DNA from: Bryum argenteum
Taxonomy: Eukaryota; Streptophyta; Bryopsida; Bryales; Bryaceae
Assembly (NCBI GenBank): GCA_037043015.1
Contig: CM073321.1
Span: 1,307,001-1,371,000 of the forward strand
DNA length: 64,000 nt
Reading direction: 5' to 3'
Under the pieces are notes generated by a model, which was not told where the DNA came from, made no database searches, and was given only the letters and a program-made list of their open reading frames with translations. How positions within the stretch are numbered: the first letter of the stretch is position 1; each line of letters begins with the position of its first letter. A program made the translations under genes and the position numbers. Shown in pieces: positions 1 to 64,000 of the stretch.

Positions 1-21
1 AGGGTTCAGGGTTTAGGGTTT
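1..21. repeat. Degenerate TTTAGGG-type telomeric repeat
   Basis: The first 21 bases are three consecutive AGGGTTY units, the repeat of most plant telomeres. They stop at once and are followed by AT-rich DNA, so this is either an interstitial patch or the inner edge of a longer array left of the window. Confidence 0.55.
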
Positions 22-1347
22 CTATTATAGGTGTGTGATGATTGTAATTGGTCAAAAAAATGTTAATTTTTATACACCAACTGTGAGGAATACTATGTTA
101 GCAAACACTCAATGACACAATAAAATTTTAGTATAATCACTTGTAGGCAATACAATGGATACAACTTTCAATTTCATATTCTTGTGAATCGAGTATTCTT
201 AACCTCAAAGTTTTCTTTCTAAATAAAGTTCCTATACAATAAATTCGATGCAATTTTTATCTTAAGGTGAAGTCTGACATATTTAATTAAATATGGTCAG
301 TCCACGATCTACAATTAAGTACAATAGTTGCAAAATGATTTCCATAATCTAGATTCCATGAAGATACTCTTCAAATATGTAGATTTTAAGGTCATGGATG
401 GAGGAATCTCCACATGTTTTAAAGTCCATAAGAAGCCCAAACTCCATATTTAATTAAATGATGCATAAGTCTTATTAAGTATTAGGTTATTAATATCTTA
501 TCTATAAGTTTATTACTATTAACGTTTTTGTGTATATGCAATTGCTAACAATTCTTAATTGAATGTTGATTATTATAACTTCAAATTAAATTATACACTT
601 CAAATTAATTCTATCATATGCAATATTTCGTTAAAAATTGTATGAGTAAACATATTTTTTATTAAATTTTGTTTACTTCTTCGTATATACGTAATATATT
701 TGATAATTGTATACAATCTAATATAGTAAATGATATTTATCACATATTATATTCTATACTATTTATCTATAAATAAAAAATATATCTTTCAAATTGTTAA
801 TTCATACAATGTAAATATAATCTTAGTATATTATGTAGAGTATCAAATTGATTCAGTTATAGATTGTACTGATGAAATCAACTATCTTAACTTTAAATTT
901 TAAATGAAATCTTCAAGGTTATCAACGATGAAAAATTTATACTATTTCATAAGTAAGTTTGTAAATCTTGTTAAATACACTTTGGAATATTTAATAAAAG
1001 AAGTTTTAATATACATAAAATTTTATGTTTAAACTTAATTTCATTGTATAGATGCTCAATGGTATATATGTCATTTAAATTTTTTTAACATAAAGCTTAC
1101 CAAAATAAGATTACATTTGAACGTTTTAATTTCATTTGTAGATGCTTAACCTTACAATTGGATGTTGTATTGAAATGTTCAAAATCAGTTGCAAATATGG
1201 ACATCTTTTTGTTTAAAATATGCATTTATCAAATACAATCTATACATCCATTGATATTTAAGTTAATATTCTATTCTGCAGATTTCAGTAACTATTTTTA
1301 ATTAAATCGCTGCTGATTGTCCAAGAAATGGAGATTTCAGCATATAG
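22..1347. other. AT-rich DNA, no gene seen
   Basis: I see no open reading frame of note, no repeat structure and no RNA gene here. The composition is strongly AT-rich, like the rest of 1-4.8 kb. Confidence 0.5.
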
Positions 1348-1662
1348 CCTGATTAGCCTGAGATGTTTCCATCCAAGCGCACCTTCCTTAAAGGCATTCG
1401 CCCTAGATAAACTAACCAACATGCAGTGTTCCGCTTCTGTTTCGGCACTTAGACATCCTTAGACGAAAGAGTGATATTCCAAGATTGGAGGTGACGTTAC
1501 ACGTCACCAACTCTCACCTATCTTACACATTCAATGAAGGTTGTCACTGCAAAGCTATAGTAAAGGTGCACGGGGTCTTACCGTTTAGCCGTTAATACTT
1601 CGCATCTTCACGGAGAGTTCAATTTCACTGCCTCCATGTTGGAGAAAGCAGGGCAGCCATTT
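1348..1662 (-). rRNA. Organelle-type large-subunit rRNA fragment (domain V region), probably a mitochondrial insertion
   Basis: On the minus strand this reads as conserved 23S-like rRNA. AGTGAAATTGAACTCTCCGT lies at 1629-1610 and GACCCCGTGCACCTTTACTA at 1577-1558, in the order and spacing of bacterial and mitochondrial LSU rRNA. The flanks also match: the GGCTGCCCTGC side helix at the 5' end and the CATCTCAGGCTAATC stretch at the 3' end. Only about 315 bases are present and both ends run into AT-rich DNA, so it is a fragment and not a working gene. A plant mitochondrial 26S origin (a NUMT) fits best because the match is bacterial-like and unlike cytosolic 25S. Some bases at conserved sites look changed, which suggests an old insertion. 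Confidence 0.8.
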
Positions 1663-2494
1663 TATTCTTATCGTTAGTATTACTTATTTTGTGACGTTCT
1701 ATTAGATTTATACTTTCATTCTTGAGGATTAAATAACTAAATAAACATCTGAGTATTTTAGAAAGTCTATGTGTGAGAAATTGAACCTAATTTATACTTA
1801 TGTCTTAAATTATTTGACCTTGTGAAATCATAAGAATAAGATTTATAAAAACCAATTAAAGAAATGAAATTTTTTAGTTCAGTACCTTCTTAAGCTGAAA
1901 GGTAAGCTTAAAACACGTAATTCGTTATAATGAGAATATGCAGATTATCAAATTGATGAAAATTGAGCTTGAGTTGAGCCAAATGTCTAGTGTGGGTACA
2001 TTTACCTCAACCCAAGCTAAACCCACATTAATTATCTCAAAATCAGTGAAGAATACCATTATAAAAAATTACGTGTTTTAACCGAATCGAGTTTATTTCA
2101 TCATAATTATATTGCTTTCGTTGTAATTATTATAATGAGTCATAAACATATGCAACTCCTTACGCCCTATTATGATGTATTTCACACAATATAGTATACT
2201 TTATATTTATTTTTAAGTATTGTAGTTAATCTTGGACATTTCTTTGTTTAAAAAGATGTTCATACTTCAAATTAAGGATTGTAAAACTTATTTACGTTTA
2301 TTGAAATTATATTTTTGATATTATTTGTAGAAAATATACTTTTAAATGAAGAAGCTTCGCTATAAGACTATCTTAGAGTACTCGATAATATATCCTGACT
2401 GATAACTCATTATTGCCCATGTACTCAACACTCTATTGTCTAATCCACCTGATTTTGAATGCCGCTTGCAAAGTAGAAAAGACTCAGCCTCATT
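1663..2494. other. AT-rich DNA, no gene seen
   Basis: Nothing recognisable. A short purine-rich stretch near 1950-2050 has no coding or repeat structure that I can support. Confidence 0.45.
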
Positions 2495-2758
2495 GTGAGG
2501 CTTCCATCGTTAGCAATGCCTTCAGAACGTAGAATGTTCAGCGTTTTAGACGCAGAGCTGCCTACAGCAACGAATTGGCTTGATGTAGAGTGGGTGCTAA
2601 TTCTCTTCAAATTCTGTAGCAATGGTATCGAGTTTCTTGAAAAGCGCAAGAAGTTTATTGGCCCTGTTGGTAGTCTTATATTACGTTCCTTCGAGCGCAA
2701 AACATCACATAGGCGAAAAGATTGGCCTGAGAACAAATCGTCGTTTGAACAACCTTAG
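2495..2758 (+). pseudogene. Remnant of the ParB-like gene family seen at 7.1-11 kb
   Basis: About 110 bases (2628-2740) match 9427-9534 of the large gene closely in DNA and protein. Both read FLEKRKKF, then G-P-[VI]-G, then RSFERK, then KDWPENK. The preceding part of this frame (2495-2627) does not match the large gene in the same place, so the remnant is rearranged or joined to other DNA. It ends at a stop soon after the match. It sits alone in AT-rich DNA with no palindromes nearby. It shows that the gene family exists in more than one copy. Confidence 0.65.
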
Positions 2759-3655
2759 AGAGTAATGAACTGCATCGACGTATTTATGTTTTGAACATGA
2801 CTTTTCATTAATAATTTATTCTACTACTTTATAAATATATTTAAATGCATACTAAAGAACAAAAATGGTTTTAAATGAACATGCAATAGGAATAAATGTA
2901 CTGAAATGATCGTTGTACAATGTGGCGAACAATGTACTCTAATACATGTTTTCATATATTTAGAATGTAATCATAGTCATTATACTATTTAAAATATGTC
3001 TTTTTTAATTTATATAGCTGGTAAAATTCTAGATAATAGGCAATATATATAGTTTCTAAGTTATGAATTTTATTGAAACTCTCTAGGCAATAGCATGATT
3101 TTATAGTTCCGGAGCACTTAATATCATTAACCTATATTCGACATCAAAAAAATCCAAATTTTCATTTGTGCTAACACTCACTGTCTTACTTAATTATATT
3201 TATGAATCTCTTATCGTCAAATTTTGAATTCTAAAATAATGTTCGAATTAACAATTCAGTTATTAACTAATTTTGTCAAAGACACTACTTATAGCAGTAT
3301 CAAAAATTAAAAAAATATCATATTATATTTTTTAATTATCTATATACAAACTATTATATTCAACCATAACTTTATGCAATATCAGATCATTCGCAAAAAA
3401 CAAGTGTATTTCATATGTGGTAACAATCTATTCCCAACCTTCTCTAAAATAACCTACTATGAAAGAATGTATTTATTAATTTCTTATACCTAAATGACAT
3501 ATCTATAAAATACTATATATTTGGTTAACCAATTTATTAGTCTATTAAAGTCAATAAAACTCTTAATTGAACTTTAAAAATGATTAATTTATTGACCTAC
3601 TATTTTCAAATACCAAATTCTTAAGATCATATATTTATTAACGTATTAGTTCCTT

Positions 3656-3699
<44 letters not shown>

Positions 3700-4599
3700 T
3701 ATTAATATGTTTAATAAATAGTCGAATCAATAATCTCTTATTTCAATGTGTATTCAATAATTTGTTTATTGTTAGTTATTTTTCAAATAACTATATTTAT
3801 AAGATATTGTATCTTTTGCTGCTCAATTTATTATATGATTGTATATTTATTTATTTTTGTACATTTACATATTCCTGAAAAGTCTATAAAGTATCTACTG
3901 ATTGACAAATTAAATGTGGATTAAGTAATCTCTTCATTAAGACTTATGTTATCCAAAAATAATCCATCAAAGATATTATTTATTAACGTGTAATACGAAA
4001 ATAACTTATTTTACAAAAAGGTAGATTCTTACTTATTTATTTATTTAACTATATTTTTATTTTTCCTAAATATAGAAGAGCTATTATGATAGAGAGTGAT
4101 CATTTTGATTCCTGATTTTTTTAGAAATGACATCAATTTTTTTTTTTTTTTTTTTACTTTTGCATTTCGATGTAATCGCATATATCTTTTCCTACTTAAG
4201 TAAACTCCAGTGTGACTAGAGTACGAAACGAAAATTCACCTTTCTAAAAACTTATGGTTATATTTATTTATACTAACAAAATATTATTTGTACTTGTCAA
4301 TACCCATAATCTAAAAATAGTACATACTACAAAAGTAGAAGAAATTAAAATGTATAAGACAATTTTTGTTACAGAAATTCAATATATTTGTTTTACTAAG
4401 ATGATTTAAAAATTACAAATTAATTACAAGGTGAAGAGCCTTATAAAGAATTATTTTTATTCTAAAATGGTTTTTACCAATGTATACTATAGGTGATAAA
4501 AACAAAACATGACAACCCTTTATTACAGTAGATAGGGAACAATGTACTCTTTAAATTTACGAGTTCAAACTAAGAATTTAGAGTACTTTACAATACTGA
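2759..4599. other. AT-rich DNA with simple repeats, no gene seen
   Basis: No coding sequence is supported. The stretch holds a long (AT)n run at 3660-3695 and a poly-T run near 4135-4156. Confidence 0.5.
3660..3695. repeat. (AT)n microsatellite
   Basis: About 18 uninterrupted AT units. Confidence 0.95.
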
Positions 4600-4689
4600 A
4601 ATTAGTCACAAACTTTCATTAAAAACCTAAACATGTATTTAGTCAAATTTTGGACAAAAATTGGACATAAACATAGTCAAATCCTAGTC

Positions 4690-4826
4690 AAAACATAGCC
4701 AAGAATTAGAGAAAAAATTAGTAAACATTAGTAAACTAGTAAACATTAGTAAAAATTAGTAAACAGTAGTAAAAATTTGTAAGCATTAGTAAAATTTAGT
4801 AAACATTAGTAAATATTAGTAAACTT
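4690..4826. repeat. Minisatellite of TTAGTAAA-type units
   Basis: Variants of ATTAGTAAACA recur about every 9-16 bases, roughly ten times, directly before the hairpin at 4847. Related AGTCAAA words precede it from about 4635. Confidence 0.75.
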
Positions 4827-4846
4827 AAAATCACTAAGGTAAAAAC

Positions 4847-4958
4847 GTTTTCCATGCCCATGATCATGTGCATGGGCATGGTCATGCACACGGCCATGTA
4901 TGTGTGTATGACCATGTGCATGACCATGCCCATGCACATGATCATGGGCATGGAAAAC
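4847..4958. repeat. 44-bp inverted repeat (hairpin) built of CATG-rich words
   Basis: Arms 4847-4890 and 4915-4958 are reverse complements with essentially no mismatch, around a 24-base loop. The arms are themselves runs of CATG-containing 6-mers such as CATGCC, CATGAT and CATGTG. One frame on each strand therefore reads as His-Gly/His-Asp repeats, but there is no sign that this is a real protein. It lies between the TTAGTAAA minisatellite and a GC-rich tandem-repeat block. Confidence 0.9.
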
Positions 4959-5065
4959 TTTTTCATGATGGGACCTCCACGTCCCACCATCGCCGCCAAC
5001 GCACTGTCCATCCCCCAGACACTCCACCCCATCCAGACTCATTAGTTTCCTGCATTCCCTCTCTC

Positions 5066-5200
5066 TCCTTTGCGCTATTTGCAGACTCGTGCATCAGGGT
5101 TTTGTCGTTAGTGTATCTCCTTTGCGCCATTTGCAGACTCGTCCATCAGGGTTTTGTCTCTTTTTTATCTCCTCTGCGCTGCATACTCGTGCCACTCGTT
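5066..5200. repeat. 52-bp tandem repeat, about 2.5 copies
   Basis: Units start at about 5066, 5118 and 5170, each with CTCCTYTGCGC and then ACTCGTSC. Each of the two full units ends in CATCAGGGTTTTGT plus T-rich sequence. Confidence 0.8.
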
Positions 5201-5296
5201 TTGTCGTTTTGCGCTTCGATTCGCGCCATTTTGCTTCAAAAGCTGTGCGTGAGTGCTGTAGGGGTTTGCGCCGGGGTGAGGGTGCGAGGCTCTCCA

Positions 5297-5395
5297 GTTG
5301 AGTGCTTGGCGGAGGTATTTCTTGAAGCTCTGTAGTTTAGTGCTTGGCGGAGGTTTAGGGTTTCGATTTCTAGTTGAGTGCTTGGCGGAGGTCGG
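5297..5395. repeat. About 38-bp tandem repeat carrying GTGCTTGGCGGAGGT
   Basis: The word GTGCTTGGCGGAGGT appears three times, near 5301, 5339 and 5378, directly before the larger tandem repeat. Confidence 0.8.
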
Positions 5396-5439
5396 TTTTG
5401 CTATGTTGTTGAGTGCCCGTCGTTGAGGCGCAGTTTTGT

Positions 5440-5795
5440 TTCTCCGCAGGTGTTTTCGTTGGAGGCGGAGGTGCCGCTGCTCGGGGGAGCCAGCAGTGTT
5501 TTCGGAGGTTCTCGGTGTAGGCGCTTTTTCGCGGGGAGGTTTCGGAGGTGCCGCTCCGCAGGTGTTTTCGTTGAGGCGGAGGTGCCGCTGCTCGGGGGTG
5601 CGTCGCAGTGTTTTCGGAGGTTCTCGGTGTAGGCGCTGTGTTTCGGAGGTTCTCGGTGTAGGCGCTTTTCCGCAGGGAGGATTAGGAGGTGCCGCTTTTC
5701 CGCTTGTGTTTTCGTTGACGCGGAGGTGCTGCTGCTCGGGGGAGCCCATAGTGTTTTTGGAGGTTCTTGGTGTAGGCGCTTTTCCACATGGAGGA
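5440..5795. repeat. GC-rich tandem repeat with units of about 110-145 bp
   Basis: Each unit has TGTTTTCGTTG, then GCGGAGGTGCYGCTGCTCGG, then GGAGGTTCTYGGTGTAGGCGC. The first word starts near 5450, 5562 and 5706. One unit has an extra copy of the GGTTCTCGGTGTAGGCGC segment. Open frames through the block are by-products of the repeat. The block may be a promoter or 5' leader, because it is a GC island upstream of the 7.1-kb gene, but nothing proves it. Confidence 0.8.
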
Positions 5796-6695
5796 AGGTT
5801 ATCTGCAGTTGCTTGCCGGATTGGGGTTCTACTTCCCGGCTACTTCTGCTTTTTGGAAGTGATTAGCGGCGACAGAAAATTCCTGAATTCTTCTTCCTCG
5901 TAAGTCCTCTGTCCCAATTTAATCGACTTTGATTACATCCCATTTGATTGCATCCCATTTGATTGCATCCACGCATTTTCCGATTCATTGCAGGTAGGAA
6001 CTGGATTTAATCTAAAATTTTCAATCTCTCATCAGATTTTGCCATTCTTAGTTTGAGATTTAGCTCGACGTGAAGTAGTTGCGCAATTTAATTGAGCCGG
6101 TCACTAGTAGGGATGTGTTTGTATGCATGATTTGATTCTTGCATCCATTCTTGTGCATTGCTTGTCATTGTTTTTTTCTCATGTCTGATGCGATTTCATT
6201 GATCATCTTGTCTTTGAAAGTGCCTGACACTAATGTACTAATTTTGACTTCGAATGTGCTCAGCAGTATTAGATTTCTGTTCTTCACAATAGCACTTCTT
6301 TTCTAACTGCATTCATGTTGAATCTTGTGTGTGTGTGAATTTCATTTTAAGCATTGAAAAAAATAATGGATGCAGCATGTTCTGTTGAATTGGGCGGCTT
6401 ATGAATGGAGAAATTAGACTTTGTCCTTCAGCTACAATATCATTAAACTCCCAATCGAACTCCCCAACCAATTTTTTTCATACAAGATCTGTAACTCATC
6501 ACAAATGCTAACATGCAAACGAATTTAATCACATCCTTCCCATATCATGACTAAACACACTCTTGTGCACGTCAAGCCAAGGACAAGCGCAACAACCAAG
6601 CGCATTATCAACTAAAAAAAAAATGGCGCGCATGCAGTAACGATCATCACCTGCATTCTAATGATAATTTAGCTAATAACTAGTTAGGTACTCCT
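5796..6695. other. Intergenic or leader sequence, no gene seen
   Basis: No coding sequence is supported. GTAAGT at 5899 and a T-rich stretch ending TTGCAG at about 5992 could be a leader intron of the downstream gene. That is only a possibility. Three short ATTTGATTGCATCC-type repeats lie at about 5940-5970. Confidence 0.35.
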
Positions 6696-7044
6696 TACAG
6701 TTTAGCTCGAGTCGAGCTAAACTGTAGTTATCAGAGGCGCTAGCTGATCTATTGTGTGGTCTATTCACTGGTCTTTGCAGTTTAGCTCGACTCGAGCTAA
6801 ACTGTAGAGGTCAAGAAAGGCAAACAACGGAGTCCTAATAACGACGTAGTTTGAGGATAAGGCCAAAGGGTAAAGGCTACACTACAATGACGTTGAAATG
6901 CAATAACCACACAATTGTCCCTACAGTTTAGCTCGACTCGAGCTAAACTGTAGAGGCCAGTTCCGTTAACAGTTTAGCTCGAGTCGAGCTAAACTGTAGG
7001 GGCTCGTGCCAACAACAGTTTAGCTCGAGTCGAGCTAAACTGCA
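6696..7044. promoter_or_regulatory. Cluster of five 31-bp palindromes upstream of the ParB-like gene
   Basis: Five copies lie at 6696-6726, 6776-6806, 6922-6952, 6968-6998 and 7014-7044. Each has a left arm TACAGTTTAGCTCGA, one central base, and the reverse-complement right arm. Mismatches are limited to the outer two positions. The central base is G in copies 1, 4 and 5 and C in copies 2 and 3, which means those two are inverted. The last copy ends 66 bases before the ATG at 7111. The position suggests operator-like or nucleation sites for a DNA-binding protein, or a source of small hairpin RNAs. The role is inferred. Confidence 0.85.
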
Positions 7045-8550
7045 GTGCTGGGATGTACTGAAAACTCATCATGTGTATCGAAACCGACTATCAACTAACA
7101 CAACTTCTACATGAACAGTCAAGAGAAGGCACGAGTTGAAGAGGCGCTCCAGCACTTCTTCAAACTCAGGCCGCTAGACGCTGACGAAGACGATGGAGAC
7201 GACACGAAGCAATTAGACTGCTGGGAATTCAAAGACCCCTCAAAAGTAGTTTCGTGGTCTGGAAGGTGGATCCCATATACTGCATTCCTCACCCTTGTCG
7301 TCACATACGAAGGGGATGTAGAAGACCCCATGTGCGTTGACATCGACTCCAAGCTGACTGACTTCGACCACGAAACAGAGAAGGAAGTCATAGCGACGTG
7401 CACAACCTTCAAGGAGGATGACAAGGAGTGTGCCTACAACTACGCCATATTGATCGATATCAAGCAGACTCGTTTCGACTTGGGGCAGTTGGTGGAGAGC
7501 TTAGAGGCGTCCAGTTTCGATGATATCAAATCAACACTGAAACAGGATATGCTTACTAAAGCATGGCAAACAAAACAGGGGGGAGCTCTCAAACCCAAGC
7601 AGCTCGCGATCAAACTGCGATCTGTAGTCTCCGCACTGACGCACGCTGACATTATGGCGAAGACTATACACCTGAAAGGGAAAGCTCCACTGGAAGGATC
7701 TGGGCTGACTGCAATCGGGAGCGGCGTACATAGCAGGACCCCAACGCGCCCGCAACGTGCAACTAGGCCTACCCCAACAACCACCACGGCTACAGACTCG
7801 CCTGTAATGAGGAGAGAAGCTCCCGTGAAGAAGTCGACCGAGGCGAAGAAGAAAAAAAATATGCTCATCCCCGAAGAGGATGCTTTAACGGCTTTGAACG
7901 ATGCTATTCAATGCATTCCAAAGAACGTTAATACCGTGGAGGAGATCGACTTCGAGAACGTCCACCTAATCTATTAGAAGTTCTTCACGGACTGTCAGGA
8001 CTGTTTCGTCTTTCCGAAACCTGACACAAAGATAGAGGTCGACACGATGAGGATGATCGAGTCCCCTCCCGAATGGACCATTTGGGCTTTCGAGAAGAAG
8101 GGCAAGACCGACTTGATGAATTATCTCATCAATATGCCCGACAGGTCCCAGAAGCAAACGCTCTGCGTCATGCCAAAACTTGATGTGAAGCCGAACGGCC
8201 TGGAAGATATGCAGGACTGCGAGTTTTGGATCATCAACGGCCAACACAGTGTTGCCGCCTCGAAGCAGATGCTTGAGTCCAAAGTCCCAGAAACAATTCG
8301 CAAAGACTTTCGAGTATGGTCAACTTTCGTAGTATGGACAAAGGATGAAGCCAAGCTCCGCAAGATATCGGCGTTTTATAACAGAGTGAACCACTTCACT
8401 CCATTTAAGCCGACATGGGCATCGAATATCCTTGCCACCCGCACTGTGTGGGAGAACTACGGGCGCCCAGCAAACAGACATGCAGTAGCTGGGGTGGCGG
8501 ATAAGCGTGTGCAAACAAAGCGAGTTGTGTCACAATTCGCAAATTTTGAC

Positions 8551-8756
8551 GTAAGTATTACCTCATGTTGCATCACATATCTACCTTCTATCATAGCAAA
8601 TTGTTCCCCGTAACAGTTTAGCTCGACTCGAGCTAAACTGTCGTTGCTGCTTAATAAACCAAAGATATATACAGCTGTTGAATTCCGGATGCACACGAAA
8701 GCTAAAGTTACCGCTCTCTTTCACTCTGACATCTTACATTACTTGTGGTATTGCAG
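8551..8756 (+). other. Intron 1 of the ParB-like gene, carrying one palindrome
   Basis: Donor GTAAGT at 8551, acceptor TTGCAG ending at 8756, phase 0. The codon frame is open on both sides (..ANFD / KFVDS..). Confidence 0.85.
8612..8642. promoter_or_regulatory. 31-bp palindrome, copy 6 (inside intron 1)
   Basis: Same arms as the upstream cluster with changes only at the outer two positions. The central base is C, so it is the inverted orientation. It begins 61 bases after the splice donor. Confidence 0.9.
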
Positions 8757-10106
8757 AAATTCGTGGACTCCATTCGACATAGGTTCGCCATGATTGATGT
8801 TGCCAAGGCCCAAGGAGAGGTGAAGCACAAGGTCTTATCCCTAACGAATGAGCTGAAGATTATCACCTTCCCTGAAGATCTCTGGAACCTGTGGGCAGAG
8901 TTGATTGGAAGTGTTGCCCAGGGGACCCTTATCGACCCCTACTCCTTGAGGCAGCTGTGTGACAAGCCAGGGTTCAAACCAGACAGCGATCAAACCTTGT
9001 CGAGGGAATTTTTTAAGAACCTCGGTAACCTTTCGGAGTCAGACCATAGAAAACTCTGTTCACATATGTTGAATAGGTCAGGTCCGTCACGGAAACTGGA
9101 GTACCCGAAGGTTACTCTCAAACAACCGGTAACTCTTCTTGAAGATTGCTACTCCGTGAAGGAGTACGTTGAACGGTTGAAGCGTAAGGCGACCGCCCAG
9201 CTTCAGATCCACAAGATGAGTCCCCAACTCGGAATCTTCAAGAACAACAAGTTCGACGTGGATGCGTGGAAGAAATTCAAGAAAGACTTCCACGTCACGA
9301 AGGCCTCAAAGCGCGCACTCTTGGAATGGGGGATTCCTGATAAGTACTACGCAGATCAGAGGCAAACCCAGCACAGGAATACCAGCTGTGAAGATCTCTC
9401 TCCCTACGCGAAGAGGTTCTTCGAGGTGTTTCTGGAAAAGCGCAAAAAGTTTACTGGCCCTATTGGTACTCTCATATTCCGTTCCTTCGAGCGCAAAATA
9501 CCACAGAGGCTGAAAGATTGGCCTGAGAACAAATGGCCAGAACCTGCACCCGAGATGAACGTCGGAATCATCGACTTCAGATTGGTTCCGGGTAGTTGTA
9601 GTTCCTCAGCTGATTCCTCGCCTGACCACCCATTCTTTGAAATGTTCATGGCTATCTTATCGTCCCAGAACAAGCCAGCTCTGAAAGATGTTCCCTGCTG
9701 GTTATTTATTTGCGGGGGTGAGAGTGCATACGCGCAAGTTGAGGCGTTCGCGACAAATCCTGCATTCTTCCCAGGGAATTATAAGCTGATCCCGTCGATG
9801 TACTATCCATCCCCGCACGAACGGCTCACTGGATACAACGCGAAAGCGAAGCAAGCCTCAGCGCCTGTGCGTCTTCTCTTCATGATTAGAGGAAACGTGA
9901 ACCTTGCGCGTATGCCTCAGGCCGAGTATCGCGCTCCAAAGCATGCGCTTTACGAGAAGCCGCGGAAGTACAACGAGTCACGGTACCACATGTACCCGAT
10001 CGAGTTAAGGATGGATTTTTATTTGCAGGTCATCCAGTTTTTCTGTCAAGAGCAGGAGAACATTTTTCTTGTCTACGCCGGCGGGAAAGCAGTCTGCGCA
10101 AGCATG

Positions 10107-10263
10107 GTAAGCTTCGCTGTAATAAAACTCGATTATCCTCGCTCGCATAGGAACCCCTACAGTTTAGCTCGAGTCGAGCTAAACTGTCAAGCTTGTTTTC
10201 AAATCATTTCCGCTTTAGTTACAGATGATTTCAGTTCTTTAAGCTGCACTGTTTTCTTTGTAG
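10107..10263 (+). other. Intron 2 of the ParB-like gene, carrying one palindrome
   Basis: Donor GTAAGC at 10107, acceptor TTTGTAG ending at 10263, phase 0. The frame is open on both sides (..CASM / MLSLN..). Confidence 0.85.
10158..10188. promoter_or_regulatory. 31-bp palindrome, copy 7 (inside intron 2)
   Basis: Central base G. It matches the consensus except at the last base, and begins 51 bases after the splice donor. Confidence 0.9.
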
Positions 10264-11186
10264 ATGTTGTCTCTCAACGCCTATGCTATATTCGACGCCG
10301 AAGATAGAGAGGACATCGACCAGGCGTACGATGAAGGGCTTACTCTTGATCCTACTGACTTCTTCGTGAACGGGTATTTCGTTGACAAAGTCGAGTTCCC
10401 GGAGGTTGGCGCCATGCTCTTGAAAGGCAAGCGCAAAGCTGTTGCGTCTTTGGATGACGAGGCCCTCGACGGACGTCCCCGACCAGGAGGACTCTGGGTC
10501 AAGTGGAAGGCAACTTCACGGTGAAGGCAGCACTTACAGCCTTGGTTCCGGAGGGGATGACGAAGAGCAATACATGGAAATCGACACGACCCCTCGGACA
10601 CCGCAGGAGTCGCGTACTGCTCCCGGGCGAGGAGGAGGTAGAGGGAGTGCAAAGCGGAAACGTAATCCCCTGTCGAGGGACTCACCCTCAAGTAGGTTCA
10701 AGGCCGAGGAGAGTGCTGAACTGGCAGCACTACAGCGCAAGGTTGAGGAGGAGATGGCACACCGGAAAAAGTTGGAAGAGCTCCTTGCACAGCAGCAAAT
10801 TGAGCAGCGGGAACGCGAAAAGAGGGAACAGGAACGCCATGACAGGATGATGGAGATGATGGAGAGTTTAACTGCCGGCCACGCATTAACTTCAATGCGG
10901 ACAATGGCAACCACTCCTGCTACACAGGCTATACCCACTTCTCTGCAACCACTCATGTCCCTGCCGCCTCCAACTACCGAGCCTCCCACACCTGCGCCTT
11001 CCTCTCCTATGCCTGAGATACGACCTGTGGGTGACGAAGAAGAAGAATCTCCAGGTCCTCCTTCAACTTAGATTTTGGATCGAGTGTATAGTATTTAAGC
11101 TGTAAATGCCGGAAAACACATATACATGTGAAATTTTGTATCAAACTCAGACATTTTTTTGTAATTAATACAGGCCTTTACTATTT

Positions 11187-11217
11187 TGCAGTTTAGCTTG
11201 ACTCGAGCTAAACTGTT
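11187..11217. promoter_or_regulatory. 31-bp palindrome, copy 8 (between the ParB-like and FCP1-like genes)
   Basis: Central base C, with one internal mismatch (GCTTGA for GCTCGA) and changed outer bases. It lies about 120 bases after the ParB-like stop. It is about 90 bases before a likely 3' splice site (GCCAG ending at 11309), so it may be upstream of the next gene or inside its first intron. Confidence 0.85.
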
Positions 11218-11309
11218 GCCCTTTTTCCTATCTGCTTCTTGATGGCTCCCATATTCTATTTCCTCCATCTTATCGTTTCCTAATTCCATGAATTTGTATT
11301 GCTTGCCAG

Positions 11310-12452
11310 ATGTTAATTTGGATGACGAAGCAATCGATGTTCCAGTCATGGATGATGTCACGCTTGAATGTTATCACCATGAGCGGGTTCCATCGGTGGA
11401 GTACACACTCAAAATGCATGATGTCTCACATACACAGAATGTTGTTGCTGTCCGTGATGAGTTAGATTGCACTGAGCAGTCACTCGGGTCAATGGGTGTC
11501 CAAGTTGACTTAGAGGAGAGCAATTATGATAATCAGGTAATTTTTGTTCCACAAACACTGCTCTCACCGATGCCATCGTTGCGATGAATTTTATGTTTCT
11601 GACCTTGAATTCATCGCACCAGTGACGAAAGCTCCCCAGTAATTTTGTCGTGGTGCGTCGTTTTCATTTCTGGTCAACGAAGCATCGGTCAATGATTTAA
11701 TTTCTAGAGAAGACATAGGTGGGGTTCCAAGCAAATCCTCCGGTACTTGGTTAAATGTTGTTCTCAACCTCAATGGTATCCTCTGCAGTTGTTCCCCATT
11801 TTGGGAAGCTAAAGGATACAGAAATCGTGACTTCCGTATTCACTCAGCCACGTTGCCAACCGAGGTGGGGAAGAAGCTTGTATGGGTGAGGCCCAACTGT
11901 AAGGACTTCCTCTCTCGGGTGGCATCGTTTGCTACCATCACGGTTTGGAGTTCGATGATGAGAACAACCACAGAAGCCATTTGTGATTTTCTCTTCGGTC
12001 CTATAAACCCTATAAGGCCACTACGAATTCTTGGTCAAGAAGACTGTGACATGATTCCCTTGAAATCTGGTGGGAGCAGACCATTGTTCATGAAGGAACC
12101 GGGAACTCAGAAGTCTATCTTCCTTAAGACCTTGTCAGCTCATCTCTTCAATAGCTTTGATGGTTTTTATACAGAGGCTAATACGCTCATCATAGATGAT
12201 AGTCCGGTTAAGCACGTGCTTAATCAGCGGGAAAATGTTATTTTACTACCATCCTGGTCTCACAAGGACAATAGGGCACACGAGGATTCTATTTTGTTAG
12301 ATGAGGTTTTGCCGTATCTGTTAGAGCTCCATGAGTTTGACGGTTCCCTTAGCAAGTTTCGGTCATCGTTACCATTTGGACGTGCCATGATATATGATGA
12401 TCGTGCATCATTAGATCTGTATAATGATATACAAAAGGCATTAATAGAATGA
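11310..12452 (+). CDS. FCP1-like (NLI-interacting factor) HAD-domain protein with an atypical NLNG signature, exon borders partly unresolved
   Basis: An acidic N-terminal exon runs from about 11310 (after TTGCCAG) to 11536 (before GTAATT). The domain exon runs from about 11708 to the stop at 12450-12452. The domain reads VVLNLNGIL (11757-11783), then WVRPNCKDFL, then TVWSSM, then LIIDDSPVK (12186-12212), then a D-x-x-L-x-E-x-L-P-Y-L segment. That is the motif order of FCP1/SCP-type phosphatases. The family signature needs an aspartate nucleophile (D-x-D or, in many plant members, D-L-N-G). Here both positions are asparagine, so catalysis is not expected unless this copy is mutated. An in-frame TAA at 11640 means the exon between 11537 and 11708 is not resolved. 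The gene follows the ParB-like gene in the same direction and shares its palindrome environment. Confidence 0.6.
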
Positions 12453-12608
12453 AAAATTATTTTATATTCTATTGTCAAGTAATTTTCAACCCTTTGATTT
12501 TAATTTGAATTTGTATCTCAGGATGTGAACCTCCCGTAGTAGCTTTGTAGGACTTTTCATTGGTTTCTGAATTTTCAGTTTGAAAAATTGTTGAAATAGA
12601 TTACGCAG

Positions 12609-13358
12609 GGTGATTGTCGTGCTTCTGTGGATTCTCTGATGAATGCTGCGGATTTCGGGCCTTCACTTCGGAGTAGAGGACGATTATTGCAGTCTGCTGA
12701 AACGGCTCAATCTACCATGGATTTTTCGACAATCGCAGTAGAAGATGGAGTAGTTAACAGCCTTGTCACTAAGTCATCACCTCCAAAGGTGTTGCAATCG
12801 GCTTTCCCTGTGTCGCCTCCAAAAATAAATCAGAATGGTTCTCCTCTTCAAATTACATGTACGCCTACGAAGCGTATGTTATACGACATTGACGCGGGTA
12901 TTTCTGATGAAGCTTTTGTAAAGGTTTGTTCCACTGTGCATTTAGTACTTTTGAGTTAAGTATTTGCAAGAACGAATAACTATTTGTAGATCTACTGCTG
13001 TACACTCTTATACGTTACACAATTCTTAGACCTTGTACTCATATGCTACCTATTGCATGTATGTATCTATTCGCTCGTTCACTTATAAGAAATGCCATTG
13101 TTTCATTTTGTCCAGGATCCTGTTTTGGAGAGTCCAAATGCATGTCCTTTGAAGTCTACGGAACAACGAGCAATCAAGCCTTCGTCAGAAAACCGCCGTC
13201 ACCCGCTACCTAAGTCAAGCATTGAGGACCGGCGTCGCGAAAGACTGCAACGCCTTCTTGATAATCCATTGATGCAAGACAATGATTCTAGCTGGACACG
13301 TCGGCGTCAACGAGCATTCATCCAATCTCGTATTGTTGCTTATGGTGGAACTCCGTAG
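12609..13358 (+). CDS. Unrecognised two-exon frame downstream of the FCP1-like domain
   Basis: The exons are about 12609-12923 (after TACGCAG, before GGTTTGT) and 13116-13358 (after GTCCAG). The intron is phase 0 and the frame is the same on both sides. The predicted peptide is serine/proline-rich. It ends in a basic region rich in R-R-R-E-R and W-T-R-R-R-Q-R. I do not recognise a family. It may be the 3' end of the FCP1-like gene if the TGA at 12450 is skipped by splicing, since the spacing is intron-sized. It could also be a separate small gene. No ATG is clear at the 5' end, which favours the first reading. Confidence 0.5.
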
Positions 13359-14096
13359 TAGTTACATCTATTAACTACAGAAGTAATTTTGTATAGATTT
13401 GATAGTCATCACTCTTATATGGCATATTTTGTGAATCATGATTGATACTTACAAGCGCATAAATGGAATATTCTTTTATTCCCATCCTTTTTCTATCGTT
13501 TGTTCAGAGCTATGTCTCTTTTTACATATATTTATATCAATTTTGATGCATCATCTAGTACTTTATGCTTAACATTCATAGATATTTCAGATGATTCTCT
13601 ACTCTTAAAACTCCCAAAGTCATGCATATTTCCCAATATAACGAATATGGGGTTACTTGTTAGTGATGATCTGATAACACGAGAGGAAAACAGTGTCCAA
13701 AGGGACACAGTTTAATGTGCGTTTTGACGCAGTTTAACGCCGTTTAACAGGGTCAATTTATGTGACGCAAAAATGCCAAAATAGTCACGGACGTCTTTTG
13801 GGCTTGACGTCGCACGTCTAAACGTGTTAAACCATTTAACATAAGATGACGTGCTACGTCAAAACGGGTCATTTTAGAGCAGGTAAGTGACCTAGAGTCA
13901 GTAACTTCCGAAGTAACTTAGTTTCCAAGGTGGCTATGACATGGACATTTCTCATGTTTAATTACTACGTGGTCTATGACGTGCACACGCCCTCGTCGTT
14001 TTGGATGGATGAAGAATTTGCTCATGTGGCACATTTTTAATGGCTGAGATTTAGACACGTGGCGTGATCTTGGATTTTGCATATAATTTTGCGGTT
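13359..14096. other. No gene seen
   Basis: 13680-13870 is rich in short words such as CAGTTTAA, GTTTAAC and GACGT. It includes a small hairpin, GTGTCC-AAA-GGGACAC, at about 13693. No coding sequence is supported. Confidence 0.4.
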
Positions 14097-14855
14097 ATTC
14101 GGTGTGATCCTTTCTCTGTCTCCCTTTGCGGTTGAGTGCTTAGAAGTTGTATCTACTGTGTCTGGGTCGTGAGTTGGGAGTTAGGAATCCGGATTCTTTG
14201 TTAGATCGTTTCTGTGGAGTTGAGGTCGGGTTGGGCGTATTCTTGAGTGCCTTGTGTCTTGAGCTGGTCTAGGTGTCTGAGAGAGGAAAACTACTGTGGT
14301 AAACACTTTACGGTCTGGGAGGGTCTGGGAGTAAAGTGTGGGAGGCCGGATTCCAATCCGACCTCCATTTGCCACAGGCTTGGGTTCTTCTGTAGTCTCA
14401 GCGGACGGATCAAGCGCAGTACGTGACCGGAATACCTGTAAACGTCCTCTAGCCGGATTCGGAGCTTTTGGAATCTGTCATTGCAGTAAGTGTGCTAGGG
14501 TAACCAGGACGGCCTGCGTGACCTGCTAGTTCGGACGGCCGGGACGGATTAGTTGTGAGGACGTTATGTTTGCCTAAGTGTGTATGTGTTTGTATGGGAA
14601 GAGTCTAAGTGTGGAAGTTTGCGCCACGGTAAACATAAGGGAAAGAGACTTTGTGCATCCCCTCTTGCAAAGGAATATTTTTGCCATGCAAGGCTAAAAC
14701 ATAAGTTGGGACTAGAAACGTTTGGTGGTTGGGTGTTCTAGCACGACTTTATCTTGGTCACTTCACAGAATCCCTGGAACAATACACGAGTCACCTAAAC
14801 ACGGGTATTACGCTAATAAACGTGTAAGGGAAGACAACGTGAATACATGGCATCC
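14097..14855 (+). repeat. Dispersed repeat C, forward copy (about 760 bp)
   Basis: This matches 56186-56945 in the opposite orientation over almost its full length. The shared sequence starts at ATTCGGTGTGATCC and ends at GAATACATGGCA. Both copies keep the same open frames by chance of conservation, but no protein is recognisable. Rich in CCGGA-type words. It may be an LTR or a non-autonomous element. The ends are not clean enough to decide. Confidence 0.8.
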
Positions 14856-14955
14856 GACACCTACCATGTGCAATTGCTCGATTGTCAAATGAGATTAATG
14901 ATTTTGGCTGTAGTGAGAATAAATCTACAAATGAGAGAAATTGACAATTTTGATT

Positions 14956-15908
14956 TCAGATATGGGCAAGAAGGACAGGTAGGCTAGAAACTAGAAAGGG
15001 AGTGAGACATTCCTCTTTCGGAAATACTTTCCCAAGTTTGTTACTAGCCACAGCGACCATCTTGTCGAAACTTTCGCCACAAATTGATTCGATTTCTGTT
15101 TTAATGGCGTTATCCATGTCACTCCATACTTTCAATCCTGTTTCTTTAACTTTTAGGACAGTGGCGTAGTATGTAGTTTCACCATTCGCTGATGCTTTTG
15201 CTAACCTCCTCTATACAGCAAATAAACAAGAGTGAGAAGATTTGTAGAAATATATACAATGTAGTATGGTAAAGCGCATGCATAGTGAACTTACCGCATA
15301 TAAAAATTTTACAAACACGTCAACTGTAACACGATACAAAGTGTCCTTCTTTACTTTGGCATTCTTGTAAATTTTGTGATCCTCCGCAGAGATGAATTCT
15401 TTGTAATCTTTGAGTTTTAATTTACCAAACTTCCTCATGCGTTGCAGTTTCGCACACAAACTATCTTCGACATGGTTATGCTCTGTAGACCTATATAACA
15501 AAATAAGAGATGAAAAACTTTGTGGCTGGAAAGAGTATAAAATAAAATAATTTGAAGAAAAGAGACAGTTTCTTAGCAACTTATGTCGTTCATAGCATTA
15601 AGGAGCAGATTGTTGTCTCCGCGAGCATCAAGTACGATGCAGTCAACAGAATTATACCACGAAGGATCCATCATGTGGTACCTCTCAATATGTCGCATTT
15701 ATGCCGTAACACGATGGTTACCTTCGTACACATAGAAGTACTTGTTGTTGGGGTGATGAAGATCAGGATCTGACTGCAGCGTCTTCTCAAACTCTTCATT
15801 AGCACCTCTCTACAGCGGATCTGTCCACACAGCATCTCCTGCATGAATTATTTTTTCTCTGCCTTTCCTATGCAGAGGAGGAACATACTTAACTTCAAAT
15901 ATTCTCAC
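14956..15908 (-). pseudogene. Second ParB-like gene, decayed, three exons
   Basis: Exon A runs from 15908 (after CTTCAG) to about 15590, exon B is 15490-15295, and exon C is 15210-14956 with its stop at 14958-14956. Exon B ends in phase 0 at GTAAGT and exon C continues in phase for 85 codons. Exon A reads VRIFEVKYVPP, then YVYEGNHRVTA (the ParB/DGQHR-like G-x-H-R-x-x-A, with GNHRV at 15723-15709), then VDCIVLDARGD and NAMNDI. Exon B begins STEHNHVEDS. The order G-x-H-R, hydrophobic strand, N-x-N-H matches the 8.2-8.4 kb part of the large gene, though identity is low. Exon A has two in-frame stops (TAG before RGANEE, TAA before MRHIER), and its donor is poor, so this copy is dead. It abuts a truncated gypsy pol at 15.97 kb. 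Confidence 0.65.
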
Positions 15909-15972
15909 CTGAAGATCAAAAATAACATTTACAACAGAGCACCTAAAGAATAAGAATATGTCATAGATAACT

Positions 15973-17660
15973 TCAAATATGAATAGAGTAAATGAAGCTC
16001 TTTATTTGAAGATAATAAAGATGAGATAAATGGCTCTTCCGGTCTCGAAACACAGCAAAATCATCAATGAGGACCTCGAGGAAATGTAGTAGGAAATCTT
16101 TGAAGATATCCATTATTAACCTCTGGAAAGTACCAGGGGCATTGCACAGTCCAAATGGCATCCGGTGAAGGCGTAGGTACCCCATTCTGTAGTGAATGTC
16201 GTCTTGAGTTGATCGCTCGCCCGGATAGAGACTTGGTTGTACCCAAATAATCCATCGAGGAAATTGTATAGTTCCTTATCGGCTATGTAGTCCAGAATGA
16301 TGTCCGTGAAGGGCACGGGAAAGTAGTCTTTATTGGAAGCAGAGTTTAGCTTCCGGAAATCCTAGTAGACCCGGATCTTCACTTTCACGTCCGCTTCGGT
16401 ATTCTTTGGCACCACCAGAATGGGGGAAACCCATTCCGAGTTCTTAACCGTGTAAATAAATTCAGCTTCTTGCAACCAGTCGATCTCCTCCTTGACCATT
16501 AGCGAGTACTTCAGATACTGACGCTGTCTGACCGGAGCGGCTCCCTCAATAATGTTGATATGGTATTCTTCTAAGTACGATGGGATTTCTCGCAGGTCGC
16601 TAGGGGCCCATGCAAACACGTCTGAATACTCCACGAGCAGTTGACTGCATTCCTCCTCCTCCGGTGTCACTGTCTTTCCACCTAAAACTTTCTACCCGTC
16701 CAGATCTCTATATCTTTGAAATCTTTGGGTGAGACGACGTTCTTTATCTTTTCTGGTCCCTTCTCTTTTGGATCTCGATCGAACGCGTCCCATAACAAGT
16801 GACTCCCTCCTCCTAGCCAAGCCGGTTAAGTATCTGTGTTCGTAAGTTGTTCGCAGACCCATTTATTGGAGAAGGTAGTACATGATTCTCCCAACGAACA
16901 ATCTTCCATGTCGGTTTTGCTTGTCAAAGTAGGTCTATGTGGAGGGTTGGTGCCTCTTCCGGGACCTGTTCCGGAAATTGGAAGTCTCCTTCGATAAGAC
17001 CGGAAAACTCCTCGACTAGGTAGCACGCTTGGGCTTCCGGTTCCGACTCTAACCAATCCGAGTTGTGATCCTCCGTCTCACTGGTGTCCTCTTCGTAGGA
17101 AATATGTTTCCAGGGTATCTGTACCGGTGGTCGCCTTGCCCGAAACTTCTTCTCTCCCCAATCCACTAATATCTTTGCGAGATAGAGCTAGGGGCAGCTT
17201 TAGAACATCCGGAAAGGTTTGCCCTCATCCACCCGAATGACCACATAATTAAGCAAATAATTACGCGTACCCACCCGTAAAAGGATCTGAGAGAGTAGTC
17301 CAACCGGTACCACTCGGAATTGATCTGCCATCTTCAGTATCAGCCCGGTGCGCTCCAAGGTCATGTTCCAAAGGTCATGCGCAGTGTCTTCTAGCATGAG
17401 GTTGACTCCGAAACCGTTGATCAGAACGTTATGTACGTTGCATCTGTCGACTTCGACAGTGATAACCGAGGTTCCGTAGTCCTCAATAGTGCCAAAATTG
17501 ACTGCTACTGCTCGGAGCTTGTTTCTTTTTCCTTTGTTGTTTCCAAGCCTCCTGGATGACCTTCTGGTCGATGACGTTATAATGGAGTAATTGGCCAATG
17601 GTGACGTTGGCACGCTAGACCTTCACATCTTGTAGGATGTCATACTTATGTATCCTTACT
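15973..17660 (-). pseudogene. Ty3/gypsy pol fragment: protease and reverse transcriptase (element G1)
   Basis: The minus strand reads a degenerate retropepsin (17613-17200, NGFGVNLM in place of D-x-G). A linker and then reverse transcriptase follow (16670-15973). The RT part includes WVSPILVVPKN, LDGLFGYNQV, FGLCNAPGTFQR and a catalytic box changed to VLIDDF. A stop follows KIRVY, and frames shift at about 16,360 and 16,120. RNase H and integrase are missing, because the element ends at about 15.97 kb next to the ParB-like pseudogene. The matching gag lies at 23.48-24.65 kb on the same strand, separated by a later insertion. Confidence 0.8.
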
Positions 17661-17733
17661 TTCGGACCCGGTTTTAGTACCACAAAATCATCTACAAACC
17701 GGACCTTCTTCGCTCATGGCTCAGAGTCCGGTT

Positions 17734-17738
17734 CCAAT
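17734..17738. repeat. Target-site duplication CCAAT, left copy
   Basis: CCAAT at 17734-17738 is repeated at 23473-23477, flanking the 17739-23472 insertion. Confidence 0.7.
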
Positions 17739-18189
17739 GTTAACCAAATAATCTACAAATATTCCCTTAGGCTAAGTTTGGCTAGTCCACACCTAGTCGA
17801 TAGTGGATCCAGTTGATATCCAGTAGAGAGTTTCAGAGATAGGCAAGTCTATACATACCCGACTAAGGCAGCCGACTAGTCATCCGACACTGTAGGTCGA
17901 CGGACTAGGTCGACCCGACCAGATCGGGCAAGCCAGGTCTGACACGGTGTCAGATCTGGACCTATAGGTACTCCCTCTCTCAAGTGGAGGGAGTTGCTCT
18001 TCATTATATATATTATGTTCTTTTCTTTCCTCTCACGCAGCCGCCTCTTGTTTTGTGTTTGTATCTGTAGTCGACATTGTCTTGTATGTGGTGCCTCATG
18101 TCAATTTCAGTTATTGCATAGACAGGAGGTTAGGAGTAGATAAGACACTCGATAATAGTAGAACTCGACTTGTCCTCTCTTCTAAAAGT

Positions 18190-19000
18190 TGTTACCCGAT
18201 TGACGTCACAAGGCAACCACAACGACCAAGGTGTGAGCAATAACCGCAACATGGCAACCATGGCACACTTGACGAAGGCCATAGCCACCGAACAGGGCAC
18301 CATGGCGACAAAGGCGGAGGCAATAGCTGCTGACCGTGGATACTACGGCACTTCGGATAAGGGCACTGCCTAATTTCTAGGAACCCCACGGTGCGACGTA
18401 GGATATAAGCAGTAGAAAACAGGAGAAGAGGTACTCATAGTAGTCACAATAGAAGTACACTTTCAGGCTAGCTCAACCGATCCTCCAATGTACTTAGATT
18501 CTGTAGCATGAATGCAAAAGCCAAGAGCCAATTACTCTCACTCTCCTATTGAATCTCTCAATCTCTCTCCCTCTTTCTGCCTGCTTGTTGTATCTGCTTA
18601 GTCGCTATGGCAAAAAACCTAACCCCTTGACCTCCACTCTGTGTCTTTGTCTTCACAATATTTTCCGCGGTCTTCTGATAACCCTTGCTTGGATTCTAGA
18701 CGTCTACACCATACCTAGACAACCTTGTTTGCCCCGAGTCACAGAGCCACTACCAACGCCTCCTTAGCACAGCGTAGCCTTCGTCACCATCATCCTCGAT
18801 ATCTATATTCTACCAAAGATTCTAGAGATAGAAAGTAAGAACTTCTCCTCCCAGACTCTAATGATACCGTGGTATTCAGCCAAAGCCCTTCTCTCAAGAA
18901 CCGAGCTACCTTAGTCTCATTTCTTCCCTGTTGCCCTCAGAAACTATTCCGCTGCTCTGGATGAACTCGTAATGCAATCCATCGCCTACCGATGTTCACA
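18190..19000 (+). repeat. Repeat B, forward copy, starting TGTTACCC
   Basis: Homologous to 40072-39265 in the opposite orientation. Similarity starts abruptly at TGTTACCCG in both copies. It runs through shared words such as GCCATAGCCACCGAACAGGG and GGATATAAGCA to GAACTCGTAA. The abrupt start with TG, and a TATA-like GATATAAGC about 220 bases in, suggest an LTR inside or at the 5' side of G2. The far end is not defined. Confidence 0.75.
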
Positions 19001-20679
19001 AACACCGTTGTTCTAAATGTTGATCTGAAATTCAGGCTAGCTTCCAAACCCTAATCGTCCACACCGTTGTAATGTCCGTCGACGCAGAGAGAACCCAGTA
19101 TCTACATACAAACACCGTCCATGGACGAGGTTTCGCACTGCCAAAGAAGCAAATAGCAAACCCCCACACAAAAACAGTTAATAGCAGCCCTCAAACTCCC
19201 GTCCCGCAACACCCGTCGATTTCAAATCTTAGATCCAGATTCAGATCTCCGATCGCGATCGAGATCCAGATCTGCAGATTGAGATCTAGATCTAGAAACC
19301 GACATGTGGCCAAACTATGTCGGGTAGGCACACGCGAGCATGCCGCGCCTCTGACCTCCTGGAAATCAAAGCTAGCCAACTCAAAAACCCGCAGACTTTA
19401 CGCGAACTACTCAATCTGCAACCCTTGACAACTTCTCCACCACTCGTGATAGTCCGACCCGACAATCCATTGACAGTCGGTAGAGCACACACCACCACCA
19501 TGGCACATTCGACCAACCCTGCGGTCGTCGACCTGCCACGTTCGACCTCCTGACCGTCGCCAACATCGGCGACTAGGCCTCAAAGCCGCGGCGGAGAACC
19601 GACATCTCGGCCGTAGTCTCCTACTGACTCATTTCTCCAGGAGACAATCTTCCAACACTGACCTTCGAGCGCACATGCAAGATATGCACCTTGAGATACA
19701 TCTGCTGATACGCCGTATGACCAACAGGTTGAAATTACACGCCTTCAAGCTCAGCAGACATACCTTGCAATCATGTTAGCACGACTTTAGGCCACTAGCC
19801 CAACGACCCATCCAGATACATCCGGAACTGCAGAACAACCCATGACTAGTCAACAACTAGTCGACCAGCAGTCGACAGCAAACCCTCTCCCCTGACGACC
19901 AGCTTGAGAGGGATTTAGTCAATAATCCTAGCTAAGCCAATCCGATCTGCGAGACATACAACTTCGGACGTTCGTCACACTCGTCGGACATATTGAATCT
20001 CGAAAATCAACCTCCTACTCCAGCGGTTCCCTTCAACTCTCGCGTACCAACAATGTTGCCTCGCCCTCCAGCAATTCTTCATCTGCACGGGCGAGCCCTT
20101 CCTCTACCTCGACCAGCGAGTATCCCAAGCGCAAACCCAACGTCCACACCTCCATAAACAATTCCTTCACGAGCACTGCAATCCGGCTCAACACTACCAA
20201 CTTCCGGCCAGTCAATGCCGTCCACGTCGGTATTGACAGGTGTCCCTGGCCCTACATATACGACAGCCCGCCTAGTTAGTACACGCTCGTGTTTTGTGTG
20301 TGGATCTCACCGATACACAATAGACAATTGTCTAAATTATGCGTCGGGTCTCTCTGCGTGGCCAATCGCTGCAGCCGCCTCTCGACCACCAGTCGACCCC
20401 CTCCATTGCAGCATGGCTACAAAACCGGTCAACATGCCTACCTATCATAAACGTAAATGCGCAATGACCCATGTTCATAGATTTACAAACGCCCTTACTT
20501 TAAATGGTGAAAGAGACCCAAAAATTACAATAGCATTGTTCGGAAACTCCTAGTCAATGCCAGTAATTATAATTGGTTTACAACCTAAAGAAACACCTAC
20601 CCAAGCCAGAGCCTTACAGATTCACTTGATGCCTTCTAACATCGATACCACGAGATCAACAATGACGACTTGGCGTACC

Positions 20680-21347
20680 TTCAGTTGAGATCCTTTAAAC
20701 AAGAATCGAAAGAGTTGGTGAAAGACTACTACGAATGTATAATGAAACTTGCTAGTCAATTTGAACACATGCCAAGTGATGAATTCCTACTAAGCAATTT
20801 TTGAGCTCGTTTATTGAAGTACCCCCAGGTGGCTACAGTCGGCTTATCAAGATCGACCCTTACCGAGGCCAAAAATTCAGCAAATCTGGCCGAAAGTGGA
20901 CTACCTCGATAATCAGATCCCAGCCCAACCTCAACCTGAGTCGACACAAAGCGACCCACATGAGGACTCTGCAAGAAACCGAGACACATCGACCAGAATT
21001 GTTTTCTCAACTTTATTAGCGAATACGGCAAACGGAGAGCCGCTTGATCAGCACTGGCTACCGTGGCATCTACCACGTCAACACTAACATCAACAGGATC
21101 GAATTATCGACCGCGAAGAATTTATCCTTGCGCTTTCTGCAAATCTCTTGAACATCTGACTCACCTCTGTCTGTTGTTGCGGGACCCCAAGGTCATACGC
21201 AGCAAGCCCTCAGCTCCTACGTTGAGCGTCGTGATCGAGGAACACAAACCAGTTAACGTCGATGTCAACACGGTGGCCGACATTACTTGCAGCCAAGCTA
21301 CGTTGACATCGACCCGCGAGGCCGACTCAATGGAGCAACCCAATTAG
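20680..21347 (+). pseudogene. Gag remnant of element G2 with two zinc knuckles
   Basis: A capsid-like part (KELVKDYYECIMKLASQFEH, 20707-20766) is followed by a first knuckle whose first cysteine codon is now TGA (..GLCKKPRHIDQNC, about 20957-20997). An intact second knuckle follows, CAFCKSLEHLTHLC (CX2CX4HX4C, about 21130-21170). Several stops and frame changes interrupt it. Confidence 0.75.
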
Positions 21348-21924
21348 ACAGCCCAAAAAACGCTCCGGGACGACATGATGGAACAAGTTCGTGTCCTCCA
21401 AAATGAGCTGGAATTGCGTGCGACTCAACCGAACGAGGAGACATCTCTACCCTCTACGTGAGATGCAACTATCTTTTGCCAGCAACCTCCTTCCCATTGT
21501 CAGCCAACAACATCAAGCTTCAGGGACGACACCCACGTCCTTGCAAACCTACTAAAACAGGTCGTCAACTGCAAAATTCAAGTCTCCCTGCGGGATTTAC
21601 TGCGCCTCTCCCCAACACTGCAGTCCGCCCTCGGATCCCACCTCATCCCAAACAAGACGATAGATCCAACAATACTATAGATTCACATCCATAGTATCCC
21701 CTACCCAAGACGACGGACGCCCAACTGTTTGCGGCCAAACTCGACTGGTCCCGTACCAACTCAACAGCAACCGACTTCATCGACTTGGCAATGACAACCG
21801 ACTTTGCCTTATACTCCCAGTCGATAAGAGCCGAGAAATATTACAGGAGCTGCACAAAGAAAATGCAAGCGGCCATTTTTCACACAACAATACAATCCAA
21901 AAAATCCTTGATGTCGGTTACTGG

Positions 21925-22970
21925 TGGCCACCCCTATTTCGCGACACAGTTGACTACTGTCGAACTTGCCACGATTGTCGATTGTAGGGTGGACTTCCGA
22001 AGACAGTTACCACCAAACTCTTCACCCAACTCCCAGCCAAGCCATTTATGAAGTGGGGAATCGACTTCGTCGGCCTAGTCAAGAAGATCGGACACATTGC
22101 TTGTCGCTACCGACTATGCCACCAAGTGGGTCGAGGCAAGAGCACTCCGCAGCAATACTGCCAAGGAAATTGCCTAGTTTCTCTATGAAACTATCCTCAC
22201 CCGCTTCAGATGCTCTCTCCACCTCGTCAGCAACCACGGTGGACATTTCATCAACTCGACAATCCAGGAGTTGAAGGAACATTTCTTACTTCTCCATACC
22301 ACGTCGACAACGTATTACCAACAAGGCAATGGACAAGCGGAGTTGACCAACAAAGTCATTGTACGGTTGCTCGAGAAGCTTGTCAGCAAAAATCGCAACG
22401 ACTGGTATATTCAGCTCCACACCGTCTCGTTTGCCTATCAAACCGCTTACAAAGTGGTCACTGGTCATACACCCTTCCAACTCGTGTATGGCCTCACCCC
22501 TCTCATGCTGACAAAGTACATTGTGCCGATCACGAAGTCGACCGACCCAGTTGACTTCACACCCCGTCGAGTACTGTCCGCCCGCACATTTAACCTTAAG
22601 CGCTTAGACGAGGATCGACTTCACGCCGTCCCACAACATAGCGCCAAACAGTGCGAACCATGCGCAATGGGCCAATACCCAACGATAGTCGACCCAATAC
22701 CATGTGGGTGACTATGTCCCGTGGCATCTGAAAGGCACTAATCTACATGCGAGTAAATCAAGGAGCAAGTGGTTTGGTCCCTATCAAGTTCAGTATATGC
22801 TACCGAACGATACCGTCTTACTAGTCAATCTTCAGCACTTCGACCTCGACCCAGTAATTGTCAACATCAACAAACTCAAACCTTATCAACTACCGCACGG
22901 CTGCGCAGAGCCAACCATTCTGACACATGCCCTCACCAAATCCGCAATCCAAGCTCTACAAACGCCAAAT
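21925..22970 (+). pseudogene. Integrase remnant of element G2
   Basis: A zinc-binding part (YWWPPLFRDT..CRTCHDC) starts at about 21925. KWGIDFVG and DYATKWVEARAL with the first catalytic aspartate follow, then NGQAELTNK (about 22325), TPFQLVYGLTPLML, and the C-terminal WFGPYQV..NKLKPYQ. At least four frame changes break it. Confidence 0.85.
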
Positions 22971-23472
22971 GAAGACGACTCAACCGTACCCGACCCGATC
23001 CTCGTCAGCCGACTCGACTGGTCAACGCGACCAACTGGTCAACGACCGCCGCCAAATTTATGGCCGCCCGACCTAAACATCACATCAAGGCGCAGACCAG
23101 AATTTGAAAATCGAGTATTTACGCCTATGGGGAATCACACTTTCCCCCTTTTTTGCCGCCGCCTTTCCTCGCAATTGCGTCCATCGTCACAGCTGTAGCC
23201 GCGAGCGTGTTGAGAGAATTGCGCTTCTCGCAATCGAGCGTGAGTGTCGATTGAAGCTCAGGGAGTGTGAACAATGGAGTGCGAGGGTTTGCGCAACCTT
23301 CTCACCGCAATAGTAGACGAGGGAGACCTGTACTCTCCTCTCAAAGTCGACTAGGGTTTTGCTTTCTATGCAATATAAGGTATTTGGAGATACGGTTCCT
23401 CTCTCGATAGCTCGACTAAATAGAAAGTCGACTTGACCTGTCGCTACTGTCTAGTCGAGTCTCTTAGTGAAA

Positions 23473-23477
23473 CCAAT
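23473..23477. repeat. Target-site duplication CCAAT, right copy
   Basis: Pairs with 17734-17738. Confidence 0.7.
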
Positions 23478-24650
23478 TAAGGGTTGTTATTGGAAAACAC
23501 CCCTTAACATCTAGTAAGGATTGCCTAATCTCATCACTAATGTCTACTCCTAGCTTATCGTGTTCTACCCCTTTCTTTAATTCTATTGGGGGTGGATCAT
23601 CTAATGGCTGGTCACTTTGGGGTACTTCCTTGGAATTTCCTTCCGGACTGCCACTATGTTTCTGGTTGGCTCGAGTATTCTTCTTCTTGTGCCAAGAACC
23701 AAATTCTGCAGCTTCCTTACTGGAGCTTTGCGTGGAGACTTTATTCACTTCAACCTCCTCTACAACCGGCAGATCCTCTTCATGGCATCATTTGGGCGGA
23801 TTCTCCACTCCGGCTGAGTGACCGTAGTTCAACGCGGTCATTTTCTGGGGTGGTTCATCCACCATTTAGGGGTCAGGTTTCACTCGAGGTGGCTTCGGGC
23901 AGTTGGTCTCATGGTGACCATACTCGTGGAAGCTTTGGCATGGAAGGGTCGAGACAGCTGCGTTACCCTGTGCGGGTGGGTTCATGCATCCGGTGGCGTA
24001 GTGTCCATACCGGCCACACGAGTAGCACTGTACCTCTGCCGCGTCCATATCCGGGTTAGACCAGGTAGATGTACTGAACGTCACTATCCTCATAACTGTC
24101 ATCATCCGACATGGTATACTGCACTCCGGTCTCCGCCTTCACGTAATGCAACGCCTTCTTAGCTATAGCGTGGGGGCTGTCAGAGGCAAAGTGTCTTGGT
24201 TCACGACATCGCGAGCACCAAACATTAGATCAGTTACCTCAATGGAGCTTCCGTGGCGCCCGCTGTTCCATGAGGTTCACCTTGATGGCGCGGAGTTCTT
24301 TCAAGATTTGCTTAATGTCGTCCTCTGGTTTGACTCGCTATCTGGTTCTCCTTCTTCCTCCGACTCTTTCTCCTGGTTGCTGTCAACCTCAGAGCTAACC
24401 GACTCCATCTCTTCTTTCTTCTTCTGCCGGTCCAAGTCGCGCTGCTTCTTGTTCTTCTCTTTCTTTAGAGGACACCATAGCGACAACACCAAATCTTCGT
24501 AGTCCTGAGCAGCCTCCATCGCTGCCCGGAGTGTAGCCGGTTTGGTTCTTCGACTCTCAAAGGCCATATCACTAGGAGATCGGCCATGGACCACTGAAAA
24601 GCCACTACCGATGCGATGTCTGTAGTGACTTTCTGAATAAGGGCCTTCTA
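23478..24650 (-). pseudogene. Gag of Ty3/gypsy element G1
   Basis: From right to left: a helical part (SDMAF..RRTKPATLRAAMEAAQDYED), a charged KKEKNKKQRD tract, and acidic stretches. Two zinc knuckles follow, CYSCGRYGHYATGC and CQSFHEYGHHETNC (about 24030-23890; the second has F in place of the second cysteine). It then continues to 23478, where element G2 interrupts it. Frames change several times. The N-terminal part is missing at the join near 24650. Confidence 0.8.
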
Positions 24651-25011
24651 AACTATATTCTAACTATGTCCTAAAAGTGTCCTAAATCTATCTTAAGTCT
24701 AATCAAAACATGTCTAAATTAAGTCCAATTCTACTTAACCTAAATCTAATCTCAATCTAACATTGACCTAATTTGACCTAGCTTAGACCTAGTTTGAATC
24801 CCTAATTTTGACCTAATTGATCTAATTACCCTAACTTAACTTCTATGAACATTTCTAACTTTAAGGATTTTTATTTTTTATTTTTATTTATTTTTTATTT
24901 TTTTCTTCTTTTTTCTAATGAGTAAAACGTGCCTAAACAATTGTTGTTCTTCAAAACTTCAATAATTGCCTTCCAAGCAATGGCTTTGAAACTCCCGGCA
25001 GACGCACCAAA
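24651..25011 (-). other. Leader of element G1 with a primer-binding-like site next to the LTR
   Basis: Directly inside the LTR edge the minus strand reads TTTGGTGCGTCTGCCGGGAG. This resembles the primer-binding region of Athila/Tat-type elements. The rest is a CTAA/CCTAA-rich low-complexity leader (about 24650-24850) and a T-rich run (24870-24910). Confidence 0.6.
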
Positions 25012-26235
25012 TGTGAGCCCAAAAACTGCACGGGCCCTAGAGTGCAAAACTCTATTCTAAAATTGAACAGAAGCTTCAATCTAGTCTAGACCATATAATA
25101 GACATTCACCTTGGTGAAAGCCAATGACTCAAAAAGCAGTGAGAACTTTGTCTCTAGCTTTAGGCACATAACATCCTCAAATAGAATCAAATACGAACTC
25201 CAGTTGCACTGTCTAGGTTCTGTCAACAGCAACAAAAGCTGCCAGTGCTAGCTAGCTACAAAATGTCGATATTAACTGCCGAACTTATTCTAGTATGTAA
25301 AGAATACGAAGCTCTAGGAAGCCATGCATCTGCGTGGCATCCGCCTTAACAAGATTTGAAGCTGAACGTTTAAATACGGAACTTTCTCTAGATCAGGTCG
25401 ATGCAGAAGCCCTTCTCCAGCACCTAGTCCTTGATGTCAGCGTGAACAATGCCGGGGCCACGTGCGACACTCCGGATTTTTGGCTCTGCACTCCGTAGCC
25501 AATGCACGAACGGCCGATCATAGCCGACTCCCTCAACAGCTCCTTCTACATCGACGATGCTCTCGTTCAATTTCGTCACGAACTTGATCATACCCTTGCT
25601 TACCACGTTGTCCTTCAGCTGAGCAACGCTGCACGGTGAAACCCGTCTCTCAAGAAAATACACCGTTCGGCACGCTGCGTCGACTCCTGAAACTTTCAGC
25701 TCTTTATCATGAAACTTCTACTTCACAAAAAAACTCTAAATTGAATACCACATTGAAACTAACATGCTAAGAGGGAGAGAATTCTCTTCCTTGTATCATC
25801 AAAATTATAGAACCGGTCACCTCAATCAGTGAGGGCGACCGGCAGAATTATTACAGAATGAAGAATCGAGGAAATTAGTGCGGTCGCCGGCCCGTATAGT
25901 GTGGGCGGAAGCAAATTAGTGCGGCGAGCAGGGAATTAGTATGGGCTGCGCACAATTAGTGTGGCCTGCGGGTAAATAATGTAGATAGGGAAACTTAAAC
26001 ATAGCCTATCTAATAAATACTGCAGCAAAGAATTAGAGTGGCTGCACTTACAAAATAGACTATATGAACATAAATAAGAGCTTTGGGCACTCTAAAAATC
26101 AGATGAAATATTATATTGCAACGATTAGGCCTAGTTAGGCTAGAAATTAGGCAATTACCTCAATTATTTTCATATACACTCTAAATACGCACAATTTAGC
26201 AATTAAAGGCTATTGAGCCGTTTAAGCGGCTCACA
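25012..26235 (-). repeat. LTR of element G1 (1,224 bp), with an aspartyl-tRNA synthetase fragment inside
   Basis: Starts TGTGAGCC and ends GGCTCACA, a perfect 8-bp inverted terminus with TG..CA. The left edge abuts the primer-binding-like site. The right edge abuts a second copy of the G1 gag, so the element inserted into a relative of itself. It contains a short tandem repeat (AATTAGTGYGG..., about 25878-25985) and the AspRS-like segment. Confidence 0.75.
25424..25740 (-). pseudogene. Fragment of a eukaryotic aspartyl-tRNA synthetase (anticodon-binding OB fold)
   Basis: The minus strand reads VVSKGMIKFVTKLNESIVDV and EG (about 25617-25552). It closely matches the conserved MVKF...ESIVDVEG segment of cytosolic AspRS N-terminal OB domains. 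A frame-shifted ETGFTVQ just before it (about 25660-25640) matches the R-x-x-x-x-TVQC strand of the same domain. A diverged tail (KIRSVARGP..HADIKD) then runs to a stop. Only this part of the enzyme is present, and it is broken, so it is a captured gene piece within the LTR of G1. Confidence 0.65.
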
Positions 26236-26530
26236 TTGCTGTCAACCTCGGAGCTGACGAACTCCGTCTCTTCTTTCTTCTTCTGCCGGTCCTGGTCGCG
26301 CTGCTTCTTGTTCTTCTCTTTCTTTGGAGGATACCGTAGCGACAGGGCCGAATCTTCGCAGTCCTGAGCAACCTCCATCGCTGCCCGGAGTGTAGCTGGT
26401 TTGGTTCTCCGGATCTGGAAGGCCATATCACTAGGAGACCGGCTATGTACCACTGAATGGCCACTACCGGTGCGATGTCTGTAGTGACTTTATGAATAAG
26501 CGCCTTCACCTTTTGGTCGTACTATCAAAC
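26236..26530 (-). pseudogene. Second gag fragment related to G1
   Basis: About 270 bases (26236-26506) match 24378-24648 at high identity (SPSDMAF..RRTKPATLRAAM, KKEKNKKQRD). It carries on past the point where the other copy is truncated. It flanks the G1 LTR and is the likely target into which G1 inserted. Confidence 0.8.
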
Positions 26531-28809
26531 TTTCTCAGATTTCTTCTTTGTAATCTCGCTCAACCGGTCGGGGCTCTCGCTTCTCCTCCGGCTTCTCATA
26601 AAGTGTGAACAAATGCGTCCATGAGCTCTCGCTAGTTAGCTCGTGATATTACTGATTGAAGTCATTTTCCATGTAAATGTTACCAATGATAGTTATTAAC
26701 CATATAAATGGTACTAACATTAGTTGGTGGAGGGCTTCATCTTGGAGCAAAAACCCACTTGTGAAGAAATTGACGCCGAATTGTTGAAGGAGAAGGGTGC
26801 AAGGAAGCGCTCCATTTCAAAGTCTAATCTCTATGTGGTTTTAGGTGTGTTGGAGAGCCGATTAAGACCGGATCACCCAGCACACCCAATTCTTATGCAC
26901 CTCAAATAAGTGACTTAGAACTTTGATTGGAATGCATGGAATACAACATTCAACAGACATTCAAAGATCTTCATATTCCCACAACCACTGCATAGCTAGG
27001 AGAGGAATAAACAATGAAATATAGAACATTGTCCTCTATTTTTGTTCAACAAGCGGAAGTTAAAGCACCTCCCTCTCTAGTAGGTGGAACCATATTTCAA
27101 AAAACTTCTCCAATAAAGGTATTTGGATACTTCAGTTTTCAACATACTACCTAATGAGGGGCTTCTATGATATGTCCTTATAAGGGACTACTATCTCTAA
27201 AACAAAAGGGAGTATTTGCTTTACATAGTGCGACGGCTACTACTGGATGTTTTGTGAGACCCTATAGTCATATTCATTATTTTATTAAGCTACTAACCGT
27301 AGTCATCATGTAAATTTCAATATGATATCTTGTGTCATATTTCCGGAATGCAGTATGACAAAATTTAGCTATGTGTTTTGGAATATATTACTACTTATAG
27401 TGTAAGAGACGGTATTGACTTTAATCTAAGCAGTCACATAGACGAGTGCTTAGCGACATTGTACAATCATATGATTATGGGCCGTTACTATGTGTAATCA
27501 CAATATGCTTGGTATTGTGACAGCTTGTCATTGTAGTTGGACAATGTGCTACGACTAGCATTAATCATATCCACTGATAATGCTACAATTCTAACTTCAC
27601 TAAAGCGTCCAATCATACAAACATTGATCGTGCTAATGTGGCGTTGCAATACAACATAATTATAAACAAATAGAAAAGCACGGCACATTCAACTCCAACG
27701 AGCATTCAATGCTTAAAAAAAAATATGAATTGGAGAAGAAAGAAGTCAAAAAATAAAAGACTACTGAATCGTCAAGGAAAAACTTGTGTTTGTTACATAC
27801 AAAAGATAAAAACTAAATTAAATGCATACCATATTTCCAAAATAACAAAAACCTCGAATCTCCTATGATTTGGTGATGCTTTGTATGAACTTCATTGGCC
27901 ACAAAATAAATTTATTCCCGCAGTTGTCACTGTCATTATAGTATGGTCAGCAAGGAGGTATACTGCCTCGTATGAAATGAATTAATTGTCCTCACTACCG
28001 TTGACAAGGAGGGACACATGTCCTTGCTTAATTGATTTCCTTTGTAGGATTTCTCTAATAAAGGTATGTAGATACTTTAGTATTTTTTTTAACAACTAAT
28101 ATTATAATTTACTCTTGAGTCGAAATAGTCATGTACTAAAGTCACAATTTGGTTCGGAGTTTCTACAAGAGCAATTATTGCAAGTCATATTCCATAATGA
28201 CCTAAATATGAAGCGGCGAAAAGCTTTACAAATATGACTATCTAACTTACTACTAAATGTGTCTTAATTAAGTCATTTTTCACAACATTATATGACTGTG
28301 AAGTACTTTATGTGATTATATATACATGACTACACATGGTCATCAATAGTCAACAATAGTCAAAAATTTCTTACTATACTTAGTCATTTGTAGTCAAAAA
28401 TATATGACTACACTTAGTCATGTGTTGTCATACATTAATGACTATATCTAGTCATTAGTCAAAGGAACATTGGTCAAGACCTGTTTGAGGATCTAAAATT
28501 GGATCAGGTACGCATCTTTGAGGACGACAACCTCAAAAGTGATCATAAGGAAACCTAGTCACAAGTATCCGGGATGTCTAGGAGTAAATAATTCTCCTAG
28601 TCACATATCATCCTAGTCTCTAGACACCATTGGAACTACACATAGTTACGAAAGTTAGTCATAAAATGCTTAATCTGTTGTAGTGTTATCCTCAGTAGCT
28701 TGATGACACATAGTCAAAGAAAGTGATAATAAAGCAACTCTTACTATTTCAAGTAATACATTTCCAAAAAAATATTTTGATAAATTTTTTGGTGCAATGG
28801 TGTCATTAA
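26531..28809. other. Mostly non-coding, AT-rich
   Basis: A short frame at 26724-26909 (EEIDAELLKEKGARKRS..) has no recognisable family. 27095-27135 and 28045-28085 share an ATAAAGGTATNTRGATACTT segment, probably part of a repeat. 28260-28470 is dense in AGTCAT/ATGACT words. No RNA gene is seen. Confidence 0.4.
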
Positions 28810-29155
28810 CCCTTAAATGTCTGGTTGTACGGTGGAGGGCAGCCCATGGTATAATTCTTGAGGATTTGGTGTATGGGGCAGTCCGGGGAAGGAATACGGT
28901 TCACAGTCGCGAGCGCGATGGTGAAGCTGCAAGTCGGGCAACTCCTACATCCTCTCTCCATAGACACGATAACATAGGGATCCAAGTCGTAAACACATGG
29001 ATCAAAATCGTGAACTCCGAACTTCAAGATTGAAGCCCTCGTCCCGTCCCGATCAATTTGACACCTCTCGCATGACGTACCCCCAGCCGACCAAGCTGCT
29101 AAAGTCTTTCGAAAAGGTCAAACGGCCCCCTCGGGGCCACTCGGACATTTAAGGG
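28810..29155. mobile_element. TTAA-flanked MITE, piggyBac-like ends (346 bp)
   Basis: Flanked by TTAA at 28806-28809 and 29156-29159. Terminal inverted repeats CCCTTAAATGTC and GACATTTAAGGG are perfect over 12 bases. No transposase. TTAA targets and ends beginning CCC are the hallmarks of piggyBac-type elements. Confidence 0.75.
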
Positions 29156-29159
29156 TTAA

Positions 29160-29849
29160 GATGAAGATAAGTGACTTTTAAGAAGAAAAGCTTGAATGTG
29201 TTATAAATTGTTTAGGGGAAAACTTAGATGCATAATAAACTGTGCATTCCCTTATTCTATTGAAATTATGGTTGATGAGCAATGTAGAGACCTTAAAGCT
29301 TAGATTAGCCTCATACAGTTGAGATATTTGATGATGATTTAAAGAGACTGAACATCTGAGAATCAGTACAAATCACATCTGTAGCTCCTCAAAATTGACC
29401 ATAAAATGTTGATTAGGCTCTTAACGGACGAAGGGGTCGAGTTTCACCGATGTGCAACTCTTTTTAGTTTCATCAAAGAGAGGAGGTATCACTTGTGGGG
29501 TGCGGTCCCCGTTGATTCATTTATTTACACACAAATGCCCCCAAACAAAAGCTGAACACCAAAGAAACGCAAAATCGTCGTTCCTGCTAAACTTTCATCT
29601 TCCTTCTCTGAAAGATCCTCACGAATTCTTCGACAATTCTCCGTTCAAGAAGACTCAAATTATAGGTTTTTGCTGTTCCTAAGCTGGTGCATTTGAGAAT
29701 GTCCAATGTGCTGAAACGTTGAAGGATTAATGAACCAGATGTAAGCCCACCATCTACTCAGAATCTACACACCGGAACTTAAAATAATCTATTGATTTCA
29801 AGAAAAACAGCCGGGTACAGTAGGCCAGCTTGCACAAAGCCCGCTAAAT
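29160..29849. other. 3' flank of the DeSI-like gene
   Basis: No coding sequence is supported. The stretch 29700-29849 is probably the 3' untranslated region and polyadenylation region of the minus-strand gene. Confidence 0.4.
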
Positions 29850-31260
29850 TCAAGCAGCATTCGGAGCATGGCAGGAAGCAACACCTCTATTTTTATGCCT
29901 CTCCAAAACTCGCCGAGCAGCTAATGCTGCAGCTTCACTAGCTGTCGGACTCCCTGATGCCATGATGAGAGCAAACTCCTGCGTGATTTCTTGAGCGACT
30001 TTTTCTCTAACATGAATCAGATCATGGGCTGCTCGCGAGGCAGGCGGATTTACAGATGTTCGTGAATCCTTACCAGCGATGTGCTCACTTTTAACAACAG
30101 CCCTGGTCACACCTGCCAGTAAGAATATAGAGGCTGTCAATTGCAATGAGACAAAATCAGGACAGGATGTATGATAAGTTTGATGAGAACAAGCCACACG
30201 CATGTGTGAACGAGTGAGGGCTGACTATTCAACAATATGGAGAAGGTACATGAGGACATACCCGAAGGCTTTGGCGGTGTTGTGACTCGGGCAGGCGAGA
30301 CGTTCAGCGGCGCAGCCTCTGGACTGATTGATTGAGGTGAACGTGACGGAGAAACTAGAGTTAAAGTAGATACATTGGACGATGTTTGACTTGGAGAGAC
30401 TGCTGCTGCTGCACTGATAGGCGCCGCTGGAGATTGCAACGATGTGGGCAATTGGACATTGGCAAAGTTGGGCACCGCTTGCCCAGACCCATCTTGGTAC
30501 GGTGCTGCAGGGACTCCACCGTTCCGCAAAGCAGTCTCCAAGTTCTCTATCAATGGCCCTGCTGATACACATGGAAGGTAAGAAAAACTACATATAGCTA
30601 GAACAACCATCCCTAAAATTAAACACAGTCTCTGAATGGATTTTTAATTACCTAGCACAGGACCCATGGGGCTACTCATAACTTCCTCAGGAAGCCGCAA
30701 AATGTGTTCTGGAATGCCTGAACCCACCAAAAATTGGCAAACCTCATCCGAGAAATTGTTGCAATTGTGTTTCATAAGGTTGTACGTCTCCTGCGTATAC
30801 CGTGGTTGGATGTCTCGCAAGTACTGCTCAAAAATCTCCTGTGGAACCCGCGTAGTACCAAGTTCTGCTACTTGTACAGGCTTCCCATACGGACTTTGCT
30901 TCATTGGTACACTTTGTATCCCTCCACCGAAAAAATATTCCTGTCCATACACCCCAACACCCGTGTGCCAAATGGCTTCAATCGCTTTACCCAGAAACTG
31001 CGACGAAAGCTGACGAGCCAGCCCTTGACTAAGGTCGTAGACATAGAGTTCAACTTTCCATCCGTCCTGTCCCACAGCAGAATGGTCAGAATCACGAAAG
31101 GACTTTTTAAACAGCAAGTCTGTAAAATCTGTCATTTTCGGATGCAGTGACAAACATAGTGCACCCAGACGTATGACGCTGCACCACACACCTGTGCCAT
31201 CACTCGGTGGGCTAGGATAACGAACTTTAGGTTGATGGACTTGATGAGTCTCACCTGCAT
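29850..31260 (-). CDS. PPPDE/DeSI-type thiol isopeptidase (deSUMOylating isopeptidase-like)
   Basis: The exon model is 31260-31255, 31066-30652, 30561-30262 and 30112-29850. Lengths sum to 984 bases, giving 327 residues and a stop, with all donors GT and acceptors AG. The PPPDE domain spans about residues 6-140: VELYVYDLSQG at the start, the catalytic His36 in IWHTGV, YFFGGGIQ, and the catalytic Cys104 in KHNCNNFSDEV. Both catalytic residues are present. The domain continues into LPEEVMSSPMGP, as in plant members. The C-terminal half is Ala/Ser/Pro-rich and ends in a helical, basic tail (AARRVLERHKNR). Family members cleave SUMO or ubiquitin-type isopeptide bonds. The exact substrate cannot be told from sequence. 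The first exon contributes only M-Q. An alternative start at 31135 would need no first intron but adds a tail not typical of the family. MITEs flank the gene on both sides. Confidence 0.85.
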
Positions 31261-31769
31261 CGAAGTAACTCAAAGTCAGAATCCTCGCAAAAACAGTACG
31301 CAGTGTGGGCAACTCTTAAAGAAGTGCCAGAAACAGCCAAGTCAGGTCACCAATAGCAATGTGCGACCCGTTGTGCTACATCGAAATACAGATACGGTCC
31401 AGGTACCATGGAACCAGCATTGACAGGCAACGTCTCTCATAATAGAACTACCGTATCGGCTTATCATTAACCGATGTTTCACCAGAACCACAAAACGCCC
31501 GGGAAAACCGCCCGCTGCGGGCACGATAATGCAGAAGTCAGGCCACTGCAACACAAATGGTACTCAGTAACGTCTCACAAGTCCGTGACTACACAGAATT
31601 CCCTGCACGTAGCAGGGATAAAGCTTGATGCTTAGATACAACCAGCCTCAATGACAATAGACAACACTGAGGCCTCAAACTCCGCACAGATCTAAACTGA
31701 TGTTGAGGAAACAGATAGGTGCCTCCAAGCACAGCTACTTAGCCTGCGCACATAGCCCAGCCTCGACAC

Positions 31770-32064
31770 TAAGGGCGGGACAGTGGAGGACCTACGCCTC
31801 CTTGCCCGCCCACAAAACCCTGCCCGCATAAAATAATTTGGGAGTAAATTTGCCCCCTAAATTTTTGTTGTTGATGTCACCAATGTCATCATGGGACACA
31901 TCTCAGGGTAGATCAGAGTCACAGATCCCATTTTTAAACTCAAAATCTGAAAAAAAATATTGTAGGGCCTCCAAAAATGCAAAAATCAGATTTATACGAA
32001 TTTTTTCCGGGCAGCGAGTATGGGCGGGCAGCGGAGGCGTAAGTCCTCCACTGTCCCGCCCTTA
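31770..32064. mobile_element. MITE with 32-bp inverted ends and a TA target
   Basis: Left end TAAGGGCGGGACAGTGGAGG and its reverse complement at about 32033-32064 match over 32 bases with one mismatch (CCTACG/CTTACG). Flanking TA duplication is plausible, as the terminal TA is shared. No coding capacity. The ends differ from those of the TTAA elements. Confidence 0.75.
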
Positions 32065-32187
32065 GAGACGAGGATAGCCCAGGCAATTTGCTTGGGCCGA
32101 TGGGCTGGCGGGCTGGCGGGCCCCACCCCACGTAAATGGGGGCAAGTGGCAGCCTGTGGGCTTCCCTTTTCCTTTTGGGCTTGTTAA

Positions 32188-32548
32188 CCCTCAAACGCCC
32201 ATGGGGCTAAAACGGGCAGCACAAAATTGGATCACAGCATCTTTTGGACTCGGGCATCATGAATAGTGCACTTTTTGAACTTGGGCACAATGAATGAACC
32301 AATCAATGATGAGCTTGCAACCTCCTACAAGGTTATGTACAACCCCAACCTACCTACCGCAATCCTTTCAAACCATAAAATCATACATACAAATTGTGAT
32401 TTGAATTGTAAAATTTCACTTTTTGAATGCATCATAAGACGGTGACCAGTTTGACATCAAAATATAAGTGAAAAGTGGATTATAGTGAGAGCTACAGAGA
32501 AGATTCTGTTGGAATCAAGCCCCTCGGGCTTGCTTGGGCGTTTAAGGG
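32188..32548. mobile_element. TTAA-flanked MITE, piggyBac-like ends, copy 1 of a touching pair
   Basis: TTAA at 32184-32187 and 32549-32552. Ends CCCTCAAACGCCCA and TGGGCGTTTAAGGG. The body matches the next element at high identity. Confidence 0.8.
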
Positions 32549-32552
32549 TTAA

Positions 32553-32914
32553 CCCTTGAAGGTCCTTGGGGTGTGAAACGGGCAGCCCAAAATTGGATCA
32601 CAACCGTTTTTGGACTTGGGCATCATGAATAGTGCACTTTTAAAACTTGGGCATCATGAATAGACCAATCAAATGATGAGCTTGCAACCTTCTACAAGTT
32701 TATGTACAACCCAACCTATTTACCACAATCCTTTCAAAGCACAAAATCAATCATACAAATTGTGATTTGAATTGTAAAATTTCACTTCTTAAACGAATCA
32801 CAAGAAATTGACTAGTTTGACATCTAAATATAAGTGAAAACTTGAGTACATTGAGAGCTACAAGGCATATTCTCGTGGAAAAGAGCCCCTCGGGCTCACA
32901 AGAACCTTTAAGGG
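32553..32914. mobile_element. TTAA-flanked MITE, piggyBac-like ends, copy 2
   Basis: Shares the TTAA at 32549-32552 with copy 1. The right TTAA is at 32915-32918. Ends CCCTTGAAGGTCC and GAACCTTTAAGGG are imperfect. The body is about 85% like copy 1 by eye, for example the shared words TGGGCATCATGAATAGTGCA and AATTGTGATTTGAATTGTAA. Confidence 0.8.
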
Positions 32915-33529
32915 TTAACGTTAAACCTTTGGAGCTGTTGGGTCCCTCTTTCCTCCTCATTTTGAAACTCCACATAGTCTCCGCACTCTACACTCTCCTT
33001 CTTTTGGAGTTTGATATTCTTTTTTTTATATCTCCACAGAAAAGCTTTTACAAATCATTATCCACAGTTTTGAAACTCTTATTGCGATACTCAACATGTA
33101 TAAGTTGATAGATGGTACGCGCATTTCTCACGAGGAGCGCCCAAGTCAAGTTGTGACACCGGCAATTTAAGACTTCTACAACAGGAAGAAGTCTTACGCT
33201 ATATTTTGCAAGCGATTTGTGATTCCAAAAGAATGTTTTAGAATGTTTGTACTACCCAACCAGGCGGTTTCACGCTTAAAGGATTCACGAGGGGACTCTT
33301 CCGTTCCCTAGGCCTTCTCTTTCATCGGTTGGAGCCAGTAGGGAGAATCTTCCCTCATCTAGTCCTTCCATACAAAATCTAACTTAAAGCTTAAATTAGT
33401 ACCGAAAGTCCTATCCAAGGCCTTACAACAAGCATCTTTTCACATGCAAGTTGTATTCATAATTTAAATATTTTGAATTCCATCAAATTATGCCATAAAC
33501 GCATTGCCTGTTAACATTATATTCACGCT

Positions 33530-35790
33530 TGCGGGAATTGCTTCCTATAAGCTTTAGTTTATTCATATTCAAATCCCTAATTGGGACATTTAGGCTAATT
33601 TTTCGGGTTTCCGGGAAATTCATGATCTTGGAGGGAGTTGTGCCTAAATGCCTTGGCGTTGATTTAGTTTATTCTAATTTAGTAATATTGATTGGTGTCA
33701 AAGTATTATGACATGTTTTCGGGCATGTTTTATGCCTCTATTATTATTCATAAATTAGCAAATGTACATGTGAGTGCTTAAAGTCCTCCTAATTAATAAT
33801 CAAAGAACTAAAGTAAACTTTGCGGATGAATTCGTTGGATAAACAAAGATTCATCCGTTTGGAACGGACGAAGTTTTGCACCGTCCAACTAGGCCGAATA
33901 AGAGCACGGAGGAGAGAAAAGAGTTAGGTTTTTATGTTTTTTGGTGTATTTTGTGTGTGTATGTGTGGAATTTTGGGAAAAAAATCAGGCTGGAAGAAAG
34001 TGTGAGTGCAGGGTCGGAGGATATCTTGACCGGATCTAAAAGTCAGCTCGAGGGGGGAAGGCAGAAGGTCGAGGCCCGGTCTAGGACAACGCCGGAGGTG
34101 TGGGTTTGAGGGTGCCGACACCCGCAGTGACTTGAATTGGGAGGCAGCGGAAGAGGGTCGGCGCTGGTATCAGGGGATCTGGCTGTGAGACAGAGAAACC
34201 ACGATCAGGACATCAAGGTTGGAGTTGCAGAACAACGGTGGACGGGCGTGAAGCGGCTATCCAGCATCGGCAGAGGCGCCAGCGACGATCGTTCAAAACA
34301 CGACAGCGGCGTGGAGGGTTGGAACCTGCGACGCCGGTCGGATCGTCGAAGGTATCGGAGGCGCCGACCACTACTGTAGCTGGAGGAGAAGCGACACCGG
34401 CACACTGCCGTAACAAGACAGGGCGGCAACGACGATCGAGACGGCGTGAGGAAAGGACCAGCACGAGGATCGATACGGAAGCAACACCGGAACGAGGAGA
34501 GGACGAGCACGAGGATCGGTTTGAAAGCAGCGCCGGAACAAGGAGATCGGCACGAGGCGAGCACCGACGACGTCGGTACGACCAGACAGAAGAAAATTCG
34601 GCAATTAGGAGGGCGGTCCGGCTTCACAGAACCACGAGGACGGCGACGGGAAAGGATTGTTGCTCGAGCGAACGGCAGCCACGTGATCGGGAGCGAGGAG
34701 CATCGACAGAAAGGTGGAGCGGCAACACCCATCTGAAAGCCAGCATCAACTGGGTTGTTAGCCAACAAGCTGGGTCGGCAGTCGCGCGCGGTCCGGCAAC
34801 CCAGGACGTCGATGGCAGGGAGCTCGACATCGACTCGCCGGCGGAAGTGGATACGGGCAGCATCGGTCGGAAGAGAGCGCCGGCAGCAGCTCCCGATGCC
34901 CTCTCCCCTCCGTGATAATACGGAGGGTGCACAAGGTGACAATAGAGAGGGAGCTCCTATCTTCTCTCTTTTTATTCTTCTTCATTATTGTTTCGCTTTG
35001 TTAATTAGCTTGGAATGAATGCTGTAGGTATATGAACCCGTATCTTAGAAAAAATGGCAAATTCATTGCCCCAAAAAATGGTTGTTTGATTTGGTTAGAG
35101 TGGCTTTACACTTGTTTGGGATGTTTGTTTTGTTGGAAAGGTTGTGCCCTTGCTTGAATTGCTGTTTTGAATGATTGAATGGTAGTGGCACCGTGTATAA
35201 GGGTAGAGCGGAAGCGTTGCCCATTTTTCGGGCCGAAATTGTGAATTTAGGTTAAAAATCGGGGAATTTGGATCAAGCGCGGAAGCGCTACCCAATTCAC
35301 CCTAAAACTCCATTGTTTGTGTTGGAATGATTGGAATGCTTGGCTTGATTGTTTGCTAGACTCCATATGTTCATAAAATTGCATTCATAGAAGATATGAG
35401 TGGTTTTGAGTTGACTTCCACACCCTCGTGACCCTAAAATATGTGCTGGACGTCTAAGTGAATCGAGTTTTAGGGGACTTGTAAGTGGATTTGGCATCGA
35501 AGCTCCTCAATTTTGAGCCCTAGGCCCTTGGCGACCAATTTGGGGCCATTTGAACTTCCTAAGGTGGAGTTTTAGACTTAAATTACTACTCAAATTGCTT
35601 GTTTGCATGTGAATGAGGGCTAATTGCATGATTTGATTCATTTAGTTGCATTTGAGTTGAATTGCATTATTGTATGAGGAAATTGGGTGTCCGTTGCTTG
35701 GAAGGCTAGATAGATTGATACTCCATCCCCACGGCCAACTTGTGGCTTAAAACCGGGCAACCGTAATTTAGGCACACACTTGATACATCT
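33530..35790 (+). repeat. LTR A, forward partial copy
   Basis: Homologous to 43750-41930 in the opposite orientation. It starts TGCGGGAATTGC, with CCCTAATTGGGACATTTAGG soon after. A poorly conserved GC-rich middle (34.0-34.9 kb) follows, then a GCGGAAGCGCT motif (about 35280) and CAACTTGTGGCT near 35730. The 3' third of the LTR is absent or unrecognisable. Long open frames in the GC-rich middle occur on both strands and are not genes. Confidence 0.75.
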
Positions 35791-36640
35791 TGTTTGTCTA
35801 CATCTTCTTCTTTGTAATGCTTAGTTGATACAAGAGGTAGGCCGTGGGCCTCCTTCTATCTAGTATTGATCTCTCCTTCTATAGTAGAAGTGATTGCTTG
35901 GAATGTGTGGTGTGTTTTCTTATACCTCTCAGTTTTTCCCCCATCAGTCCACTGGTTTTTATCCAAACAGATTAAAGTTTTAAAATGATGGTAGATTTCT
36001 TCAATAGCTTTCTATTGGTGTGTCGCTTCTCTTATTCCAAGTTGTTAAAGAGAGAGAAATTACTTCTCAAAGTCAAGAGTATTCAAGGAGTTTTCTAAGG
36101 CGGTCAAGAAAAAAAACCCCAGTCTTTAGCAATCACTCGTAGAGTAGTTATTCTATGAATTTAAGATTTTAAGAGTGAATGCACAATAAGCTTAGCTCTC
36201 CAAAAAGCTAAGGCATGCCCCAATCCAAACTAGAATGTAGAATTGACATGCAAAAAACTAAAGAACCTCCAAAGGACATTTAGCTAGATAAATTCTCCAC
36301 ATTCTCATTCTTTCTCCTTATTTCTTCTTGTCTCCTATTCTTCTTTCTTCTTTTCTTCATATAATCTTGTTTTATTACTCTCTTTATGGCCAAAGGCCAC
36401 CTTCATGGTGGTTTTTTGGCTCACAATATCTTTATAGGTATCATTTTAATTGAACACAAAATAGACAAATTTTTATTGATAGAGACCAAACACTACAAAT
36501 ACAATCTAATACTAAACAAATAAAATGGTAGTAACTACATCCTTGAAGGTTTGCAAAAATTGCAAACCTTTGTAAGATCATCTCTAAGCATCTAAACTAG
36601 AATTAAAAAGTAGAAGTGTCCTTGTTGTTGAGAATATCCG
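35791..36640. other. No gene seen
   Basis: C/T-rich tracts (36295-36400) and short AT-rich sequence. No feature is supported. Confidence 0.4.
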
Positions 36641-37400
36641 CAAATAGGGGAGCCATGGGCAGATTCCCCTCCGTAACCAATTTGCACCTTTCCTTCTCGT
36701 TGTCAATTAATTTCTCTACCAAATTTTGATTTTATCTTCTTGAATTCATGAAGACCAGAGCTCATAGAAGAAATGGCACTTGTTATGGCATCATACCTTC
36801 GAAAATCTTGCGCTTTCTTCTGTTGGCGCTGCGGTCCACTTGCTCCCCACACATAGGAGCCTTTGCATCTTTAGAGTGGTGAGTCAAATTAAAATTCATA
36901 GAGGAAAAAAAAAGGAGGCGGTGGAATATGAAAAATCACGTTCACCTGACTCAAGACATGCACATATTTCTGCTTCTCCTTATTCAAACAGAGACGCCGT
37001 TAATCAATACCATTTAGAATGCCATTCACCTTAGCGGTTCCGGAATACATATCATCAAAAGGAGTAAACCATGGGATCCATGTTAAAAGTGCCGCTCTGG
37101 TCGCAAATTGCTTCTCCTTCTCCTTATTTTATAAACTCCTCATCTTCTCCCATTTCTCTCTTGTTTGTTTGCTGATACATGGAGTCTCCTTTGAGAATTG
37201 TGCATTGACAATGTCGCCGAAGTAATCCCATTTCTCCGCCTCGATAGCCTTTTTATCATACTCGTAATACTTCTCCTCAACAATTTTGAAGAACATCACT
37301 CCACTTTCTTTCATAGCTTGCATTTGGAACCATATTTTGAGTCTCTTCAATCTTCTTGGAGATATCTTCTAACATCAAGGCGAATAGGCTACCTCATTAG
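36640..37400 (-). pseudogene. Decayed trihelix/SANT-like gene fragment
   Basis: The minus strand reads EAEKWDYFGDIVNAQFSKET, then SKQTREKWEKM (37250-37130). This resembles the W-x-x-I...S-x-x-Q-x-R-x-K-W-x-x-M pattern of trihelix/SANT-like DNA-binding domains. After a stop the same frame continues to FDDMYSGTAKVNGI (about 37055-37015), and later to DNEKERCKLV (about 36700). Several stops interrupt it. It may be the second ORF of a Harbinger-type element or a dead cellular gene. Confidence 0.45.
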
Positions 37401-37449
37401 TCATCCATTGCAAAAAAAAGAAAGAAAAAGAAAAAAAAGACCATAATTG

Positions 37450-39264
37450 TGCACAGTGGAACAAACCCTAATCACAAGCTTAAGTAAAGTGTGAATCTCT
37501 TTAACCTTTCGATAGTTTTTGGAGTCCTTGGAGTCCCTATGCACTCACTTGCTAGAAGTCCTTTGCAGACAATTAAGATTCACGTTAATGAGTAGGAGTG
37601 ACAATACGTGCGTCAATTCTTATTATTTTGGTAGTGTTGCTTGTAGGCGATTTATTGAGCAAGTTGGAGGAGAGTTAAACATACTGCAGTAGCACGAGAA
37701 GAGGAAACTCCACCGTATACTTCTGTTTGATCAAATGCGCAGAGCTCAAAGCCGCATAAACAGCTTCAAACGGCTCCGTTTGCCTCATCTGCGTGGGCTA
37801 ACCAAGTTATACAGGAAGCGCCACGGATGATAAGAGTATACGTAGTGTCGAATTTGTGCTCAATTTTAGTGCTCAAAATTTAGAAATTGAAACAAAACTT
37901 TGTGGTTTTTATAAGTCTATGGGAAATTTTACATGTTGAATTGGATTCCATTTGACGTCAAATACACTAACTCTTTCTAAATTCCATTCCACTTCCACTC
38001 AAATGCCTCGTTTACTTCATGTAAACTTAATGATTAGAAGATTTTATTTGTCTTCTTGATATTCTCAAAACTATTAAACCGCAAGTACTTTTGAATTTTT
38101 GTCAAAGTATGGTAGAAAACATAATGTTATAAGGTCATTTAGTTGTTCTATTAGAAAAGGGTGTAGATTTAAAGGAGTGCTACACTTAGAACCTCTTATC
38201 TTTGGCTACATCGAGCCAGACCTTTGGTCAGACTGTTGAAAATGCTCTTAAGCCCCAAAACTCATGGATATGAATGTGAAGACTTTAGATTCCAAGTGTG
38301 TACAGTCCTTAAAGCAACCACCAAAGTGTAACAAAGGAGTACACCAGAAGGAAATTAAAGATAGAAGAGTGCCATAACATTTATGCTAAACTCTATCTAA
38401 GAAGTTGAGACTAAGAAAAAGTTTTTAAAGTTAGGGTTAGATGTGACACCTTGTTTTTCTGCACTTAGTTAACTTGGATTTGGATAATAGTTAGGAGTAG
38501 GAATCCGTAAGGAATAAAGGTCTATACATCAGCCTATTCAAGTAAAGATATGATAAAGATGAGTTAGCTAGGAGCCTGCGTATCCGGGTACATCCTTAAT
38601 ATTAGAAGGCAAGGTAAAAATAGGTGAATTTTAATTTATTTTTTTTTGTTTTTCCCAGGTAGAATTAGCCGTCACGGTCCAGTCAGGCCGGCCTGTATCC
38701 ACGCCGCTCGAGACCTGGACAAGGTCTAGTCCGGGGACTCTCAGTCCTGAACACAAATCCGGTCCGGACACCGCTTGGGCTGGGTATGGATTTACTCGGG
38801 AACGGAAGTTCGGGTCAGGCCGCGAACGGAAACACAGGCGGCGCCGTCGTCAGGCCTGAACTTGATACGCTCGTGATTATGGCGCGCCGCCAAATGATGG
38901 TCCGTACCATCCCCTTCCATTTCTACTTTAGTGCAGTAAGGCCAGGTTACCGCCCTCTTTTCATCTCCCTTGTTTTCCGTGCTTACCGACTTCGCCACAT
39001 CCGGCAGCTCGCATGCGCGATCCTGCCCTTCCACGCGTTCGTCCGAAACGCCATAGCCAGGAGACGAGGTACTCGGAGCATCGCCCGTTGACAGAATGGC
39101 GCGCACGAGGAGCAAGATCATTCAGGTCGGCATTCCGGTGCAGGTGGATGCCCGGCACAATTGGTCCCATACCTCACGAGAATGGAATGCACGGGACTGT
39201 ACTGAGTGGCCTCGGACATAGACAACGCAAGGATTATCGAGGAGGCTGTTGCCGGACAAGACCT
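37450..39264. other. No gene seen; GC-rich CCGG-word segment at its right end
   Basis: 37450-38640 is AT-rich without coding signal. 38650-39264 is GC-rich with many CCGG/GTCCGG words and resembles the tail or leader of a retroelement. Confidence 0.4.
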
Positions 39265-40072
39265 GCCTGTTAGCCTGGGTTAGAGAGGATGGAATTCTTT
39301 ACGAGTTCACCCAACAAGGACAAAATAGTTCCTTAGGGCAGCAAGAATGGATTGAGGACAGTTTAGGTCTCGAAAGAAGGGTTTCGGCTTAATTCCGTGG
39401 TGTCGTTGAATTTCAGGGAGGGGAAGGAATTTGTACTTTCTTTCTATAGAGGCGCTGGAGGAATATTGAGGGTGAGACTGGTGTCAACAAGGACTTTGCT
39501 ATGCAAAGGGAGTGTCAGAGACAATTCGGAGACTTAGAGTAAACGAACGGTGCCAATGCGTACGCGTCCGGACGCCCCAGCTACGGTGACTTAGGTGCTG
39601 TGGAGATTCGTGCGACGATACAGTCTCAAAGTAGCTGTTTGAGGAGTTAGGTTTCTCGGCTATGGCCATGCATCAAGCATTAACAGCAAGCAATCAGAGG
39701 AAGAGAAGGAGACGTTATTGGAGAGAGAGAGAGAGAGTAGTCTGCTCTTAGCCTTCGCATTCATGCCATGGAATCACAATACATCAGAGTCTCTGGAACT
39801 AATCGCAAAAGAACATTTCTATGGTGACTACAAAGAGTCCCTTCTTCGGTTTTTCTAATGCTTATATCCTATGCCGCACTGTGGAGGTCGTGGAAATTGG
39901 GCGGTGCCCTTATCTGTAGTGACGTGGTGTCGTCGGTCAACAGCTATCGCCTCCGCCTTGGTCGCCATGGTGCCCTGTTCGGTGGCTATGGCCTCCAACG
40001 AGTGTGCCGCCGTTGCCCTGTTGTACTCTATGTTCCCGCCTTGGTTGTCGTGGTGACGTCAGCCGGGTAACA
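39265..40072 (-). repeat. Repeat B, reverse copy, starting TGTTACCC at 40072
   Basis: Homologous to 18190-19000. It includes a (GA)n run at about 39718-39737 where the other copy has CTCTCC words. It abuts the zinc-motif pseudogene at its start. Confidence 0.75.
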
Positions 40073-41189
40073 TCTTGCCCTCCCTGTGAGAGCGCAATCC
40101 GTCCCCGCATTGGTCAACGTTTGGATCGTGGGTCAGCGGGCCTCCTGTCGGGGCGCGTCTGTTCCCGTGGCAGCTGCTGTTGTCGTCTCGGTAGAGGTTG
40201 GTCGTTATACAACGCCCTGATAGCTGCGGCTATTCCCTTGTGTAGCAAGCGTTGATTCCGAACAATATTGGCATGCTCATAGACATCGTATACCTTTTTA
40301 CCCAACATTTTGTTGCAACCGGGGCATTGAACATCACTAGCCGTTGGATCTATGAAACGTTGTACAATATCCGGTTGCTTGGTGAAGTATAGCTGTACTT
40401 CATCGTGCGCATCTAGGAACTCCTCGTCGGCGTCATTGTCATCGTCAGGTTCAATTTCCCAAGTATTATCATCTAACAATTGTATGAGAGCTTGTCGGTG
40501 TTCCGCAAATAAAATTTTAGGACTTACCGTTGTGGATGGCTACGCTGTTCGTGTCGTTGAGGATGATGTCGGACGCGTGGGTGACGGATCTCCTACTCTT
40601 GTTGTCTTTGGTGATGGTTGGGGCGTTTGCTCGGCATCAGTTAAGTGCTGTGGTAAGTGAACTCCCTCCTTAGGCTGATCTTCCATCATTGCCATACTAT
40701 GATACCCCTACTGGTCTCTTGCTGGGTAATGTGTCGAATTTTCCACGGCTACCACTATGGAATCCTGGGGAACTTCCGTGACCTACACTGGGGGCTGTTT
40801 GCTAATGGTGGCCTTGGCGTCCGTGGTGAGATCAACATCCTCCTGGCTGGATTTGCGCCAATCTAGGTCATAATCTGTGCTCAACTATAGCTTTGTCAGG
40901 GCTTGTTCGATGCAGGTTGCCACCAAGTTGCAAACAAGCTCGTATGTCTCCGGGGGATACTGGCGGATGGCTTTGAACAAGAATTCACCCAAGCAAGTTG
41001 CGGCATCATGGACCCAAGCCTATTTGTTAGCCTCAAAATTCTCTGCCTCGGTTTCAACGGCTCGGCGTCTCATCTCCAGGCTTTGTGCATCCGGATTGGT
41101 CAGATTTGAGTCGATCAACTTCCGGCAATGTTGGTGGAGTTTGTCATTCAAAGTTTCAAGGGACAAGACCTGCTCCTTCGCATTGTCCC
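40073..41189 (-). pseudogene. Fragment of a gene with a zf-XS-like zinc motif, caught between two LTRs
   Basis: The minus strand has a 5' part (41189-40529) with LGEFLFKAIRQYPPETYELV and acidic stretches, broken by several stops. A plausible intron starts GTAAGT at 40527. An acidic exon from about 40472 then leads to QCPGCNKMLGKKVYDVYEHA and a following R-x-L-x-x-K-G-I-A-x-x-I-R-A-L. The spacing C-x2-C...Y-x-x-x-x-H-A followed by a second histidine or basic residue is like the zf-XS domain of SGS3/FDM-type RNA-silencing proteins. I see no XS domain after it. LTR A cuts it at 41190 and repeat B at 40072. It could also be a retroelement gag. Confidence 0.4.
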
Positions 41190-43750
41190 TGTCGCGACCC
41201 TAATTACTCCAACTCTTTTTTTTCTTGCTTAGTGGACCTTACTTGATAACGGAATCCCGGCTCACTTAGATGGAAGCAACCGGACTCAACTTAGCTAACA
41301 CTTGCATGTGCCCACACACACAATGTTAGCACCATTTTAAGTCAAAGTGTCCACTCCACCTTGACTCTACAACTCATTACCCGATACTCATTACCCGGAA
41401 CTGCCACCAACACATGGGCATGCCAATCCGGAACTCCTCCCAACACATGGCATGCCACTTGGTGGCACGAGGCGGCCTTCCACAAATGTTCAAGCTCCCA
41501 AGGGTGATACTAATCACCTCCAGAGCTAACCGCCCATATCCATTGTCCAACTTTCCACAAGTCCCCTTCCACTCTTGTTTCTCACTCCATTCGGGACTAT
41601 GTCGGAAACCGTCCCGGAATCCGGCACTAGTTTTCCCGGAGACTAATTTGGAGCGGAACTCTTTCCAACCGAATGTTGCGAGATACTCAAGAGCATCCCA
41701 CAATGCCAAAGGTGTAGAAGTGAGGCTTCCTTTCCATGCCTCACCAATTTGTGCCATTCCCGGCCACTCCCGAGAACCGGCACTAATTATCACGGGGACT
41801 AACTTGGAGAGGGACACTTCCCAACCCCATGTTTAAAGATGCTCCGAAGCACCCTCCATTTTCCCCAAGATGCAGGAGTGAGGCCCCATCCCAAGTCTCA
41901 CCCCTTGGAGCCACCCCGGCTCCTCATGGCATGTGAGGCTAAATCCCGGTTGTCCGGTTGTAGCTCACAAGTTGGACCAAGGGGGGGTGCAACTAATATG
42001 ACCTTTCAAGCAATGGATACACAACTCCCTCTTATAATAACACCATTCAACCTAACTACAATCACAAGAACCAAATCGGGCAGCGCTTCCGCGTCCCGCT
42101 GAAAACCCTAAAATGGTAATAAAAACATGCAAATAGATTACCCTACAGACCGGGGTGAGTCGGACAGCGCTTCCGCACTTAATCCATACCCCGTGCCCCC
42201 AAGGGTGCGATTTCAGCAATCAACAAGCAACACATGCACAACCATACACAATCATGCAATCATACCAACCAACGGAGCAAATTGAACTAATTAAACCAAC
42301 AATTTTTGGGCAAGTACTTTGCCATTTCCAAAATAAAGTTCACAAACTTCCATCAACATTTTGAATGAGCAACCATGGATATTTGAAAAGCAAACGAGGG
42401 GGGGGAGAAGAGTGAACAACCTGTAGTGCGGATACTGGCCGTCCAACTCTAGCGCCAGTGCTGGTTAGACGCCTCGTACTCGTCGCCTTGGCTGTCGCAG
42501 TTCAGCTGCTGATCATGTTAGTGCCGGTGCAAATGCCCGGCGCTGCTGTCACCAACGATGCTCTGTCTCGTGTTCGTCGCCTTGGCTGTCGCGGTGCTGC
42601 CGATCACGTCAGTGCCGGCCCCAATGCCCGCGCTGCTACCCCGACGATACTCCGCCTCGCCTTCGCGTCGATGCTGTAAGTGTTGTACCACCGGACAGCC
42701 AACAGCGTCGCTGCCGGCGCAATGGTACCTCCAATCTCGTGTCGATGCTGCCTTCGCCAACTCGCTGTCAACGTTGCTCCTGATCGTGTTGTCGGCGTAG
42801 TGCTGGACCGGCCTGCGCACCGAGAAGCTCCCCCTCCGATCACGTGCGGCCGTTGCGGACGCTGGCTTCTCGAACCGCCGACTTGGCCTCCGATGCCTCT
42901 GTTGGTGCTGTCGGCTCGTGATGGTCGCCGTTGGCTCGATGCGGGTCGGCCGCCGAGCTGCTGTGGTTGGGATCTTGTCGTTGCCGACGCCATGCCGACC
43001 TCCGTTGTCGGTGCCAATGGTGAACTCTGGCCTCCCCGACTGCTTTGATCCGGCCTCGACGGTGCCGTCCTCCTGTGTCGATTCGGTGTCCGCTGATCCC
43101 GCTGTCGCTTCCGGCGGCCTCGATGTGGCTCCAGAACCGGCCGTCACCGGCTTGATTCCGCCGTCGCCGACCTCGTTCCGGCCTAAGATCTGGCCCCGCC
43201 AAGGTAGCTCTCGGTCCTAGATCTCACACACCAAAAACATTCTCCAAAAAACACTTACACCTCCTAAAATCACACACACACAGGGTAACACATCCATCCA
43301 AAAAACGCGACCCAAAAAAATCTAGATTTTTCTCCTGCACACACACTCCTTCCACACAAAAAAACATAGAACCCTAACTCCCACTTTCTCTCCCTAGTTG
43401 GATACTTGGATGGGGTAGAGCTTCATCCGTTCCAAACGGATGAAACTTTGTTCATCCAACAATTTATTCACAGACTTTAACTAATTTTCTAGATTATTAA
43501 ATAGGAGGAATCTTAAGCAAATATGAATACTGATAGATTCATAGTACATAACCAAAAGCATGTTATGATACTTTGACGCAAATTAATATTACTAATTTAG
43601 AATAAACTGAACAAACGCCGGACCATTTAGGCAAGACCCTTCTAATTATCATGGAATTTCCGGAAACCAGAGAAATTATCCTAAATGTCCAAATTAGGGA
43701 ATTTGAATCTGAAAATATTAAACTAACGCGTATAGATTGTAATTTGTACA
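41190..43750 (-). repeat. LTR A, reverse copy (about 2.56 kb)
   Basis: On the minus strand it runs from TGTACAAATTAC (43750) to GTCGCGACA (41190). The last about 700 bases match the 3' part of the LTR that ends at 62701 (shared AAATGGTGCTAACATTGTGT and TAATTAGGGTCGCGACA). The 5' part matches 33530-35790. The 5-bp flanks GTCCC and AGCGT differ, so it is not a simple solo LTR. The long GC-rich frames at 42.4-43.2 kb, open on both strands, belong to the LTR and are not genes. Confidence 0.7.
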
Positions 43751-43874
43751 AGCGTGAACCGTTTCGGCGGTTCACAGGTGTCGACCATCTGCGGGGCATT
43801 TTTGCCCAAAAATGCAATGGACTCAGGGTCTCGAAGCTCGTAGGCAAATGCTTCGCATTGGGTTTGCACGGTCA

Positions 43875-45682
43875 CATGTGGTACAACTTGCACCGCTCGG
43901 CGTTTGTGCGAGCGGGGAAAGGTGTACCATCTAACGTTGCGAGTTGAACGGTGTTGTTTGGACGGACATCCAAAACTTCGAATGGGCCTAGCCAGATGCC
44001 CAGATGGCATCGAATTTGCCATCTCGATTTCGGATCTTGATTTCGATGTCTAAAACCGCTTCTATCCCACAAATTAGGGCAAACGGGGTTTGTTTTGTGG
44101 TGACCTTGAACGTGGTCCTATATGCCCACAAAGCGGCATTGAGCTTGGTGTCCCAATCCTGTTTGTTGTCATGGATAGTCTTCCTCAAAATCCTCACGAT
44201 GGTTTGATTACATCGTTTGGCTAAACCGTTGGTTTGAGGATGGTAAGGGGTGGTTTTACGGTGATCAATCCCGTAAGTCGCGGTAAGTTCTTCAATGAGA
44301 TCATTGAGGAAGTGGGTGCCTTGGACGCTAACCAAAACCCGTAGGAGTCCGAAACGAGAGAAAACATTCTCAAAGAAGAAGAGTGCCGTGGTTTCCTTAT
44401 TTGCAACTTTGACTACTTTCGCCTCTATCCATTTGGTCAAATTATCGACCGCGAGAATGATGTACGCCATTTGGCGCGATGAGGTGGAGTGCACGGGGCC
44501 CACATAGTCAATTCCCCACTTCTCAAAGGGAAGCAAGGGTAGCGAGGGTATTAGAGGAAACGCCATGTGGAGGTCATTCCTAGCAAACTGTTGGCATGCG
44601 TCACACTTGGTGGCGTGCCGGTGGGCGTCGGCAAACATGGTGGGCCAAAAGTATTCGACTGTAAGGATTTGTTGGACCGTGAGACGATCCGAAAAATGTT
44701 TGCCGCAAGTGTCACCGTGGCATGCTACAACAATACGTGATGCCTCAAGTTTACTAACATACCGGCGGAGGACCCCGTCAATGCCGCGTCGGTACAACCG
44801 GTTTGCTATAATAGCATAGTTGCGGCTATTGACCTGGATTTTGCGCCGTTCAATGGCGTCTAGGTGATCGGGGAGTTTTTGAGTGCTCAAAAACTCCAAG
44901 ATATAGGTGTCCCACGTGGGGGTCACGGTGATGGAGAAAAGGTTGGCATCGAGAAGCTCATCCTCATTGTCAACCATGCCCATTGATTTGGACAACCGTG
45001 AGAGGTGGTCCGCTTGAAGTTGCAAGCGGCCGGGTTTATACTCCACGATATAATCTAACTCCTCTAGGAACAAAACCCATTGGGCCACACGGCCGCTAAG
45101 GTCGGGTTTGTTAACCATGTAGCGTAACGCTAAATAGTCGACAAAGAATACTACGGGGTTCATGAGTAAATAGTGCCTAAATTTCTTGGCACTAAACACC
45201 ATGGCCAAACATTCTCTCTCCGTAGTAGAATAATTCCTTTCCGCGGCGGTTAATTGGCGGCTAGCAAATGCCACAAGGCGGTCCTTGCCGTTAGGTCCAT
45301 GTGGTTGACACAAGGTAGACTCCACGGCTGGGGGTACAAGACATAGATAGGAGGTCAACTTGGTCTTGAGGGCATCAAAACCCTCTTGACACTCACGGGT
45401 CCACTCAAATTTGACCTCCTTCCTTGTGAGGTTGGTCAAGAGTATGGCGGCCGTGGCATAATTGGCCATGATGTCCCGATACCACCCAAAATGGCCAAGA
45501 GCAAGTTGTATGCCCTTGACCGAAGTTGGAGGTTCAAGGTTCAGAATTACTTCAACCTTTTTGGGGTCCGGTCCTTGCCGGCCTTGGAAACCACGTAGCC
45601 CAATAATACCCCTTTTTGAACCCCGAGGTACACCTTGGTGGAATTTAAGGAGAGTCGGTTTCGACGGCACCGTACAAAACAC
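43875..45682 (-). pseudogene. Ty3/gypsy RNase H and integrase (element G3)
   Basis: From right to left: connection domain, RNase H (ERNYSTTERECLAMVFSAKK, ADHLSRL), a zinc-binding domain (H..H..C-x2-C in KCDACQQF), the integrase core, and the C-terminal WLGPFEVLDVRP. In the core, GIDYVGPV and VDNLTKWIEA are normal. SVQGTHF has valine where the second catalytic aspartate belongs (codon 44324-44326). NGLAKRCNQ has lysine in place of the catalytic glutamate (codon 44216-44218). A frame change near 43990 separates the C-terminus. It is part of the element whose gag starts at 49540. Confidence 0.9.
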
Positions 45683-46200
45683 TCACGCAACATTGCGTAG
45701 TGCTCTAATGCACTTGTTTGGGTGCTAAAATCGTCAATGAAGACCAACATGGACTTATGGAGGAGATCATAAAAGATAGAAGTCATGACCCTTTGGAACG
45801 CCGAGGGTGCGTTGCACAAACCGAAGGGCATGACCACATAGATGAATGTCCCCCAAGGGGTTGTGAAAGCGGTCTTGTGATACTCATCGGGATGGATGAA
45901 TACTTGGTTGTATCCTGAGTATCCATCTAGGAAGGTGTAGAGCTCATGTCCCGCCACCTCATCCAAGATTTGGTTCACAAGTGGAAGAGGGAAATGATCC
46001 TTTTGAGTGGCTTTGTTTAAACGCTGATAGTCTATGCACACCCTTAACTTCCCATTTTTCTTCTTCATAAGCACCATTGGAGACACCCAATCCGTGATTT
46101 CTACCGGTTTAATGAAGCCCGCCTCTAAGAGTTTTTCCAACTCGGCTTTGACCACGAGTTGAAGGCGGGGGTTCATCCGTCGTTCCTATTGCCGGACCGG
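45547..46200 (-). pseudogene. Ty3/gypsy reverse transcriptase (element G3)
   Basis: Reads ELEKLLEAGFIKPV, KLRVCIDYQRLN, FLDGYSGYNQV, MPFGLCNAPSAFQRVM and the catalytic box VFIDDF. A frame change near 45,600-45,680 joins it to RNase H. The core motifs are complete. Confidence 0.9.
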
Positions 46201-46746
46201 TATGGACCCCAGAAGTAGGGGGATCGTGTGTTGGGCAATCTCCGGTGGAATGCCTTTGAGGTCTTTATAGGACCAAGCAAAAATATCCCGGAATTCGAGG
46301 ACAAGACCTTTGAACCTCTCAATTTCTTCCGGGGATAATTAAGCCCCCATCTTGATGGGGCGGGGCTCTTTGCCCTTTAGAGACACGGGCCTCACCAACC
46401 CGGTCACGGTCCCAATCAATCTTTGGGTCTCATCTATCTCGAGGTTATAAACCACTTCATAGTCAACTTCATCAACCAACGTTGTTACCCCGGGACATGG
46501 GCCTACCGGTTCTTCCAAAACTCTCATGGTAGTGATGACATTCACCGATTGTACCCTAGGGGTTTCAAGGTCCTCGGGATGATCCCAAAGCCATGTGGCA
46601 ATCTCACCATCATCCTCCCAATCATAAAGTCCCGGCCCAAGGTTTCTAATTGGGCCTAAATCGATGGGATTGATTCCCGGGACCAACGCAGGGTGTATAA
46701 GGTCCATGTGTTCACCATCGGTGGATGGCGTTGTCTTAGGCACTTC

Positions 46747-47150
46747 TCAAAGTGTTCCTAAGGAGGTGGGTACCCGACACCCGATGGTCACCATCGATCG
46801 ATTTTCCGGCGGACCAAATTGCAACGTTGATTGATTGATGGACCAACGCTCGTCGGCGTTGGCCCTTCTCAACCAATCCCTCCCTAAAAGGATGGGATAA
46901 GCGGCCTTACTAGCCTCAAGCTTCAATACATGGAAAGTCAATGGGTAGACTTTCCCCCCCCCCCCCTCCGCTTCCATGTGGCAATTGGCGATTTCGCCAA
47001 GTGGAGTAATTGGACGTTGGTCCGCCACCTTAACAATGTAAGGGGAAGGGCCGGTAATATCTAAGCCTAGCTTAGCCATCGTGATGGAGGACATGACGTT
47101 GATGCGACTACCGTTGTCAACAACACGCGCGGGATGATTCTATCTAAAAT
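46747..47150 (-). pseudogene. Retropepsin domain (element G3)
   Basis: Active site DNGSRINVMSS at about 47122-47090 and the C-terminal YPILLGRDWLRRANA. It is preceded by a broken spacer (47.15-47.72 kb). A C-run of about 10 bases at 46966 may have caused one frame change. The following segment 46339-46743 is the acidic linker to RT. Confidence 0.8.
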
Positions 47151-47671
47151 AGAGACATCAATCTCGAAGGCACCGTCATCTACCAACGGGCTAGTCTACA
47201 TCTTAGCGGTCATTACCACCTTCCGAGGTCTCCGGGGCATCGTCGCCCCTTCCTTGAACTCCTTCCTGAAGGAGAAGGCTACCCGGAGAAGTTGAGCTAT
47301 GGATATACTAGCCCTAATGGTGCAAAGATCCGTCCAAAGGTCATAATACGCCGCCGGATTAAACACCCGCGTACCCCAAACCGCTGGCCTTAGGGGGTCC
47401 CGGCGTCTGGACTCTGCCGTTTCTACAAACCAATAGAGGTCCTCTTCCTCATCATTAAGAGGTTCTAATTAGATGCCCTCCATTGAGGATTGGTCAAGCA
47501 GTGGATCCGGAGGGGGTTCATTCAATTGACCCCTCAAAAACTCCTTCACGGCCGGGATATCCGGTTCCTCTTCCGAGTCACTATTCTCTCCGGATATTGT
47601 ATCACGATGTGGATTATTGGCCCGTTGTTGTCGTGTCATGACCGCCACATGGTGTTCAACCGATTCCCCAA

Positions 47672-49540
47672 TTACCCTAGCCACCACGGTGTCCGCCCCC
47701 TCATGTATGATAAAATGCATACTTTGATGAAAAGGAGGGTGGGCCGTGGGTGGAATGACCCCGCGGTCGGAGGACCACCGGAAGGTGCAACGCTATGCCG
47801 GGCGTCTTGGGAAACCATTGGGTTGGCGTATCCCGCCGGCGGTTGAGCACTAGGGGGGATCGGTTGCATCCCCATGTAATATTGGATTGGGGGGTTACTC
47901 GGTCCCACACCTTGGCTTTGGTCCGGCGCTAGTGGAGCATAACTAGTAGGGGCCATTGGATACCATGGAGTTGGGTATGTTTGTACAAGGTACCCTTGTG
48001 CCGACTTGTCACAGAAGAAGCCTTGGGTGGAGGTTGGGATATTTGAATCCCCCCGAACAATTTCCGGCCTTGCCTTTTTGAGGCGGAAACACCTCTCGGT
48101 GGGGTGGTCGTCCCCACAATTGTCACACACCACGCCCGTCTCCACCCAACACTTTCCCGGACCAATGGGGTGTAATCGCCCACATGTAAGACACGGTGTC
48201 CCCTTTGGTAATGGTCGATTACCCCCGAGTCGTTGGGGCGGTGTAGGCCGACTATGTGGTGGGACATAAGGGCTTGGATTAGGTGGACTTGGGCAAAATC
48301 GGGGACTATGACTAAATTGCCGGCAATTTGTGCACCAAAGATTAGACGGGTGTACCCCGGTCTCACTTACAGGTGGTGGTGCATTCATGCTAGCTTTTAG
48401 CATTAATGGCCATGGTCAATTGGTCCCCTAGGGACTTGATGGAATTCATCATATCCACCTTAAGATCATCATCAGCCTTTTTAAACCGTTCCTCCAATTC
48501 CGCCAATCGGTCCACCTTGGCGGGTTCCGGTTGAGGGTGCCATTGAAGTTGAGGAGCCGGTGGCCTTGAATCAAGGGGGGTGGGTTGAACATACCCCGAG
48601 GCATATGGTGCCATAGGCCTAGATAACTCCCCCGGGGTTGACCCTCCCTATGAGGGGGTGCGTAGTAAGTGGGAATAAAGGAAAGAACCGGGGCTACCAA
48701 TCGGGCCCACATTTGGTTATTCTCCTTTTCTATGCTCTCGACTCGGCGGGCAGCGGCTTGGGCATCTCCCACCGTTCGGGGCATATAGTTCAACACACTT
48801 CGGATTGTGGATTGTTTGTTGAATCCATGGATGAAGTAATACCGGATGGTGTCATCGGTCAAGTGGTTGCCCACGAACCTAGTTACCACCGTATTAAATC
48901 GGCGTATATACTCCGTGATCCCCTTGGTGGGCCCTTGCCTAATCTCCGTGAGAGCTACCAAGGCATTTTGTTGCCCGGTTTCGGGCCTAAATTGCCTCAA
49001 AAAGGCCGTTTGTATGGTTGGCCAATCTACAAACGTTTCGGGGGCGTGTCAGCGGTACCACTCATATGCCGCCCTCTCTAATGTGGTGGAAAACCACACC
49101 AACCAATAGTCTTCTTTGGGAATGACATTGGTCTTGAGGGCTTCAATATACCTCTCAATATGATTGGAGGGATCCTCGTGAGCCATCCCGGAGAACTTCG
49201 GAAAGTGCATGAGCATACCCCGTGGCGCAACTGGCGCTAAATCCATGGGCATCACTATTGGAAGCCCTCTTGGGGCCATCATTGCATCCGCCAAGTCAGG
49301 CGGTTGTGCCAGAGGTATAGGAGCAACCGAGACAACCGGGGGCACCGGGACGCCTAGGATGAACGGTTGCGCCATGAGAAGAGGAACAACTGGGACCACC
49401 GGAACCGAGGAGTTTTCTAATTCTAAAGTCCCACCCTCCAAATCCTTGGGTTGGACTTCTTCTTATTGACTAAATCTACCTTGGGCACCCCTATGTAGTG
49501 GTGAATTACGGTACGATCTCCCCGATCGGGGGGCTACCAT
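47672..49540 (-). pseudogene. Gag of element G3 with three zinc-knuckle-like motifs
   Basis: Starts at ATG 49540-49538, with a stop soon after (about 49463). The capsid region includes HFPKFSGMAHEDPSNHIERY, EWYR, FLRQFRPETGQ and ITEYIRRFNTVVTRF. A proline-rich part follows. Knuckles CTNCRQFSHSPRFC, CLTCGRLHPIGPGKC and CDNCGDDHPTERC lie at about 48.34-48.08 kb. Several frame changes are present (about 49,040 and 48,430). Confidence 0.85.
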
Positions 49541-49597
49541 TGGTGATTACTCCTTTGGTCGTCATTGAGTTTTAATTGTAGGAGAGTTCAATGCCAA

Positions 49598-49667
49598 TGT
49601 TACCCAATCAATGGGACTTTAACCAAGGTAAATGGGAAGCTTGGGAAACGGCCCACACTACTAACTA
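49598..49667 (-). repeat. 3' end of the 5' LTR of element G3, cut by a DNA transposon
   Basis: On the minus strand the LTR would end GGGTAACA at 49598. It is followed by TTGGCATTGAACTC as primer-binding site and then the gag leader. The LTR continues at 54085 beyond the inserted transposon. Its far end is not defined. Confidence 0.55.
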
Positions 49668-50257
49668 CACTAAATAGGTAGATTAGTGTTGGAAACAGTA
49701 ATAGCCGACGGAAACGCTAAATGTCAATTGACTCCATAGTGTTAGAACACTAATTGTCAACTCTAACATTATTTGTACTAATTTGTAACTTTGAAGATTT
49801 ACATAAGCGCATTTAGTGTTGGATGAATTTTTTTGTAAAAATTCAAATAAAATATCAAAAGAAGATTATGAAAACCTTATAAGAAATACAATACGTTTAA
49901 AATTTGGTATTACAAAATTAAATCTCATGGTACTTAAATTTGAGAATGCAAAATACATACTTGGATAATTTTCTTTGATAAATGTCACAAAAATCACAAT
50001 GCAACATGCTAAAAGAGAGATTCATTCAAATTTTACTTTATCAAGAATAGAACAAAGCAAATAATAGAGCACTCAACACCATAATAAGTAATAAATTAAC
50101 ATAAAATAGACCATATATAACATGGAGAATACATAACATAGAGCATACATAGCATAAAGCATAAATAATATAGAGCTTACATAGATGAAGAGAATTCAAA
50201 ACAAAGCTTTATTTATATCTCAACATCTTAGATATAAAAACAAATAAATCTTACAAT

Positions 50258-51802
50258 TCATGGTGCCCTAACAAACGGTGGCACTTCAAGGCCTTGGAAG
50301 TATTGCAAGTGTTTGCCAATAATTTCCTGTAAATGGGGGAATAATTGAGCAACACTCCAAGTATCATCAAGCCCTAATGCTAAACCACATCTTATCATAG
50401 CTTTTCTAGCATATGAGATGTTATCATGATCTACCTCCCTATTAACATCTTGTACAGAAAGAGCAGCTAATTCAAGGAAAAAACGTTTGCCAGGATTGAT
50501 CAACTTCCCTGACCATTGACCACCTACACGGGCCTCATCTTGCCATCCATTGGCTTGTATCAATTCAGTTTTTTTTTCCTCCCATCTCCTAGTCCATGAG
50601 TCCTTAATTTTTGAAATTATAAATGTCTCAGCAGGTTGACACAAGTGAGTAGAACATGGAGGTAAGTAACACAGTTTAGTATTTTTGGAAGTTAGAACTT
50701 CTTCTAGTCTTGGTGTTAGTGTATGACCGCTACAATTGTCCAACCAAACTATTTTTTGTTGCCCATAAATATCAGCTTGATATGCACGGGGATCTAAAAA
50801 AAACTCTGGGAGAATCGATTGATCCATCCAACCCTTAGGACCGGACCTATAAGTGACCCCAGGAATATTGTCAACTAACCCCCGGATAGGATAGCTCCTA
50901 TTTCCATTTGTAAAAATGATCATAGGAGCTTCCACGATAGAACGGCGCCCTCCAGAGATCCTAATAACAAGAGTCATGGACTCTCCTCCTGAGACAACAT
51001 CTGTATATTTGACACTTGTGTCACCACGAAATCCCAGAGTCCTACCATTATCTAAATTAACAACAAAGTGAGTCTCATCTAAGTTCTCCATAAGATGTTC
51101 CTGAAAGATTCCTGACAAAAACCCTCTATGCAAGACTCCCATATGAAATGCAGTCTGCATTTCTATATGCAATTCTTTTGAGGGACTGCATGTCAATCTA
51201 CCACGTTGTGATAAAAGAACTATGTTTTGTGCATCCATGAATTGTTGAATCCAACTGTTAGTAATTTTAGTTATGAGCAAAACATTATCTTTGGGATCAG
51301 TGGAATGAATGTTAAACTCAGAATCAGGTGCAGTTAGAATAGATAATGCTAACTCACGAAGAAGTTTTGTGCAGAGAAGTGCAGAGAACTTTACCCCCGA
51401 TTTTCTATACTGCTCAAATGTTTCCAGGACCTTTGGATACAAATATTGAACCCATGCACTTCGTTTTTGTCCTCGACCTGCTCTCGCTTTAGGATATAGG
51501 CGTCTTCTTTTTTGCACAAGACCACGACAACACGATATGGATCCAAGAGTACCTTCTTCATTTGTAAACTCGTGACGTTGTTGCCACCAACGATTGGCCT
51601 TGACTAAGTTTGCAGTACGTTGACCTCGAAAATGTTCGGGGAATTGCTGAATGGTTCTGGCATTGAGGCCCTCTCTTCCTCGCAATGTCTCGTCCTCAAC
51701 CATCCACAAAATGATAGATCTTCGCACGCTCAATGTGGAGACTTGTTGGAGATGGCGAATGTTTTCGGGGATTTCAACCAAAGGCATGCGAGGTGCAGCC
51801 AT
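50258..51802 (-). CDS. DDE transposase, pogo-like, intact
   Basis: 514 residues from the ATG at 51802 (MAAPRMPL), uninterrupted. An upstream GTTGCAG just before this ATG could be a leader-intron acceptor. A helical N-terminal region with W/R-rich helices is followed by the catalytic core. Asp242 lies in ENLDETHF, Asp355 in IVWLDNCSGH and Glu392 in CQPAETF, with 36 residues between the second and third (DD36E). The P-P-C-S-T-H-x-C-Q-P motif matches the DDE_1/pogo family. The enzyme would cut and paste the surrounding element at TA sites. Confidence 0.92.
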   Translation of the reverse strand: MAAPRMPLVEIPENIRHLQQVSTLSVRRSIILWMVEDETLRGREGLNARTIQQFPEHFRGQRTANLVKANRWWQQRHEFTNEEGTLGSISCCRGLVQKRRRLYPKARAGRGQKRSAWVQYLYPKVLETFEQYRKSGVKFSALLCTKLLRELALSILTAPDSEFNIHSTDPKDNVLLITKITNSWIQQFMDAQNIVLLSQRGRLTCSPSKELHIEMQTAFHMGVLHRGFLSGIFQEHLMENLDETHFVVNLDNGRTLGFRGDTSVKYTDVVSGGESMTLVIRISGGRRSIVEAPMIIFTNGNRSYPIRGLVDNIPGVTYRSGPKGWMDQSILPEFFLDPRAYQADIYGQQKIVWLDNCSGHTLTPRLEEVLTSKNTKLCYLPPCSTHLCQPAETFIISKIKDSWTRRWEEKKTELIQANGWQDEARVGGQWSGKLINPGKRFFLELAALSVQDVNREVDHDNISYARKAMIRCGLALGLDDTWSVAQLFPHLQEIIGKHLQYFQGLEVPPFVRAP

Positions 51803-54061
51803 TTTCTGCAACACATGGACAATATAAGAAATAATTAAATCATCACCACAAACACCACAAACACAAACTTCATCTAAACTCGGCCAGCGGATTGATGCAA
51901 TATGATAAACCAGAGACTCAACCCCTAGCAGGCATCAATACATCAGTCAAGAGATTCAATCCAAAACGCGCAATCCCTCATATCAATCAAAAGGGAAATC
52001 CCAAGGGTTCAACGAACAGGGGAGAACCCCTAATGATGTAAAAGTGGAAGCGTTCATGCTTCCCCCACAACTGACACCCAAGCACAGGCCAATAAAGAGT
52101 CTTCACAACAGGAACTCAAACAGAAAGCAATGAGGAACCTCCACGCTGACACATTAGATCCAGTTCTTGATGAAAGTGAATGAGTAGATGCCAGGAATCC
52201 ATAAGCTCGACAAACACTCAATCAATCAATCCAGATTTGAATCCCTAACGCGAAATAACAAAACAAAAAATCCAATATTCAAAGTGAACCAAGAATTCAC
52301 GGAATCAGTCAAGAGTATACTATTATGTGAATATTAATATGTGAGAGTTCAAAAGTGAATGAACAGATGCCAGGAGTTCATGCAAGCCCGACAGACACTC
52401 AACCAATCAGTCCAGAGCAAAATAAATCGCAACAGCAAAAATAAATACTCGAAAGTCTATAAATAATTACCCAGAATCCATGAAATCAACCACTTGGGTG
52501 TCGTGGTTTTTACTCTCGATCTGCAGAGATCCTACATATATTCCTGAGTGTCGAGAAATGAAAAACAGAAATCAATACTTCCGGAAGTACAGTTTCAAAG
52601 TGAAGACGAAAGCAAGTTCAGCGTTAAAACCATATTAACTCAACTTCATTGATCAAATTCCATGTCAGAGCCACCTTCATTCGTGTCAGAGTCAACTCTT
52701 TTGTACAGGCAGAATTCTAATACGGATGTACATCTGCTATAAACTAGATACACCGCGAAGTCATTTGTAGACTATTTCCGACTTGTAGAACAAAGCCTTT
52801 GCAATGTATAAACAAGATCAGCTCAGAAGTTGCATACCCTCTCAACATCCGGATCTAGGAAATCCTTGAGGATGGAATCATGATCCTAGAATAGAGTATA
52901 GAGTTTGCAACATATACTTTAGAATTCGTAAAGCAACATGTCAGATACGACTGTATCCATGAGTGGTGGCGATAAGAGCAAAATTTCAGCTCATGTCGAA
53001 AAAAATTTAGCAGGTTAGTGAAATGACGAAATTTTCAAAATGAGCAACCACAAGTGAAGCAATCTTTCTACATATAGCATGTCTTCAAATTATTTTATCA
53101 GATGGTACTTTCCACACTCATTCAAGCACATACAGTCGGTAAAGGAGAATCATAACAAACTTAATTTGTAGTACGAATACATGAAGCATTTCTTGATATT
53201 TGTCGATGTATTGATCGATAACTAAGTATCTGGGCAGTGAATCTAGACAAAGCAACGGAGATCGTGGCTTTGAAATCGTGGCTCACCTCGAATTTGGCAG
53301 GAATCGGTACAGAAATCGGTAAGCAAAGCCTTCGCACTGTTAGAAATTGGCAGAAATCTGGCAGAAATTCGCTTGCTCTGAGACCACAAAACCATCACAC
53401 ACTAGGGTTGTTAGCCTTGCATAAAGCTCTCTCGACATGACTGAGTGATGGAAATTCAACCCATAAGGCCACAAGCCTACTCAGAAGTATATAGTAGATA
53501 CCACAGTTATTGAGACCATGCGCAACAAGAATATAATTCGTTATCTGTGCTATGCAGCCCTCGTATAATTATCCATGAATGTACTGATCACCGTTCTGAA
53601 GAGACATGAATTATCGCACGAAGTCCCTTATCGCACAAAGTCCCCTGTAAGCTTCGAAAACTTGGCAGATCGACGCAGTGCTTACAAAGCCTTCGCAATG
53701 TTAGACACAGTCACACAGATGCAATGCTTACAAAGCCTTCGAGGGTTTCGAGGATTCTGTACCTGGAATGGAGCTCGAGGTGGTTGTGGACTAAATCTGG
53801 ATCCAGTCGATTGCAATGATCTTGACCGAGCTTCCAAACTCTCCCGGTGGTTCCTGATGTTGACAGAGCTTCTGGATTCATACAAGGGTTGCACAAGTAA
53901 GCACGCACAAGCAAGCAAGAAGCGAAGCAGAGAGGCGGCAGAGGCGGCAAGAGGCTAGATAGAGGCGGCGCTGAGAGTAAACCCTATCTTAACACTAATT
54001 GTACTTACAGTTGACAATTAGTGTTTTGGGTAAAAAGTGCATCTAACACTAATCTTCATCT
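51803..54061. other. Non-coding right half of the pogo-like transposon
   Basis: No second ORF is recognised. 53237-53440 and 53575-53958 are open frames without recognisable domains. Two copies of AAAGTGAATGARYAGATGCC-type sequence occur at about 52165-52185 and 52350-52370, with CAATCAATCAR words near each, so part of it is internally duplicated. Confidence 0.45.
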
Positions 54062-54084
54062 AACACTAATCTACCTATTTAGTG

Positions 54085-56185
54085 TAGTGGGTGGAAAACA
54101 CGACTTTTTTGGATTAAACTAATTGATTGGTCCCACTAATGGACCACGAAGACAACTTCTAAGTGTGAACTCCCATCCCGCTTGAGCAACTATAATCACA
54201 TGGTGAAGTTAACCTAGTAATCTGTATGGTAAAAACCTCAATAATCAACGGGGCCCGCAAAAGCCCTCCTCTAAGAGTACCCAAACACTAAGGGGGGGAA
54301 ACGGTAGCCTTGTACCTTTATCCGGCCGTTTGCCAAATTCCCTCTAATCACCGTGCACGTACTGCATTTAGCGATGAAGGGCCGGAGCCTTTAGCCCACG
54401 GTGCCTTAGTGGTTGATAAGCACGGAAAACCTCAATTCCTTTAAAATGGCACTTTGCCATGTGCCATCTTGTCACACCAAATCTTACATGTGTGCTCACA
54501 TGGAATGGTGTATTCTGTAGTATCACAATTTTTTTAATAATATCACTCTATATATATTGTCACTCATTTTCCATAATATAACCTTCAAATTCTGTTATAT
54601 CTTTTGGTTTTTGAACTGCAGTTCAGAAAGTTGAGGTGTGCCATTTTAGCGGCATAACGCCATTCTAACGGAATTGGGGATAAAGCCAATTAGAGACATT
54701 AAGGAGCTACGAGTTACAAATATTGCTCATGTTCGAAATTTAACTTGTGAAGTTCCTTATATGTTTTGGGGGAGCTAAAAACCTCAAAACAACAATTTTT
54801 TACCTCGGAATTGGGGATGGAAGGATATAATAATCAAGATACCAGGTTGTCCTCCCAATATCAAGTACGCCTTAGCACTCATATCCCCTCACTCATACTT
54901 TCCCCATGGGCGAGAAGTATTGGTCCCGGATCAATGTGGTTTTTACTATACAACTTCACAAGTACTTTTACCGGTTAGACATTTACCAAGCGTCTAAATT
55001 CCTTTGCCCTTTAGTTGAACCGGTAGGAATTACGAAGCCTAAAACACACCAAGAAATTTCTAGGCTAGATTTCAACCTAAACAAGCAACCGGGACCTCTA
55101 AGGACCCTGAAATGACCAATGAAAAACTAGACAGCATCGGAAAACCCTCAATTAGGCTTGGTTTAACAACTTTTAACACAAGTTCTTTACCACAAGTGAA
55201 CACAAATGGCCCTCTGCCCCTTACCGTGATGGTGCACGTCTTGGGAGTGGTAACCACTCAAAAACCCCGTGCCGGTTCTTGAATGGGCGGCTTCACCTTA
55301 CCCACTTCCCAATTTTCCAATTGGGCTTCCGGACCCACGAGAGGTTTACAAATGAATTAAACAAATGATTAAGTGGAAAATAAAGTGTGGATCACAAAAG
55401 TCTAAATGGACGAAATTACGGGCAACCTGTGTGTTCAACCTGCAAACACAACCTCTCAAGTCCATTGGGGCATCACTGCCAACGGTCTCGATTTCAAACA
55501 ATAAAAATGGCCACACCGGTGATTAACCTGACCTCACCATATACCAAAAAGCCTATAGAAAAGAAATAGCTACTACACACAAATAGGAGTCGCCCAACAA
55601 TGGTGAACTTCTACTTTCGGTTGGAAGATTGCCAACCTATACACAAGTGAATCCTCACCCAAATGTTGAGAACAATTCACTTTCGTCCCGAGGGGCTACA
55701 CCGTTGTCCTGTCCTACTAGAGTTGGGCACTAAGTGTTAAAAACAGTCACCGGGCGCCTTGTAAGAGAGGGCAGATTGCTATAAATAATAATCTGCCTTC
55801 TATCTCCCAAGACTACAATAGGCAAGGGGGAGACTCCCTTTGACGCTCAATATTTGAGCGTTAACACAAGCCAACCCAAAAAAAACCCCTTATTACAAAA
55901 AATTCGAAATACCTACAATTACAACACAAGTGGGTTAGGCCAAATAGCCAACACCCCCACTTCGTGTCCGGATCAGCCGGCTCACTAAGTTACCACCCCT
56001 AACAAAAATCAACAACATAGAGTTTACAAAAACCACGTCCGGTCTTAGCTACACAAACAAACCATGGTCAACTTGCATATAGTTCACACACATAAATGCA
56101 ACAAGCAAGGCAAATGGGACTCAGTTTTTAAAAAACCGTTGTTTTGTCCTTCAAGTACCTAAGGCTACAGATTACTGTCAAATGC
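54085..56185 (-). repeat. Probable continuation of the G3 5' LTR and upstream sequence
   Basis: No gene is supported. A minus-strand TATTTATAG at about 55785 could be the LTR promoter. The LTR 5' end was not found. Confidence 0.4.
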
Positions 56186-56945
56186 CATGTATTCACTATG
56201 TATTCACCATGTATTAATTAGTGTAATACCCGTGTTTAGGTGACTCGTGTATCGTTCCAGGGATTCTGTGAAGTGACCAGGATAAAGTAGTGCTAAAACA
56301 CCCAACCACCAAACGTTTTCTAGTCCCAACTTGTGTTTTAGCCTTGCATGGCAAGGGTATCCCTTTGCAAGAGGGGATGCACAAAGTCTCTTTCCCTTAT
56401 GTTTACCGTGGCGCAAACTTCCACACTTAGACTCTTCCCATACAAACACATACACACTTAGGCAAACATAACGTCCTCACAACTAATCCGTCCCGGCCGT
56501 CCGAATTAGCAGGTCACGCAGGTCGTCCTGGTTACCCTAGCACACTTACTACAATGACAGATTCCAAGAGCTCCGAATCCGGCTAGAGGACGTCTACACG
56601 TATTCCGGTCACGTACTGCGCTTGATCCGTCCGCTGAGACTACAAAAGAACCCAAGCCTGTGGCAAATGGAGGTCGGATTGGAATCCGGCCTCGCACACT
56701 TTACTCCCAGACCCTCCTAGACTGTACAGTGTTTACCACAGTAGTTTTCCTTTCTCAGACACCTAGACCAGCTCAAGACACAAGGCACTCAAGAATACGC
56801 CCAACCCGACCTCAACTCCACAGAAACGATCTAACAAAGAATCCAGATTCCTAACTCCCAACTCACGACCCAGACACAGTAGATACAACTTCTAAGCACT
56901 CAACCTCAAAGGGAGACAGAGAAAGGATCACACCGAATATGCGCA
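56186..56945 (-). repeat. Dispersed repeat C, reverse copy
   Basis: Inverted copy of 14097-14855, about 90% identical by eye. Begins (minus strand) ATTCGGTGTGATCC at 56945 and ends at ATGGCA near 56186. Confidence 0.8.
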
Positions 56946-58731
56946 TGAGATGGTTTAGATTAACAGTAAGGAATGTTTCAGGCGATCAACATTCACCTAT
57001 AAGTACTTCTAAGACGTTTGACTTAGAACCCTAACTAGATTGCGGCGCCGACCTACACGGCCTACTCCTCAAAAAGCGGCTCACATCCCAAAGAAGATAT
57101 TTCTAACTGTCCTAAGCCGGATTTCAATCCGGCTTCCTAACCCTGGCTGGCTTCTAACGTCTGGCCTCTGAATACGTCCTACCTCTTCTTCCTTAAGCTA
57201 ACCCCGTGCTTCGGCAGTTTCAGGGGCGAGGCTGCGATCCAATTTGTCTTGACCCTTTTGCCCGTGTCCGTGATCATCTACTCGTCATCACTTGCACCCT
57301 CCTCCGTGTCGTCTCCGCTCTTCAACTCCTCCTCCTCGGAGTGTTCGAGGCCGATATCCTGAAGTTTCTGAGCGCCTAGGGACTTCTCGTACTCCTTGTG
57401 TCGTGAGTTACCGAACCAAGGAGACCAAAATTAACTCAATTTACCCTTACAACCTAGCAAGATCGTCCACCTTCCGGGTAACGTTCCACGGAGATTCTGT
57501 GAAGTGTGAAGACAAGACGAGATCCGGATTGATCACCGGGTTGACGCTACAACGACCAACACGTTCTAGTGTACCGGATCAGGGAACGCAAGAGTTTAGA
57601 CCTGACTGGTTCCTTAACCCAAAACCCCAGGGTGACCGGTTGATTCTGATCCGGTTGCTCTCCCCAACTAAACTATTACTTTGACCGGTTAGGGCATGTT
57701 AGTGAGTGATGATTTAATTTAACCTCCGTAAGTCCTCGGAGGGGTTCTCCCTGTAAGTTTTTAACAAAGCACGGAATGGGCACTCTCCTCCGGTTGATTA
57801 GGGTGACTGGAGTTTCACCTATACTCGTATCCTTCTCTCTCTCTCTCTACCCGGGGTTCCTCCCTTACAACTGTCGCTACCGTCGGGTGATTTCTTTAGA
57901 CGGTAGGTCACACCGGCAGCTGTCCGGTTCTCTCCTTCTCTCTGGGCGGCACAACTTGTGATCCGGTCTGCAGTGAGTAGCATCCCACTACCCTGCCCAC
58001 GAGATTTCTACTAACGTATACTGGGGGTTAGCTGGCACCCGGGGTTACGTGCAACTCCCGTCGTGGACTTTCCTCACCCGAATATCCCATCCGGGGGGTG
58101 GTTATGCAGGGTGGCTTTACTCGCCAATCCCAACTCCTCTGTCCAGTCCGGTTGGAATCACAACCCCCCCTTGGCACTCGCTAAACACCTCCAGGACGCT
58201 CGGACTCCTCTCACTGGGACCTCTTACTGACGGCGTTACTCCTCCGGCTATCCCCTCCTCGGATATCTCAAACTCGTAACTACCAGACCAACAAGGGACT
58301 TCCTGTACCCACAACCGGTTTTCAATCCTCACTTTACACAAAATACCAAGCAAATCACTCACACATGCACAGCAAGGACGCAAGGTTTCAGATGCAAATT
58401 GAACCTTTACTCACAGAGGTGGATCGCAGAAAAGACCCGAAGGACTCCGCAGAGTCTTGGTAAGTACAGAGGGTTCCGGATTTCCCGGAAACCCTATCAG
58501 ATCCGGAATTCCCGGGCCTCCGAGATTCCCGGGTGAGTGGCCAAAAGGGCATCTACTATTTCTAGCTACCTCTAACCTAACTAATTTATTAATTAATATC
58601 TTCTTCCGGCGGCGTGGGGCGGCTCGAGGGGTCTGGCGGCGGGGGTATTCCCCCTGGGAGTGCCTTTCCACTCGCGGGGAGGGGAACCTGCCTCTTTGAT
58701 CGACCCGAGTGTCGATGTAAAACCTCGGGTT
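56946..58731. other. CCGG-rich retroelement-like DNA, no clear gene
   Basis: Acidic minus-strand stretches such as HSEEEELKSGDDTEEGASDD (near 57340-57280) are like the 58.7-61 kb element. A CT-run lies at about 57834-57850. No complete domain is seen. Confidence 0.4.
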
Positions 58732-59379
58732 TTACTGTGTCCTCCGGCTCTTCCACCTGTCCCGGAGTGCCTTCAACTTCGATGGAGGGGGCACGGGTTG
58801 GGCTTCCACTTCTTCCTGAGGGACCACGGGCTCCTCTTGCTGTTCCTGAGGGGCCACGGGTTCATTCTCGCTGGTCTGTTCGCCCGGATCTCCCACCTCG
58901 TTGACTTGGGCCTCCGGGTGAGGTACTACCTCCTCAACCTGCTCGGGGAGTCCTGCCTCTTCTCCCGTGACACCGTCCACCGGATTCTCATCCGGTTGTT
59001 GAGAGGGGTTAACCTCTCCTTCTACCGCCTCTTCCACCTCGGAGGGACCAGGTAGCCCTACTTCACTCGGGATGTCACCTCCCCGAGGGGAGTTACATCT
59101 CGGTCTTCCTCTCTGTCCTCCGAACGCCACCATCAATCGGGATCCCTGCTCTTCCGAAACGGGCGGGGACACTTCCTCGACCTTCATGGGCACTGCCCCC
59201 CGTGGGCACCTGCAGGGTGCGACACGTACATCTCGGGAAGCGGTGGGTGACGGTCTCCTCGATGATGGCCTCGATCCGCCAAATCCCACGGGGCATCGTG
59301 ATGACCGGCGCACCCCATCCGGAGGAGGTCCTCCTCGCCTCCGCCTCGTGCGGCGGAAGTTCGGGCACTGCGGCTTCAC
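58732..59379 (-). CDS. Acidic, proline/glutamate-rich ORF of a retroelement, no known domain
   Basis: The minus frame is rich in E, P, V and Q (for example EQQEEPVVPQEEVEAQPVPP) and ends WKSRRTQ. No recognisable domain. Its position and composition suggest it belongs to the same element as 59987-61380. Low complexity makes the reading frame uncertain. Confidence 0.35.
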   Translation of the reverse strand: MKPQCPNFRRTRRRRGGPPPDGVRRSSRCPVGFGGSRPSSRRPSPTASRDVRVAPCRCPRGAVPMKVEEVSPPVSEEQGSRLMVAFGGQRGRPRCNSPRGGDIPSEVGLPGPSEVEEAVEGEVNPSQQPDENPVDGVTGEEAGLPEQVEEVVPHPEAQVNEVGDPGEQTSENEPVAPQEQQEEPVVPQEEVEAQPVPPPSKLKALRDRWKSRRTQ

Positions 59380-59986
59380 CGACTTGAGGGGATCGGCATC
59401 CCGGTCGCCATGGGACGACTTCCCTCCTCTTCGGCATTGCTCCGGTTCTACTCTCCTGCACCGCCCGAAATACTCTCTCCGCCTTCCCGGATCGACTCGG
59501 TAGAAACCCTACTTCCTGAAACCCTAACCTCACAGAACTTCGCTTTTCCAACTCTCGCGGATTGCTGAGCGCTCAAGATTGCTCGATCTCTCAAAACGCG
59601 CGGACTGGAATGGCTGAGAATGGAGGCGGCGGCTCCTAATAACAACAAACCGGAGTTCTCCTTCTGAGACATCATCACCCCGCACTCGAGACGTACACCG
59701 GGAATTACCCCGGTCATCATTGAGCCGCCGGTGGTTCTGTCGGGCGCCCGCGAGTTTTCCGGCCCTTTCTCCGGGTCGACCGGCGGCCCCGGTCATCAAT
59801 CCGGTAGGAGAACCGGCCCATCCGGGCATCTCAGGGTATCAGCCGGATATCAATACGGGTATCCGGTAGGCTCTAAAATCCCCTAAGGTTAGCCGGAGGA
59901 ATCCTAACACAAAATTACTACCTACAAACCGGTTTAAGCAGACCGATTTTTATTTCCACTTGCTAAAATTACCCTTTTACTCCTAA

Positions 59987-61380
59987 TTAATTGCTAAAAA
60001 CAAAAATATTGGAGAACAGGGTTCGACACCTTGGACGTAAGTATCCTCTTCGCGGTACGAGTGTTCTTGGCCGGGAATCTGCCGGGCCGACTGCGCCTTC
60101 CTCCGTCTTTACCTTACTCTTGCCTTTGGTGTCGGCCGGACTCGAGGGTCCAGTATCCGTCCTCTTGGTGTCGGCCGGGTTCTGCCTCGGAGCCTGTGCT
60201 GGAGTGGCTGCGAAGGCCGGAACCGATGCCATCTCCGTAATCCGCTCGCGGACGGAATCGAGCACCACCTTCACTTCAGCGTTGCTCTTCTCAATCTTGG
60301 TGGAGTACGTGTTTGCTGCGAGGAGAAACTTCCGGGAGGTCTCCGCCTTGAAAACTTCCGACTGCAGGATTTCGGCTTCGTACAGGTTGGCCTTCTGAAG
60401 TACCTCGGCCGGAGTTTCACAGATTTCTACCAACTTCACCACCTGCTCGTGAGCGGTCTGGATGGCTTGTCGGCCGATCACGAGCTCTTCCTCCCTTCGC
60501 GTGACCGTCTCCCTCAAGCAATGATTATCCATTGTGAGCTTCGTAATCTGCCTCTCGAGCTGATGGTACTCTTCCTCGGAAGGCTTGGAGTCCCACTTCT
60601 GCTTCGCCTCGAGCAAGGTTTGCACTCCAAACTCCTTACACAACCTAGCAATTACTCCTTGGTAACAAAAATACGTTGTACGAGCCTCCGTGAAGTGATA
60701 CCATGTCCTCCTCATCGGATTCGGATGATTGGCACACGGACTAGTGGGTGGAGGAAGTCGGGGATTATTGGACTGCATGGGATTCTCCTATTCGGCCGTA
60801 ACATTGTCATCTTCCACGACCGTCAAAGCTTGGCCGCGCTCCGTCTAAACTCTGGCCACGGTCGACTTCTTGGGAGGGGACGAGGACGGAAGTACAATTA
60901 CCTCGGGGGCAGCTCGCGGCGGTGTCTCCTTGCGAGCCGGCTCCTGGGGCGCATCCGGTTGTACGTCCTCCTTGTCGGATCCGGCCTCCACTTCTTCTTC
61001 ATCTGAATAGACGGCCTTGCTGTCCGCGTCCTCCTCGGACTCAAACACGCCGTTGTTTTGAGACGATAACGCGATCTCATAGTTCGATCCCTCCTCCTCC
61101 GTCAGGACCTCCTCCTTTTTATACAAATGGTAAAGGAAGGGAGTGATCGGGCTAGGTTGGGTGTTACCCACGTTCTCCGCGAGCCGGGCGACGAAGTCGC
61201 GGATGATGATGCCCTAGTCGACTTCCCGCTCTTCTCGTACCGACCCCAGGACGGTATTTGCAAGCCGGACAATGATCCCATGCGGCTTGTCCGCGTGGAT
61301 AATTGGCGCTATGAATCTGATCACCGCACGCTCCCTCGGCTCCTTGCAGTCCTCTACTGCATAGCCGTTGTTCTTGTGCG
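59987..61380 (-). pseudogene. Gag-like first ORF of a plant retroelement, interrupted by an LTR insertion
   Basis: One frame runs from 61380 to 59987 with at least three stops. It starts ...RAVIRFIAPIIHADKPHGII, GIIIRDFVARLAENV, PSPITPFLYHLYKKEEVL, like the plant 'transposon protein' type gag N-domain. An acidic stretch (about 61100-60950) follows, then a coiled-coil part (about 60650-60300: QLERQITKLTMDNHCLRETV). The 5' part is cut off by the LTR that begins at 61381. The name of the domain is tentative. Confidence 0.5.
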
Positions 61381-62701
61381 TGTTACATCCCTTTCAAAAG
61401 GATGTCCGAACACCATGGTGAGCCAAGAGGACCCCGGGAGTGACGTCCCGGGCTTGGCAAGAGACAAGGTGAAGTGACCAAGGGGAGTCCCGAGCAAACA
61501 GCACGCAATGGCGTCGTGCTCGGGACGAACTTGGTGGTGTGCGATACATGGTTGGAAACCTTGTTTGAGCACGCACCCATAGGTCCAAAGAATGCGCGAT
61601 TTGGAGTTGTGAGTCATGAGATATGGCTCTCCAAAGTTGAAGCGCGTTCCGAGACACTCCGGGACTCGGGAGTGTTGCTTTTCGGGACTCAAAATGTCGT
61701 TCTTCATGGATGGCGGCATGTTGCATGTTGTTGGAAAGCTATGGACAAGAGCTTTCCAAAATGCTGAGGCTCGTGAAGAGCAAAGCAGTTCTTTGGGAGA
61801 TATGGCTCTCCAAAGCATCGGGACTTCGGGACTCCGGGACTGCTGGCTCCCGGGACTCCCTAATGTTCAGAGGAGCATAGCTCCCACAGGGAAGCTCCGA
61901 TTGGGACATGTGAGGAGTCTATCGACATCTACTCAAAGAGTAGATGTTGAAAATGGGCTCGCCCGTCCCATTTGGATAACTGAGCTACAAGTTAGCCCGA
62001 GAAGAAGATACGGCCCGTTTCTGAGGCTAAGGCAAAAACGAGTGGTCTTCCAAAACAAAAGTGTGTCACGGAAGGCCCCTCAACACAAGAGGGGGACCTA
62101 CCGAAGACTTTAGAGAGTACTATGAGGAGGGGTGGTCTCCCTCCTCACTTCCACATGGTGCCAAGGAGAGCCGGGGTGGCTCTTAGGGGTGAGGCTTGGG
62201 ATGGGGCCTTACTCCCGCACCTTCGGCACTATGGGATGCTTGTGGTTTGCATCTCGAAACATTGGGTTGGAAAAGTGTCATGCTCCTAACTAGTCCCCGT
62301 GAAAAGTAGTGCCGGTTTCCGGTAGTGTCCCAAATGGAGAGTGTAGACATGAATGGAAGGGGACTAGTGGGGAATTGGACTACATGCAAGGGCGGTTAGC
62401 TCCGGGGGTGAGTAGTTCCACCCTTGGGAGCTTGGACATTTGTGGAAGGCCGCCTTGTGCCACCAAGTGGCATGCCCATGTGTTTTGTGGGAGTTCCGGT
62501 TTACGGGTTCCGGGTAATGAGTTGGGGGAGTCAAGGTGGAATTGACACCTTGACTAGAAATGGTGCTAACATTGTGTGTGCTTGGCATGTGCAGTGTTAG
62601 CTAAGTTGTGGCCGGTTGCTACCAACAAAGTAAGCCGTGATTCCGCTACCAAGTAAGGCTTACTTGAAGAAAAAGAGTTGGGAGTAATTAGGGTCGCGAC
62701 A
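61381..62701 (+). repeat. 5' LTR of Ty3/gypsy element G4 (1,321 bp)
   Basis: Starts TGTTACATCC and ends GGGTCGCGACA. The primer-binding site TTGGTATCAAAGCAGG (initiator Met tRNA type) follows at 62703. The last about 590 bases match the 3' part of LTR A. Left flank GTGCG would be the target duplication if the other end lies beyond the window. Confidence 0.75.
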
Positions 62702-62702
62702 C

Positions 62703-62718
62703 TTGGTATCAAAGCAGG
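62703..62718 (+). other. Primer-binding site of element G4
   Basis: TTGGTATCAAAGCAGG matches the TGGTATCAGAGC-type site complementary to initiator methionine tRNA, one base after the LTR end. Confidence 0.85.
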
Positions 62719-62747
62719 CTACGTTACGGGATCCAATCAAGAGTAGG

Positions 62748-64000
62748 ATGGCACAAGGAGCCGGAAGCTCGCGACGTGGCCTGTATACACGTAGTCAAGC
62801 CCTTGAGGCCGGGGACGCCCCTAAAGTGGAGTTATCTCAGGATGTCTCAGAAGAGCGGAAGGAAATTCAAGAGGAGCAAGGCGACACAAAGAAAGTTGCT
62901 AGTGGTGAGGAAGACACTCACCATGATGAGGAAGAAGTTCCTTCAAGTCCTTTTCCCGGGAAACGAGGCCACAAGCGGAAGGCACGAGATGAAATGTTCA
63001 ATGAGCTTGTCAAAACTCTTCAAGTCATGCAAAATGAGATTTAGGAGCTTAAGGGGAGGGCATCAAGCCCTTCTTCCCGCAAGTTGTGCAAGACTAACTT
63101 GCCCTCTTCCTTCACGGGATTGGGCAAGGCAAACAAGGTCAAGGACTTCATTGTAGAATTTGAACTCTACTTTGAGGCCCAAAGAGCTTGTGAAGAGGAT
63201 AAGATCACCATTGCCGTGACCTTCTTGAATGAGCATGCTCTTTTGTGGTGGACTCGTTTCCGGGATGAAAATGCGGGAGTAGTGAGCAACTTAACTTGGA
63301 CCGGTTTCAAGGAGATCCTAAGTGAGCGGTTCACCCCGGAGTACCAAGACATTCGGGATGGCATGGCCCTTGTGCGATTGAAGCAAACGGGCACCCTTCA
63401 TGCCTATGTGAGGGATTTCAATGCACATTTGAATGTGCTCCCGAAGTTGGATGAATTGGCCAAGAAGGTCGTTTTCTTCAATGGACTCCAAGGTTGGGCG
63501 GAGCGAACATTATTCAGGATGCCAAATCTGCCGGGGACTTGAGCCGAGTTGCTCAAGTTGGCAGAAAGAATTGGTGATGATGAAGGTCACCGGAAGACCT
63601 CTAAAAAAGGGACTTCCACCGGAGAGCAAGGCAAGTCGTAGTTAAAGCGCCAACAGAAGAAACATGGTTGGCAAAAGCATAAAGGCGGTGAGGGTGGGCC
63701 TTCCAAAGATGGGAAGGACAAGTTTTCTAAAGACAAAACCAAAAGTGGGGACAAGTCCAAGAAGGAGACAAGTCACATAACTTGTTACAATTGTAGTGAA
63801 AAGGGTCACATGGCAAGTAATTGCTCCAAACCAAAGGTGAGTTTGGAAAATAGGAGAATCCTCGTTACAAGTCACCTATTGGAAGGGGGTTTCATTGCAA
63901 GAGCAAGTTGCTCCAAGTTAGGTGGTGGCTTGTTGATCCTAAAAGGAGTTGTTGGCAAAAGTGACACTTGCTTTCTGTTGGATACAGGGGCAACCCACTC
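62748..64000 (+). pseudogene. Gag-protease start of element G4, running off the right edge
   Basis: ATG at 62748 (MAQGAGSSRRGLYTRSQALE). The capsid region has FIVEFELYFEAQ, ALLWWTRFRDE, FTPEYQDIRDGM and LHAYVRDFNAHL. The zinc knuckle CYNCSEKGHMASNC starts at 63783. The retropepsin site LLDTGATHS lies at the very edge of the window. All are in one frame, but stops at 63042, 63540 and 63639 interrupt it, so this copy is dead or needs correction. Pol lies outside the window. Confidence 0.9.

Follow-up and report, generated by a model that had tools for sequence, protein, structure and literature searches.

Introduction

Transposon self-recognition and escape from silencing are, to our knowledge, known from few systems. 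VANDAL elements, which offer one such case, carry a MULE-type transposase. In CACTA/EnSpm elements the element-encoded protein TNPA has many short subterminal sites that also govern its promoter, and Lanisha, a further transposon group, is linked to the sex chromosomes of Ceratodon. The VANC proteins encoded by VANDAL elements bind a short motif in non-coding DNA, in introns and upstream of genes, and demethylate DNA, with related VANC proteins having different targets; the motif of Arabidopsis VANC21 is 9 bases long, and that text does not mention palindromes (PMC5735166). The group that includes Lanisha is described as having target duplications of 2-5 bp and, in most cases, 5'-CA...TG-3' termini, with C(2)C and H(3-4)H situated after the second D and ahead of the last E (PMC12730594).

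Results and discussion

The window, a 64-kb stretch of moss DNA, contains the 3'-terminal 13.65 kb of a DNA transposon (positions 1..13654, plus strand), ending in a 3' terminal inverted repeat at 13632..13654; the 5' end and transposase gene of this copy precede the window start. Another copy, e2, is 98% identical to the window (97.97% over window positions 1-13732), and the similarity of the window and two other copies ends at an identical base. Two copies seen whole are 14.8 and 18.1 kb long, have terminal inverted repeats with termini AACCCC...GGGGTT and, as read by eye from their ends, both show 4-bp target duplications (ACTT and AGTT). A length of 4 bp fits the 2-5 bp range of the group that includes Lanisha, whereas the termini are unlike the CA...TG of most of that group (PMC12730594).

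The element has two divergently oriented genes, one for a DUF7869 transposase and one for an accessory protein with a C-terminal FCP1/NIF phosphatase-like domain; at 37 of 47 places the transposase is paired with an accessory gene in this divergent arrangement. Unlike a VANDAL transposase, the moss transposase pieces match DUF7869 only: in e2 there are four, two with that Pfam match and two that match nothing. These are 54-69% identical to a transposase on contig L063, which is probably from another moss, and the corresponding pieces of a distant family (family 3) are 46-71% identical to it. In one alignment, with catalytic residues assigned by eye, C375, C378, H405 and H412 precede D436; the C(2)C pair comes before the presumed catalytic aspartates, which, if they are correctly assigned, would differ from the position after the second D described for Lanisha (PMC12730594). 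Nothing was found on this moss system in the open-licence literature, and DUF7869 itself had no match there.

The original prediction described eight 31-bp palindromes around and inside one gene, here the accessory gene, and a pattern scan recovered all eight at the claimed starts, with 0-3 mismatches over 30 arm bases. All lie outside the exons as drawn in this analysis. Upstream of the gene are 6696..6726 (centre G, 0 mismatches), 6776..6806 (centre C, 1 mismatch), 6922..6952 (centre C, 0 mismatches), 6968..6998 (centre G), which is 46 bp start-to-start from each neighbor, and 7014..7044 (centre G), the closest to the accessory gene start. Exon 1 (7111..8550, plus strand), in which the window copy has a premature TAG at 7975-7977, is separated from exon 2 (8757..10106, plus strand) by an intron holding the site at 8612..8642 (centre C), and the second intron holds the site at 10158..10188 (centre G), so that the claim of one site in each of these introns stands. 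Exon 3 (10264..11054, plus strand) has a frame broken relative to other copies, and the accessory gene of the window copy is disrupted. The last site, 11187..11217 (centre C, 3 mismatches), had been placed after the gene, but a third intron is its most likely location, because a 1587-aa Ceratodon relative includes the phosphatase-like domain found downstream. A CAG|GT donor is present at 11054/11055 and was presumably used for this intron; a putative exon 4 (11310..11537, plus strand) and an exon 5 with a predicted start (11673..12452, plus strand) follow, the latter carrying the FCP1/NIF phosphatase-like domain (PF03031, E 8.1e-14).

No ninth copy was found in the 64 kb at up to 9 mismatches, in agreement with the claim of none elsewhere in the window; two weak core matches in e2 (at most 4/20 mismatches), corresponding to approximately window positions 1963-2021, are absent from the list given by that window scan. 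The central base is indeed G in four copies and C in four, but the directionality claimed from it has no useful basis, since A, G, T and C all occur there in a sister subfamily (0.29, 0.27, 0.25 and 0.18, respectively, over 51 distinct sites).

Other copies of the element fall into families that share this arrangement. Sites occur upstream of both element genes and in the accessory gene introns. The exons examined, which cover exon 1 at 30 loci and the other exons for a few copies, contain none: of 162 family 1 sites (20 loci), 0 fall within the coding sequence of exon 1, and of 153 family 3 sites (10 loci), 0 fall within exon 1. Subfamily 2 shares with family 1 both the 21-bp core, TTTAGCTCGA-N-TCGAGCTAAA, and its positions, silent sites being saturated between the two and blastn matches outside exons including the palindromes themselves. 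The L063 contig has the same core before the same transposase. At the corresponding places family 3, whose accessory protein is 30% identical in exon 1, instead carries TTCAACTCGA-N-TCGAGTTGAA, a symmetric variant, both arms differing together between the two families. These are the only two site types found, with mixed forms also present, and the co-change of site and protein therefore rests on one contrast; a query with Physcomitrium for a third type, in which 44 of 1650 candidates were scored, found only the two known families.

That the palindromes have a site function is well supported. The presence of sites in control regions and introns, together with a distant sister element that has its own matched version, suggests that the element recognizes its own DNA by tags. 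We give about even odds to the reading that this two-gene moss transposon carries the palindromes in its non-coding DNA as family-specific recognition sites for a dimeric element-encoded protein. The binder, for which the accessory protein is the most likely candidate, would act as a symmetric dimer, recognize the palindromes and in doing so tell its own element family apart from the rest of the genome, with the outcome that both element genes would be switched on or kept unsilenced. Protein binding, the identity of the binder and the activating or anti-silencing effect are what we infer beyond the site function. More tentatively, and with rather less confidence, we suggest an independently evolved moss self-recognition in which a transposon-encoded protein with a Pol II CTD phosphatase-like domain is brought to its own element through co-evolving 21-bp palindromes at promoters and within introns and prevents silencing, the families being kept apart by joint change of protein and palindrome.

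On our best reading, the palindrome system would work like VANDAL/VANC self-recognition, yet the element is not a VANDAL member. The two share an element-encoded protein and a short motif in non-coding DNA, both in introns and upstream, as well as a tandem motif with copy-number change, seen here as 1-6 sites in intron 1 over 21 copies, the window copy included (PMC5735166). Related VANC proteins have different targets (PMC5735166), the moss counterpart being two families with two site types in one contrast. The moss site is a 21-bp near-perfect palindrome, unlike the 9-base VANC21 motif, and the moss protein may, by analogy, bind its motif and demethylate DNA.

The transposase could instead be the binder, because both proteins differ between families, and the palindromes would then serve control of both genes or act as internal transposition sites like CACTA subterminal repeats. 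Sites are also found upstream of the transposase gene, and the many short sites with an element-encoded protein are, in this reading, like CACTA/EnSpm. The moss sites differ in being longer and palindromic. Binding by the transposase is an unlikely account, as the sites lie at promoters and introns at least 2.4 kb inside the e2 ends (at the 5' end the first site comes after 3.4 kb, and ~2.4 kb remain between the last site and the 3' end), occupy introns of the other gene and are missing from the terminal repeat itself.

Genome-wide, 4766 places lie within 3 mismatches of a 27-bp core, as against 0 for a reversed control pattern. Adjacency to this gene family, raised in the original prediction, is seen for 87 of 100 listed type A places, which lie within 12 kb of family 1/2 accessory exons, while 0/100 are near family 3; for type B, 48 of 87 listed places are near family 3 exons and 0/87 near family 1/2, the listed places of both types being all on one contig, C1, and the gene lists partial. 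Among the remaining 13 type A places, 5 are by a transposase and 4 are ~4-5 kb from a terminal repeat, and 3/100 listed type A places have a type B place no more than 12 kb away. With the same partial lists on C1, clusters lacking a listed gene nearby number 3/21 for type A and 8/18 for type B. Binding of the sites by a host protein, either a transcription factor or a chromatin protein, that the element exploits for its expression would agree with sites upstream of both genes and with the two symmetrically placed CpG that each site holds; we nonetheless consider it improbable, as the differing versions each stand by their own family's gene in the listed places and so few type A places lack an accessory exon, a transposase or a terminal repeat.

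On the same association with one gene family, over the 100 places listed, we reject a free short palindromic repeat or MITE, and the ordinary short repeat with target duplications that had been considered receives no support, none being seen by eye flanking single palindromes. The 21-bp core also occurs in three prokaryotic contigs, L063 and two from Rhizobium, the latter two without similarity to the accessory proteins tested; it occurs in 0 viral contigs.

Conservation of the sites was compared with that of their surroundings. In intron 1, pairwise identity over 20 copies is 0.96 for the core, 0.79 for the spacer and 0.93 for the exon end. Site number in intron 2 is 1-4 over six family 1 copies and 5 in both subfamily 2 copies, and other copies also retain the one site that follows exon 3. 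Tandem arrays that are homogenized within a family can look conserved, and the copies are not independent of one another. The palindromes might be functionless, satellite-like repeats homogenized by slippage, gene conversion and transposition bursts, as their varying copy number and tandem periods (mostly 32-33 bp in family 1 introns; 46, 52 or 64 bp upstream) would allow; this is very unlikely given that a subfamily whose silent sites are saturated keeps the same core in homologous positions, that the one site past exon 3 is conserved, that the exons examined are site-free and that the arms differ together between families. Still slighter is the probability of a role for RNA hairpins in transcripts, in splicing control or as the small RNA source once proposed, for although some sites are in introns and stable RNA folds are predicted for the three tested (-18.7 to -20.9 kcal/mol, z -5.9 to -7.5), it is disfavored because G-U mispairs show no excess over A-C (41 vs 44 overall, 10 vs 13 in introns), most sites lie upstream of genes, and the sequence itself, beyond pairing, is conserved across the family's many sites.

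For the recombination sites also proposed originally, nothing was found in support. Selection on the sites, possibly as binding sites for the encoded protein, is the best-supported of the options first put forward, which missed that gene and sites alike come from a multicopy transposon.

The accessory protein, our preferred reader of the palindromes, consists of a long N-terminal part followed by the FCP1-like domain and is, as judged by sequence, under purifying selection (dN/dS medians 0.10 and 0.26). No accepted DNA-binding domain was found in it in Pfam, NCBIfam, PADLOC, PHROGs or PDB sequence searches, the PDB searches yielding nothing useful. A ParB-like label taken from its INGQHS motif finds no support: no ParB family is among the profile matches, and hhalign against 14 Rhizobium ParB-family frames gave a best E of 0.12. 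Weak unnamed matches over the motif region are to PHROG 22099 (E 0.028, 2/22 members) and DUF6551 (E 0.06, 1/22). A methyltransferase-like motif in the C-terminal third has hhalign matches at E ~0.005 and probability ~7% to 3/5 bacterial methylase loci, two of these three containing the same gene, and one PADLOC match (E 0.006); these matches are too weak for a methyltransferase-like reading to be used.

Family-specific recognition by an element-encoded protein, if true, would be a second such case, and its long, symmetric and readily spotted sites would allow the protein-site code to be deciphered through family comparisons, in a host group of plants with good genetics. C1, which makes up 17% of the genome, holds 45 of 64 exact terminal repeats, and we would guess that it is a sex chromosome. 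Relatives of the accessory protein comprise 16 Ceratodon purpureus proteins at 41-49% identity with one more at 33%, and 7 Physcomitrium patens proteins at 33-41%; 12 of the 17 from Ceratodon have U or V gene names. Given this naming and the concentration on C1, the system may bear on the repeat filling of moss sex chromosomes. The relatives from both mosses are filed as hypothetical or uncharacterized, many of them under the name FCP1 homology domain-containing.

Two versions of the palindrome lie beside two gene families

The original prediction placed eight 31-bp palindromes at window positions 6696, 6776, 6922, 6968, 7014, 8612, 10158 and 11187; all are borne out, each with at most three mismatches in its 30 arm bases, and a scan of the window likewise found no ninth copy at up to nine mismatches. 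None of the eight overlaps an exon as drawn in this analysis. Across the whole genome (259 Mb, 25 contigs), the 27-bp core occurs at 4766 places within three mismatches, and a reversed control pattern occurs at none in the same search. Adjacency to the accessory gene family, which the prediction proposed to test, held for most listed places of the window's own site version (type A): among the first 100 listed places, all on contig C1, 87 lie within 12 kb of an accessory exon listed for family 1, the window's own, or its diverged relatives in subfamily 2 (random mean 7.4; partial exon listing), while 13 do not. None of these 100 places on C1 is near an exon of family 3, a distant sister family.

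Family 3 carries a symmetric variant (type B), ATTCAACTCGA-N-TCGAGTTGAAT, upstream of the accessory gene and in its intron 1, as well as 5' of the transposase gene in one copy read. Type B occurs at 2022 genomic places within two mismatches; of 87 distinct listed places, 48 are close to an exon listed for family 3, against a random mean of 1.3, and none to one listed for family 1 or 2. Three listed type A places fall within 12 kb of a type B place. When sites are grouped into clusters, 16 of 21 type A clusters have a listed accessory exon nearby and two more adjoin a transposase gene, and 9 of 18 type B clusters have such an exon, plus one by an exon from a separate search; the remaining clusters of both types are without a listed gene, in gene lists that are partial. 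Both versions share the centre CTCGA-N-TCGAG, with outer bases that change on both arms together, and mixed forms such as TTTAGCTCGATTCGAGTTAAA occur. The family 3 protein shares 58% identity with the Ceratodon relative P0018 and 30% with family 1, the latter measured across 470 aa of exon 1.

Conservation and layout of the sites

Among 20 aligned copies, pairwise identity in intron 1 is 0.96 in the site core (6/20 columns variable) and 0.79 in the spacer (44/64 variable), with 0.93 in the adjoining exon end. Subfamily 2 (L061 and L062) shows 63-64% protein identity to family 1 over 190 aa of exon 1, with silent divergence that is saturated in all six pairs (dS above 2.3 or not computable), and carries an identical 21-bp core at the upstream and downstream positions as well as within introns 1 and 2, any base serving as the centre.

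In e2, a transposon copy seen whole, six sites lie 53-374 bp 5' of the transposase pieces, five lie upstream of the accessory gene and one lies in each of accessory introns 1, 2 and presumed intron 3, alongside two weak core matches elsewhere. Other copies read repeat this layout, frequently with extra sites, many of them upstream. Intron 1 holds 1 to 6 sites (21 copies) and intron 2 holds 1 to 4 (six family 1 copies), with spacings of mostly 32-33 bp in family 1 introns and 46, 52 or 64 bp upstream. None of 162 family 1 sites (20 loci) lies within the coding part of exon 1, and none of 153 family 3 sites (10 loci) lies in exon 1.

The two element genes

A first look for relatives of one accessory exon stretch gave 854 candidates, of which 150 were scored. 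Twenty-seven public relatives were found, 24 of them named as moss proteins (17 from Ceratodon purpureus and 7 from Physcomitrium patens), and 14 of 22 aligned relatives carry an FCP1/NIF domain. These relatives identify the window as moss DNA. FCP1 phosphatases carry DxDxT/V; the FCP1/NIF-like domain at window 11757-12338 reads DLNGI in its place and may therefore no longer be catalytic. In the window, the accessory gene is interrupted by a stop at 7975-7977 and its exon 3 frame is disrupted, unlike some other copies, in which the gene is open. Purifying selection acts on the accessory protein: median dN/dS is 0.10 in family 1 (169 pairs with dS above 0.05 among 19 copies, over 570 bp of exon 1, with L040 excluded for a frameshift) and 0.26 in family 3 (45 pairs, 10 copies, about 1.43 kb of exon 1).

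The minus strand of the 5' part of e2 encodes four protein pieces, two with a DUF7869 match. We infer that this protein is the transposase from its position, its conserved D/H motifs and one relative named 'transposase'. An open 963-aa form is found on a 4.3-kb contig (CADCWO010000071.1, 1-4327) filed as an uncultured Synechococcales cyanobacterium; its DNA is 69% identical to e2 over 2.1 kb, and it is probably mis-binned moss DNA. For 37 of the 47 transposase places in the genome (47 scored of 2592 candidates), a divergently oriented accessory exon is listed no more than 30 kb away; three have one in another orientation and seven have none listed.

Proposed function

The site is 21 bp long and symmetric with a free centre, which fits binding by a dimeric protein. 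Their placement at the promoters of the two genes and within introns, with the e2 ends 2.4-3.4 kb away, fits a role in expression control rather than in end joining. A reading of the palindromes as hairpin RNA, in keeping with the good folding of three sites tested as RNA, is counted against by mispairs among 126 sites (distinct within groups): A-C mispairs are as frequent as G-U (44 vs 41 overall, 13 vs 10 in introns), leaving no sign of wobble tolerance. Under protein recognition, an element-encoded protein would bind its own family's version, which fits the different version that each family keeps by its own gene. Of the two element proteins, we favour the accessory protein as the putative binder, because the transposase is expected to use the element ends and because selection maintains this second protein of 1,000-1,600 aa. 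Domain-profile and PDB sequence searches found no accepted DNA-binding domain in it; its INGQHS motif, which we take to resemble ParB, failed a profile test for ParB-like identity.

Work on Arabidopsis VANC21 reports that this protein localises to non-coding regions of its own element, introns included, that its motifs stand in tandem repeats subject to gain and loss, and that related VANC proteins have different targets (PMC5735166). The moss sites have the same layout, and by analogy the system seems to work like VANC self-recognition; the moss element is not a VANDAL member. It may be a Lanisha transposon: its duplication length agrees with that group, its termini do not, and C375, C378, H405 and H412 precede D436 in an alignment of the transposase, with catalytic residues assigned by eye. 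No published account of the moss system was found in the open-licence literature searched.

Element structure and neighbouring features

The window and two further copies (C8a and C8b) diverge at the identical base, window 13654, after ...CCCAATATAACGAATATGGGGTT, and an inverted CCCAATATAACGAATATGGGGTT, with T for G at one position, starts both whole copies, e1 (C1:11400537-11415377) and e2 (C1:4278382-4296464; 18.1 kb). By-eye reading of the ends places 4-bp direct duplications, AGTT and ACTT, at the borders of e1 and e2; the e1 3' end has a single altered base (GGGTTT). Identity between e2 and window 1-13732 is 97.97% and runs at least 78 bp past the element end, so the two loci share a duplicated flank; by this match the window covers three quarters of an e2-like element from its 3' end, and the 5' part lies before the window start. 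Exact terminal repeats fall on C1, 17% of the genome, in 45 of 64 cases, and U/V gene names are attached to 12 of the 17 relatives from Ceratodon; possibly C1 is a sex chromosome.

Within the window's element, 1291-2744 has no long match from e1 and is captured or nested DNA, with a minus-strand, organelle-like fragment of bacterial-type LSU rRNA (1396-1561) and an accessory exon 2 fragment (2632-2738, 89.7% identity). A long CATG-rich inverted repeat, matched in both directions by copies on C7 and C8, lies 5' of the accessory gene at 4840-4963, and between it and the palindromes are GC-rich tandem arrays (5064-5840; units of 38, 52 and 78 bp) that may form a promoter or leader. Past the phosphatase-like exon and short of the 3' end, additional open frames (12600-13370) occur, present likewise in e1 and e2; they may represent more exons or a small third gene. 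Elsewhere on the minus strand, at 43991-45682 and 50261-51934, are a retrotransposon frame with RNase H and integrase domains and a DDE_1 transposase frame.
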